Positions 1 through 43,730 of a stretch of 43,730 bases of DNA are shown here, in pieces. Position 1 is the first letter of the stretch, and the number at the start of each line of letters is the position of its first letter. A model generated the notes under the pieces. That model searched no databases and had not been told where the DNA came from. It saw nothing but the letters and a program-made list of their open reading frames with translations. A program made the translations under genes and the position numbers. This DNA is from Dehalococcoidia bacterium. Its GTDB lineage: Bacteria; Chloroflexota; Dehalococcoidia; Lucifugimonadales; UBA3495. The stretch is taken from positions 1-43,730 of the forward strand of contig JAJDTP010000008.1 in the NCBI GenBank assembly GCA_022827095.1, in the 5' to 3' direction.

Positions 1-1034
1 TTGTAACCTTCGAGGTCGTGGGTGCCCTTGCCGAGGACCTGACCGGTGGCAGCGTAGTGCTCCATGGTGTTCTTCAGGCCGTACTTCTGGATCGGGCAGA
101 CCTTCATGCACACGCCACAGCCGAGGTAGCGAGCCATGACCGGGCGACAGCGCTTGAAGTAGAGCTTGTTCTTCTCAATTCCGCGCCACCAGATCTTGTC
201 ACGCATGAGGGCGCGGCCGGGGCAGCGGTTCACGCAGACCTGGCACACCTGGCAGAAGGCGTGGATGCCGTAGTCGACGGGCGCGTCATAGGTGACGTTG
301 GCGTCGGTGGTGATCATCATCAGCCGCATGCGGTTGCCGGTGTGTGGGGACAGCAGGTAGCCGCAAGCGCCCAACTGGCCGAGGCCGGCGGCGACGAACA
401 TCGGGATCACCGGGCCGGTGGCGTCACTGGAGTGGATGACGTGCGCCTTGTAGCCCAGGGAGCGGATGAAGTTGCCCAGTTCGAGACCGGCAGCAGCCTG
501 GGTCCGGTACGTGCTGGAGTGCACGATCTCGGCGTCGACGCTGGGGATGGTCTGGGTGGGCTCGAAGTCCTGCTCATAGGCCAAGCAGATGGCGTGGGGC
601 AGAACGGTGAAGCCGCGCTTGCTCTTGTAGTCATAGCGCGGGTCATAGGACGTGATGCCGACTTCGAGGTAACCGAGCTGGCGGGCCTTGTCCTTGACCA
701 GCTGGGAGATGTCCTCGCCGGTAGGCTCAGCAGTGGCATCCATCTCAGCGGTCGACCGGGCGGCCATGACCAAGTTGCTGTTGAGCTTGTCGTGCTCCTT
801 GCGGATCTCACGCATTTCGGCGTGGAGGTCGCGCAGGGTGTTGGACCAGTCGCGGGAAGCCCGCTCGGTGATGTTCATGGTTTCCAGCGGATACTCGCGG
901 GCGTACCAGTCAACCTCACGGCCGGTCATCGGGATACCAGGAGTGGTTTCCAGTTCTTCCGGAACCGGAATCGTGATTTCGGCGTCTCCCCAGTGCCTTC
1001 CGGGACGGACTACCTCGTGCCCAATCTTAAGCAT
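1..1034 (-). CDS. Reductive dehalogenase-like / QueG-like 4Fe-4S protein (3' end outside window)
   Basis: The reading frame starts at ATG 1034 after a GGAGG (1040-1044) and stays open for 344 residues to the window edge, so the C-terminus is missing. The middle carries GACGYLLSPHTGNRMRL followed by ITTD, which resembles the corrinoid-binding region shared by reductive dehalogenases (RdhA) and epoxyqueuosine reductase (QueG). After it come two cysteine clusters, C-x2-C-x2-C-x3-CP and C-x2-C-x3-CP, typical of two 4Fe-4S clusters. The N-terminus begins MLKIGHEVVRPGRHW and has no twin-arginine or Sec signal, so the protein is probably cytoplasmic, unlike respiratory RdhA. No RdhB-type anchor gene is visible on the adjacent side. 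The family assignment is good; substrate and corrinoid dependence are inference. Confidence 0.8.
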   Translation of the reverse strand, partial: MLKIGHEVVRPGRHWGDAEITIPVPEELETTPGIPMTGREVDWYAREYPLETMNITERASRDWSNTLRDLHAEMREIRKEHDKLNSNLVMAARSTAEMDATAEPTGEDISQLVKDKARQLGYLEVGITSYDPRYDYKSKRGFTVLPHAICLAYEQDFEPTQTIPSVDAEIVHSSTYRTQAAAGLELGNFIRSLGYKAHVIHSSDATGPVIPMFVAAGLGQLGACGYLLSPHTGNRMRLMMITTDANVTYDAPVDYGIHAFCQVCQVCVNRCPGRALMRDKIWWRGIEKNKLYFKRCRPVMARYLGCGVCMKVCPIQKYGLKNTMEHYAATGQVLGKGTHDLEGY

Positions 1035-1087
1035 ATTAGCCTCCTCGCTGGTTGGCTTGACCGCATGATTGCGGCGGCATTTGGGGC

Positions 1088-1116
1088 AATTTATACCCTT
1101 GTTACCCCTTTGTCAA
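1088..1116 (-). promoter_or_regulatory. Sigma70-type promoter for the RdhA-like gene
   Basis: On the minus strand a perfect TTGACA (1111-1116) is followed after 15 nt by TATAAA (1090-1095), or after 17 nt by TAAATT (1088-1093). It lies about 55 nt upstream of the ATG at 1034 and is AT-rich against a GC-rich background. Confidence 0.6.
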
Positions 1117-1187
1117 CAACTGGCGTCAAGTTCCATATGGAATTGGCCTTCGATTGCGAAACGCGCCACACGGGAGGGATTCAACGG

Positions 1188-1209
1188 CGGTTTGCGAAGA
1201 CGCAAACCG
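1188..1209. terminator. 9-bp hairpin, possible terminator without U-tract
   Basis: CGGTTTGCG (1188-1196), a 4-nt loop and CGCAAACCG (1201-1209) form a perfect stem. It sits downstream of the small membrane-protein gene that ends at 1270 on the minus strand. No T-run follows, so it may only be a transcript-end structure. The 235-bp gap between the two minus-strand genes otherwise holds only the promoter above. Confidence 0.4.
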
Positions 1210-1269
1210 GGCATTCAGGGGTGCTCCCCGGAATGCGCCGAACAATCCGGAGATGCCCCGGAGTTGGGC

Positions 1270-1455
1270 CTAGCGGCTCTTCCACCAAGTCCACGCTCCG
1301 AGGGCTGCCAACACGACGCCCATGGCCACCAGCGTCCAGCCCAATCCCTTTAATATAAACACGGCCACCGGTGTGAGCAGGAACAGGCCCAGACAAACGA
1401 AGGCCAGCCCGCAGCCAATCGCCCCGGCGGCGCCGGTTGCCCGGTAAAACATCAC
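1270..1455 (-). CDS. Small two-helix membrane protein
   Basis: A protein of 60-61 residues starting at GTG 1455 or ATG 1452, 21 nt downstream of the MBL hydrolase gene and on the same strand. It has two hydrophobic segments (about residues 9-35 and 37-55) separated by a Lys-Gly turn, and ends WTWWKSR, a basic cytoplasmic-side tail. A GGGAG lies a few nt upstream of the start. It resembles the many short helical-hairpin membrane proteins seen at operon ends. I do not recognise a named family; the role is unknown and is tied only by operon position to the thioredoxin reductase-like/MBL pair. Confidence 0.55.
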   Translation of the reverse strand: MMFYRATGAAGAIGCGLAFVCLGLFLLTPVAVFILKGLGWTLVAMGVVLAALGAWTWWKSR

Positions 1456-1476
1456 GGCGGGACGCTCCCGCGCCCC

Positions 1477-2307
1477 CTAATCCGGCAGGACGTACGTGGC
1501 TTCACGCTCGATGACGCGGTTTTCCTGCCGCAACTTTTCCAGGTGGGTGCGCACGTTGCGTCCCGCCGCGGCGCGCAGGGATCTGCGCAGATTGCGCGGG
1601 TACACGGCGGTGACGATCTCGTCGACCGTAGTTGCGCCGGCATCCATGGCCGCGAGGACCTGGTCCTCCCGGCTGAGGCGGTGGGCGATCTGCTGCTGGA
1701 TGCGCTGTTGACCCCGGATAATGGTATTGCCGTGGCCGGGGCATACCACCAGCGGCCGGGTGCGGGCCATGCGTCCCAGGGATGTCATGTATTCCTTGAG
1801 GTTGCGCACGCTGGACGACGAGTTGCCCAGCAGGTTGTCGCCGCTGAAGAGGACCCGGTCGGGGCGCAGGAAATAGCAGGAATGGTCGTCCTCGTGGCCT
1901 GGGGTGAACAACGGGCGCAGGGTCACGCCGCCGCCCGAGGATATGGTCTCGTTGGCGCGCAGAGCATGGACCGAGTCACCGCCAAGGGTGTGCTGCAGGC
2001 GCGGCGCAAGCTTGGGATGGCAGCGCACCGGGCAGCCGAAGGCTTCCTGCAGACGGTCCAGGCCGCCGATGTGGTCGCCGTGGCCGTGGGTGATAAGGAT
2101 GGCGTCGATGTGCGGACTGCCCAGTTCGCCCCAGTAGTCCATGATCTGCTGGGTCCAGAAACGGTAAGGCTCGCCAGAGTCGATCATGACCATGCTTTCC
2201 GACGGGTCCCCCACGAAATAGATCTGGGTGCCGCCGGGGTGCATGGCCCCGAAGGTGTTGGGGTCTTCCTGGATGTGGGTGCTGTAAACGTGGTCGGTGA
2301 TCTGCAT
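1477..2307 (-). CDS. MBL-fold metallo-hydrolase, LACTB2-like
   Basis: A 276-residue protein with the metallo-beta-lactamase zinc motif H74-G-H76-G-D78-H79, a later H in TPGHEDDH, the metal Asp in SGDNLL and the last His in CPGHGN. This is the ligand order of hydrolytic MBL-fold enzymes. The C-terminal 70 residues look like the small winged-helix tail of the LACTB2/glyoxalase-II-like group (DEIVTAVYP, then a helix-rich segment). Start ATG 2307 is 9 nt after the upstream stop, and GAGG overlaps that stop, so the genes are translationally close. Substrate unknown: thioester, lactone or RNA hydrolysis are all known in this superfamily. Confidence 0.85.
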   Translation of the reverse strand: MQITDHVYSTHIQEDPNTFGAMHPGGTQIYFVGDPSESMVMIDSGEPYRFWTQQIMDYWGELGSPHIDAILITHGHGDHIGGLDRLQEAFGCPVRCHPKLAPRLQHTLGGDSVHALRANETISSGGGVTLRPLFTPGHEDDHSCYFLRPDRVLFSGDNLLGNSSSSVRNLKEYMTSLGRMARTRPLVVCPGHGNTIIRGQQRIQQQIAHRLSREDQVLAAMDAGATTVDEIVTAVYPRNLRRSLRAAAGRNVRTHLEKLRQENRVIEREATYVLPD

Positions 2308-2316
2308 GGCGGAACC

Positions 2317-3243
2317 TCACCACTGGCGGGATCGGATGTACCGGTGGGCGGCAATGGCCGCGGTGGCGCCGTCGCCGGCGGAGGCCACCAGTTGAGCGGC
2401 GGATTGCTGACGAATGTCGCCGGCGGCGAAGAGTCCGGGCTGCGGCGTGTCCATGGACAGGCCCACCGGAATATGCCCGGCGTTGTCCAGAGGCACCAGA
2501 TCAGCCACTGAGGACGAGTTGGGTTCCAGGCCGACGTAGACGAAGAGGCCGGCCACCGGTTCGACGTTCTCGCCGTCAGCGCTGCGGACGCGGACTCCGG
2601 TGACGGTATCCTCGCCCACCACCTCGACGACCTCGGAGTTGAACCGCACCTCGATTTTCGGCTCGGCGACGATGCGGTCCTGCAGCACCTGCTGGGAGCC
2701 CAGGCTGTCGCCGCGGTGGAAGAGGATGACGCGGTCGGTGTATTCAGTCAGGGTCAGGGCTTCGTCGGCCGCGGAGTCGCCGCCGCCGACCACGGCGACG
2801 GTCTGGCCCGTGTACAGCGGGCCGTCGCAGGAGGCGCAGTGTGACACGCCGCGGCCGAGGAACTCCTCCTCTCCGGGGATGCCAAGAGTGCGCAGGGTTG
2901 AACCGGCGGCCATGATTACGGCCTTACCGAGGTAGGAACCGCCGCCCTCACCGGAAACACGTAGGAAATCACCTTCGGCGGACACGCTTTCGACGGTGTC
3001 CATCAGGACCTCGACGCCGGCATTCATGGCCTGTTCCTGGGTTGCGGGACCCAGTTCGTAGCCGGCAATGCCCTGGGGGAACCCAGGGAAGTTCTCGATG
3101 CGCTCCAGATTGATGATCTGAGCGCCGGCCATCATCTGCTCGACGATGGCGGTGCTGAGGCCGTGGCGTGCGGAGTAGATGCCGGCGGTGAGGCCGGCCA
3201 TGCCGCCGCCGATGATGATGACGTCGAAGTTCTGGTCGGGCAC
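2317..3243 (-). CDS. Thioredoxin reductase-like FAD/NAD(P)H disulfide oxidoreductase
   Basis: I place the start at GTG 3243 (VPDQNFD), preceded by GAGAGG at 7 nt; this gives 308 residues, close to the usual TrxB length. The open frame runs further upstream, but that part has no homology features. Seen: an N-terminal FAD-binding GGGMAG motif, the redox-active C136-A-S-C139-D motif in the TrxB position, a central NAD(P) motif VVGGGDSAADEA and a C-terminal FAD motif with GLFAAGDI. The family transfers electrons from NADPH via FAD to thioredoxin or a related disulfide carrier. It leads an operon with the MBL hydrolase and the small membrane protein. The partner could also be a different small disulfide protein. 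Confidence 0.85.
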   Translation of the reverse strand: MPDQNFDVIIIGGGMAGLTAGIYSARHGLSTAIVEQMMAGAQIINLERIENFPGFPQGIAGYELGPATQEQAMNAGVEVLMDTVESVSAEGDFLRVSGEGGGSYLGKAVIMAAGSTLRTLGIPGEEEFLGRGVSHCASCDGPLYTGQTVAVVGGGDSAADEALTLTEYTDRVILFHRGDSLGSQQVLQDRIVAEPKIEVRFNSEVVEVVGEDTVTGVRVRSADGENVEPVAGLFVYVGLEPNSSSVADLVPLDNAGHIPVGLSMDTPQPGLFAAGDIRQQSAAQLVASAGDGATAAIAAHRYIRSRQW

Positions 3244-3613
3244 GGGGTTACCTCTCTCATAGTTGATTGAACAGTGGCAGCTGAACGCTGATCCGCGGAT
3301 CGGATGTCTTAATTGGGAGTTGTAGCCTCCGCCCGACGGGAATTCAAGGGAATGAGCGCCCGATGGAGGCGGGTTGATTCGAGATGCTCGATTGTACCAT
3401 TCGACGAGTCCGGGACAGGGCGGCCAGTCGGTCAGGGGTGACCCCGGCAGGTTCCGTTCGATACCGCGAGTGCCCAAGGCCGATGGCAGGGATTTCGAAT
3501 GCCGAGCGTCGGGATTTCCGGCGTGCGCGCTTTCGGTTGACACATCCCGGCGGGATACAGAAAATGGCGCCATCATTACCGCCAATACCGCGCACAACAC
3601 GGAAGGTGACGAA
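3244..3613. other. Divergent intergenic region, no gene seen
   Basis: About 370 bp between the thioredoxin reductase-like gene (minus) and the first dioxygenase-like gene (plus). Open frames through it have no recognisable protein content. It holds the plus-strand promoter candidate at 3537-3565; I see no clear minus-strand promoter. Confidence 0.5.
3537..3565 (+). promoter_or_regulatory. Promoter candidate for the first dioxygenase-like gene
   Basis: TTGACA (3537-3542), then 17 nt, then GAAAAT (3560-3565, four of six matches to TATAAT). It lies about 45 nt upstream of ATG 3614. Confidence 0.4.
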
Positions 3614-4648
3614 ATGGCAGAAATCCTGGGGCTTGGCCTCACGCACTACCCACCCCTGATATCGCCCGATGAAGACAAGGCGATCCCCCTTAAGAGGACG
3701 CTGCGCGGGAACAAGCGGATCCCCGAGGAGATGAAGAACCCCACCAGCTGGCCCGAGCCCATGCGCATCGAGTACGGCGAGGATGAAGGGTATGCGTCGT
3801 CGCTGGAACACCGGGCCCGGCTGGTGGCCGGCTTCCGGCGCATCCGCGAGGAGCTGGACGCCTTCAACCCTGACTTCGTGGTGATCTGGGGCGACGACCA
3901 GTACGAGAACTTCCGCGAGGACATCATCCCGCCGTTCTGCGTGCTGGCCTATGACGACTTCGAGTGCCAGCCCTTCGCCCACCGTCAGCGGAACTTCTGG
4001 GGCGAACCTCAGGACAAGGTGTTCAAGTACAAGGGGAACAAGGAAGCGGCGCGGGTGCTGGTATCCGGCATGATCGACCGGGGCGTGGACATGGCCTACG
4101 CCTACCAGGGACTGCACGAGCCGGGCCTTGGCCACGCCATCCTGAACACGCTGCTGTACCTGGACTATGACCGCAAGGGGTTCGATTATCCCGTGGTTCC
4201 GATGCTGGTGAACTGCTACGGCAGCCGAGTGATTCGCAACCGTGGCGGCGCCGTCGAATACCTGCCGGATCCCGACCCACCCGGGCCGTCGCCGAAGCGG
4301 TGCTTGGAGGTGGGAGCGGCAGCGGCCGATGCTCTGAAGGACTCGCCGTATCGGGTGGCGCTGATCGCGTCGTCATCGTGGTCCCACGCCTTCCTGGTGG
4401 AGAAGAACCACTGGCTGTGGCCCGACATCGAGTCGGATCGGGCGCGCTTCGAGGAGCTGAAGGCCGGTGATTACCAAGCCTGGGCGCGCATTTCCACCGA
4501 TCAGGTTGAGGACGCCGGGCAGCAGGAGATGCTGAACTGGATGTGCCTGGCCGGTGCGATGGACACGCTGGACTACAAGCCAGAGATCCTCGATTACGTG
4601 GAGACTTACGTTTTCAACTCCAACAAGTGCCTGGCGATTTTCAAGTAG
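3614..4648 (+). CDS. Class III extradiol dioxygenase (LigB-like), copy 1
   Basis: 344 residues from ATG 3614, preceded by GGAAGGTG; the longer upstream frame is rejected because homology to copy 2 begins exactly at MAEILGLGLTH. Class III extradiol dioxygenases (LigB, MhpB) cleave catechol-type rings with Fe(II) held by two His and one Glu. Here the N-terminal metal His is H11 (THYPP). The segment IWGDDQYENF (about 91-100) aligns with the family's NDH/PDH motif but has Gln96 where the second metal His is expected. A late SSSWSHAF probably holds the catalytic His, and AGQQEMLNW the metal Glu. Family membership is good; whether it is a ring-cleaving enzyme with unaltered chemistry is uncertain. 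Copy 2 follows directly. Confidence 0.75.
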   Translation: MAEILGLGLTHYPPLISPDEDKAIPLKRTLRGNKRIPEEMKNPTSWPEPMRIEYGEDEGYASSLEHRARLVAGFRRIREELDAFNPDFVVIWGDDQYENFREDIIPPFCVLAYDDFECQPFAHRQRNFWGEPQDKVFKYKGNKEAARVLVSGMIDRGVDMAYAYQGLHEPGLGHAILNTLLYLDYDRKGFDYPVVPMLVNCYGSRVIRNRGGAVEYLPDPDPPGPSPKRCLEVGAAAADALKDSPYRVALIASSSWSHAFLVEKNHWLWPDIESDRARFEELKAGDYQAWARISTDQVEDAGQQEMLNWMCLAGAMDTLDYKPEILDYVETYVFNSNKCLAIFK

Positions 4649-4670
4649 CAGAATGATCCTGACCGGAGAT

Positions 4671-4698
4671 GTAGGGGCGAATAATCATTCGCCCCTAC
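4671..4698. repeat. GGGGCGAAT palindromic repeat (perfect 12-bp stem)
   Basis: GTAGGGGCGAAT (4671-4682) and its exact reverse complement (4687-4698) flank a 4-nt loop. It lies between the two dioxygenase copies. Related hairpins with a GGGGCGA core occur at 5800, 6729, 8706 and 10725, always between genes. Confidence 0.8.
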
Positions 4699-4726
4699 GA
4701 CGATATATCGAGAAAGGAGGGCAATC

Positions 4727-5773
4727 ATGGCCGAAATTCTGGGGCTGGGACTGACGCATTCGCCGTCGTTCATCCGGCCCGACGAGGATGGCGAATCGTC
4801 GTTGAAGCGAACGCTGCGGACCAACGACCGGATCCCCGCCGACATGAAGAACCCACTGAACTGGCCGGAACCCATGCGGGTCGAGTTCGGCGAAGATGAG
4901 GGATATGCGTCGGCGGTGCGCCTGCGCGAGCGCATGGTGGCCGGGTTCCGCGAACTGCGCAAGGAACTGGATGCCTTCAACCCTGACTTCGTGGTGATCT
5001 GGGGCGACGACCAGTACGAGAATTTCAAAGAGGACATCATCCCGCCGTTCTGCGTGCTGGCCTATGACGAGTTCAACTGCCAGCCCTTCGACAACGGCAA
5101 TGGGTCGGCGCGCCGAAACGTCTGGGACGAAGGCGCGGACACGGTGTTCAACTATAAAGGACACAAGGAGGGCGCGCGGGCGCTGGTGTCGGGCATGATC
5201 GACCGGGGCGTGGACATGTCCTACGCCTACCAGCCGTTGCACGAGCCGGGGCTGGGCCACGCCATCCTGAATACGATCCTGTACCTCGATTATGACCGCA
5301 AGGGGTTCGACTATCCGGTGGTGCCGATGCTGGTGAATTGCTACGGCAGTCGGGTCATTCGCAACCAGGGCGGCAGCGAAGAGCGTTCGCCGGAGCCAGA
5401 CCCGCCGGGGCCCTCGCCCAAGCGCTGCATGCAGATTGGCGCGGCGGCGGCGCAGGCGCTGAAGGAATCGCCGTATCGGGTCGCCCTGATCGCGTCGTCG
5501 TCGTGGTCCCACGCTTTCCTGACGGAAAAGAACTGGTGGCTGTATCCCGATATCGAATCGGACCGGGCGCGGTTCGAGGAAATGAAGGCGGGCGACTACC
5601 AGGCGTGGGCTAGCATCTCAACCGCGCAGATTGAGGACGCCGGCCAGCAGGAACTGCTCAACTGGGCCTGCCTGGTGGGTGCGGTGGACGAACTGGGCTA
5701 CCAGGCGGAGATCGTGGACTGGTACGAGACGTACATCTTCAACTCCACCAAGTGCCTGGCGGTGTTCAGATGA
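4727..5773 (+). CDS. Class III extradiol dioxygenase (LigB-like), copy 2
   Basis: 348 residues from ATG 4727, with AGGAGG-type ribosome site just upstream. It is a close paralogue of the preceding gene: the two proteins align end to end, with long identical stretches such as DAFNPDFVVIWGDDQYENF and YLDYDRKGFDYPVVPMLVNC. The same key positions are present, including the N-terminal His (THSPS), Gln instead of the second His in DDQYENF, the late SSSWSHAFL and AGQQELLNW. The main difference is a short insertion near residues 121-131. The pair most likely arose by tandem duplication and could form the two subunits of one complex or two enzymes of differing specificity. The 78-bp gap holds only a palindromic repeat, so both may share one transcript. 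Confidence 0.75.
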   Translation: MAEILGLGLTHSPSFIRPDEDGESSLKRTLRTNDRIPADMKNPLNWPEPMRVEFGEDEGYASAVRLRERMVAGFRELRKELDAFNPDFVVIWGDDQYENFKEDIIPPFCVLAYDEFNCQPFDNGNGSARRNVWDEGADTVFNYKGHKEGARALVSGMIDRGVDMSYAYQPLHEPGLGHAILNTILYLDYDRKGFDYPVVPMLVNCYGSRVIRNQGGSEERSPEPDPPGPSPKRCMQIGAAAAQALKESPYRVALIASSSWSHAFLTEKNWWLYPDIESDRARFEEMKAGDYQAWASISTAQIEDAGQQELLNWACLVGAVDELGYQAEIVDWYETYIFNSTKCLAVFR

Positions 5774-5799
5774 AGCGGGGTCGCAACGGGCAGCAGTGA

Positions 5800-5825
5800 G
5801 TGGGGCGACGCACGCGTCGCCCCAC
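5800..5825. repeat. GGGGCGA-type palindromic repeat (11-bp stem)
   Basis: GTGGGGCGACG (5800-5810) pairs perfectly with CGTCGCCCCAC (5815-5825) around a 4-nt loop. It lies between the convergent dioxygenase copy 2 and the PIN gene and could also work as a bidirectional transcript-end hairpin. Confidence 0.7.
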
Positions 5826-5837
5826 ATTCATTGCCTG

Positions 5838-6236
5838 TCAAACGGGGAAACCCAACCCGGTAGCCACATCACGTTGGTCGTGGTCCAGCGTGATGAACGT
5901 CAGCTCAAGGCCAAAAGTGCGGTGAGCATACAAAGCGGTGGCTATGTGCAGCAAATCGCCGCTGCGCAGATAGCGGACTTGCAACGCGTCGGCGATTTCA
6001 GGGCCGAGGGGACGGGTGGGCAAAACCCACTCTACGCCGTACAACCATTGTGGATCAAATTCGCGCCGCTCCCTGTGGTAGGCCGCGCGCAGTTCCGCCT
6101 CGAGCAAATTTGACGAATAAATGACGGTGAATTCGCTCAACCGCCGGGCGATGCCGGGTCCAGACGGTTCTCCAAAAGCCACTGCAAGCGGAGCGGAACC
6201 GTCAACGTAGGCGGCCGGCCGAGATGGATATGTCAA
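5838..6236 (-). CDS. PIN-domain toxin, VapC-like
   Basis: 132 residues. PIN-domain toxins are Mg-dependent RNases with three or four acidic residues. Visible are the N-terminal Asp in AYVDGSAPL, a mid Glu in LEAELRAAY, an Asp in RSGDLLHIATAL (the conserved PIN position before an Ala-rich helix) and a C-terminal segment TFITLDHDQRDVATGLGF with the final Asp. The only workable start is TTG 6236, six nt after the antitoxin stop; the ribosome site is poor, suggesting translational coupling. Paired with the upstream antitoxin. Good family call; RNA target unknown. Confidence 0.75.
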   Translation of the reverse strand: MTYPSRPAAYVDGSAPLAVAFGEPSGPGIARRLSEFTVIYSSNLLEAELRAAYHRERREFDPQWLYGVEWVLPTRPLGPEIADALQVRYLRSGDLLHIATALYAHRTFGLELTFITLDHDQRDVATGLGFPV

Positions 6237-6242
6237 TTAATA

Positions 6243-6677
6243 TCAGCCGCGCTCTTTGAGAAAACGTTTCAGCGCACCGGGTGGCACCGGAGGACTGACC
6301 GGTTTGAACGGCTCGGCAGGTGGAGGACCATCCCAAGCCGGCTGCAGGATGCCACGGGCGCGGAGTTCTTCAAGGCGATCAGGGAGGTCGACGTCGCGCA
6401 ATTCATCCAGGGTCAGGTGTTGGTAGGGTCGCGTACTCCTCGCTGCCGACTTGGTATCCCGCTCGCGTGCCCACGCGACCGCTTCATCGGGAACGGCTTG
6501 AACCGGCGTCAGCACAATATGGCCCTCGTCATCGCAGCTGACTTCAAACCACTCGGCTTCCGGCAAGTTGGTCTTGGCCCAGTTGAAAATGGCGATTTGA
6601 TTGCCGTCGGTCAAGCGGGCGAGAATCGGGACGCTGCGGTATGGCTGCGGTGTGTCGGATTTGAGCGGCGCGGCCAT
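6243..6677 (-). CDS. Antitoxin-like partner of the PIN toxin
   Basis: 144 residues from ATG 6677 with AGGAGG 7 nt upstream; the longer frame to 6776 lacks such a site. The first half (about residues 12-58: ILARLTDGNQIAIF, then WFEVSCDDEGHIVLTPV) reads like a beta-strand-rich DNA-binding or dimerisation domain. The C-terminal half is Pro-rich and charged and ends GALKRFLKERG, the sort of extended tail that wraps a toxin. Position immediately upstream of a PIN gene is the main reason for the antitoxin call. I do not recognise a specific antitoxin superfamily with certainty; it is longer than typical VapB. Confidence 0.55.
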   Translation of the reverse strand: MAAPLKSDTPQPYRSVPILARLTDGNQIAIFNWAKTNLPEAEWFEVSCDDEGHIVLTPVQAVPDEAVAWARERDTKSAARSTRPYQHLTLDELRDVDLPDRLEELRARGILQPAWDGPPPAEPFKPVSPPVPPGALKRFLKERG

Positions 6678-6728
6678 TGTCAGGCCTCCTATCAGGGGAG
6701 TGTAGGTCAATTGTACCGCACAAGACGA

Positions 6729-6756
6729 GGGCGAACCCGCGGCCGCGGATTCGCCC
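6729..6756. repeat. GGGCGAA palindrome
   Basis: Two 14-nt arms (6729-6742 and 6743-6756) meet without a loop and match except at one position. The outer GGGCGAA core relates it to the other GGGGCGAAT hairpins. It lies between the antitoxin start and the thiC stop, on the thiC 3' side. Confidence 0.55.
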
Positions 6757-6780
6757 CTGCTAATCTGCGGATGCATCCGC

Positions 6781-8748
<1,968 letters not shown>

Positions 8749-10248
8749 TCAGTCGTCCGCTGCTGAAGGTTCGTCAATCAGCTGAACGTCTGCGTTGAGG
8801 ATGGTGAAGTCGTACTGGTTGTCTGGAGCCACTAGGCGCTGGCCCAAGACCACGACCGCCGAAATGACGGACGAGATCACCAGCGCCGATGCGAATGCCC
8901 AGAACATCTGGCCGCCGGCGGGTGCGGTGAGTGCCCACGGGGAGAGCAGGTCAGGCTTAGGGTAGAAGAGGGCGCCGACGATGATGCCTACGGCTCCGGC
9001 GAGGATTACTCCCCAGCCGGGCATGCGGCTGGAATACAGGCCCACCAGCATGGGCACGGCGATGGCTGCGCCGAGCAGGTCCGCGATGAGGAAAACGTAG
9101 AGCACGCTGTGGCCCTGGGACGCCACGATGATCGCGGGGATGGCCACGATTACGGTGATGGCGCGGGCCAATCGCAAAAGCAGCCCTCGTTCCAGTCCGA
9201 CCCCGGCGAGGTCGGCCGCCATACCGCTGGCCAGGCCGTTCATGAGGGTGTCCAGCGTGCTCATGGCCAGCATCAGGGCGCAGATGAGCATGAGGAAGTG
9301 CATCCACAGCGGGAACACGTCGGCGGCCAGGGTAAACAGAGCCGCTGCGACCTCGGGGTACTGGAAGGGGCCGACGGAACCGTTGCCCACGGCGGCGATG
9401 CCGGCCATGCCCATCAGGAAGGTCAACGGTATGGCGATGGCCGCTGCGCCCCAGAGGCTGCGGTTGAGAGCCGCCTGGCTTTCAACGGTATACACCCGTT
9501 GCCACATGCCGGGGTGGAACGCGTTTGACGCCACGATGCCGATGATCAGCACGATGGCGAAGAAGTAGCTCCCGGACGACGTGACGGAAAGCAGACCGGC
9601 TTGCTTCGCTTCGCCCCAAGCGCCGGATCCGCCCACCAGCACAGCGGCCACGATGACCAACAACAGGAGGACGGGGATAAGGATCCAGAACTGGATTCGG
9701 TCGGTATATATGGATACGCGCAGCCCGCCGTAAGCCGTGTAGGCGATAACCACGATGCCGACGGCTACGGCGGTAGCCCACGCCGGCGAACCGGTGAGGA
9801 TGCTCACCGCGGCGGTGATGGCCGTCATCTCGGCAGTGATGAAGATGCCGATGACGAAGATGATGACGACGAAAATTGAGACGAAGGGGACCATGCCGAA
9901 CCGGTGCCGGACATATTCCGTAACTGAGTGACCATTGGGCATCAGCTGGCGGATGCGCGGGCCGACGAACATGAACATGACCGGGATGCCGGCCATGCCC
10001 AGGGCGTAGCCGACCAGGGAGATGATGCCGAAATTGGCGCCGGATTCGCCGGGGCTGAGGAGCACCCAGGTGCCGAACATGGAGGCGACCAGTGTGGCGA
10101 CACCGACGTTGAACGGGGCGTGGTTCCGGGAGGTGGTGTAGTCCTCCACGCTCTGGCGACGGCGACGCCAGGCATAGGTCAGCCCCAGGACGAGGAACAC
10201 CGCGCATGCGATAACCAGCGTGATGATCCCTACGGTGGTATCCAGCAT
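8749..10248 (-). CDS. Sodium:solute symporter (SSS) family, putative thiamine-related uptake
   Basis: 499 residues from ATG 10248, preceded by GGGAGG at 6 nt. Many hydrophobic segments in the SSS arrangement (about 13), starting with a first helix and a Tyr-Ala-Trp-Arg-Arg cytoplasmic turn (YAWRRRRQSVEDY), then the SSS-like segment VATLVASMFGTWVLLSPGES. SSS proteins use the Na+ gradient to import small molecules such as sugars, amino acids, pantothenate and vitamins. A TPP riboswitch lies 90-200 nt upstream and thiC directly downstream, so a thiamine precursor or thiamine is the likely substrate. This substrate call rests on regulation and context, not on residues. Confidence 0.85.
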   Translation of the reverse strand: MLDTTVGIITLVIACAVFLVLGLTYAWRRRRQSVEDYTTSRNHAPFNVGVATLVASMFGTWVLLSPGESGANFGIISLVGYALGMAGIPVMFMFVGPRIRQLMPNGHSVTEYVRHRFGMVPFVSIFVVIIFVIGIFITAEMTAITAAVSILTGSPAWATAVAVGIVVIAYTAYGGLRVSIYTDRIQFWILIPVLLLLVIVAAVLVGGSGAWGEAKQAGLLSVTSSGSYFFAIVLIIGIVASNAFHPGMWQRVYTVESQAALNRSLWGAAAIAIPLTFLMGMAGIAAVGNGSVGPFQYPEVAAALFTLAADVFPLWMHFLMLICALMLAMSTLDTLMNGLASGMAADLAGVGLERGLLLRLARAITVIVAIPAIIVASQGHSVLYVFLIADLLGAAIAVPMLVGLYSSRMPGWGVILAGAVGIIVGALFYPKPDLLSPWALTAPAGGQMFWAFASALVISSVISAVVVLGQRLVAPDNQYDFTILNADVQLIDEPSAADD

Positions 10249-10296
10249 AACCAACCTCCCGGTTGCTTCGAATGGGCGAACAGACGCGGTTGCCGC

Positions 10297-10331
10297 AAAA
10301 CGAGAAACCGCCAGGTTCTAAACTCTGGCGG
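10297..10331 (-). terminator. Riboswitch expression-platform terminator
   Basis: Downstream of the TPP aptamer, CCGCCAG (10331-10325), a bulged A, GTT, loop TAG, AAC and CTGGCGG (10314-10308) fold into a 10-bp hairpin followed by a T-rich tail (TTTCTCGTTTT, 10307-10297). It lies before the transporter start and fits an intrinsic terminator. Confidence 0.6.
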
Positions 10332-10340
10332 CACATAAAA

Positions 10341-10447
10341 GGTTGGCCCAACTTCCTACGCCGGCATTACCCGGATCAGGTGCTACGGTCGGCGGCTTTT
10401 TTCGGCCGCCCTCTCAGCCTGGCATAACCAAGCTCCCGCCAGAAACC
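10341..10447 (-). promoter_or_regulatory. TPP (THI element) riboswitch
   Basis: On the minus strand the conserved blocks appear in order: CGGGAGCTTGG, AGGCTGAGAGGG, a P3 hairpin of GGCGGC/GCCGCC around an A-rich loop (10410-10391), then ACCTGATCCGGGTAATGCC and GGCGTAGGAAG. These match the universal THI-box. The 5' GGTT (10447-10444) can pair with AACC (10344-10341) as an outer stem. It controls the SSS transporter and thiC. Confidence 0.95.
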
Positions 10448-10541
10448 TATTCGATTTTACGGCGCGAGAATATCACGGTGATAACGGGCGGTCAAGCCGC
10501 GCTTTCGTCTCGTATCGTAAGGGTTCACAATCTAGGAGGTT

Positions 10542-10649
10542 GTCATTGCGAGGCGATTGCGCCGTGGCTATCTCGACGCCATGGCAGCAACGTCTGCCCC
10601 AAAGGATTCCCCTACGCCAACGAGATTGCCGCGCTGCGCTCGCAATGAC
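10542..10649. repeat. MITE-like element with GTCATTGCGAG terminal repeats
   Basis: GTCATTGCGAG (10542-10552) and CTCGCAATGAC (10639-10649) are perfect 11-bp terminal inverted repeats of a 108-bp element. No credible gene is inside. The right 30 bp are repeated exactly at 32066-32095. This type of GTCATTGCGAG...CTCGCAATGAC repeat is widespread in environmental bacterial genomes. The 330-bp gap 10448-10777 holds this element and the hairpins near 10701-10748, nothing else that I can see. Confidence 0.7.
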
Positions 10650-10700
10650 GGTTCTCATCAAACAGGGTACGCGTGAGGAGATTCCGTTAGCCATGGGAAC

Positions 10701-10748
10701 CGTCGCTCTGCGGCGACGCGGGAAAGGGGCGACCGAATGGCCGCCCCT
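10701..10748. repeat. Two adjacent hairpins, second of the GGGGCGA family
   Basis: CGTCGC (10701-10706) pairs with GCGACG (10713-10718). Next, AGGGGCGACC (10725-10734) pairs with GGCCGCCCCT (10739-10748) with one mismatch around a GAAT loop. They lie 30 bp beyond the end of the methyltransferase gene and may end its transcript. Confidence 0.5.
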
Positions 10749-10777
10749 CGACCAGTCGTACTTGCGATGGCATCGGA

Positions 10778-11422
10778 TCAGTTCACCTGGTAGACCCAGA
10801 TCTGGTGCGTCACTTCCGGTTCGCCCTTGGGCAGGGGTTGGAAGGGCTCGGTGACGCCGACCAGGGACCAGGCTCCGCTTTCCACCAGGGCGTCCTGCTG
10901 ATCCTTGAAGCCCAGCTCGACGTGGGTGTCCGGGCGCATGCTGAAGACGATGTGCCCCCCGGGCCTAGTGACGCGGCACAACTCCACGAAGGAGTTGGGT
11001 GGAGCGTGGCCGGGGGTGAAAACGCCGATGCTGATGACTGCGTCATAGGCGTCCGAGTCAAAATCCAGGTGGTCACCCAAGGCCATCTGGCGGAAATCAT
11101 TGTAGCAGCCCTTGGAACGAGCCTCGTCCAGCATTCCCTCGGACAGGTCCATGGCGCAGATGTCGCCGTAGCCCAGCCGCTGCAACTCCACGCCGACCAG
11201 ACCGGTGCCGGCGCCGGCGTCCAGTATCTTCGCGTCCCGGGCGACGTGCTCAGCGAGGGTCTCGGCGCCCCGAATTGGCGCGAGCCAAACGAAGGTGTTT
11301 TCGAGGTCGTCGTCGTACTCTCGGGCCCACTGGTCATAACGCTCAGCCAACTCATCGTTGGTGGTGGACGAGTAGACCCACTGGACTCTTTCGTCCGGAT
11401 TGATGCTTCCCGATTCAGGCAT
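10778..11422 (-). CDS. Class I SAM-dependent methyltransferase A
   Basis: 214 residues from ATG 11422. The SAM-binding motif I is ILDAGAGTGLVG (about residue 66), with an acidic motif II in ICAMDLSEGML and a post-motif ISIGVFTPGH and VTRPGGHIVFSM. The N-terminus (LAERYDQWAREYDDD) is typical of the Methyltransf_11/25 group that acts on small molecules or lipids. It follows methyltransferase B by 28 nt on the same strand and is probably co-transcribed. Substrate unknown; no substrate-specific motif is visible. Confidence 0.85.
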   Translation of the reverse strand: MPESGSINPDERVQWVYSSTTNDELAERYDQWAREYDDDLENTFVWLAPIRGAETLAEHVARDAKILDAGAGTGLVGVELQRLGYGDICAMDLSEGMLDEARSKGCYNDFRQMALGDHLDFDSDAYDAVISIGVFTPGHAPPNSFVELCRVTRPGGHIVFSMRPDTHVELGFKDQQDALVESGAWSLVGVTEPFQPLPKGEPEVTHQIWVYQVN

Positions 11423-11450
11423 GGGTTTCAGCTCCGCTGTTGGGATGGGG

Positions 11451-12302
11451 CTAGGCCGGCTTGATGCACAGGTACTGCGCCCATCCGAGCTCGTCGTTGT
11501 TGATGGCGTCGACCGTCTTCATGTAGGCATCGGTCAGGTAGTCGAAGCGGTCCTGATATCCCTCTGGACCCTCCGCAATTGAGGCGAGCCTGGACAGGTA
11601 GGTATAGCTGCGGGCCAGGTGGACCGACAGATCGCGGGCCTGCAGCACCTTGAAGCCGGTCTCGCGCAGGGCGTCGATGTACGAATAGAAGCTGAAATCG
11701 GTGTCGAAGAGCAGCCGATCGTAGACGAACTGGCGCGCTGATTCGCTGATGTTCAGGGTCGGCTTGGTCAGATCGTCGAAGATGAACTGTCCGCCGGGCT
11801 GGAGGACGCGGTACGCCTCCTCCAGCACCTTGATCTTATCGGGGACATGGTAAATGGTGGCCTGGCTCCAGACGTGGGTGAAGGCGCCCTCGGCGAACGG
11901 GAGCTCAGTGGCCGACGCTTTTTCGAACGCTATTCTGCCGGCAAGGTCAGGTACCCGTTCCATGGAGGTGACGGCGTTGGCAATGCGCACGCCGCTGAGG
12001 TCGATGCCGGTCGCGTTGGCGCCGGTGTTGCGGGACACCCAGATCACGTTGGTGCCGTTGCCGCAGCCTACATCTAGCACCCGGGAAGTCGCATCGATCC
12101 CGGCGTACTCCACCATCAACTCATTGAGCCGGATGCCAGCGGAGAGGAATTCTTCACGGATGTGATCCTGGCCCTTTGGCTCTCCATCGAAGACTCCCCA
12201 ATGGACGCTGCCGTCGGCGTCCCAGATGGAACGGTAGATCACATCTTCGGCGTCGTAGTACTCCTCCGTCTCCTGTTCCGAAAACCGGTGCCCGGTTACC
12301 AT
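11451..12302 (-). CDS. Class I SAM-dependent methyltransferase B, sarcosine/glycine N-methyltransferase-like
   Basis: 283 residues from ATG 12302 with AAGGAG upstream. Motif I VLDVGCGNGTNVIW, motif II GIDLSGVRIANA, later LPFAEGAFTHVWSQATIYHVPDK and the motif-III-like VLQPGGQFIFDDL. The N-terminal YYDAEDVIYRSIWDADGSVHWG and a trailing Ala/Tyr-rich helical region resemble sarcosine/dimethylglycine methyltransferases and ubiE-type enzymes. Exact substrate uncertain. A truncated relative lies just upstream at 12496-12939. The 193-bp gap before the start holds no gene. Confidence 0.8.
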   Translation of the reverse strand: MVTGHRFSEQETEEYYDAEDVIYRSIWDADGSVHWGVFDGEPKGQDHIREEFLSAGIRLNELMVEYAGIDATSRVLDVGCGNGTNVIWVSRNTGANATGIDLSGVRIANAVTSMERVPDLAGRIAFEKASATELPFAEGAFTHVWSQATIYHVPDKIKVLEEAYRVLQPGGQFIFDDLTKPTLNISESARQFVYDRLLFDTDFSFYSYIDALRETGFKVLQARDLSVHLARSYTYLSRLASIAEGPEGYQDRFDYLTDAYMKTVDAINNDELGWAQYLCIKPA

Positions 12303-12495
12303 ATAAAGCTCCTTTCGTGAATTCTATGGTGGTGCGTTTGCGTGACGCAGGGGTATTGGGACCAACCCAATTCTCAGTTGCGCACCGCATTTGCCATTTT
12401 CTGGTACGTGTCGGATAGCGCCGCAAATCGTTCCTGCCGTGCGGAGGCCCGGCCGTTGGCGGCCATCTGGGAGAGGCAGGACTAGCTAGCTGCGG

Positions 12496-12939
12496 CTAGA
12501 TGGGCAGGCAGATCCCGCGGGGTTTGGTGGCTGAAGCCTTGGGGAACTCCAGACGCGGGGCCAACGCGGGAACGTCTTCGAGGGACTCGATGGCGTTGGC
12601 GATGCGCACGCGGCTGAGGCCGACACCGCTGACGTGGAGGATGGTGGAACACCACCACCACTCGGCGGTGTTGCCGTTGCCGCAGACCGGGCTCAGTGCC
12701 CTGGACGTGCCACCAATGCCGGAGTTCTCCAGCATGATGGCATTCAGGCGGGACAACGCGGCCAGAAAGCCGTCCCGAAGGATCGGGCCGGGGCCCGGCT
12801 CTTCGGGATCATCGAACACTCCCCGGTACAGGGAGCCCTCCGCGTCCCAAAAGGAACGGTAGAGGGCGTCCTCAGCATCGCAGTACTTTTGCGTCTCGCG
12901 CTCAGAAAAGCGCGACGGGCTCCGGCTGAGGTTCAGCAT
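12496..12939 (-). pseudogene. Truncated, degraded copy of methyltransferase B
   Basis: 147 codons. Residues 11-45 (RFSERETQKYCDAEDALYR, then SFWDAEGSLYRGVFDD) match the start of methyltransferase B. Then the SAM site has decayed: VLDVGCGNGT is replaced by ALSPVCGNGNT, and WWWCSTILHVSG replaces the following strand. Recognisable sequence returns (LSRVRIANAIESLEDVPALAPRLEFPKASAT) and then the copy stops where the parent continues for about 130 residues. The first 38 bp overlap the end of panD in another frame. Without a glycine-rich SAM loop and with no C-terminal half it cannot be a working methyltransferase. It is most likely a tandem duplicate decaying in place. Confidence 0.8.
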
Positions 12940-13291
12940 ACATTGAACCTTCGATCCACTCGAGGAATTTGTTGTTCTCGTCGACCAACATCATCCGGGG
13001 ATCGACGGGCTCGTCGGTGACCTCGAAAGCGAGGATTATGAGGCAGTCGCGCTCCTGGCACAGCCGGGCGGCGGCACCCTGGACGGCGATGGTGCCGCTG
13101 CCGCGCTCGGCCGGCAGGGCGTAGGTTTCCCAACGGGCACCGTTGTTGATGTTAAGCACCTGGACCTTCTCGAACGCGATGATATCCGTCTGTTCCATGA
13201 GGTCACGGTCGATCAGGATGCTTCCCACGTATCCCAGATTGGCGCTGGTTACCCAACAGCGATGGATTTTGGACCTAAGGACTTCTCTCAT
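12902..13291 (-). CDS. panD: Aspartate 1-decarboxylase
   Basis: 129 residues from ATG 13291 with GAGGAG 5 nt upstream; longer frames start in the hairpin region and are rejected. PanD makes beta-alanine from aspartate for pantothenate/CoA. Seen: MREVLRSKIHR with Lys8, YVGS with the G23-S24 self-cleavage site that yields the pyruvoyl group, NINNGARWETYALPAERGSG with Arg53 and Tyr57, and NGAAARL-like QGAAARLCQ. All expected active-site residues are present. The C-terminus ends in a short Pro-rich tail (AEPQPEPVALF), which is unusual. A strong promoter and a structured leader of about 450 nt precede it. Confidence 0.95.
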   Translation of the reverse strand: MREVLRSKIHRCWVTSANLGYVGSILIDRDLMEQTDIIAFEKVQVLNINNGARWETYALPAERGSGTIAVQGAAARLCQERDCLIILAFEVTDEPVDPRMMLVDENNKFLEWIEGSMYAEPQPEPVALF

Positions 13292-13399
13292 ATTTGCTCC
13301 TCGTCTTTGATGGCCAAAGTTGTTTGGCAATGGTGGATTTTGGGCCTGGATTCGGCCCGGTTTGCCGTCGCGGCCGGGTTTGAGACCAGAAAGGCTCAG

Positions 13400-13675
13400 G
13401 TGCGAATGGGCGCACGTAGACATGCGCCGACACTCAGCCGGCGTTGCGGCGAAAACCCGAATGGTTGGGCGTGTGGCGGAACGCTACTTCCGCCGCCCGT
13501 TTTGGACTGCGAGCAGCTAAGGCTCGCAGGGCAGCTGGTGCTTGGCGCGCCCGCGGATGGTGTCATCCACGCTGGGGCGGCCGCTCCCAAAAGGCAAAGT
13601 GCCGCAGCACTGGTCCCGCTTTTGGCGGGACCGCATAGAGTCCGGTTCCGACGGTTGTCGGTGCGCTGAAAGCGC
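13400..13675 (-). ncRNA. Hairpin-dense block upstream of panD, candidate structured RNA
   Basis: Nine compact hairpins lie in 276 nt. Stems on the plus strand: GTGCG/CGCAC (13400-13415, alternative GGCGCA/TGCGCC to 13428), AACC/GGTT (13454-13466), GGCGGAA/TTCCGCC (13475-13494), CTGCGAGC/GCTCGCAG (13507-13529), GGATG/CATCC (13555-13568), AGTGC/GCACT (13598-13611), GGTCCCGC/GCGGGACC (13612-13632), CCGAC/GTCGG (13648-13661), GCGCT/AGCGC (13663-13675). Loops are 3-8 nt. A promoter on the minus strand (13747-13775) would transcribe it toward panD. It does not show the conserved blocks of RNase P RNA, tmRNA, cobalamin or TPP RNAs. Strand and role are inference. Confidence 0.5.
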
Positions 13676-13687
13676 GGCTGCACTCAT
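13517..13687 (-). CDS. Possible small ORF of 56 residues inside the hairpin block
   Basis: ATG 13687 has a full AAGGAGG ribosome site 4 nt upstream, and the frame continues for 56 codons to TAG 13517. The product (begins MSAAALSAHRQPSEP, ends AKHQLPCEP) is basic and polar with no recognisable domain or membrane segment. It overlaps several of the hairpins. It could be a real short protein or leader peptide, or a chance frame behind a good ribosome site in a structured leader. Low confidence. Confidence 0.3.
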   Translation of the reverse strand: MSAAALSAHRQPSEPDSMRSRQKRDQCCGTLPFGSGRPSVDDTIRGRAKHQLPCEP

Positions 13688-13746
13688 ATGGCCTCCTTGT
13701 TTAAGGGCAGGTTGATGGGTGTGCAGACCTGCGTTTAACTGCCCGC

Positions 13747-13775
13747 AGTGTAGCCGCACCAATGCCCGATGTCAA
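13747..13775 (-). promoter_or_regulatory. Sigma70-type promoter upstream of the panD leader
   Basis: Minus strand: perfect TTGACA (13775-13770), exactly 17 nt, TACACT (13752-13747). Predicted start near 13740, giving a leader of about 450 nt to panD that contains the hairpin block. The gap 13688-13903 otherwise holds nothing recognisable. Confidence 0.65.
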
Positions 13776-13903
13776 ATCAGAGGCCAATTTTGAGGATTTT
13801 TCGCAAAAACTCGTAAAAAAGCACGTTTTGGCGCGCCGCAACGTTTGATTTACCATCGATAGGTTGTGTTGAAGTGAAACAGCGCTGAAAACCGGGAACG
13901 GCA

Positions 13904-14371
13904 TCACGGCCCCGTAGCGGGCGCAGGCGGCCAGGTGTCGAACAGCACCAACTGTTGTGGGCCCTGGCGTCGCACCTCCCAGAACGCCGAACACCATCGC
14001 GGGATACCGCGAACCGAGGCGTGACCTTCAAACACCGCGCCGTGCCCCTGGTAACGGTGCCGGGACCAGAGCCACGCGTGCAGCAACTCGTGGGCCAGGA
14101 TACCCTCGATCCCGTTTCGGCCCGAACGCTGCAACCGGGGATGAGAAAGGCCAATCAGCCATGAGCCGTCAGGGTAGCAGAAACACCTGCCCCCGGTGGC
14201 GGAAATGCGTTCCAGTACCACCGACCCGGCCGGTATTTCCAAGCCGTCCAGGCGGTACTTGTCCGCAACGTCCTGGACCCACTCCAGGTCGCTCAGGAGA
14301 GCGCCTTTGGGAGCGGGCCACGATGACGGTGATTGCGTGGGGAGCATTGCCGGAAGGACTTGACCCGCCAC
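13904..14371 (-). CDS. SprT-like zinc metallopeptidase domain protein
   Basis: Up to 155 residues from GTG 14371 (an ATG start at 14347 is also possible). The core IEGILAHELLHAWLW has H94-E95-L-L-H98, a gluzincin-like HExxH, followed by QGHGAVFEGHA with GHG at 109-111 and a further acidic/His site. SprT-family proteins (including Spartan) have HExxHxW followed by H-G-x2-F, which this matches. It is shorter than Spartan and has no visible zinc-ribbon tail. It starts 15 nt after the quinone oxidoreductase gene on the same strand, so the two are probably one operon. Role in this organism unknown. Confidence 0.7.
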   Translation of the reverse strand: MAGQVLPAMLPTQSPSSWPAPKGALLSDLEWVQDVADKYRLDGLEIPAGSVVLERISATGGRCFCYPDGSWLIGLSHPRLQRSGRNGIEGILAHELLHAWLWSRHRYQGHGAVFEGHASVRGIPRWCSAFWEVRRQGPQQLVLFDTWPPAPATGP

Positions 14372-14386
14372 GGCTTAGCGCAACCG

Positions 14387-15352
14387 CTAAGGCGTGAGGA
14401 TGATCTTCCCGGTGGTGGCGCGGCCGGCCAACTGCCGGTGGGCCTCCGGGGCGTCTGACAAGGGGAAGAGATGTTCCACTCTGAGGTTGAGTTCACCGGA
14501 TTTAACCCATCCGAGCACCGCGCCGGCGCGCTTTTCCAGTTCCTCGCGGTTGGCGGTGTAGTCGCCCAAACCGGGCCGGGTTAGGAACTTGGAGCCGTTG
14601 CCCAGGATGCGCGGGTCCATGGCGTCAACGGGACCGCTGGCCTGTCCGTAGAGCACCATGTAGCCGCGCGGCGCGAGGCAGGCGATGCTTCGATCAAAGG
14701 TGTCCTTGCCTACTGCGTCGTACACCACCTGGAGCCCGGCGCCGTCGGTAGCGTCGGCGATTTCCGCCGCAAAGTCGGTTTGCGTGTACAGGATGACGTG
14801 GTCCGCCCCGGCTCCTCGGGCAAGCTCGGCCTTGGCCTCGGTGGACACGGTGGAGTAAACATAGGCGCCGAGAGCCTTGCACATCTGGATGAGCAGAAGG
14901 CCGACACCGCCGGCCCCGGAATGGACGAGCACCCGGTCCCCGGCCTGGACGCGGTAGGTGTCGTAGCACAGGTAGTGGGCGGTCATTCCCTGGAGCATGG
15001 CAGCGGCGCCGTCGCGGGCGGAAAGGCCCTCAGGCATCTTGATCAGGCGCCACGCGGGAACCAGGGCCTGCTCCGCGTAGGAACCGGGGTGGCTGCAATA
15101 AGCGACCGTGTCTCCAACGGCAACGTTGGTAACCCCGGAGCCGACTTCGCGCACCACGCCGGCGCCCTCAACACCGGCCACCCACGGCAGGCCGGGAGGG
15201 TTCACGCCCATGCGGCTGTAGATATCGGTGAAGTTCACGCCGACGGCCTGGACGTCTACCACGGCCTGATCGGGGCCCGGGCTCGGGTCCGGCAGGTCGA
15301 CGTATTGCATCACCTCGGGTCCGCCGTATTCTGTGATCTGGATGGCTTTCAT
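14387..15352 (-). CDS. NADPH:quinone oxidoreductase (zinc-independent MDR family)
   Basis: 321 residues from ATG 15352, which has GGAGG 8 nt upstream. It begins MKAIQITEYGGPEVMQYVDLP, typical of quinone oxidoreductase QOR/zeta-crystallin. Seen: GVNFTDIYSRMG (substrate domain), PGLPWVAGVEGAGVV, the nucleotide-binding glycine motif VHSGAGGVGLLLIQ (about 143-156) and a C-terminal PLSDAPEAHRQL. No zinc-binding Cys/His pair is visible, consistent with the quinone reductase subgroup, which reduces quinones with NADPH. Cytoplasmic. Downstream SprT-like gene is probably co-transcribed. Confidence 0.92.
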   Translation of the reverse strand: MKAIQITEYGGPEVMQYVDLPDPSPGPDQAVVDVQAVGVNFTDIYSRMGVNPPGLPWVAGVEGAGVVREVGSGVTNVAVGDTVAYCSHPGSYAEQALVPAWRLIKMPEGLSARDGAAAMLQGMTAHYLCYDTYRVQAGDRVLVHSGAGGVGLLLIQMCKALGAYVYSTVSTEAKAELARGAGADHVILYTQTDFAAEIADATDGAGLQVVYDAVGKDTFDRSIACLAPRGYMVLYGQASGPVDAMDPRILGNGSKFLTRPGLGDYTANREELEKRAGAVLGWVKSGELNLRVEHLFPLSDAPEAHRQLAGRATTGKIILTP

Positions 15353-15467
15353 GGCAGCAGCCTCCGTGTTTGTGCTGGGATTCAGTTCCGGAAGCATAGC
15401 ACAGGGCCGGCGGGCGGCCGCAACGCGACGTTGTCACCAATTGACCAGCGGGGCCTTTCAAGATTAA

Positions 15468-15499
15468 TCCTTCATTCCCGCGGAAGTGGGAATGAAGGA
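15468..15499. repeat. ATTCCC-N8-GGGAAT type inverted repeat
   Basis: TCCTTCATTCCC (15468-15479) and GGGAATGAAGGA (15488-15499) form a perfect 12-bp stem around an 8-nt loop. The core ATTCCC-8-GGGAAT is the same spacing as the dRS3 repeats known in Neisseria. It lies between the quinone oxidoreductase start and the DUF1989 stop; the rest of the gap holds nothing recognisable. Confidence 0.6.
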
Positions 15500-15547
15500 G
15501 GTCGCCATGTTCGGAATGTTCTGGATTCCCTGAACCTTCCTCATCAG

Positions 15548-16150
15548 CTAAATGATCTGGAAGTGCGCTTCCGTGGGCACGCAGTCGGCGCCGTTGATGG
15601 GAACCATATCCTGGGGACAGGCGGAAAACGCGATGACACAATCCATCTCAGCGCGGAGCGTCAGATAGTCGCCCGGGCTGGAGACCGGCGGCTCAAAGCC
15701 GACCGCGCCATCCGAGGCCACCGGGATGTTCATAAACAGATTCCACGGGCTGGGGGTTTCCGGTGGGGTCAGCCCGAGTTCCGCGAGAGCCGCAGCCAGG
15801 TTGTCGGTGCAGTTGTCGTGGTATTCCCGGCAACCCAGCAATTCGTACCGATATCGATCGCACGCCGCTAGCAGGGTGTCGTGGATCCCGCCTGACGTGT
15901 CCTCCTCCAGCGTAACGATCGGCCGGCGGCGGTTCGTAACCATGGACTGTCCGACCTGCGGCATGATTCGCGCCAACGCGGTACGGGAGTGTTCCATGGA
16001 CATGAACTCGGTCAGTTCGTGGCGGGAGAAGGCCCAGGTGTCGATGACCTGCTGGCCGTGAGTGTTGATCACGCGCACGCTTCGGCCACGCTCCAGGAAG
16101 GCGGCCTGGCCGCGGCGCGCAGGGATGGTGATGAGGGATGATGTCGTCAT
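15548..16150 (-). CDS. DUF1989 / urea carboxylase-associated family protein
   Basis: 200 residues from ATG 16150; upstream extension to 16423 is not supported. The family is found with urea carboxylase/amidolyase and related amine-degradation genes and is often annotated as aminomethyltransferase-related. Seen: N-terminal IPARRGQAAFLERGRSVRVINTHGQQVIDTWAF, a Ser-Met-Glu-His region (EFMSMEHSRTAL), CREYHDNCTDNLAAAL, and SPWNLFMNIPV, all characteristic conserved blocks. No urea-metabolism neighbours are visible here, so its pathway in this organism is open. The exact enzymatic function of this family is not established. Confidence 0.85.
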   Translation of the reverse strand: MTTSSLITIPARRGQAAFLERGRSVRVINTHGQQVIDTWAFSRHELTEFMSMEHSRTALARIMPQVGQSMVTNRRRPIVTLEEDTSGGIHDTLLAACDRYRYELLGCREYHDNCTDNLAAALAELGLTPPETPSPWNLFMNIPVASDGAVGFEPPVSSPGDYLTLRAEMDCVIAFSACPQDMVPINGADCVPTEAHFQII

Positions 16151-16355
16151 AAGGGTTACCTGCGATATCGCGCCAATGGCGTTGGCTTGAGAGGCCGGCT
16201 GGCGCAACCTTGCGCCATCATACGAGTGCGATGGCGCTTGGACAATCGGGAGCATGATTCGGGGAAGATGTTCGCGTTTGCCCTGCTGCCGGCCAAATGC
16301 TATATTGAACGGAGTTTGCAGCCTCGGCCTGTGCCAAAACCGGAGGGATAAACAG

Positions 16356-17174
16356 TTGACCAACGACCAGAACCTCTCGATTTCGGAAGCGATCAATAGG
16401 TTTGTTGAAGACCTGAAAGACAAAAAGCAGGCGATGCAGGGCCAGCAGGAATTGTTGCGTTTTCAGGCCCGGATAGGGAAAGACAAAGCGCTCGCTACGC
16501 TTCATGCCATAGAGGTTGGCGAATACGCCAAGTGGACCACCGAGAACGTGGAAGACCCGGCATCAAGGCTGGATCCGGTAAAGAAATTCCTGACGTTTGC
16601 CAACAAGCGCGGCTGGACCGAGATCAGCCTGGCGCGCTATGCGGCGGCCCCTCGGCGCAACCGGCGACGGTTCGCAGCCGGAGATTCAGGATCACGGGCG
16701 GCCGGCACACCCAGCGCGCGGCTGAGCCAGGAGCGTCATACCGAGCTGCAGGCCGAATTGCAGCGACTGCGGGAAGAGGTTCCGCAGATACGTGAAGCAA
16801 TCCGGTTGGCCCGGAGCGACGGCGACGTGCGGGAAAACGCCCCGCTGGACGCGGCGCGGGAGCAACAGCAGTTGACCGAACGCCGCATCCGACAGTTGGA
16901 GAACGACTTGGCCAACGTGGAAATCGTGGACGCGGCGAACGCCGACACGGAGCGGGTCGCCATCGGTTCGCGGGTCACGCTGCACGACGTGGCTTCTCAG
17001 CAGCAGCGGGTGTTTACGCTGGTGGACGTGCGTGAAGCGGACGTGTCGGCCGGGAAGATCTCGACGGTGTCGCCCATCGGACAGGCCCTGATGGGACGGA
17101 GCGCAGGGGAGGAAGTGACGATCACGACGCCCCGGGGCGCGGTGGAGTACCGAATCGAAGGCATCGGTGGATAA
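16356..17174 (+). CDS. GreA/GreB-type transcription elongation factor with N-terminal extension
   Basis: 272 residues if TTG 16356 is the start; GGAGGG lies 8 nt upstream, and the frame further upstream lacks features. Residues 122-272 are a full Gre factor: an antiparallel coiled coil (LSQERHTELQAELQRLREE), the tip with D157 and E160-N (GDVRENAPLDAAREQQ), which stimulates RNA cleavage in backtracked polymerase, and a C-terminal FKBP-like domain ending EEVTITTPRGAVEYRIEGI. The first 95 residues (ISEAINRFVEDLKDKKQ, later LDPVKKFLTFANKRGW) resemble the SAM-like core-binding domain of tyrosine recombinases, an unusual addition. They are joined by a basic linker (AAPRRNRRRF). The fusion reading is by eye. 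Confidence 0.8.
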   Translation: MTNDQNLSISEAINRFVEDLKDKKQAMQGQQELLRFQARIGKDKALATLHAIEVGEYAKWTTENVEDPASRLDPVKKFLTFANKRGWTEISLARYAAAPRRNRRRFAAGDSGSRAAGTPSARLSQERHTELQAELQRLREEVPQIREAIRLARSDGDVRENAPLDAAREQQQLTERRIRQLENDLANVEIVDAANADTERVAIGSRVTLHDVASQQQRVFTLVDVREADVSAGKISTVSPIGQALMGRSAGEEVTITTPRGAVEYRIEGIGG

Positions 17175-17205
17175 GATCCCCCGGCAAATGGCTTGCAAAT
17201 GATTG

Positions 17206-17231
17206 GGGCGGGTCCTGGAACCCGCCCTTTT
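17206..17231 (+). terminator. Rho-independent terminator of the Gre-factor gene
   Basis: GGGCGGGT (17206-17213), loop CCTGGA and ACCCGCCC (17220-17227) form an 8-bp GC stem followed by TTTT (17228-17231). It lies 32 nt after the stop codon and also separates the convergent peroxiredoxin gene. Confidence 0.85.
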
Positions 17232-17234
17232 GGT

Positions 17235-17702
17235 TTATCCGTTGATGTCGGCCACTGCCTGGAGTATCGTCTCCGGGTCCGGCAGGGTGCCCGGCTGATA
17301 GGTCTCCCGATACCGGATCACGCCCTGGGGATCGACGATGATCACCGCGCGGGTTCCGGCGCCGCGCTCCTCGTTCCAGAGGTCGTAAGCGGTGGTCACC
17401 TGGCCTTTGGGATGCCAGTCGGACAGTTCGGGATAGGGTAGTCCACCCATGGTGGTGGTCCAGGCCCGGTGAGCGGCTACGTGGTCACAACTGATACCCA
17501 GCACCTGGGCATTCAACTCCTGGAACCGCGGGTTAAAGCGGCGAAAGGAGGTGGCCTGGTCCGTTCAACCGCTGGTGAAGTCCAGGACGTGGAAGGACAG
17601 GACCACGGTGTGGGTGCCGCGGTAGGCGCTCAGAGATATGTCTCCATCATTGGGAGACGGGAGAGTGAAGTCCGGCGCGTTGTCGCCGATTTGACCAGGC
17701 AT
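17235..17702 (-). CDS. Selenocysteine-containing peroxiredoxin (AhpC/TSA family), UGA = Sec46
   Basis: The frame starts at ATG 17702 (GAGGAG 7 nt upstream) and runs 155 residues to TAA-type stop at 17235, with one in-frame TGA at 17567-17565. Around it the protein reads VVLSFHVLDFTSG-[TGA]-TDQATSFRRFNPRF, then AQVLGISCDHVAAHRAW and LPYPELSDWHPKGQV, VWNEERGAG, FIID-like VIIVDPQGVIRY. Peroxiredoxins reduce peroxides with a peroxidatic Cys in exactly this position (F-T-x2-C-T-x-Q). So the TGA replaces that Cys as residue 46, and the frame on both sides is intact and conserved, as for known selenoprotein peroxiredoxins. TGA is a normal stop in many genes here (for example 2317, 6243, 12902), so recoding to Trp is not likely. 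Cys72 is the only Cys. A short CCGC/GCGG hairpin lies downstream (17541-17526); no consensus SECIS loop was confirmed. Confidence 0.85.
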
Positions 17703-17721
17703 CTAGATTCTCCTCGGTTGA

Positions 17722-17755
17722 GCCGGGGGGCGGTATGCGACGGCGGCCCCCCGGC
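17722..17755 (-). promoter_or_regulatory. Leader hairpin of the peroxiredoxin gene
   Basis: GCCGGGGGGC (17722-17731) and GCCCCCCGGC (17746-17755) form a perfect 10-bp stem in the 5' leader. It ends about 9 nt before the GAGGAG ribosome site (17708-17713), so it could affect translation or transcript stability. Confidence 0.5.
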
Positions 17756-17768
17756 GGGGTTGGCAAGG

Positions 17769-17774
17769 ATTATA
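17769..17774 (-). promoter_or_regulatory. Consensus -10 box for the peroxiredoxin gene
   Basis: TATAAT (minus strand) about 65 nt upstream of ATG 17702. No good -35 is visible at 17 nt. Confidence 0.5.
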
Positions 17775-17854
17775 CCGCACGCCGGGAAGCACCGGCGCAA
17801 GGCGCAGACGTCCGGCGGCGTGGTACGGTTTGCCCGGTGCCGGTAAGGGCCGCG

Positions 17855-17863
17855 TGCTATACT
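17855..17863 (+). promoter_or_regulatory. Extended -10 promoter of the beta-CASP-like gene
   Basis: TG (17855-17856), one nt, TATACT (17858-17863). Predicted start near 17870, about 28 nt before TTG 17898. The same TGnTAnnnT pattern occurs before several other plus-strand genes in this window. Confidence 0.5.
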
Positions 17864-17897
17864 CCGGCGCGCCGCAGCCGGCGGCCCGGACGCCTGA

Positions 17898-18911
17898 TTG
17901 GACGTGGTATTTGACCGGGGGGTGTTTCTCCCTGAAGTAGGATTGTGGCTTGATGCCCTGCGCAAGCAGGACACCTCGGTCATCTCCCACGCGCACTCGG
18001 ACCACACCGCCAAACATCGCCGTCCCGTGCTGACGACCGGCACCCGGTTGCTGCTGGGCGACTATTTGGATCGATCTGATCCGGTGGAGTTGGAATTCGG
18101 CGAGACGCTGGATTTCCCGGATTGCGCCATAACTCTCTACCCGGCAGGCCACTGCCTGGGATCCGCGCAGACCCTGGTAGAGAGCAAGGCGACCGGAGAG
18201 CGCCTGCTGTATACGGGCGATTTGAGAGTGCAGCCTTCGCCGATCAACGAAGCACACCAGCCAGTCCCCTGCGACGTGCTTGTGATCGAAAGCACCTACG
18301 GCCGTCCTGACTACGTTTTCCCACCGCAGGCTGAGGCAATCGGCACGGCGATGCGAGTGGTGGCCCAATGGCTGGATCAGGGAGCCTTGCCCGTGGTCCT
18401 GGGGTGGCGACTGGGCAAGGCGCAGGAAGCGTTGTATCACCTGCTGACGGCCGGTTTCCGCGTAGCGTGCGAAGAGAGCGTCTACGAGATTGCGCGGAAG
18501 TACGAGCAATCCGGCGTGGAGTTCCCCGGGGAGTATCGCGTTTGCGACGGGGAATTCCGGGAAGGCGAGGTGCTTCTCTTCCCGCCGGGCAAAAAATCGC
18601 GGGAAACGGTTCACGCATTAACCCCGGAACGCCGGCCCGTCCGCTACCTCGAGCTAACCGGCTGGGCGGCGGGAACAGGAGTGAAGCCCTGGGGTAGAGG
18701 GAGACCCGGCGACTCCAGCCTGCCCTACAGCGATCACGCCGATTTCAACGACTTGGTCGGCTACGTCGAAGCAGTGCAACCCAGGCAGGTGTACACCGTG
18801 TTCGGGTTCCCCGACCTGGCGGAGCACCTGCGCCGCCAGGGTTACTCGGCCATCCACCTGGGAAAGAACGCCACGGAGGCTGACCGCGCGTTCCAGATGC
18901 CGCTGCTGTAA
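17898..18911 (+). CDS. MBL-fold exonuclease, beta-CASP/SNM1-like (ligase-associated type)
   Basis: 337 residues. The start is probably TTG 17898, as no ATG fits and the family begins near VVFDRGVFLPEVGLWLD. It has the MBL motif ISHAHSDHTAKH (about 29-40), a second His in YPAGHCLGSAQ, the Asp in LYTGDLRV, a helical insert with an acidic residue pair, PCDVLVIESTYGRP, and the C-terminal LPYSDHADFNDLVGYVEAVQP. This is the arrangement of the exonuclease paired with DEXH helicase and ATP-dependent DNA ligase, or of mRNA 3'-processing nucleases. The partner helicase and ligase are not in the window. Divergent from peroxiredoxin. Confidence 0.8.
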   Translation: MDVVFDRGVFLPEVGLWLDALRKQDTSVISHAHSDHTAKHRRPVLTTGTRLLLGDYLDRSDPVELEFGETLDFPDCAITLYPAGHCLGSAQTLVESKATGERLLYTGDLRVQPSPINEAHQPVPCDVLVIESTYGRPDYVFPPQAEAIGTAMRVVAQWLDQGALPVVLGWRLGKAQEALYHLLTAGFRVACEESVYEIARKYEQSGVEFPGEYRVCDGEFREGEVLLFPPGKKSRETVHALTPERRPVRYLELTGWAAGTGVKPWGRGRPGDSSLPYSDHADFNDLVGYVEAVQPRQVYTVFGFPDLAEHLRRQGYSAIHLGKNATEADRAFQMPLL

Positions 18912-18952
18912 CCCTGGAACGTCTGGGTAGTGCGGCCTCTGACGGACGACCC

Positions 18953-20140
18953 TTATTCTCCCGGTCCGCGCAGCAGATCGAGGTACTTGTAGCCCGACCC
19001 GGTGTTCAACAGCACCACTTCTTCGTCGGCCCCGATGCTGCCGTCGGCGAGAAGCCGCTGCAGGCCAACCAGCGTTGCCGCGCCCTCGGGGCAGGCGATG
19101 ACCCCCTCGGTGGCGGCCAGCGTATACATCGCTTCGATCATGTCGTCGTCGCTGACGGCCAGCGCGCCACCGCCGGTTTCGCGCAGCGCCTGGAGGATCA
19201 GGTAGTCGGCGAAGGGGCCGGGCACCCGGAGACCATCGGCTTTGGTGGTAGCGTTGGGCCACGGATCCGCGGTGTCGGTTCCGTCGTTCCATGCCTTGAC
19301 GATGGGCTGGCAGCCGTCGGCCTGGACGGCGTAGAACCGGGGGAGTTTGCCTTCGATCCAGCCCAGTTCCAGCAGTTCCTGGAATCCCTTGTGCATACCG
19401 ATGATGCCGGTGCCGCCGCCCGTGGGATAGACGATGGCGTCGGGCATACGCCAGCCCAGTTGGTGGGCGATTTCCAGGCCCATGGTCTTCTTGCCCTCGG
19501 CGCGGCACGGTTCCTTGAGGGTCGAAAGGTCGAACAGGCCCTGCTCAGCGGCGACGGAAACGGCGATGCGGCCGGCGTCGCTGATCAGACCATCCACGAG
19601 GTTGAGCTCGGAGCCGGCGACGATGGACTCTTTCTTATTGGACGACGGCGCATCCTGGGGCATGAAGACCTTGACCGGAGTGCCGGCGCGGGCGCAGTAG
19701 GCGGCGGCGGCCCCGGCCGCGTTGCCCGCCGACGGCATGGTGAACCCACGGGCTCCGACCTCGACGGCCTTGGACACGGCAGCGGCGATGCCCCGGGCTT
19801 TGAAGGTGCCGGTGGGATTGAGACCTTCCTCCTTGATAAGCAGCCGGCGGACGCCAACCTGCCGGGCCAGCGTGGTGGCGTCCAGCAGTGGGGTGCCGCC
19901 CTCGCCCAGGGTGATGACTTCCGACGGGTCGGTCACCGGCAGCAACTCGTTGTAGCGCCACATGTTGGCCGGTCGGCTATCGAACACCGAGCGCTGCACC
20001 TCCTGTCGCAGGCGGGGCAGGTCGTACCGGACGAACAGGACCTTGCCGCAGCAATCGCTGACGGTGGCGAGCCCGTCATACGGAAACTCGTCGCCGCAGA
20101 TGGTGCACTCGAGATGGTCGATGTAGCTAAAGGAGGTCAT
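18953..20140 (-). CDS. thrC: Threonine synthase-like PLP enzyme
   Basis: 395 residues from ATG 20140. The N-terminal zinc-ribbon-like segment CTICGDEF, then SDCCGKVLF, is typical of type II threonine synthases of archaea and bacteria. The PLP domain has LIKEEGLNPTGTFKARG with the Schiff-base Lys in FKARG, the phosphate-binding SAGNAAGAAAAYC, a GGGTGIIG loop, and the C-terminal ATEGVIACPEGAATL and LLNTGSGYKYLD. The reaction would be phosphohomoserine to threonine. Members of this fold can also be cysteate synthase or a dehydratase, so the specific name is likely but not certain. It follows the NYN gene by 4 nt. Confidence 0.85.
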   Translation of the reverse strand: MTSFSYIDHLECTICGDEFPYDGLATVSDCCGKVLFVRYDLPRLRQEVQRSVFDSRPANMWRYNELLPVTDPSEVITLGEGGTPLLDATTLARQVGVRRLLIKEEGLNPTGTFKARGIAAAVSKAVEVGARGFTMPSAGNAAGAAAAYCARAGTPVKVFMPQDAPSSNKKESIVAGSELNLVDGLISDAGRIAVSVAAEQGLFDLSTLKEPCRAEGKKTMGLEIAHQLGWRMPDAIVYPTGGGTGIIGMHKGFQELLELGWIEGKLPRFYAVQADGCQPIVKAWNDGTDTADPWPNATTKADGLRVPGPFADYLILQALRETGGGALAVSDDDMIEAMYTLAATEGVIACPEGAATLVGLQRLLADGSIGADEEVVLLNTGSGYKYLDLLRGPGE

Positions 20141-20144
20141 CCGT

Positions 20145-21020
20145 TTACTCCGGGTTGTGATAGTTCTGGTTGTCGACAGAGGATACTACCGGATTGGAGA
20201 TAGCCGGCCGGTTCAATCCCAACGCGTCGCGAACCAGTTCGCTGGTTCGGACCAGTCGCACGGCCGAGGTGGGGTATTGGGGATTGTTGGGGTTGGGGAC
20301 GTCGTGCCGTTCAATAATACCTTCGTAGAGCCAGTCTTCTACCAGCCGACGGCATTCGAATTCGTTCCAGGCAATTCCCCAGTCGAGCATCCACTGGTTG
20401 CACAGCATACTGTATCCCACGAAGTTCATGCGAGATTCCAGCTTGCCCATTTCGCGAACGAAGATCTGGAGCACGTCCTGAGCCGCTTCCGCCTGCTCCT
20501 TCGGAGTGGGCAGTTGGACTTCCACGTCGCCGTGCTCGGCCAACTGGAATCCCAGTTCGGCTTCCAGCGGGAACAGCGGGGCTACGGCGAGCATGTCGCG
20601 GGCGACGGACTGGCTGAAGGCGCAGAGGATAACGCGACGATCCATGCCGCGAGCGCGGTCAACGAGCACCTGGTAGTCGGAATCCCCCGAACCGAGAATG
20701 ACCACGCTACAGTCTTCACGATCGCGGAGCCAGTCGTAGACCTCCAACAAGATTGAAGGGTCGCTGCGGTCTTTGCCAGCCATGGTCCTGGGAGCGTGAT
20801 AAAGAGTTATGCCCGCTTGCGTGAACGCGGTACCGTCATCAGGCCGCAGACTCCAGTCGCCGAATGCCTTGCCGCCCAACACTTCCCCGAATACCTGCCC
20901 CACATTAGTCATGGCCTCGTACAACGCTTGAGGACTTACGCTCTTCTGGTACAGTTGGGCCCCCCTGCGTATGTTTTCCCAATCGATGGCGATTAATACT
21001 CCATGAGACGATTCTTCCAA
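20145..21020 (-). CDS. NYN-domain (LabA/PIN-like) protein
   Basis: 291 residues if TTG 21020 is the start; GGAGGTG lies 5 nt upstream and the longer frame adds no conserved residues. NYN domains are PIN-like RNases. Here the first strand GVLIAIDWENIRRG gives the conserved D-x-N/E-N acidic pair, DPSILLEVYDWL a second acidic site, and VVILGSGDSDYQVLV the diagnostic G-S-G-D-S-D motif; ILCAFSQSVARDM follows. The C-terminal half (about 190-260) is an all-helical, Trp-rich region, possibly OST-HTH-like. It leads the operon with threonine synthase-like, but no functional link is apparent. RNA target unknown. Confidence 0.75.
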   Translation of the reverse strand: MEESSHGVLIAIDWENIRRGAQLYQKSVSPQALYEAMTNVGQVFGEVLGGKAFGDWSLRPDDGTAFTQAGITLYHAPRTMAGKDRSDPSILLEVYDWLRDREDCSVVILGSGDSDYQVLVDRARGMDRRVILCAFSQSVARDMLAVAPLFPLEAELGFQLAEHGDVEVQLPTPKEQAEAAQDVLQIFVREMGKLESRMNFVGYSMLCNQWMLDWGIAWNEFECRRLVEDWLYEGIIERHDVPNPNNPQYPTSAVRLVRTSELVRDALGLNRPAISNPVVSSVDNQNYHNPE

Positions 21021-21268
21021 GTGAGCACCTCCATGCGAAGTCAATGGTTGGATTATACATATCACTCGTCTGTGTGGAAGTGATGTCCGGTCAACCCTTG
21101 CTGCAATGGCAGAGCAGCCGCCGGTAGCCGAAAGCCGCGTGTCGGCGCAGGGATGAAACGAATACCACTGCTGTGTCGCTTAGCTAAGAAGCTTAAAACC
21201 AGTTTTGGTGAACGAAAATTGGCATCATTATAACGGAATCTGTCATGGACGGAATCGGCGGCTTCCCG

Positions 21269-21277
21269 TGCTAAAAT
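21269..21277 (+). promoter_or_regulatory. Extended -10 promoter of the enoyl-CoA hydratase gene
   Basis: TG (21269-21270), one nt, TAAAAT (21272-21277), about 32 nt upstream of ATG 21309. The rest of the 288-bp gap 21021-21308 holds nothing recognisable. Confidence 0.55.
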
Positions 21278-21308
21278 TAATCGTTTTGACTTTGGAGGAA
21301 ACGATTTT

Positions 21309-22133
21309 ATGCCCGCCTACGAACTCATTCTCTACGAAGCAGACCGGGACAGCAGCATCACGCGGATCACGCTGAACCGGCCGGACCGGCTGAACGCCCT
21401 CAATGACCAGATGCAGGTGGAGATCGCCGACGCCGTGGCCAAAGCCGACGCCGATCCCGAGACCCGCGTGGTAATAATCACGGGCGCCGGGCGCGCGTTT
21501 TGCGCCGGTGGCGATATGAACCAACTGGGCGGCGCGTCCAACGGAAACGGCAGCGGGTGGACATCGGGCAACGCCGACGAGGTGCGGCGCAGTTTCAAGC
21601 TGGCGCAGGACATGATCCTTGGCGTGCAGCGATGCGAAAAGCCAGTGATCGCAATGGTGAACGGGGTGGCCACTGGCGCCGGCCTGGACCTGGTATGCGC
21701 CTGCGATATTCGCACGGGCACCCACAGGTCGAGGTTCATGTCCGCCTACGTTCGCATCGGCCTGTTCCCTGGATTTGGCGGGACGTGGCTGTACCCGCGG
21801 ACGCTGGGGAGCCTGGGTCGTGCGGCCGAGATGCTGTTCACGGGCGACTTCCTGGAAGCCGAGGAGGCGCACCGCTTGGGCTTGCTGAATCGGCTGGTCG
21901 ACGAGGATGACCTGGAAGAGACCACGATGGAGTTGGCCAGGAAAATTGCCGCTGGACCGCCCATCGCGATCCGGCTGTCCAAGCTCATGCTGTACAAGGG
22001 GCTGGAGTTCGACCTGGAAACAGCGATGAAGATGGCCGCGGCCGGCGAGACCATCACGCTGACGTCCCAGGACCACGTGGAAGGAGTGTCCGCGTTCCGG
22101 CAAAAACGGACGGCGGAGTATCGCGACAGCTAG
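21309..22133 (+). CDS. Enoyl-CoA hydratase/isomerase family protein
   Basis: 274 residues from ATG 21309 with TTGGAGG upstream. Crotonase fold: ITLNRPDRLNALNDQM, the oxyanion-hole AFCAGGDMNQLG (about 66-78), MVNGVATGAGLDLVCACD (about 113-130), and LFPGFGGTWLYPRTLG, then AAEMLFTGDFLEAEEAHRLGL. The usual first catalytic Glu (in xPExxxG) looks replaced, as the aligned segment reads SAYVRIGL; the later AEMLFTGD Glu is kept. It may therefore be an isomerase or lyase rather than a hydratase. The IS element begins exactly at its stop codon. Confidence 0.88.
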   Translation: MPAYELILYEADRDSSITRITLNRPDRLNALNDQMQVEIADAVAKADADPETRVVIITGAGRAFCAGGDMNQLGGASNGNGSGWTSGNADEVRRSFKLAQDMILGVQRCEKPVIAMVNGVATGAGLDLVCACDIRTGTHRSRFMSAYVRIGLFPGFGGTWLYPRTLGSLGRAAEMLFTGDFLEAEEAHRLGLLNRLVDEDDLEETTMELARKIAAGPPIAIRLSKLMLYKGLEFDLETAMKMAAAGETITLTSQDHVEGVSAFRQKRTAEYRDS

Positions 22134-22935
22134 GGTCTGTTGACATTTTACCGGAGCCAGATGAGAGCGTCTGCGAAGTGGAGGAAGGCCAGGTATCTGG
22201 CGTCCAGTTTCTCAAACCGGGAGAAAATCCGGCGAAACTGCTTCATCTTGTTGATGAAGCACTCCACCAGATGCCGTTCCCGGTATAAATGGGCATCATA
22301 TTCGTGCGGCGCCTTCCGGTTGGAACGGGGCGGGATTACCGGGGTCATCCCCCGCTCCAGAATGGACTGGCGGAACGGTTGGGCGTCATACCCTTTGTCC
22401 GCGATCATGTACTCGCTCTGGTAACCGGCGATTGGCTCATGGGCCTGTCCTCCGGTGAGGATGAACCGCAAAGGGTTGCCCAGCGCGTCCACGTTCACGT
22501 GGACTTTGGCGCTGAAACCGCCGCGGCTCAGGCCCAGGGCCTGAGCTCCCTGCCCCCTTGCTTTGGGGCGCGCCAGCGGCGCAAGGGTGGGCCCGCACCA
22601 CCGTGCTGTCAATGATGAGATGCTCCAGGTCTGGGTCCCCAGCGAAGCGGTGATGCATTTGTTCCCAGATGCCCTGGTCAGCCCAGCGGGAAAACCGTTT
22701 GTACACGCTGTTGCAATTCCCATACTCGGCCGGCAGCAGACGCCACTGGGCGCCGGAACGGGAAATCCACAGCGCCGCCTCGAGAAAACGCCGGCATTCT
22801 GCTTCCTGACCAACGTATTCCTGACCAACGTAGAGACCGGTGCAACCGCGCAGGAACTGGAGAATTCGATCCCATTGCTCCGATGATAGTCTAACGCTGC
22901 TCACACGGCCATTATAATCAAATGTCAACAGACCC
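22133..22935. mobile_element. IS5-type insertion sequence, about 803 bp
   Basis: Perfect 16-bp inverted ends: GGGTCTGTTGACATTT (22133-22148) and its reverse complement (22920-22935). It encloses one transposase coding region on the minus strand. Flanks are CTAG (22130-22133, including the stop of the upstream gene) and CCAG on the right (22936 region), so a 4-bp IS5-like YTAR duplication is only near-matching. Confidence 0.85.
22148..22928 (-). pseudogene. IS5 family transposase, frame-shifted or two-frame
   Basis: The N-terminal half (22437-22928, MTFDYNGRVSSVRLSSEQW) and the C-terminal half (ending near 22148) lie in different frames. In the first, residues 4-110 include the DUF4096-like LFKALW-type region (FLEAALWISRSGAQWRLLP) and the catalytic Asp in DLEHLIIDSTVVRAH. 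The second begins near PKARGQGAQALGLSRGGFSAKVHVNVDALG and carries MIADKGYDA (second Asp) and RERHLVECFINKMKQFRRI (Glu). A net +1 (or -2) shift is needed around 22535-22560. Some IS5-family groups use a programmed frameshift, so it may be functional; I cannot decide from the sequence. Confidence 0.7.
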
Positions 22936-22968
22936 CAGACAGAATCTCAGCCCCGCCGATGTGGGTAG

Positions 22969-23866
22969 CTATCTTCTCAGCCGCGGATCCAACGCGTCCC
23001 GCAATCCATCACCGAAGTAAAAAGCGCCGAGCACCGTGATGGTCAGCACGATACCGGGAAGGGTGCTCACCCACCAGGAAGTGTCGAGATACGACCTGCC
23101 CTGGGCAATCATGCTGCCCCAAGTCGGCGTATCCAGGGGAACGCCGAGACCCAGAAAAGACAGGGATGACTCGGCATAGATGAAGACTCCCAATTGCTGA
23201 CTGCCAAGGACAATAATCGGAGCGATCAGGTTTGGTATCAAATGCCGGGTGATAATGCGAGAGTCCGCCGCTCCGTAACTCCTGGCGGCCAGGATAAAAT
23301 CGCGCTCTTTCACGCTCAGCGTTACGCCCCGGGTTACGCGCGCGAACCCCAACCAGCCGGTTGCGCTAAGTACCAGCACCACGTTCCACATCCCGGCGCC
23401 CAGCAGCATCACGACCACCAACGCCAGCAGAAGTCCGGGCACGGCAAGCCCCATGTCCACCAGGCGCATCAAGACCTCGTCGACCCACTTGCCGTAGTAT
23501 CCCGCGATGGCTCCCACGACGACGCCGATGGACCCAGCGCCCAAGACTGCGAACACTCCCACCACTAGGGACACGCGAGCGCCGAAAATGATGCGGCTAA
23601 GCACGTCTCGTCCCAGAAAATCGGTGCCGAAAAGGTAGGCCGGGTCGCCGCTGGACGCGAATCCCGGTTCCGAAAGTCTGTTCGCCGGCTTCATAGCGTT
23701 CGGATCGTGGGGGGGAAACCACGGGGGCGGCCACAGCCATGAGGCCCACCACGATCAGCACGGCTGCTCCGAGGAGCAGGCTTCGTTCGCCCAGGAACCG
23801 CTTCAGGTTCCTGGGCGCGGATCTGCCCGTCCTTTCGGAAGAAAGAGGAGGCGCCGATTGCATCAT
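22969..23866 (-). pseudogene. Dipeptide-type ABC permease (DppC-like) with a frameshift
   Basis: The N-terminal part (from ATG 23866, MMQSAPPLSSERTGR, first helix SLLLGAAVLIVVGLMAVAAPVVSP) and the larger C-terminal part (HDPNAMKPANRLSEP, FGTDFLGRDVLSRIIFGARVSL, EAA-loop region RDFILAARSYGA and LPNLIAPIIV, ending DALDPRLRR) are in different frames. They meet at a run of seven C's (minus strand; G's 23709-23715); six would restore one frame. The protein would then be about 298 residues, normal for DppC. Either a real loss-of-function indel or a homopolymer sequencing error. It is translated after DppB in the operon, and the IS element lies just downstream. Confidence 0.8.
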
Positions 23867-23915
23867 AGCGTCGTTACCGGTCGCACCCTGAGATAACGCA
23901 ACGACCCAAAACGAT

Positions 23916-24851
23916 CTACTGATAGCGGATGCGCGGGTCGAGGTAGCCGTAAATGATGTCAACAATGAAGCTTGCCGATATGTAGATCAGCGCAAAAATG
24001 AGCACCAGGGTCTGGACCATAGGGTAATCGAGCCCCTGGATGCTCTGTACAGTGAGCCGGCCCAGGCCAGGGTAAGCGAACACGGTTTCGGTGATGATGG
24101 AGCCGCCGATCAGGCCGCCGATTTCCAACCCCAATATGGTGACGACCGGGATCAAAGCATTCCTCAAGGCGTGCCTGTAAATGACGACCCGGTTGGCAAG
24201 CCCCTTGGCCCGGGCCGTCCTGACGTAGTCTTCGTTGAGAACCTCCAACATTTCCGAACGGACCATCCGCACGAGGAGCGCCATGAAAGACGATCCCAGC
24301 ACGAATCCCGGCAATATCAGATGCTTGGCTTGATCGAAGAAACCCTCTCCTATGCCGAAGGCCGGCAGGATGTTCCAGACCACGGCGAACAGGAGAATCA
24401 GCATTATCCCCAACCAGAAGTTAGGCATTCCCCGGCCCAACATTGCGAACAGCCTTATGACTATGTCGGGGATCTTGTTTCTGTTCAGGGCGGCCAAGAT
24501 ACCCAGCGGGATAGACACGATGACGGACCAGACCCAAGCTACCAGAGCCAGCTTGATCGTATTGGGGAAGAAGTCCTTCACGGTTTCGATAGTTGACCTT
24601 CCCGTGACCAACGACGTGCCCAAATCGAGCTGAACGGCGCGCACGATGAACACGTAATACTGTTCGTACAGGGGCTTATTCAGCCCCCAGAATTCCCGAG
24701 TTTGCTCAATGATCTCGTCAGTAGCGTCGTCCGACATGAGAATCAACGCGGGGTCTCCGGGGGCCAAACGCGGGAGGAGAAAAGCGATGACCGAAACGCC
24801 CAGGATCGATATCACGCTGGTAAGGGCTCTCCTCCGCGCATAGCGCAACAT
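23916..24851 (-). CDS. Dipeptide/oligopeptide-type ABC permease (DppB-like)
   Basis: 311 residues with six predicted membrane helices in the DppB pattern: N-terminal helix (LTSVISILGVSVIAFLLPRL), a long periplasmic loop (LYEQYYVFIVRAVQLDLG), then the core helices and the cytoplasmic EAA-type loop YVRTARAKGLANRVVIYRHALRNALIPVV, ending GYLDPRIRYQ. It forms the inner-membrane channel with DppC for peptides or other small solutes. The substrate-binding gene precedes it, and no ATPase genes follow, since the IS element interrupts the region where they are expected. Confidence 0.88.
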   Translation of the reverse strand: MLRYARRRALTSVISILGVSVIAFLLPRLAPGDPALILMSDDATDEIIEQTREFWGLNKPLYEQYYVFIVRAVQLDLGTSLVTGRSTIETVKDFFPNTIKLALVAWVWSVIVSIPLGILAALNRNKIPDIVIRLFAMLGRGMPNFWLGIMLILLFAVVWNILPAFGIGEGFFDQAKHLILPGFVLGSSFMALLVRMVRSEMLEVLNEDYVRTARAKGLANRVVIYRHALRNALIPVVTILGLEIGGLIGGSIITETVFAYPGLGRLTVQSIQGLDYPMVQTLVLIFALIYISASFIVDIIYGYLDPRIRYQ

Positions 24852-24970
24852 AAGCGTTTCCCCTATCCAAACCCGGAAGCGGACACGACGGCATTATCCG
24901 GTCTTTGACGCTTACGATTGGCGAACCCGATACCGTCAGATCGCGTTGTTTCTCCGACGCCCATCGTCCC

Positions 24971-26656
24971 TTATTGGCCTCGGGCGTGTGGGGCCAACAC
25001 GGTCTGGTCGTACTGGATGTATATCTCCCCGGGGATGTTGACCAACTCCTGTACACGGTCTGAGACCCCATAGAGGTTGGGGTAAGTGAAGATGTGGTAG
25101 CAGGCCGGGTCGTTGTAAAGGTAACGCTGGATATCCTGCACCATCGCGTCGAACTTCACCGGGTCCATCTCCGTGGCCATCGCCTCAGTCAGCTCCTGGA
25201 AGTCGGGGTGCGTGGCGTGGTACCCGATCTGATGGCCGATCATGTGGGCGTTGAAATTATGTGGAGGATTAGAAAGTCCCCACGACGTGAGGAAGATCTC
25301 GTAATCGCCGCCCTTACGCCGTTGCGAAAACGCCGCGTCGCCCAGTACTTCGAGGGTCGCGTTCAGTCCAAGTTGCTTCCAGGTTGCAGTCATAAACTCG
25401 GCGATTTCCACGTCCTTCGGCGTACGACGAGTGCGAGTAATGAACCTGAATTCCATGTCGTCATAATTGGACTCGGAGACCAGTTGCTGCACCTTTTCGG
25501 CATCGAAGAACCGAGGTTCCAGTTCCGGTGGAGTCCAGGGAGAGTCCGGCGAGGACCGGACCGCCAGCGCCGTGCCGAACCCGGTGATGTCCTCGACGAT
25601 GCTTTTCCGATCGATTGCGTAGTCCATTGCGAGCCTGAGTTTCGCATCATTGAATGGAGGCGTATCCGCCTTGACGCAAAAGGCGGTGTTGGCATTTGAA
25701 GGTCGGGACACCGAGTGGTACCCGGCGGCCTCGTCAAACTTTTCGGCGGGTTCGTTGGCCAGCCGGATCACGATGTCCACACCGCCCGAGAGCACGGCAG
25801 CCACCGCAGTGGCGGGTTCCGGGATCGGCCGGTGCTCAAGATTGGTGGCCGCGCCGTCGGCGAACTCTCCCCACCAATCATCATTTCGCGTCCAACTGAA
25901 CTTGGTGCCCGGGACCCATTCGTCGAACTTCCAAGGACCGGTCCCGATGAAACTCTCGAAGAACCTTTCCCCGTCCTGCTCAGCTTGCTTGGCGCTATAT
26001 ACTCGTCCGGCGTCGATGAAAAGCAGGTTGGTGGGACTGGGAGATTTGGTCACAAGACGTATCGTGTCGGGGTCTACGACAATAACGTCCTCGACATGCC
26101 TCGCCTGGAATTTCAGGTTGCCAGTGGGGCTGTCCCTGAGTCTCAAGATCGAGAACCGCACATCCTCAGCGGTAACCGGGTCGCCATTATGAAAGTTGAC
26201 GTCTCTCCGCAGATTGAACGTCTAGGTTACGTTGTCCGGGTCGAGTGACCAGTCTTCCGCAAGGGCGGGGCCGGAGGTGCCATAACCCGTGTCCTGGGTA
26301 ATCCCTTCAAAGGTGTTCCTGAATATCTGGAAGTCACCGCCTACCGCCCAAACGTGGGAGTCTGGAGAGGCCAGGGACTGACCGGAGGTCCAACTGATTT
26401 TCCCCGGGCGACGGTCCGGTTCGCTCGGAGCTTCCCGCACCACCTCTCTGACCACCGGCACTTCCTTGGTCACTTCCCTGATTACTTCTACTTCCTTCTC
26501 GACTACGACGTCACGCGGGACCTCTTTGATGACCTCTTTCTCAATCACGACCGGCTCTGCAGGCGCTACTGGCTCTGCAGGGGCGGCGCCACCACAAGCC
26601 ACTACCAAAGCCAACAGCAGGGACGCGGAACCAGCCAGAATCGCTTTCAACGACAT
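24971..26656 (-). pseudogene. ABC substrate-binding lipoprotein (SBP_bac_5 type) with in-frame amber stop
   Basis: I use ATG 26656 (GGAGG 5 nt upstream). The lipoprotein signal ends LLALVVAC-G (lipobox), followed by a Val-Glu-Lys/Arg-rich linker (VIEKEVIKEVP...), a style common in Chloroflexota binding proteins. The frame is then broken by TAG at 26224-26222, exactly where the family has a conserved Trp: DPDNVT-[TAG]-TFNLRRDVNFHNGDPVTAEDVRFS. One base (TGG to TAG) would restore it. The remaining 396 residues are normal: KFSWTRNDDWWGE, LRLAMDYAIDRKSIV, YNDPACYHIFTYP. Probably a nonsense mutation; sequencing error or readthrough cannot be excluded. Confidence 0.8.
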
Positions 26657-26971
26657 TCGACGCCTCCAATTGACGGAAAAATGCATTTTACATTTCAGTA
26701 AGTACGATTAATGCCTCATCAACTTACACCGTTTACCGATATTTGGTCAAGCAACCGCGAGTTTCTCTGATATCGGTATTCTCAACATGTCCCGAAGACA
26801 AACGCACATCACATGTCACGGAGATCATGTCTTGCAGTCCATCTCTTGTGTTCCGTTAGTTCAAAGTTGTCGTGCATCTTTCGTGCCCTGAAATCGCCCT
26901 CGGGAGACCCGCCCATGACGATGTCGACCAGGCAGGGTCTTTTGATTGTTGCTCTGTGACCACCAGTATCC

Positions 26972-27067
26972 GTCATTCCGGCGAAAGCCGGAATCCAGCA
27001 ACGGTTAGCGACCAGCGACGTTGCCACATTCATAGAGCCCTGGATTCCGGATCCAGTCCGGAATGAC
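26972..27067. repeat. Pair of inverted ATTCCGG repeats (MITE-like)
   Basis: Unit 1 at 26972-26998: stem ATTCCGGC/GCCGGAAT with a GAAA loop, flanked by GTC and CCAG. Unit 2 at 27040-27067: stem ATTCCGGA/TCCGGAAT with a TCCAG loop, flanked by CTGG and GAC. Unit 2 is unit 1 in the opposite orientation, so the 96-bp block is itself an inverted repeat. Confidence 0.7.
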
Positions 27068-27127
27068 GGGAATAATCGAAAGGGCCTGCGATTGGCCGAG
27101 GTCGGACGTTTGCTTCCGTCGTTGCGA

Positions 27128-27136
27128 TGATAGAAT
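27128..27136 (+). promoter_or_regulatory. Extended -10 promoter, near-leaderless sat
   Basis: TG (27128-27129), one nt, TAGAAT (27131-27136). A transcription start 7 nt beyond would be near 27143, only a few nt before ATG 27147, so the mRNA would be essentially leaderless. There is no room for a normal ribosome site. Confidence 0.55.
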
Positions 27137-27146
27137 TTTGGACGTT

Positions 27147-28388
27147 ATGACTTTGCGAGTTGACAATAGCCTTTCTCCCCACGGCGGAGTGCTGGTCGAG
27201 CGGGTACAGCCTCTTAGCCGTTCTTCCGACGTTGCGGGACTGCCGGCCATCGAGGTGCGGGAGCAGATCGTTCACGAGTGCGTGAACATCGCCTACGGGT
27301 TCTTCTCTCCGCTGACGGGGTTCATGGGCAGCGCTGATGTGGCGTCGGTTTCGGAGACCATGCGGTTGAACAGCGGCTACGTGTGGCCCATACCCATCGT
27401 GCTGGACGTCGACAGCGCCACGTTGGAAAGTGCGGGAGTGTCGGTAGGCGACACAGCGCTGCTGACCCACGGCGGCAATCCGCTGGCGACCATCGACGTG
27501 TCGGAGATATTCGCGGTCGATCTGAACGAAATGGCGCAACAGGTGTATACCACCACGGATGCCGAGCACCCCGGCGTGCAACGCACGCTTGGGTACGCCG
27601 ACCGTTTCGTGGCTGGGGACATCACACTGGTGTGCGAGCCGGTGATCAATCCACCCTTCGATCGTTTCTGGCGCACGCCGGCGCAGCTGCGTGCGGAATT
27701 GGAGACCGTGGGATGGCGGCGCGCGGTGGCCCACCAGACCCGCAACGTGCCCCACTCCGGCCACGAGTACCTGATGAAAGGGGCGTTCATGGAGTCCCAG
27801 GCCGATGGCGTGCTGGTGAGTGCGGTGATCGGCGAAAAGAAAGAAGGCGATTACATCGACGAGGCCATCGTGCTTGCCCACGAAAACCTACGGGCCACCG
27901 GGTTCTTCCGGGACGACATTCACCGGACCACCGCATTGCTGTGGGATATGCGCTACGCCGGGCCGCGCGAGGCGGTGTTTCACGCCCTGGTGCGCAAGAA
28001 CCTGGGATGCACGCACCACATGTTTGGCCGGGACCACGCCGGCGTGGGCGACTATTACGGCCGGTACGCGGCGCACGAGATCTTCGACGAGTTGCCCGAC
28101 CTGGGCATCCGGTCCGTTCTGACCCTGGAGTGGTGGTACTGCCCTACCTGCGGCGGCGTGGCCTACGAGGGAATCTGCGGGCACCCGGACACCAAGCAGG
28201 ACTTGGCGGGCCGCTTGATCCGCAGCATCATCTCCGGCGGCACAGAGCCGGCGCCGCAGACGCTCCGCGCGGAGACGCTGGAAGTGGTGCGCCGGTGCGC
28301 CGAGGAGTACGGGTTCGGCTCACCGTTTGTTACGGAGCAATACCTGGGCCAGCGGACGCCGGTTTTGACGGTGCCGCCGGCGCCGTAG
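27147..28388 (+). CDS. sat: Sulfate adenylyltransferase (ATP sulfurylase)
   Basis: 413 residues from ATG 27147. The single-chain Sat/MET3 type: PLTGFMGSADV near 70, the substrate motif VAHQTRNVPHSGHEYLMK (QxRN with later His-containing site), a mid segment MRYAGPREAVFHALVRKNLGCTHHMFGRDHAGVGDYYG (HxxH-type and GRDHAG motif), and a C-terminal zinc-like set C-P-T-C in WYCPTCGGVAYEGICGH. It makes APS from ATP and sulfate. The zinc-containing tail resembles dissimilatory/archaeal-type enzymes. No aprAB or cysH genes are in view, so direction (assimilatory, dissimilatory or reverse) is open. Confidence 0.95.
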   Translation: MTLRVDNSLSPHGGVLVERVQPLSRSSDVAGLPAIEVREQIVHECVNIAYGFFSPLTGFMGSADVASVSETMRLNSGYVWPIPIVLDVDSATLESAGVSVGDTALLTHGGNPLATIDVSEIFAVDLNEMAQQVYTTTDAEHPGVQRTLGYADRFVAGDITLVCEPVINPPFDRFWRTPAQLRAELETVGWRRAVAHQTRNVPHSGHEYLMKGAFMESQADGVLVSAVIGEKKEGDYIDEAIVLAHENLRATGFFRDDIHRTTALLWDMRYAGPREAVFHALVRKNLGCTHHMFGRDHAGVGDYYGRYAAHEIFDELPDLGIRSVLTLEWWYCPTCGGVAYEGICGHPDTKQDLAGRLIRSIISGGTEPAPQTLRAETLEVVRRCAEEYGFGSPFVTEQYLGQRTPVLTVPPAP

Positions 28389-28437
28389 ACCACCGGATGG
28401 CTGGCGGATTTACCAGGACACTTGGAGGATTTGCAGG

Positions 28438-29571
28438 ATGGTGCTGGAATCGGGACGGATCACGGAAGAAGGAATGGACCGACTGCGCTCGCGGCTGGGC
28501 ACGTTCAACCGGCCTCGACAGTACGGCGTGGGGCTGTTCAACGAGGACGCGTCCCGCAGTGCCATCCGGCACTTCTGCCAGGGCATCGGGGACACCAACC
28601 CGCTGTACTGGGATCGTTCCTACGCCCAGACCAGCAAGTACGGCACCATCATCGCGCCGCCCTGTTTCCTGTACAGCGTCTACTGGTGCTCAGGCCGGAC
28701 GGGTGGGTTGCCCGGCGTCCACGGGTTCCACGCCGGGAACGATTGGGAGTGGTACCGGCCGATCTACCTGGGCGATGAGATCAGCGTCCAGGAGCAATTC
28801 ACCGGGCTGGAGGAGAAGGAAAGCGAGTTCGCGGGGCGCATCGTGATCCAGTCCAGCGTCACCGACTACTATAACCAGCGCGGGGAAATCATCGCCAAGA
28901 CCAAGGGCTGGCAGGTGCGCGCCGAACGCAGCGCGGCCCGCGAGCGGCAGAAGTACAGCTTCGAGCCCTACCAGTATTCCCGGGAGGAACTCGAGGCAAT
29001 CCACAACGCAATTCTCAACGAGGAGATCCGGGGCAACAACCCGCGGTGGTTCGAGGATGTGCAGATTGGCGACGAGTTGACCCCGGTGGTAAAGGGGCCC
29101 CTCAGTCACGGAGACATCACGGCGTTTGTGGCCGGCTGCATCGGCGGCATCAGCCACGGCATCCAGCTGCGCGAGATGCTGCGGCATCCTTCGTGGGGTT
29201 TCACGGACCCGAACACGGGGGCGCAGGAGGCGATCATCCGCGTACACGACATCCAGGAAGCGGCGGAGTCGGCCGGCCTGCCCGGAGCATACGACTATGG
29301 TTGCCAGCGCTGCTGCTGGATGGGCAACCTGCTGACCAACTGGATGGGCGACGACGGGTTCCTGAAGCGGATGCACGTGGAGCTGCGACGGTTCAACGTG
29401 GTCGGCGACACCACGTGGTGCAAGGGCAAGGTCACCGGCAAGCGGGTGGAAGACGGCGAGCACCTGGTGGACATGGACATCTGGGGCGAGAACCAGCGTC
29501 AGCAGGTGACCACGCGGGGTAACGCCACGGTGCGGTTGCCCTCGCGGGAGGCCAACGGAGGCTGGCGGTAG
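28438..29571 (+). CDS. MaoC-like double-hotdog acyl dehydratase
   Basis: 377 residues from ATG 28438 with TTGGAGG 9 nt upstream. The N-terminal hotdog (about 30-150) carries SRSAIRHFCQGIGDTNPLYWD and a PPCFLYSVYW segment, as in the MaoC_dehydrat_N family. The C-terminal hotdog (about 205-370) begins WFEDVQIGDELTPVVKGPLSHGDITAFVAG. Hotdog dehydratases hydrate or dehydrate acyl-CoA or acyl-ACP with an Asp-His pair, seen here as D-x4-Y/W in the first and likely D/H near the start of each domain. It is 49 bp after sat, same strand, but a functional link is not evident. Substrate unknown. Confidence 0.8.
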   Translation: MVLESGRITEEGMDRLRSRLGTFNRPRQYGVGLFNEDASRSAIRHFCQGIGDTNPLYWDRSYAQTSKYGTIIAPPCFLYSVYWCSGRTGGLPGVHGFHAGNDWEWYRPIYLGDEISVQEQFTGLEEKESEFAGRIVIQSSVTDYYNQRGEIIAKTKGWQVRAERSAARERQKYSFEPYQYSREELEAIHNAILNEEIRGNNPRWFEDVQIGDELTPVVKGPLSHGDITAFVAGCIGGISHGIQLREMLRHPSWGFTDPNTGAQEAIIRVHDIQEAAESAGLPGAYDYGCQRCCWMGNLLTNWMGDDGFLKRMHVELRRFNVVGDTTWCKGKVTGKRVEDGEHLVDMDIWGENQRQQVTTRGNATVRLPSREANGGWR

Positions 29572-29598
29572 GCAATGGCGTGGTCGGGAGGGCACACC

Positions 29599-30186
29599 AT
29601 GACGCAGCCCAAAGCGAAGCTTCGGGTCAAGTTGACCGGGGCGGACTACATGAAGCTGACGCCACCGTCGCATCGTGGCGTCCGTTATCAGTTGATCGAG
29701 GGAGAACTCGTCATAATGGCCGGCGCCAACCAATCGCATCAGGTGTTTATCGGAGAGTTGCACTTTGCCGCCAGGTTGCAAATTGGCTCACCGGGGACCT
29801 TTGAGATCAGGCTCCCGCCCTTCGATGTTTACATTGACGAGCACAACACGTTCCAGCCTGACCTGCTTTTTGTGTCCGCCGAGCGGCAGAATATATTGAG
29901 CGAGCGCGGAGTGAACGGAGCGCCCGACGTGGTAGTGGAAGTGCTGTCCGAATCCACGAGGCAACGAGACTTGAACGTGAAGCTGCCCGTGTATGCCCGC
30001 AATGGCGTCCGCGAAATGCTGGAGGTTGACCTGAATGCAGAATCGATTGCCAGATACGTAGGCGACGGACAGTCTATGAATCTGGCCCAAGTGTACGGCC
30101 CTGATGATATTTTGACCTCCGACGCTGTACCCGGCGTCGCTATCGACCTGGCTCCGATATTCAGCCGATTTAGGAGCGCAATATAA
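29599..30186 (+). CDS. Uma2 family (DUF820) nuclease-like protein, copy 1
   Basis: 195 residues from ATG 29599, which has GGGAGGG 6 nt upstream (a start at 29575 is possible but less likely). Uma2 proteins have a PD-(D/E)xK nuclease fold. The core is QPDLLFVSAERQ (first Asp), then APDVVVEVLSESTRQRDLNVKLPVYARNGVREMLEVDL: P-D-V/E-V with E, and Lys in the K-L-x3-Y segment. The second copy begins 33 nt after this gene, with the same ribosome site and N-terminus (MTQPKAKLRVKLTGADYMKL). Function unknown. Confidence 0.8.
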   Translation: MTQPKAKLRVKLTGADYMKLTPPSHRGVRYQLIEGELVIMAGANQSHQVFIGELHFAARLQIGSPGTFEIRLPPFDVYIDEHNTFQPDLLFVSAERQNILSERGVNGAPDVVVEVLSESTRQRDLNVKLPVYARNGVREMLEVDLNAESIARYVGDGQSMNLAQVYGPDDILTSDAVPGVAIDLAPIFSRFRSAI

Positions 30187-30219
30187 TCAAAGCCGTTGGC
30201 ATCGCCGGGAGGGCACACT

Positions 30220-30819
30220 ATGACGCAGCCCAAAGCGAAACTGCGGGTCAAGCTGACCGGGGCGGACTACATGAAGCTGACGCCACCGTCGCATCGCGGC
30301 GTGCGCTATCAGTTGATTGAAGGGGAACTGATTAAGATGGCCGGCCCCAACGACCCGCATCAGGTGTTTATCGGAGAGCTGTATATCGAAGCGACAATAC
30401 AGGTAAGGGCCTTGGGCATCGGCGAAACCCGCATCTCCCCTTACGCCGCCGCCGTTGACGAGTTCAACACCTTTCAGCCGGATATGCTCTATGTGTCCAA
30501 CGAACGGCGGCACATTTTCGATGGCCACGGTGTTACCGGCGCGCCGGACGTGGTGGTGGAAGTGCTTTCCGAATCCACGAGACAGAGAGACCTGAACGTG
30601 AAACTGCCCGTGTACGCTCGCAATGGCATGCGCGAGATGCTGGCAGTTGACCTCAGTGCCGAATCGGTAGCCAAGTACGTAGGCGACGGGCAATCTATGA
30701 CATTGGCGAGGGTGTACGGCCCCGATGATGTTTTGACCTCCGACGCCATGCCCGGTGTCGCCATTGACTTGGGACCGATATTCGCTCGCATCAGGGGCGC
30801 CGCATTGCCGGACGGCTAA
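30220..30819 (+). CDS. Uma2 family (DUF820) nuclease-like protein, copy 2
   Basis: 199 residues from ATG 30220. The N-terminal 33 codons and the region around PDVVVEVLSESTRQRDLNVKLPVYARNGMREML are nearly identical to copy 1, while the middle (YIEATIQVRALGIGETRISPYAAAVDEFNTFQPDML) is diverged. It is a recent tandem duplicate. Its stop TAA overlaps the TAG stop of the convergent aminotransferase gene by two bases. Confidence 0.8.
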   Translation: MTQPKAKLRVKLTGADYMKLTPPSHRGVRYQLIEGELIKMAGPNDPHQVFIGELYIEATIQVRALGIGETRISPYAAAVDEFNTFQPDMLYVSNERRHIFDGHGVTGAPDVVVEVLSESTRQRDLNVKLPVYARNGMREMLAVDLSAESVAKYVGDGQSMTLARVYGPDDVLTSDAMPGVAIDLGPIFARIRGAALPDG

Positions 30820-32000
30820 CGCAGGTACTGCTCGGCGGCGCGGGCGAAGCCGTCCATGGAACCTTCCAGGACGCGGTCTTCCAGGCAATACGAGATACGG
30901 AAATGGCCCGGCGTGCCAAACCCTTTGCCCGGCACCACCAGGACGTTGTATTCCTGCAGGGCGGCGACGAACGCCTCGTCGTCTGCTAATGGCGAACGGG
31001 GAAACAGGTAGAATGCGCCCTGAGGCTTGACCACCGAGTAGCCCATCCCGGTTAGCCGGTCGTAGAGGAAGTCCCGTTTGCGCTGGTATTCGCCCACGTC
31101 CACCGAGGCGTCCTGCACGGCACGGACCACGTGTTGCATCAGGGCCGGCGCGTTGACGAAACCCAGGACTCGGTTGCAGAACACCAGGCCGTCGAAAAGC
31201 TCGGCCTTGCCGGTGTAGGCGGGGTGGATCGCGATGTGGCCGATGCGTTCGCCGGGCAGCCCCAGGTCCTTGGCGTGGGAGTTGACGACGATGGTGCGAT
31301 CGTAATGAGGAAAGACCTGCGGGTAGGTCAGGTCATCGTAAATGATGCGGCGGTACGGCTCGTCGCTGATGATGAAGATCTCCGAGCCGTAGCGGTTCTC
31401 TGCTTGGGTAATCGCATCCGCCAGCGCGACGATGTCTGCCGAGGGGTACACCACGCCGGACGGGTTGTTGGGGGAGTTGAGCATCACGGCGCGGGTGCGC
31501 GGGGTGATGGCGGCGTCAATGGCCGCAACGTCCAGGCCGAACTCGGCCGTCGTAGGCACGATGATGGGGACGCCGTTGTGGTTCTGGATGTAGTAGACGT
31601 ACTCGCCAAAGAAGGGAGAGAGGATTATCACCTCATCACCCGGATTGAGGATGGCGCGAAGCACCACGTTGGCGGCGCCGGCCGCGCCGCAGGTCATCAG
31701 GATGTCGGCCGCAGTGAAAGGCAGGCCGGTCTCAGATGCCAGGGTGTCGGCGACGGCCTGGCGGGTTTCGGGGTAACCGGCGTTGGGCATGTAGCGGTGC
31801 ATCCCCGGCGATGGGGACTGAGCGATGCGCAGGAGCTCGGCGTGAAACTCGGCCGGCGGCTCCATGATCGGGTTGCCCAGGGACAGGTCGAAAACATTGT
31901 CCTCGCCATATTGAGCCTTGAGGGCAATGCCCACCTCGAACATGCGGCGGATCCAGCCGCCCTCTTCCATGGAACGGCTGACGTATTCAGAAATGGGCAT
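30816..32000 (-). CDS. Class I/II PLP aminotransferase
   Basis: 394 residues from ATG 32000. Fold-type I: the N-terminal DLSLGNPIMEPP, GYPETRQAVADTLA, the phosphate-binding CGAAGAANVVLRAIL, LNSPNNPSGVVYP (Asn that binds the substrate carboxylate), ISDEPYRRIIYDD (Asp), NSHAKDLGLPGERIG with the Schiff-base Lys, and the C-terminal FRISYCLEDRVLEG with the carboxylate Arg. Typical of aspartate/aromatic aminotransferases. Specific amino acid unknown. It is convergent with, and shares bases with, the Uma2 stop. Confidence 0.9.
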   Translation of the reverse strand: MPISEYVSRSMEEGGWIRRMFEVGIALKAQYGEDNVFDLSLGNPIMEPPAEFHAELLRIAQSPSPGMHRYMPNAGYPETRQAVADTLASETGLPFTAADILMTCGAAGAANVVLRAILNPGDEVIILSPFFGEYVYYIQNHNGVPIIVPTTAEFGLDVAAIDAAITPRTRAVMLNSPNNPSGVVYPSADIVALADAITQAENRYGSEIFIISDEPYRRIIYDDLTYPQVFPHYDRTIVVNSHAKDLGLPGERIGHIAIHPAYTGKAELFDGLVFCNRVLGFVNAPALMQHVVRAVQDASVDVGEYQRKRDFLYDRLTGMGYSVVKPQGAFYLFPRSPLADDEAFVAALQEYNVLVVPGKGFGTPGHFRISYCLEDRVLEGSMDGFARAAEQYLR

Positions 32001-32065
32001 GAAGGAACTCCGTGGGCTGCAAATCAGGACGGAGGCATTATAGCGGGCGTCGTCGCGGTGTTGCG

Positions 32066-32095
32066 ACGAGATTGCCGCGCTGCGCTCGCAATGAC
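32066..32095. repeat. Partial copy of the GTCATTGCGAG element
   Basis: 30 bp identical to 10620-10649, ending with the terminal CTCGCAATGAC repeat. It lies between the aminotransferase start and the GMC oxidoreductase stop; the left half of the element is missing. Confidence 0.8.
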
Positions 32096-32102
32096 AGGTT
32101 GG

Positions 32103-33656
32103 CTATGGCTCGCCGATCCAGCCGGCCGCGCGTTCGGCGATCATGATGGCGGTGGCGTTGGTGTTGGCCCGCACCACGTTGGGGCAGATGGACAGGTCAA
32201 CGACGCGCAGGTTTGCAACGCCATGGATCCGGCAGTACTGGTCGACCACCGCCATGGGATCGTCAGCGGGTCCCATGCGGCACGACCCCGACGTGTGGAA
32301 CGTGGTGAACACGTTGCGCAGCAGCCAGTCGTCCAGGGCGGCGTCCGAAGCGATTTCATCGGTGGTCGGCGAAACCGGGTCAACGGCAATGGCGGCGAAT
32401 GGGTCTTGGTCCAGGATATGCCGACACAGGCGAACGGCTTCGCGCAAGCGCCGCCGGTCCGTCTCGCTGCGCAAGTAGCGGTAGTCGATCAGCGGCTTGT
32501 CGTGGGGGTCGGAGGAGGCCAGGCGCAGCTGACCCTGGCTCACGGCGGACTGCAGGATGCACGTCATGCGCAGGGTTTCACGGCCGACGCCGGGGCCGCT
32601 GCCCAACGGACTGGGCCCCGACGCCACGTTGTTCACATAAACGTGCATGTCGTTGCGGGAATCGGAACCGGCGGTCGTATAGCGCAGCAGTGTTTGGATA
32701 CGTGACCCCGTGAATTGTTCCGCGACGTAATCAGGGCGAAGGGCGGTATCGACGTAGACCAAGGGATGATCCCGCAGGTTCTCACCTACGCCGGTAAGTC
32801 CTTGCACCACCGGAATGCCCAGTTCCGCCAGGTGCTCGGCGGGGCCGATTCCGGACAGCATCAGCAATTGCGGCGATGCGATCCCGCTGGCGCAGATGAC
32901 GATCTCGCGGCCGCGGGCGGTGAAAATCTCGCCGCCGCTCTCGGCTTCGACGCCGTCGGCGGTTTGCCCCTCGAACAGGACGCGCCGGACAGTGACATTG
33001 CCGCGTATCGTCAGGTTGAGCCGATGCCGCGCGGTCGACAGGTAAGCCAGCGCGGAGCTCATTCGGATGCCGGCGGGATTGTTCATGGGCGCCGGGCCCA
33101 CGCCTGCCGCCGACGGGTTGTTCATGTCCGCATCTTCGGGATAGCCCAGGCCGGCGCAGGCCCGCACGAAGGCGTGCTGGAAGGGATGCCAGGAGTCGCG
33201 GGGAGCGCGCACCACCGGGACCGGTCCATCGCTGCCGTGGAAGTCGTCCCGGATGTCGGCGTCCGATTCCAGCTTGCGGAAGAAGGGCAGGACGTGCTGG
33301 TAGGCCCACTGGTCGTTACCCTGGGCCGCCCAGCCGTCGTAGTCCTCGGGCAGGCCGCGCAGGAATACCTGCCCGTTGACGGCGCCGGAGCCGCCCATGA
33401 CGCGCCCGCGGGCGATCTGGATCGGTTCCGCCTGCCGATCAGTCGCAGTTGCCTGGTAGGACCAGTTGAACACCGCGCCCGGCGTGGATGCCTCCTGGCT
33501 CGTGCCATCGCGGAGTTCGGCCGGCCACTGCTCGAAGTCGGCGTAGTCGGGGCCGGCCTCCAGCAGCAGAACCGAGCGCGCCGGGTTTTCAGACAGGCGT
33601 GCGGCAAGCGCGCAACCGGCGGAACCTCCACCGACAATTATCGCGTCGTACTGCAT
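32103..33656 (-). CDS. GMC family flavoprotein oxidoreductase
   Basis: 517 residues from ATG 33656 (MQYDAIIVGGGSAG). GMC: N-terminal FAD motif GGGSAGCALAARL then E in LLLEAGPDY, the active-site/FAD ribose segment GRVMGGSGAVNGQVFLRG, a mid EIVICASGIASPQLLMLSGIGP, and the C-terminal FHTSGSCRMG and DLSICPNVVRANTNATAIMIAERAA with the catalytic His (H in FHTSG) and Asn. These oxidise alcohols or related substrates using FAD; choline dehydrogenase and alcohol oxidases are the closest named groups. Cytoplasmic. Divergently placed to the TcuA-like gene. Confidence 0.92.
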   Translation of the reverse strand: MQYDAIIVGGGSAGCALAARLSENPARSVLLLEAGPDYADFEQWPAELRDGTSQEASTPGAVFNWSYQATATDRQAEPIQIARGRVMGGSGAVNGQVFLRGLPEDYDGWAAQGNDQWAYQHVLPFFRKLESDADIRDDFHGSDGPVPVVRAPRDSWHPFQHAFVRACAGLGYPEDADMNNPSAAGVGPAPMNNPAGIRMSSALAYLSTARHRLNLTIRGNVTVRRVLFEGQTADGVEAESGGEIFTARGREIVICASGIASPQLLMLSGIGPAEHLAELGIPVVQGLTGVGENLRDHPLVYVDTALRPDYVAEQFTGSRIQTLLRYTTAGSDSRNDMHVYVNNVASGPSPLGSGPGVGRETLRMTCILQSAVSQGQLRLASSDPHDKPLIDYRYLRSETDRRRLREAVRLCRHILDQDPFAAIAVDPVSPTTDEIASDAALDDWLLRNVFTTFHTSGSCRMGPADDPMAVVDQYCRIHGVANLRVVDLSICPNVVRANTNATAIMIAERAAGWIGEP

Positions 33657-33815
33657 GTCATCACCAGGTCGGCCATTATCCGCGGGCAATGTGGGTTCCG
33701 GGCGTCGCCAGGTACGGTGTCGGCGGAGCCGGGAACCTGGAGAATCCGAGGAGCGTCAAGGGTACATCAGCCGGGGTCGTTGCACCAAGCGTCGTGCGGG
33801 CGAAAAGAGGCGCTG

Positions 33816-33824
33816 TGGTATCAT
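33816..33824 (+). promoter_or_regulatory. Extended -10 promoter of the TcuA-like gene
   Basis: TG (33816-33817), one nt, TATCAT (33819-33824), about 57 nt upstream of the start at 33881. The remaining 225-bp gap holds nothing else recognisable. Confidence 0.5.
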
Positions 33825-33880
33825 CGGGTACGCAAATTTGCCTGCCGGGTGACGGTCCGGCCGGCCTTTGAGGTGCGGTT

Positions 33881-35386
33881 TTGTCTGCTAATGACACTGT
33901 ATATGACGTAATCGTGGTGGGGGCCGGCAACGCCGCGCTCTCCGCCGCCATCGCCGCCCGCGAGCAGACCCAGTCGGTTCTGGTAGTCGAGAAGGCTCCG
34001 GAGTATTTCCGCGGTGGGAACACCTACTTCACCGGCGGCATCATTCGCTTCGCCTACAACGGCCTGGACGACATCAAGGGGCTGATCCCCGACATGTCAG
34101 AGACCGAGGCCAACTCCATCGAGGTGGGCCAGTACACCGAAAACCAGTTCTACGACGACATGATGCGAGTCACTCACGGGCTGTCCGACCCGGAGTTGGC
34201 CGAGATACTGGTGAGCCAGTCCTATCCCACGATGAAGTGGCTGCAGGAACACGGAGTGCGGTTCGTGCTGTCCTTTGGGCGTCAGGCCTTCCGGGACGGA
34301 GACAAGTTCCGGTTCTGGGGTGGCCTGGTGGTCGAAGCCGTGGGCGCGGGCAAGGGCCTGTCGGACCAGCAGTTTGACGTGTGCCAGCGACTGGGCGTCG
34401 AGGTGCGGTATTCCACCGAAGGCGTGTCTCTGATCCAGGACCAGAAGGGCAACGTCTCAGGTCTGCGGGTCAAGGGTCCCGATGGGTTCGAGGACATCGC
34501 CGCCCGCGCCGTAGTGCTGGCCGCCGGCGGCTTCGAGGCCAATGCCGAGATGCGCTGCCGTTACCTGGGCCCCGGCTGGGAGACGGTAAAGGTCCGTGGC
34601 ATCCCCTACAACACCGGCGACGGCATCAAGATGGCGCTGGACGTGGGAGCGCAGTCCTACGGCCACTGGTCGTCGTGTCACGCGGTAGCCTGGGACATGA
34701 ACGCCCCGACCTTTGGCGACCGCACGGTCACCGAGCTTTTCCAGAAGCACTCCTATCCCTTTGGCCTGATGGTCAACATCAATGGCGAGCGTTTCCTGGA
34801 CGAGGGCGCGGACTTCCGCAACTACACCTACGTGACCTACGGGCGAGCATTGATGGAACAGCCCCAGGGCCTGTGCTTCCAGATCTTCGACGAGAAAGTG
34901 AAGCACCTGCTCCGCGACGAATACTGGATCCCCCAGGCCACCACGGCGGAGGCCAACTCCATCGAGGAACTGGCACGGATGCTGGACATAGACCCGGCCG
35001 GGCTGGTCCGCGAAGTGGAGCAATACAACGCAGCGGTACGACAGGACATCGAGTACAACCCCACGGTCAAGGACGGTCGCTGCACTGAAGGATTGGCGGT
35101 CAACAAGACCAACTGGGCGCAGACCCTGGACACGCCCCCGTATCGCGGATGGGCCGTAACCACCGGCATCACCTTCACCTTCGGCGGAGTCAAGGTGAAC
35201 AACCGCGGCCAGGTAGTGACCAACGCTCAAGACCCGATACCGGGCCTGTACGCGGCTGGGGAAATGGTCGGCGGCTTGTTCTATCACAACTACCCGGGCG
35301 GCAGCGGCCTCAGCGCGGGCATGGTATTCGGCCGCCTGGCGGGCAACAGCGCCGGAGAGGACGCGCTGGCGCTGAAGGACGTCTAG
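33881..35386 (+). CDS. TcuA-like FAD-dependent dehydrogenase (fumarate reductase flavoprotein fold)
   Basis: 501 residues from TTG 33881 with GAGGTG 5 nt upstream. N-terminal VIVVGAGNAALSAAIAARE (FAD motif), FRGGNTYFTGGIIRFAYNG, a mid AAGGFEANAEMR, NTGDGIKMALDVGA, and the C-terminal GLYAAGEMVGGLFYHNYPGGSGLSAGMVFGRLAG. This matches the tricarballylate dehydrogenase TcuA group, which oxidises a tricarboxylate to the unsaturated acid, and 3-ketosteroid/fumarate-reductase-like flavoproteins. Tricarballylate itself cannot be proved. No TcuB electron-transfer gene lies next to it. Part of its 3' end is duplicated at 36232-36336. Confidence 0.82.
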   Translation: MSANDTVYDVIVVGAGNAALSAAIAAREQTQSVLVVEKAPEYFRGGNTYFTGGIIRFAYNGLDDIKGLIPDMSETEANSIEVGQYTENQFYDDMMRVTHGLSDPELAEILVSQSYPTMKWLQEHGVRFVLSFGRQAFRDGDKFRFWGGLVVEAVGAGKGLSDQQFDVCQRLGVEVRYSTEGVSLIQDQKGNVSGLRVKGPDGFEDIAARAVVLAAGGFEANAEMRCRYLGPGWETVKVRGIPYNTGDGIKMALDVGAQSYGHWSSCHAVAWDMNAPTFGDRTVTELFQKHSYPFGLMVNINGERFLDEGADFRNYTYVTYGRALMEQPQGLCFQIFDEKVKHLLRDEYWIPQATTAEANSIEELARMLDIDPAGLVREVEQYNAAVRQDIEYNPTVKDGRCTEGLAVNKTNWAQTLDTPPYRGWAVTTGITFTFGGVKVNNRGQVVTNAQDPIPGLYAAGEMVGGLFYHNYPGGSGLSAGMVFGRLAGNSAGEDALALKDV

Positions 35387-35410
35387 GGCGTGCTGGCGGC
35401 AGTTGCATCC

Positions 35411-35419
35411 TGCTACGAT
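35411..35419 (+). promoter_or_regulatory. Extended -10 promoter of the coiled-coil gene
   Basis: TG (35411-35412), one nt, TACGAT (35414-35419), 40 nt before ATG 35459. Confidence 0.45.
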
Positions 35420-35458
35420 TAAGCCATCTATCTCGCATCCCAGACCGGGCGCGCAACA

Positions 35459-36178
35459 ATGGCTACCATCGACGACATACAAGCGGTGGAACGCTTGATG
35501 CAGACGCTGGACGAAAATCCGCATCTGATGGAAGCGGTGCGCTCTCGAATCCTGACGCGGGAATTGCTGGAGTTGCCGCAACTCTTCACCCGGCTGACCG
35601 AGCGGGTAGATCAGGTTGAAGGGCAACTTGCCCAGCTCACGGAGCGGGTTGACCGGCTGGCCGAAAGGGTTGAGCAGGTTGAAGAACAACTAGCCCGGCT
35701 CACGGATCAAGTTGCTCAACTCACGGAGCGGATGGATGGCCGATTCAATCGCCTTGCGGACGATCTGACTTGGCTTAAAGACGTCGGAGCCGCCACCATT
35801 GCCGAAAAGCAGGCCATGTCCATCGCAGAGGACTTGGGACTGGAATACGAGAAGCAGCTCAGCCAGCGTGAGATCAGGAATTTGATCCGCGATCATGACA
35901 CTGCGGACATTGCGCCCGGTGATCTACGCAGCTTTCGCGCGGCTGACATGATTATTGAGGCCACCAACGCTGCTGGCCAGTTCCACTACATAGCAGTGGA
36001 AGTCTCTTTCACTGCCGACCAGCGCGACATCGACCGCCCCATACGCAACGCCGGCTACCTGACCCGCTTTACCGGACTGCCGGCCCACGCTGTAGTAGCT
36101 TCGGTACGCACGGACCGCCGTATCGACGACATTATCAACTCGGGTCAAATCCACTGGCACCAACTCCGGGAGCGGTAG
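35459..36178 (+). CDS. Coiled-coil protein with a C-terminal nuclease-like domain, unknown function
   Basis: 239 residues. Residues 45-100 are a strong heptad coiled coil built from repeats of LTERVDQVEGQLAQ type, with 7- and 14-residue periodicity. The C-terminal 100 residues (MIIEATNAAGQFHYIAVEVSFTADQRD, then AHAVVASVRTD) have the look of a PD-(D/E)xK-type fold: acidic residue, then E-V near the end of a strand. Similar coiled-coil-plus-restriction-like proteins are common in cyanobacteria and Chloroflexota. I do not recognise a named family. It sits between the TcuA-like gene and a fragment of its 3' end. Confidence 0.6.
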   Translation: MATIDDIQAVERLMQTLDENPHLMEAVRSRILTRELLELPQLFTRLTERVDQVEGQLAQLTERVDRLAERVEQVEEQLARLTDQVAQLTERMDGRFNRLADDLTWLKDVGAATIAEKQAMSIAEDLGLEYEKQLSQREIRNLIRDHDTADIAPGDLRSFRAADMIIEATNAAGQFHYIAVEVSFTADQRDIDRPIRNAGYLTRFTGLPAHAVVASVRTDRRIDDIINSGQIHWHQLRER

Positions 36179-36231
36179 GCGCAGCGGGAGTAGCAGTTTC
36201 GGCAACCCGTATGAGGCGGTCAAAACGACCA

Positions 36232-36336
36232 TGAACTGGTACCCGGGGCGGCGGCTGCCTGAGCGTTGGCATGGTCTTCGGCCACTTGGCCGGCAACAGC
36301 GCCGGCACGTCCTCGCCGGCGCTGACGGACGTTTAG
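36232..36336 (+). pseudogene. Duplicated 3' fragment of the TcuA-like gene
   Basis: The reading RGGGCLSVGMVFGHLAGNSAG, ending SPALTDV and then TAG (36334-36336), matches the end of the TcuA-like protein (GGSGLSAGMVFGRLAGNSAG, ending ALKDV) codon by codon. There is no start, and upstream similarity fades near 36210. So it is a remnant of a duplication or a former second flavoprotein gene. Confidence 0.8.
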
Positions 36337-36384
36337 GGTTGCTTATACCGGGCAATCCATAGTGCGTCCAATGGAGAGCAGGCT

Positions 36385-36765
36385 ATGACTACGTTGAAAA
36401 GGAAGCCGCTACTGACTAAATCTGATCTGTCATTGGACGAGATCGCTGAAATCTGCCGGCGGTGGAACATCCATGAAATGGCTGTTGACACCGGTAAGAC
36501 CAGGCCACCCGTTCGCCAAGTTCCCGGGCTGGAACCTGACCCCTTTTCCGACGTGGACTTGTACCTCATCGTCAAGTTCGACTCCGACAAGTATGAATGG
36601 CACTTCAACGAACACCACTTCGGCGTTGTAGAGGCGCTACAGAGGGCAACGGGTGCAAAAGTCTGGATAACGGACGATAGCATTCTGGAGAAACGCATCG
36701 CCGAAGGCGCAGAGTGGGCAATACGCGACAAGGAAAGCCGCGATGTCATTTACGCTAGAGGATGA
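36385..36765 (+). CDS. MNT-type nucleotidyltransferase-like antitoxin (degenerate)
   Basis: 126 residues from ATG 36385. It resembles MntA/minimal nucleotidyltransferases of HEPN-MNT modules: DPFSDVDLYLIVKFD gives the SD-x-D pair (D56, D58) followed by a hydrophobic strand, and a third acidic site may lie in HFNEHHFGVVEAL. The usual G-S-x-A-R-G before the acidic pair is not evident (VDTGKTRPPVRQVPG), so it may be degenerate or unusual. It overlaps the next gene by 23 nt, as expected for a pair. In known pairs MNT modifies and blocks the HEPN RNase. Confidence 0.6.
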   Translation: MTTLKRKPLLTKSDLSLDEIAEICRRWNIHEMAVDTGKTRPPVRQVPGLEPDPFSDVDLYLIVKFDSDKYEWHFNEHHFGVVEALQRATGAKVWITDDSILEKRIAEGAEWAIRDKESRDVIYARG

Positions 36766-37150
36766 ACGCGGCCCGACACAAGCATCCTCACTAGGGCGTG
36801 TGGCCCACTGGTGTGACGTTGTTATCAGACTCACCGGACTCAACGCTGATCTATACTTGAACGGCAACCTGACGGCCCGTTTCGCGCTTTATCATGCAAT
36901 GGGTCTGGCCGCAGACGCAGCCAAAGCCATTCCTGAACAGGATATGGAGGCAATGCCAGGTGTCAATTGGACGGCGTTGTTCAGTATGCGAACATTCCTG
37001 GTACACCGCCCGCACTTGGTCGATAGCGACAAGGTGTGGCAGGCTGCCACGGAAAACGTACCGGTACTGTTGTCTACACTAATTGCGTACCAAACCCGGG
37101 TAAGTTGGTCGTCCACTCGGAGAGTGCAACATGGTTCGTTCGTTGTGTGA
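36743..37150 (+). CDS. HEPN-domain toxin, HepT-like
   Basis: 135 residues. HepT toxins are all-helical RNases with an R-x4-6-H motif. The segment ALYHAMGLAADAAKAIPEQ, then NWTALFSMRTFLVHRPHLVDSDKVWQA, contains R83-x4-H88 with the family's preceding W-x-A-L/M and following V-D-x3-V-W; the end NVPVLLSTLIAY is the last helix. It overlaps the upstream MNT gene and the downstream Cys-rich gene by 20-23 nt, which indicates a translationally coupled three-gene operon. The N-terminal 40 residues are longer than in typical HepT. Confidence 0.65.
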   Translation: MSFTLEDERGPTQASSLGRVAHWCDVVIRLTGLNADLYLNGNLTARFALYHAMGLAADAAKAIPEQDMEAMPGVNWTALFSMRTFLVHRPHLVDSDKVWQAATENVPVLLSTLIAYQTRVSWSSTRRVQHGSFVV

Positions 37151-37406
37151 TATTTGTGGCGAGTGGCACGGTGACATCGGCCCGGATCAGGTGGTCGGTT
37201 GTTATATTTGCGATTGTCTTCTGTGCCCCATGATCGACTATTCGTGCCCCAACTGCAAACGGTCATCTTGCGACAGATGCAATCAGGTCTGCCAGGAAGA
37301 AGATTGCGATACCGTTACGTGTCACGGCTGCGTTGACAGACACTTGGAATCTTGCCACCCTCTATCATATGCGCATTTGTCGCTAGAATTCGTTGGATGT
37401 GGGTAA
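37131..37406 (+). CDS. Small cysteine-rich zinc-finger-like protein
   Basis: 91 residues with 16 Cys in paired spacing: C6-x2-C9, C24-x2-C27, C29-x2-C32, C39-x2-C42, C47-x2-C50, C54 and C59, C64-x2-C67, plus late His and Cys. This suggests several zinc-ribbon or ring-like modules that bind metals. It overlaps the HEPN gene by 20 nt, so it belongs to the same operon and could be a third component. I do not recognise a family. A chance frame is unlikely because the CxxC pattern is so regular. Confidence 0.6.
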   Translation: MVRSLCDICGEWHGDIGPDQVVGCYICDCLLCPMIDYSCPNCKRSSCDRCNQVCQEEDCDTVTCHGCVDRHLESCHPLSYAHLSLEFVGCG

Positions 37407-37430
37407 CGTGTCGGGTGAGGCGACCCCAAA

Positions 37431-37691
37431 ATGAGCGATGACACGGCTGCCCGAGTGTTGGCACAAGAAGGATTGCGGCATATCGAGAGCGCGATCCTGA
37501 TGCTGCTGGAGGCCCATCCCGCCGGGCTGCGCAACTCCCAAATCGCGGATTTGTTGGGTTTGCGCTCGTCTATCCGTGACGGTCAGCGAAATTATCTGAC
37601 TTATTCAGTGCTGGGCGGCTTGATGGCGCGCGGTGAAGTCGTGCAGAATCGGGAAACCAAGGTCTTTGGCAAAGCAGAGCCCACCTCATGA
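37431..37691 (+). CDS. Small winged-helix-like DNA-binding protein
   Basis: 86 residues from ATG 37431. Core SAILMLLEAHPAGLRNSQIADLLGLRS, then NYLTYSVLGGLMARGEVVQ, looks like a helix-turn-helix followed by a recognition helix and wing. Its stop overlaps the start of the next Uma2 gene by four bases (ATGA), so they are coupled. It is 24 nt after the Cys-rich gene. Similar small proteins precede Uma2 or restriction-like genes in other genomes. Possible regulator of the pair. Confidence 0.6.
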   Translation: MSDDTAARVLAQEGLRHIESAILMLLEAHPAGLRNSQIADLLGLRSSIRDGQRNYLTYSVLGGLMARGEVVQNRETKVFGKAEPTS

Positions 37692-38272
37692 CCACTACCG
37701 CAACCCGGCCCCAAATCCAGCGGCGGCTTTTCACCGTGGCCGAGTACATGGCCATGGGCGAGGCCGGCATTCTGCACGAAGACGAACACGTTGAACTGCT
37801 GGCCGGGGAGATAATTCAGATGGCGGCAATCGGGAACCGGCACCTCTTCTGCACCGACGCGCTGACTACGCTGCTGGTTCCGCCACTGGTGGGTCGCGCC
37901 ATTGTGCGTGTGCAGGGTTCCATACAGCTGGATGAATATGGAATGCCGGAACCGGACGTTGTCCTGCTGCGCCCTCGACCTGACTACCACGCCGAGACGG
38001 CGACGCCGGAGGACGTGCTGCTGCTGATTGAAGTAGCCGACAGTTCGCTGGAATATGACTATGGCCCCAAATCAGAGTTCTATGCCGCCGCCGGCATCCC
38101 CGAATTCTGGATAGCCAACCTGCGCACCGGTGAAGTCGAAGCCCGCACCGACCCCGTGGGCACTGCGTACACTACCGTCCGCACCTTTCCAGCCGATGGC
38201 GCCATTACTCCCCAGGCTTTCCCCGACGTGACGCTGGAACTGCGCGAATTTATGCCCCCGGCGATACCTTAG
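37688..38272 (+). CDS. Uma2 family nuclease-like protein, copy 3
   Basis: 194 residues. PD-(D/E)xK signature: EPDVVLLRPRPDYH (first acid), EDVLLLIEVADSSLEYDYGPKSEFYAAAGIPEFWIANL, with E in I-E-V and Lys in the P-K-S-x-F-Y segment. The N-terminus RLFTVAEYMAMGEAGILHEDEHVELLAGEIIQM is typical of the family. It belongs to a different subgroup from copies 1 and 2. Coupled to the upstream winged-helix gene. Function unknown. Confidence 0.8.
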   Translation: MTTTATRPQIQRRLFTVAEYMAMGEAGILHEDEHVELLAGEIIQMAAIGNRHLFCTDALTTLLVPPLVGRAIVRVQGSIQLDEYGMPEPDVVLLRPRPDYHAETATPEDVLLLIEVADSSLEYDYGPKSEFYAAAGIPEFWIANLRTGEVEARTDPVGTAYTTVRTFPADGAITPQAFPDVTLELREFMPPAIP

Positions 38273-38296
38273 CTACCTCGGTGGTCAACATCTGCC

Positions 38297-38325
38297 TTGC
38301 GCCCCTACCACGGTAGGCATACAAT
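38297..38325 (+). promoter_or_regulatory. Sigma70-type promoter of the first MFS gene
   Basis: TTGCGC (38297-38302), 17 nt, TACAAT (38320-38325), about 47 nt upstream of ATG 38373. Confidence 0.5.
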
Positions 38326-38372
38326 CCGCCCTAACCCGCGAGCAACGTAGCGAAAGCGGCATTGGGGGCTGT

Positions 38373-39698
38373 ATGGCGGTGAATAATCCGGCACGCCCGG
38401 GCATATTCTACGGGTGGTTCGTGGTGGCCACCTGCATGTTCATCGCGTTCCTGACCATGGGGGCGCGCAATTCTTTCGGCGCATTCGTGGTCCCCATGGA
38501 AGCCGAGTTCGAGTGGAACCGGACGGTTGTGTCGTGGGCGGCGGCCCTTGGGGCGTTGCTCAACGGCGTTACGCAACCGTTTATGGGCTATCTTTTCGAC
38601 CGAATCGGCGTGCGCATCGTGGTCATCACGGGCATCGTGGTGGTCGGAGTTTCCACGCTGCTGATGGCGGCCACGGGCAGCATCTGGTACATGATCGCCA
38701 TGTTCGGCGTGATCGCGGCGGTGGGCCAGAGCGGCTCGTCGATGACCAATACGGCCGCGATGCTGAGCAAGTGGTTCCGACGGCGGAGGGGCCTGGTCAT
38801 TGGGCTAAACGCCTCGGGCATGTCGTTGGGCAGCCTGGTCCTGGTGCCATTCGTGGCTTTTCTGATCAGTCTGATCGACTGGCGGCTGTCCTGGGTTGTC
38901 CTGGGTGGGATGATTCTGGTGCTGGGAATCCCCCTGGCGTTCGTGTTTCTCCATGACGGTCCCGCGAAAAAGGGACTGACGCCCGACGGAGACCCCGTCC
39001 CGGAAAGCGGGCCTGATGGATCGGGCGCCGCCGCGCCACCGCCACAACCGCTGTTTGCCGAAAACTGGCGTCAGGCTTTCAAGTCATTGCCCATCTGGCA
39101 AATGAGCTTTTCCTACTACATCTGCGGCGGCACCACCTTCATGCTGGCGGTTCACTTCGTGCCCATGGCCATCGAGGAGGGAGTGAACCCGCAGACGGCG
39201 GCGCTGATCTTTGGGCTGATGTCGGGCCTGAACGCGCTGGGAGCCACGGGAGCCGGCTGGATTTCAGACCGGATCGGCGGGCGCAAGAACTGGCTGACGG
39301 CAGTCTACTTCTGTCGCGGAACCGGGTACGTGATCCTGGTGGCGTCGCTGCTGACGCCCGGGTTCCCGGTCATCGCGGGGATGCTCATTTTCGCGGTTGT
39401 GGCCGGCTTGTCCTGGATTGCCACCGCGCCTCTGACGTCGTCGCTCACCGCAGAGGTGTACGGATTGAAATCCATGGCGACAATTTCAGGCGTGGCATTC
39501 CTGTTCCACCAGTTGGGCGGCTTTACCAGCGTACTGCTGGCCGGATACCTGCGCGAGGTCACGGGCGACTACATCGTTGCGTTCTCCATCGCGGCCGTAG
39601 TCCTTTATCCGGCTGCGATCAGCGCGTTCACCATACGGGAGCGGAAGTATTCCGTGCGCTACCAGGCTGCTCCAGCCGCCGTGGGGGCCGCCGACTGA
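38373..39698 (+). CDS. MFS transporter 1
   Basis: 441 residues with twelve hydrophobic segments in the 6+6 MFS pattern. The N-terminal YGWFVVATCMFIAFLTMGARNSFG, the loop motif YLFDRIGVRIV (a motif A variant), and a central basic/Pro-rich loop (about 205-235) are clear. It resembles monocarboxylate/oxalate:formate antiporter-like MFS proteins (similar first helix and TM4-5). It probably moves a small organic anion. The other MFS gene at 40459 is a related sequence, and a Uma2 gene lies between them. Confidence 0.88.
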   Translation: MAVNNPARPGIFYGWFVVATCMFIAFLTMGARNSFGAFVVPMEAEFEWNRTVVSWAAALGALLNGVTQPFMGYLFDRIGVRIVVITGIVVVGVSTLLMAATGSIWYMIAMFGVIAAVGQSGSSMTNTAAMLSKWFRRRRGLVIGLNASGMSLGSLVLVPFVAFLISLIDWRLSWVVLGGMILVLGIPLAFVFLHDGPAKKGLTPDGDPVPESGPDGSGAAAPPPQPLFAENWRQAFKSLPIWQMSFSYYICGGTTFMLAVHFVPMAIEEGVNPQTAALIFGLMSGLNALGATGAGWISDRIGGRKNWLTAVYFCRGTGYVILVASLLTPGFPVIAGMLIFAVVAGLSWIATAPLTSSLTAEVYGLKSMATISGVAFLFHQLGGFTSVLLAGYLREVTGDYIVAFSIAAVVLYPAAISAFTIRERKYSVRYQAAPAAVGAAD

Positions 39699-39732
39699 CT
39701 GGCCCGGGTATCCGGCAGATGCGGAGGATGCG

Positions 39733-40329
39733 ATGACTTCGGCTGCGAAACTGCGCACCGGGATGCGAATGACTCTGGACGATTTCCTGGCCCTGGACGA
39801 GACCGACGGAAAGTGGGAGCTCGACGACGGAGTGCTGTACATCATGGCGTCAGGCAGCCCGGATCGCCAATTTTTGATGCGTCAATTTTGCCGCCATATT
39901 GATGATTACCTTGACCGTTTCGACCAGCCGCCGGCGCAGTTTTATCACGAAATGACCACCGTTCTGTCCCGGGAATTGGAGCGGGCGCCCGAGCCGGATA
40001 TTGTCATCATCCTCGCGCAAAGTCGGGGCATCGTGGGCGGGAGTCGAGTAGAGGGAACGCCCGACATTGTGGTTGAGATCCTCTCCGGTGACCGTAATCG
40101 GGACTTGATACGGAAGCGGCACATCTATGCCGAAGCCGGCGTTACCGAGTACTGGCCCATAGATCCGCGCAACGATACCGTAACCCAACTGGAACTGCAG
40201 GGCGGCGTGTATGCGGAGCGGGCGGTACTTGGGCCGGGTGACGTGTTGACTACGCCACTCCTGCAGGAGTTGGTGATACCGTTGTCGGAGATATTTCATC
40301 ACCGCCGTCGCCCTCCGCGAGAGGGGTAA
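39733..40329 (+). CDS. Uma2 family nuclease-like protein, copy 4
   Basis: 198 residues from ATG 39733 (GGAGGATGCG upstream). PD-(D/E)xK features: APEPDIVIILAQSRG, then GTPDIVVEILSGDRNRDLIRKRHIYAEAGVTEYWPID, with E in V-E-I-L and Lys in R-K-R-H-x-Y. The N-terminus has TLDDFLALDETDGKWELDDGVLY. Same strand as the two MFS genes, 34 bp after the first. Function unknown. Confidence 0.8.
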   Translation: MTSAAKLRTGMRMTLDDFLALDETDGKWELDDGVLYIMASGSPDRQFLMRQFCRHIDDYLDRFDQPPAQFYHEMTTVLSRELERAPEPDIVIILAQSRGIVGGSRVEGTPDIVVEILSGDRNRDLIRKRHIYAEAGVTEYWPIDPRNDTVTQLELQGGVYAERAVLGPGDVLTTPLLQELVIPLSEIFHHRRRPPREG

Positions 40330-40389
40330 TGGGAAGGCCGTTTTAGCGCCTCCGGCCCAGAACTCGTGATAGCGCCAGGTTGAGATGCC

Positions 40390-40398
40390 TGCTATGAT
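40390..40398 (+). promoter_or_regulatory. Extended -10 promoter of the second MFS gene
   Basis: TG (40390-40391), one nt, TATGAT (40393-40398), about 61 nt before ATG 40459. A nearby GTTGAG precedes it, also found before the -10 at 43241. Confidence 0.5.
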
Positions 40399-40458
40399 GG
40401 CACGATATTTGGCGGTGTCCTGTCATCGCCTCACGGAACCTGCGACCCCAGGGGGCGT

Positions 40459-41931
40459 ATGACTACCAAATCCGCAGCGCCGGTCACCGCTCCGATGTAT
40501 TTCGGGTGGTACATCGTCGCCACCTGCTTCTTCGTCTCCTTCCTTTCCATGCCGGGCCGTCAAGGGTTCGGCCTTTTTGTCACTGAAATGGAGCCCACGT
40601 TCGGGTGGGACCGCTCGGACATTTCGTGGGTAGGGTCGGTCGGTTTCCTCATCAACGGGGCGATGCAGCCCATCATGGGCGCGCTGTTCGACAAGTACGG
40701 GCCGCGGCGAGTGTTCGGCATTGGGTTGTCAATCATGGGCCTGGCCATCATGAGCCTGGCGTTCATGCAGGACCTGCAGCACTCGCTGAACCTGGGCGTA
40801 ATCAGCATTCCGCTGGACCTGCTGTGGTTCATCGTGGTGTTCTCCATAGTGATCAACACCTGCCTCAGCGCGGCGTCGATCACCAACATGCTGGCCCTGG
40901 TGGTGCGCTGGTTCCGGCGCAAGCGGAGCAAGGCGACCGGATTGGCAGCGGCGGGGACTTCCATCGGTGGTTTGCTGATGATCCCGTTTGCCGCGTACCT
41001 GATGGGCATTATCGACAACACCAGCCTGAACATAGCCGGGGTGGAACTGGTTGGTTGGCGCACAGTGTGGTTCCTGCTGGGGGCGATGGTCGTGTTCCTG
41101 TCGGCCCCGTTGGCCGTATTCTTCCTCCGGCCAAGCCCGACGGAGCTGGGGCTCAACCCGGACGGTGACCCCAACCCGGAGGACGCACCGGCGGGGAGTG
41201 CGCCACAGCAACGCCAGTCCGGCCTGTACGAAGTCAATAGTTGGCGGCAGTGCTTCAAGACGCCGCCCATGTGGCAGTTGTCAGGCGCATACGTAGTTTG
41301 CGGCATTACCACGGGTCTGTTGAGCATTCACTTCATACCGTATGCGGAGGACATCCTGCCGGATACGGTCAACTTCCTGTGGATGACCTTCGATGACAAG
41401 AAGGTCTTCGCCGCGCTGATGTTCGGCGTAATGACCGGTCTCAACGCCGCGGGCGTGATCATCACCGGGTTCATGGGGGATCGGATGCGGCGCAAGAACG
41501 TGCTGGCGCTGGTGTACGCGACCCGGGGCGTGGCGTTCATGTGCCTGGTCTTCCTACCCCTGTTCGGCTACGGGATGCTGGGGTTGGTGGCGTTCGCGCT
41601 GCTCTCCGGCATGTCCTGGGTGGCCAGCGTGCCGTTGACGTCGACGCTGACCGCGGACGTCTATGGATTCCGCGCCTTGGGAACAATCAGCGGGTGGGTA
41701 TTTTTCTCGCATCAGATCGGGTCGTTCTTCAGCATCCAGTTCGCCGGTTACGCCTACGAGTGGTTTGGCAACAGCTATTTCTGGCCGTTCCTGATCGCGG
41801 GTCTCACCCTGATTCCGGCGGCGATAATGGCCTACAGCATAAAGGAGTACCACTATTCCAGCCGGTACAATTCGCGTCCGGCCGAGGCCGGCCCGCAGTT
41901 GGCGACGGCAGGAGCCGGCGGGCGATATTAG
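40459..41931 (+). CDS. MFS transporter 2
   Basis: 490 residues, twelve membrane segments. Similar in layout to MFS 1: YFGWYIVATCFFVSFLSM at the first helix, ALFDKYGPRRVFGIG (motif A) after TM2, and a hydrophilic loop around 225-255. The second half includes a short insertion (DTVNFLWMTFDDKKV) not seen in MFS 1. Probable substrate: small organic acids; unproven. GGGGGC near the start serves as ribosome site. Confidence 0.88.
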   Translation: MTTKSAAPVTAPMYFGWYIVATCFFVSFLSMPGRQGFGLFVTEMEPTFGWDRSDISWVGSVGFLINGAMQPIMGALFDKYGPRRVFGIGLSIMGLAIMSLAFMQDLQHSLNLGVISIPLDLLWFIVVFSIVINTCLSAASITNMLALVVRWFRRKRSKATGLAAAGTSIGGLLMIPFAAYLMGIIDNTSLNIAGVELVGWRTVWFLLGAMVVFLSAPLAVFFLRPSPTELGLNPDGDPNPEDAPAGSAPQQRQSGLYEVNSWRQCFKTPPMWQLSGAYVVCGITTGLLSIHFIPYAEDILPDTVNFLWMTFDDKKVFAALMFGVMTGLNAAGVIITGFMGDRMRRKNVLALVYATRGVAFMCLVFLPLFGYGMLGLVAFALLSGMSWVASVPLTSTLTADVYGFRALGTISGWVFFSHQIGSFFSIQFAGYAYEWFGNSYFWPFLIAGLTLIPAAIMAYSIKEYHYSSRYNSRPAEAGPQLATAGAGGRY

Positions 41932-41959
41932 GGTCGCCAATCGACCGTGAAGGTGGCAG

Positions 41960-42235
41960 GTGACCGCGATGGGCGGAGGAGCGTTCGTTGCCATATTGGC
42001 GTCCCTTGGGCGTCATCACGGAGAGGCGGACCCGACCCTGCTCCAGTGGATCATGGCGGCCCTGAGCCACATTCTATTCGGAAAGCTGGGCTTCACCGAA
42101 CTCACCGTGGTCATCATCATCGGGATAATCATACTTGCCATGCCGGCAATGATCGTGATTGCTTATCTGGCAAGCACTCGACGGGCGCCAGTGCGCCATG
42201 CCGACAGCGCTGAGTCCTTCTCCCAACCCGAGTAG
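41960..42235 (+). CDS. Small single-helix membrane protein
   Basis: 91 residues from GTG 41960, or 88 from ATG 41969. One long membrane helix (ELTVVIIIGIIILAMPAMIVIAYL, about 46-69), short N-terminal His-rich region and a polar tail. It lies 28 bp after MFS 2 and before galU. I do not recognise a family; both start sites have weak ribosome sites. Confidence 0.5.
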   Translation: MTAMGGGAFVAILASLGRHHGEADPTLLQWIMAALSHILFGKLGFTELTVVIIIGIIILAMPAMIVIAYLASTRRAPVRHADSAESFSQPE

Positions 42236-42310
42236 TCGTCCTTCGTCGCGAACCGGGGGCCAACGGCGGGTGGCCGGACACACTGGCCTCCCGGTCGCGC
42301 GGACCCCGCG

Positions 42311-42319
42311 TGCTATGAT
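42311..42319 (+). promoter_or_regulatory. Extended -10 promoter, near-leaderless galU
   Basis: TG (42311-42312), one nt, TATGAT (42314-42319). A start site 7 nt beyond would be at about 42326, two bases before ATG 42328. No ribosome site fits, so galU would be translated from a leaderless or near-leaderless mRNA. Confidence 0.55.
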
Positions 42320-42327
42320 GGGTGCGT

Positions 42328-43200
42328 ATGTGCGCCACCGTTCGAAAAGCGGTCATCCCGGCAGCGGGTCTCGGCACCAGGTTCTTGCCGGTGACCCGAT
42401 CCGTGCCCAAGGAACTGCTGCCGATACTCGACCGGCCCATGTTGCAGTACGTGGTCGAGGAGGCGGCCGAAGCGGGGATTGCCGACGTCATCGTCGTCAC
42501 GTCCCCTGGCAAGGAAGGAATCGCTGAGTATTTCCAGCCTCGACCCGATCTCGAAGAGCGGCTGGCCGAAGACGCGCAGCTCCTGCAGAAGGTGCAATCC
42601 GGAGCCAACCTGGCCGACGTGTCATTTGTGATCCAGCACGAACCGCTGGGCTTGGGTCACGCCGTGCTCACGGCGCGCGAGGCGGTGGGCGATGAACCGT
42701 TCGCCGTGATTTTGCCGGACGACATAGTCGACCACTCGCCGGGCGTCCTTTCGCAGATGATGGCAGCCGTCACCGGAGAAGACGGCGCCGCAGCCGTGGC
42801 GGTGGAGCGTGTGCCGTGGGAACTGGTGCAGAACTACGGCGTGGTTGATTCGGAACCGTCGGCCGAGGGTCGGCACCGGGTACACGGGTTGGTGGAAAAG
42901 CCGTCGCCCGGGACGGCGCCGTCGAACCTGTCCATCGTGGGACGATACCTGCTGCCAGCTCAGGTTTTTGATTGTCTCGAGCGGACGCCACCGGGAGCCC
43001 GAGGCGAAATCCAGTTGACCGACGGGCTGGCGCTGTTGATGGAAGACGTGCCCGTTTATGCGTGTGAGTTCGAAGGAACACGCTACGACGGCGGCAATCC
43101 GCTGGGATTGCTCAGAGCGTCGCTGGAGTATGCGCTGAAACGCGACGACACCCGGCAAGCAACTGTGGACCTGGTACGGCGGTTGGCGGCCGAGTTGTAG
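42328..43200 (+). CDS. galU: UTP-glucose-1-phosphate uridylyltransferase
   Basis: 290 residues from ATG 42328 (GTG 42322 is an alternative). RKAVIPAAGLGTRFLPVTRSVPKELLPI carries the nucleotidyltransferase signature with the catalytic Lys; GHAVLTAREAV, then FAVILPDDIV, matches GalU with the metal Asp; VEKPSPGTAPSNLSIVGRYLLP is the C-terminal sugar-binding part. It makes UDP-glucose for cell-surface polymers. GalU is 290-300 residues, as here. Confidence 0.95.
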   Translation: MCATVRKAVIPAAGLGTRFLPVTRSVPKELLPILDRPMLQYVVEEAAEAGIADVIVVTSPGKEGIAEYFQPRPDLEERLAEDAQLLQKVQSGANLADVSFVIQHEPLGLGHAVLTAREAVGDEPFAVILPDDIVDHSPGVLSQMMAAVTGEDGAAAVAVERVPWELVQNYGVVDSEPSAEGRHRVHGLVEKPSPGTAPSNLSIVGRYLLPAQVFDCLERTPPGARGEIQLTDGLALLMEDVPVYACEFEGTRYDGGNPLGLLRASLEYALKRDDTRQATVDLVRRLAAEL

Positions 43201-43240
43201 CGCGGCCGGGGCTATTGCATATGAAAGTTGAGGTGCCGGC

Positions 43241-43246
43241 TATGAT
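43241..43246 (+). promoter_or_regulatory. -10 element before the ISAs1-type transposase
   Basis: TATGAT (43241-43246), 33 nt before ATG 43279, in a context GTTGAGGTGCCGGC shared with the promoter near 40390. Confidence 0.4.
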
Positions 43247-43278
43247 GTTGTCCAAACCGTGGCGGAGGGGAGGACACC

Positions 43279-43730
43279 ATGAACGAGTTGGCCGATGTAT
43301 TTGCTGATTTGGAAGACCCGCGCGCGGTCAATGCCCGCCTCCATTCCCGGTACGACATCCTGGTCATCGCCCGGTGCACCGTAGTCAGCGGCGGCCAGAC
43401 CCGTGTCGCGGCACGGGGCAGGCCCTGCAGTGAGATGGAGCTCTACGGCCACTCCAAACGGGACTTGCCGCAATCCTTTCTGAAGCTGGAAAACGGCATT
43501 CCCAGCCATGACACCTTTCCCGAGCGCTGAAGATGCTGGATACGGAAGCTTTCCAGTGGTGGTTTCTGGGGTTCATGGAACAGTTTGCGGAAGGCATTGC
43601 GGGTGTGTTGGCGTTGGATGGCAAGACCTTGCGCCGTACTTACGACCGGTCCGCCGGGTGTTCGCCGCTGCATCTGGTCAGCGCCTGGGCGGAAGAGCAG
43701 CGTCTGGTGTTGGGACAGGTGGCCCAGCGG
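43279..43730 (+). pseudogene. ISAs1 family transposase, disrupted and cut by the window edge
   Basis: MNELADVFADLEDPRAVNARLHSRYDILVIARCTVVSGGQT is the standard start of ISAs1/H-repeat transposases, and LKLENGIPSHDTF follows. Between them the segment GGQTRVAARGRPCSEMELYGH reads like a small insertion compared with the family. The frame then stops at TGA 43530. Immediately after, another frame continues with MLDTEAFQWWFLGFMEQFAEGIAGVLALDGKTLRRTYD (the first DDE Asp in LDGK), so one base is missing near 43521-43532. It goes on to the window end. Confidence 0.75.

Follow-up and report, generated by a model that had tools for sequence, protein, structure and literature searches.

An AhpE-type peroxiredoxin gene with a conserved in-frame UGA at the peroxidatic position, a predicted selenoprotein of a Dehalococcoidia bacterium

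The window analyzed here is a stretch of 43,730 nucleotides from a Dehalococcoidia bacterium (contig JAJDTP010000008.1, assembly GCA_022827095.1). On its minus strand, a gene for an AhpC/TSA peroxiredoxin stands alone between two genes of the opposite strand (Table 1). Judging from their translations, the flanking open reading frame which ends at 17174 has a C-terminus that looks GreA-like, and the one at 17898-18911 resembles an MBL-fold exonuclease. Further away, at 22148-22928 on the minus strand, two overlapping frames resemble an IS5-type transposase interrupted by a frameshift. The peroxiredoxin frame (17702-17235) runs from an ATG start to a TAA stop and contains exactly one in-frame TGA (17567-17565, codon 46). 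A previous reading of this DNA, made from the sequence only, had described a lone in-frame TGA in an otherwise intact 155-codon frame with a normal start and ribosome site, a description with which the ATG, the AGGAG at a 7 nt spacing and the TAA fully agree.

Table 1. Features of the peroxiredoxin locus (positions in the window)
Feature	Position	Strand	Description and basis
AhpE-type AhpC/TSA peroxiredoxin gene, predicted selenoprotein	17235..17702	(-)	155 codons + TAA; frame, Pfam, AhpE alignment, AlphaFold model
UGA codon 46, predicted to be read as Sec at the peroxidatic position	17565..17567	(-)	TSGU, TxxU motif; frame, AhpE alignment, conservation
Ribosome binding site AGGAG	17710..17714	(-)	Read directly; 7 nt spacer to ATG
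Putative bacterial SECIS hairpin	17517..17551	(-)	~15-50 nt after UGA, within the reading frame; codon-shuffle, pair counts, genus fold

When the TGA is translated as a residue, the protein begins MPGQIGDNAPDFTLPSPNDGDISLSAYRGTHTVVLSFHVLDFTSGUTDQATSF... and the Pfam AhpC-TSA match, which spans residues 5-131 (E 2.9e-35), is unbroken over the TGA. The peroxidatic Cys of Mycobacterium tuberculosis AhpE aligns with UGA 46, which places the TGA at the peroxidatic position, as the earlier reading had held. An AlphaFold model built from 27 homologues has a pLDDT of 88.7 and finds its best PDB matches in M. tuberculosis AhpE (TM 0.89-0.92, 35-36% identity). The continuity of the domain bears directly on the possibility that UGA is a true stop subject to regulated termination, in which case the gene would yield a peptide of 45 residues and, from its own start, a second product downstream. 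Most genes use UGA as a stop, and known systems read through Sec codons only in part. However, the domain spans the UGA and the UGA is itself the catalytic residue, so that neither piece would have an active site, and such a true stop is very improbable. Partial termination at the UGA may nonetheless take place as a side effect.

A scan of genome contigs retrieved 31 relatives of the peroxiredoxin, mostly from Chloroflexota MAGs (SAR202, Dehalococcoidia), along with a few from Entotheonella, a Proteobacteria-labelled MAG and an Armatimonadota MAG. All 27 close homologues (27/27), which stem from independent assemblies, have TGA at codon 46, and more distant relatives among the 31 have Cys at this position. 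The order was then surveyed across 147 genomes, 97 of which contained a match at E <= 1e-30. Among the resulting 100 matches, 94 have one TGA. Of the six others, five come from genomes of a single family (f24) and have TGC or TGT at this codon; the sixth is the second AhpE-like copy of genome G035, a canonical one. selA was found in 84 of the 92 order genomes with the TGA form, the other eight being at most 90% complete. Homologues found in plasmid records are all below 60% identity. Among the close Sec homologues, L044-L046 and L050 come from MAGs that carry the labels Proteobacteria, Entotheonella and Armatimonadota, and the nesting of L044-L046 in the Chloroflexota tree suggests horizontal transfer or mis-binning.

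These homologues answer the question, raised in the sequence-only reading, of whether TGA or Cys codons occupy position 46. A recent point mutation or a sequencing error turning a Cys codon into TGA would make the gene a pseudogene or an assembly artefact, and it would take a single base change (TGC or TGT to TGA) in an order where one family does have Cys forms. Against it stand the presence of TGA in every one of 27 close homologues and in 94 of the 100 matches across the order, the absence of the hairpin signal described below from Cys forms, and purifying selection 3' of the TGA. Indeed, 106 of the 114 differences found 3' of the SECIS between this gene and its four nearest relatives lie at the third codon position, so the region after the TGA is under protein-level purifying selection. 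Conservation of the TGA over tens of genera rules out mutation or assembly error, to which we attach a negligible probability.

The genome (3.79 Mb in 35 contigs, 97.65% complete) has selA (541 bits), selB (355 bits, over cut-off), selD (376 bits, over cut-off) and a tRNA-Sec (66.4 bits) with anticodon TCA (UCA), that is, each of the sel genes that the sequence-only reading had proposed to look for. selD (C20:25694-26614, L013) has one in-frame TGA, read as HCAGUAAK, and is predicted to be a selenoprotein gene itself, coding for a Sec form of SelD. PF00578 matches 13 places in the genome, seven of which, including the peroxiredoxin, have one in-frame TGA. The genome is selenoprotein-rich: besides the peroxiredoxin, five PF00578 genes (L101, L103, L104, L105 and L107) have UGA at the active site, in the motifs APWUPHC, GVWUPYC, TYCUVNC, ATWUPVC and SYTUPPF. 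In the first four of these motifs, UGA takes the place of the leading Cys in a CxxC-like motif, and the SYTUPPF protein is deiodinase-like; this motif reading covered every TGA-bearing place except C5:767811-768140. Because further PF00578 genes have UGA at the active site, reading UGA as Sec at redox positions seems to be a general habit of this organism.

In-frame UGA in several genes could also be produced by a genome-wide reassignment of UGA to a different residue, Trp or Cys for instance. Yet the PF00578 genes lacking UGA translate without difficulty using Cys and Trp codons, and in the places whose motifs were read UGA sits at redox Cys positions and nowhere else. The genome also contains selA, selB, selD and tRNA-Sec, and a hairpin lies behind the codon only in UGA forms. 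Reassignment is accordingly given virtually no chance, in line with the earlier view that no general code change is indicated.

No SECIS had been confirmed by eye when the sequence was first read, and an Rfam scan of the region returned only chance matches. A single-sequence fold of 61 nt gave z -0.98 against plain dinucleotide shuffles, which is not significant. Synonymous-codon shuffles, which respect the encoded protein, took over from these, and a 45-nt segment beginning at +9 relative to the first UGA base was compared with synonymous recodings using the gene's own codon usage. By this measure, the hairpin of the window gene has a z of -2.16 (p 0.017), and z is negative in 43/43 genes (mean z -2.6) and in 18 of 20 distant Sec genes (mean about -2.0). 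When the segment is slid along the gene, the stability signal tops out at +9 and, more than one hairpin length away, drops to about -0.9 to +0.5. The hairpin signal is missing from the Cys forms, namely the four f24 forms tested and the canonical copy (z -0.73 to +0.40).

Pair counting on a structure joining alignment columns 17-21 with 45-49 and 24-28 with 38-42 gave 79.7% paired cells versus 71.5% in shuffled alignments, and 31 cells changed on both sides versus 11.7, both comparisons being made with shuffles that ignore relatedness. Shifting the pairing partners abolishes the pairing excess. RNAalifold found no consensus fold for all 37 diverse sequences together, since different lineages pair in different registers; run on the genus alone, it recovered the hairpin. 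In the window clade, the outer stem is displaced by about three bases from the register that most relatives use. A bacterial SECIS is expected to carry a G in a small apical loop. Most sequences of alignment A1 have a G (column 29 or 30) within or next to the loop, its placement varying with the pairing register. Since the signal peaks only at that offset and is absent from Cys forms, the hairpin is very probably a bacterial SECIS, and the synonymous-shuffle and pair-counting tests thus provide the SECIS-like element which the sequence-only reading had suggested searching for.

Collectively, the gene is intact, the Sec machinery is present, the UGA is conserved, the hairpin is under selection and the fold is that of AhpE. 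It is therefore close to certain, in our judgment, that the gene encodes a 155-residue AhpE-type peroxiredoxin with Sec as the peroxidatic residue, UGA 46 being decoded under the direction of a SECIS. That the organism decodes UGA as Sec had been proposed at the outset; machinery, UGA conservation and hairpin all favour this proposal, Sec insertion being inferred. By analogy with known bacterial Sec decoding, the hairpin that follows the UGA by about 15-50 nt would work as a bacterial SECIS and recruit SelB with Sec-tRNA(UCA) to the ribosome, leading to the decoding of UGA 46 as Sec. SelA would make Sec on tRNA-Sec with selenophosphate supplied by SelD. By analogy with known peroxiredoxins, Sec46, together with Thr43 and Arg118, would exert peroxidase activity, reducing peroxides with formation of a selenenic acid. 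The reductant of this intermediate would be a low-molecular-weight thiol or a redoxin, possibly aided by Cys72.

Sec peroxiredoxins are an established kind. One with a TxxU motif (PrxU) was described in Eubacterium acidaminophilum (Sohling 2001; cited in PMC9312934). They are among the most abundant selenoproteins of the Sargasso Sea, with 43 genes (PMC1088965), and GOS data contain 253 sequences (PMC2398784). The window gene adds a member to a kind known since 2001 and abundant in ocean metagenomes. It shares with PrxU and the Sargasso and GOS proteins an AhpC/TSA domain, UGA at the peroxidatic TxxU, a SECIS-like hairpin just 3' and the Sec machinery. In contrast, it scores 68 bits on the PrxU model (NCBIfam NF040737), whose cut-off is 270. 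The thiol peroxidase Prx-SUH (NF045827) is likewise Sec-containing with a peroxiredoxin fold but belongs to a different family (34.5 bits versus a cut-off of 298), and no NCBIfam model reaches its cut-off on the window peroxiredoxin. The best match in sequence and fold remains the 1-Cys AhpE of M. tuberculosis (PDB 4x0x, 1xxu), which has the same length, Thr and Arg. AhpE differs in having a peroxidatic Cys, the PxxxTxxC motif and a Phe before the Pro, where the window protein has Sec and His38-Val39, plus Cys72.

A review describes PxxxTxxU as highly conserved in Sec peroxiredoxins (PMC13188914). The 155-residue window protein, of AhpE type, departs from this canonical motif, Pro being replaced by Val39. 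In alignment A2, the position seven before Sec is Val or Ile in 27/27 members, and His38, Thr43 and Arg118 are invariant. Thr at -3 from Sec is found in 27/27 A2 members and in 20/20 distant Sec members. The missing Pro counts against a canonical active site but not against a selenoprotein, PxxxTxxC being a superfamily motif. A universal loss of Pro in Sec members was considered and dropped, as 8 of 20 distant Sec members retain Pro at -7. Since these distant members partly have Pro, its loss probably arose inside the Sec family. Most members have Cys72, but in some its place is taken by Val, Thr or Asn, so it cannot serve as an obligatory resolving residue.

A maximum-likelihood tree built from 56 proteins places the f24 Cys forms (L086-L090) among Sec forms, beside f31, and its starred branches force at least two changes. 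The f24 branch is long (1.0), and selA is still found in four of the five f24 genomes. A reversion of this family from Sec to Cys is probable from this topology, given here with its long branch. In the literature searched, neither the Val or Ile that stands in for the hallmark Pro of PxxxTxxC nor the apparent Sec-to-Cys reversion of one family seems to have been described. "Chloroflexi" is absent from the text of PMC1088965 and PMC2398784, as is "SAR202" from the latter, and the search found no paper combining SAR202 with selenoproteins. One tentative idea, which we hold to be rather doubtful, is that H-[V/I]-x-x-F-T-x-G-U forms a distinct active site in which Sec allowed or required the loss of a near-universal catalytic Pro, a loss maybe kept after the f24 reversion to Cys. 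If true, the order would offer a natural experiment on the reasons for using Sec.

Automatic annotation would split this gene in two. Importantly, the finding points to heavy use of selenium in the redox proteins of widespread uncultured marine and sponge-associated Chloroflexota, near SAR202, and such Chloroflexota could be one possible source of the Sec peroxiredoxins of ocean metagenomes. The replacement of Pro by Val or Ile, together with the clade of Cys forms, provides natural pairs with which to probe why Sec is used.
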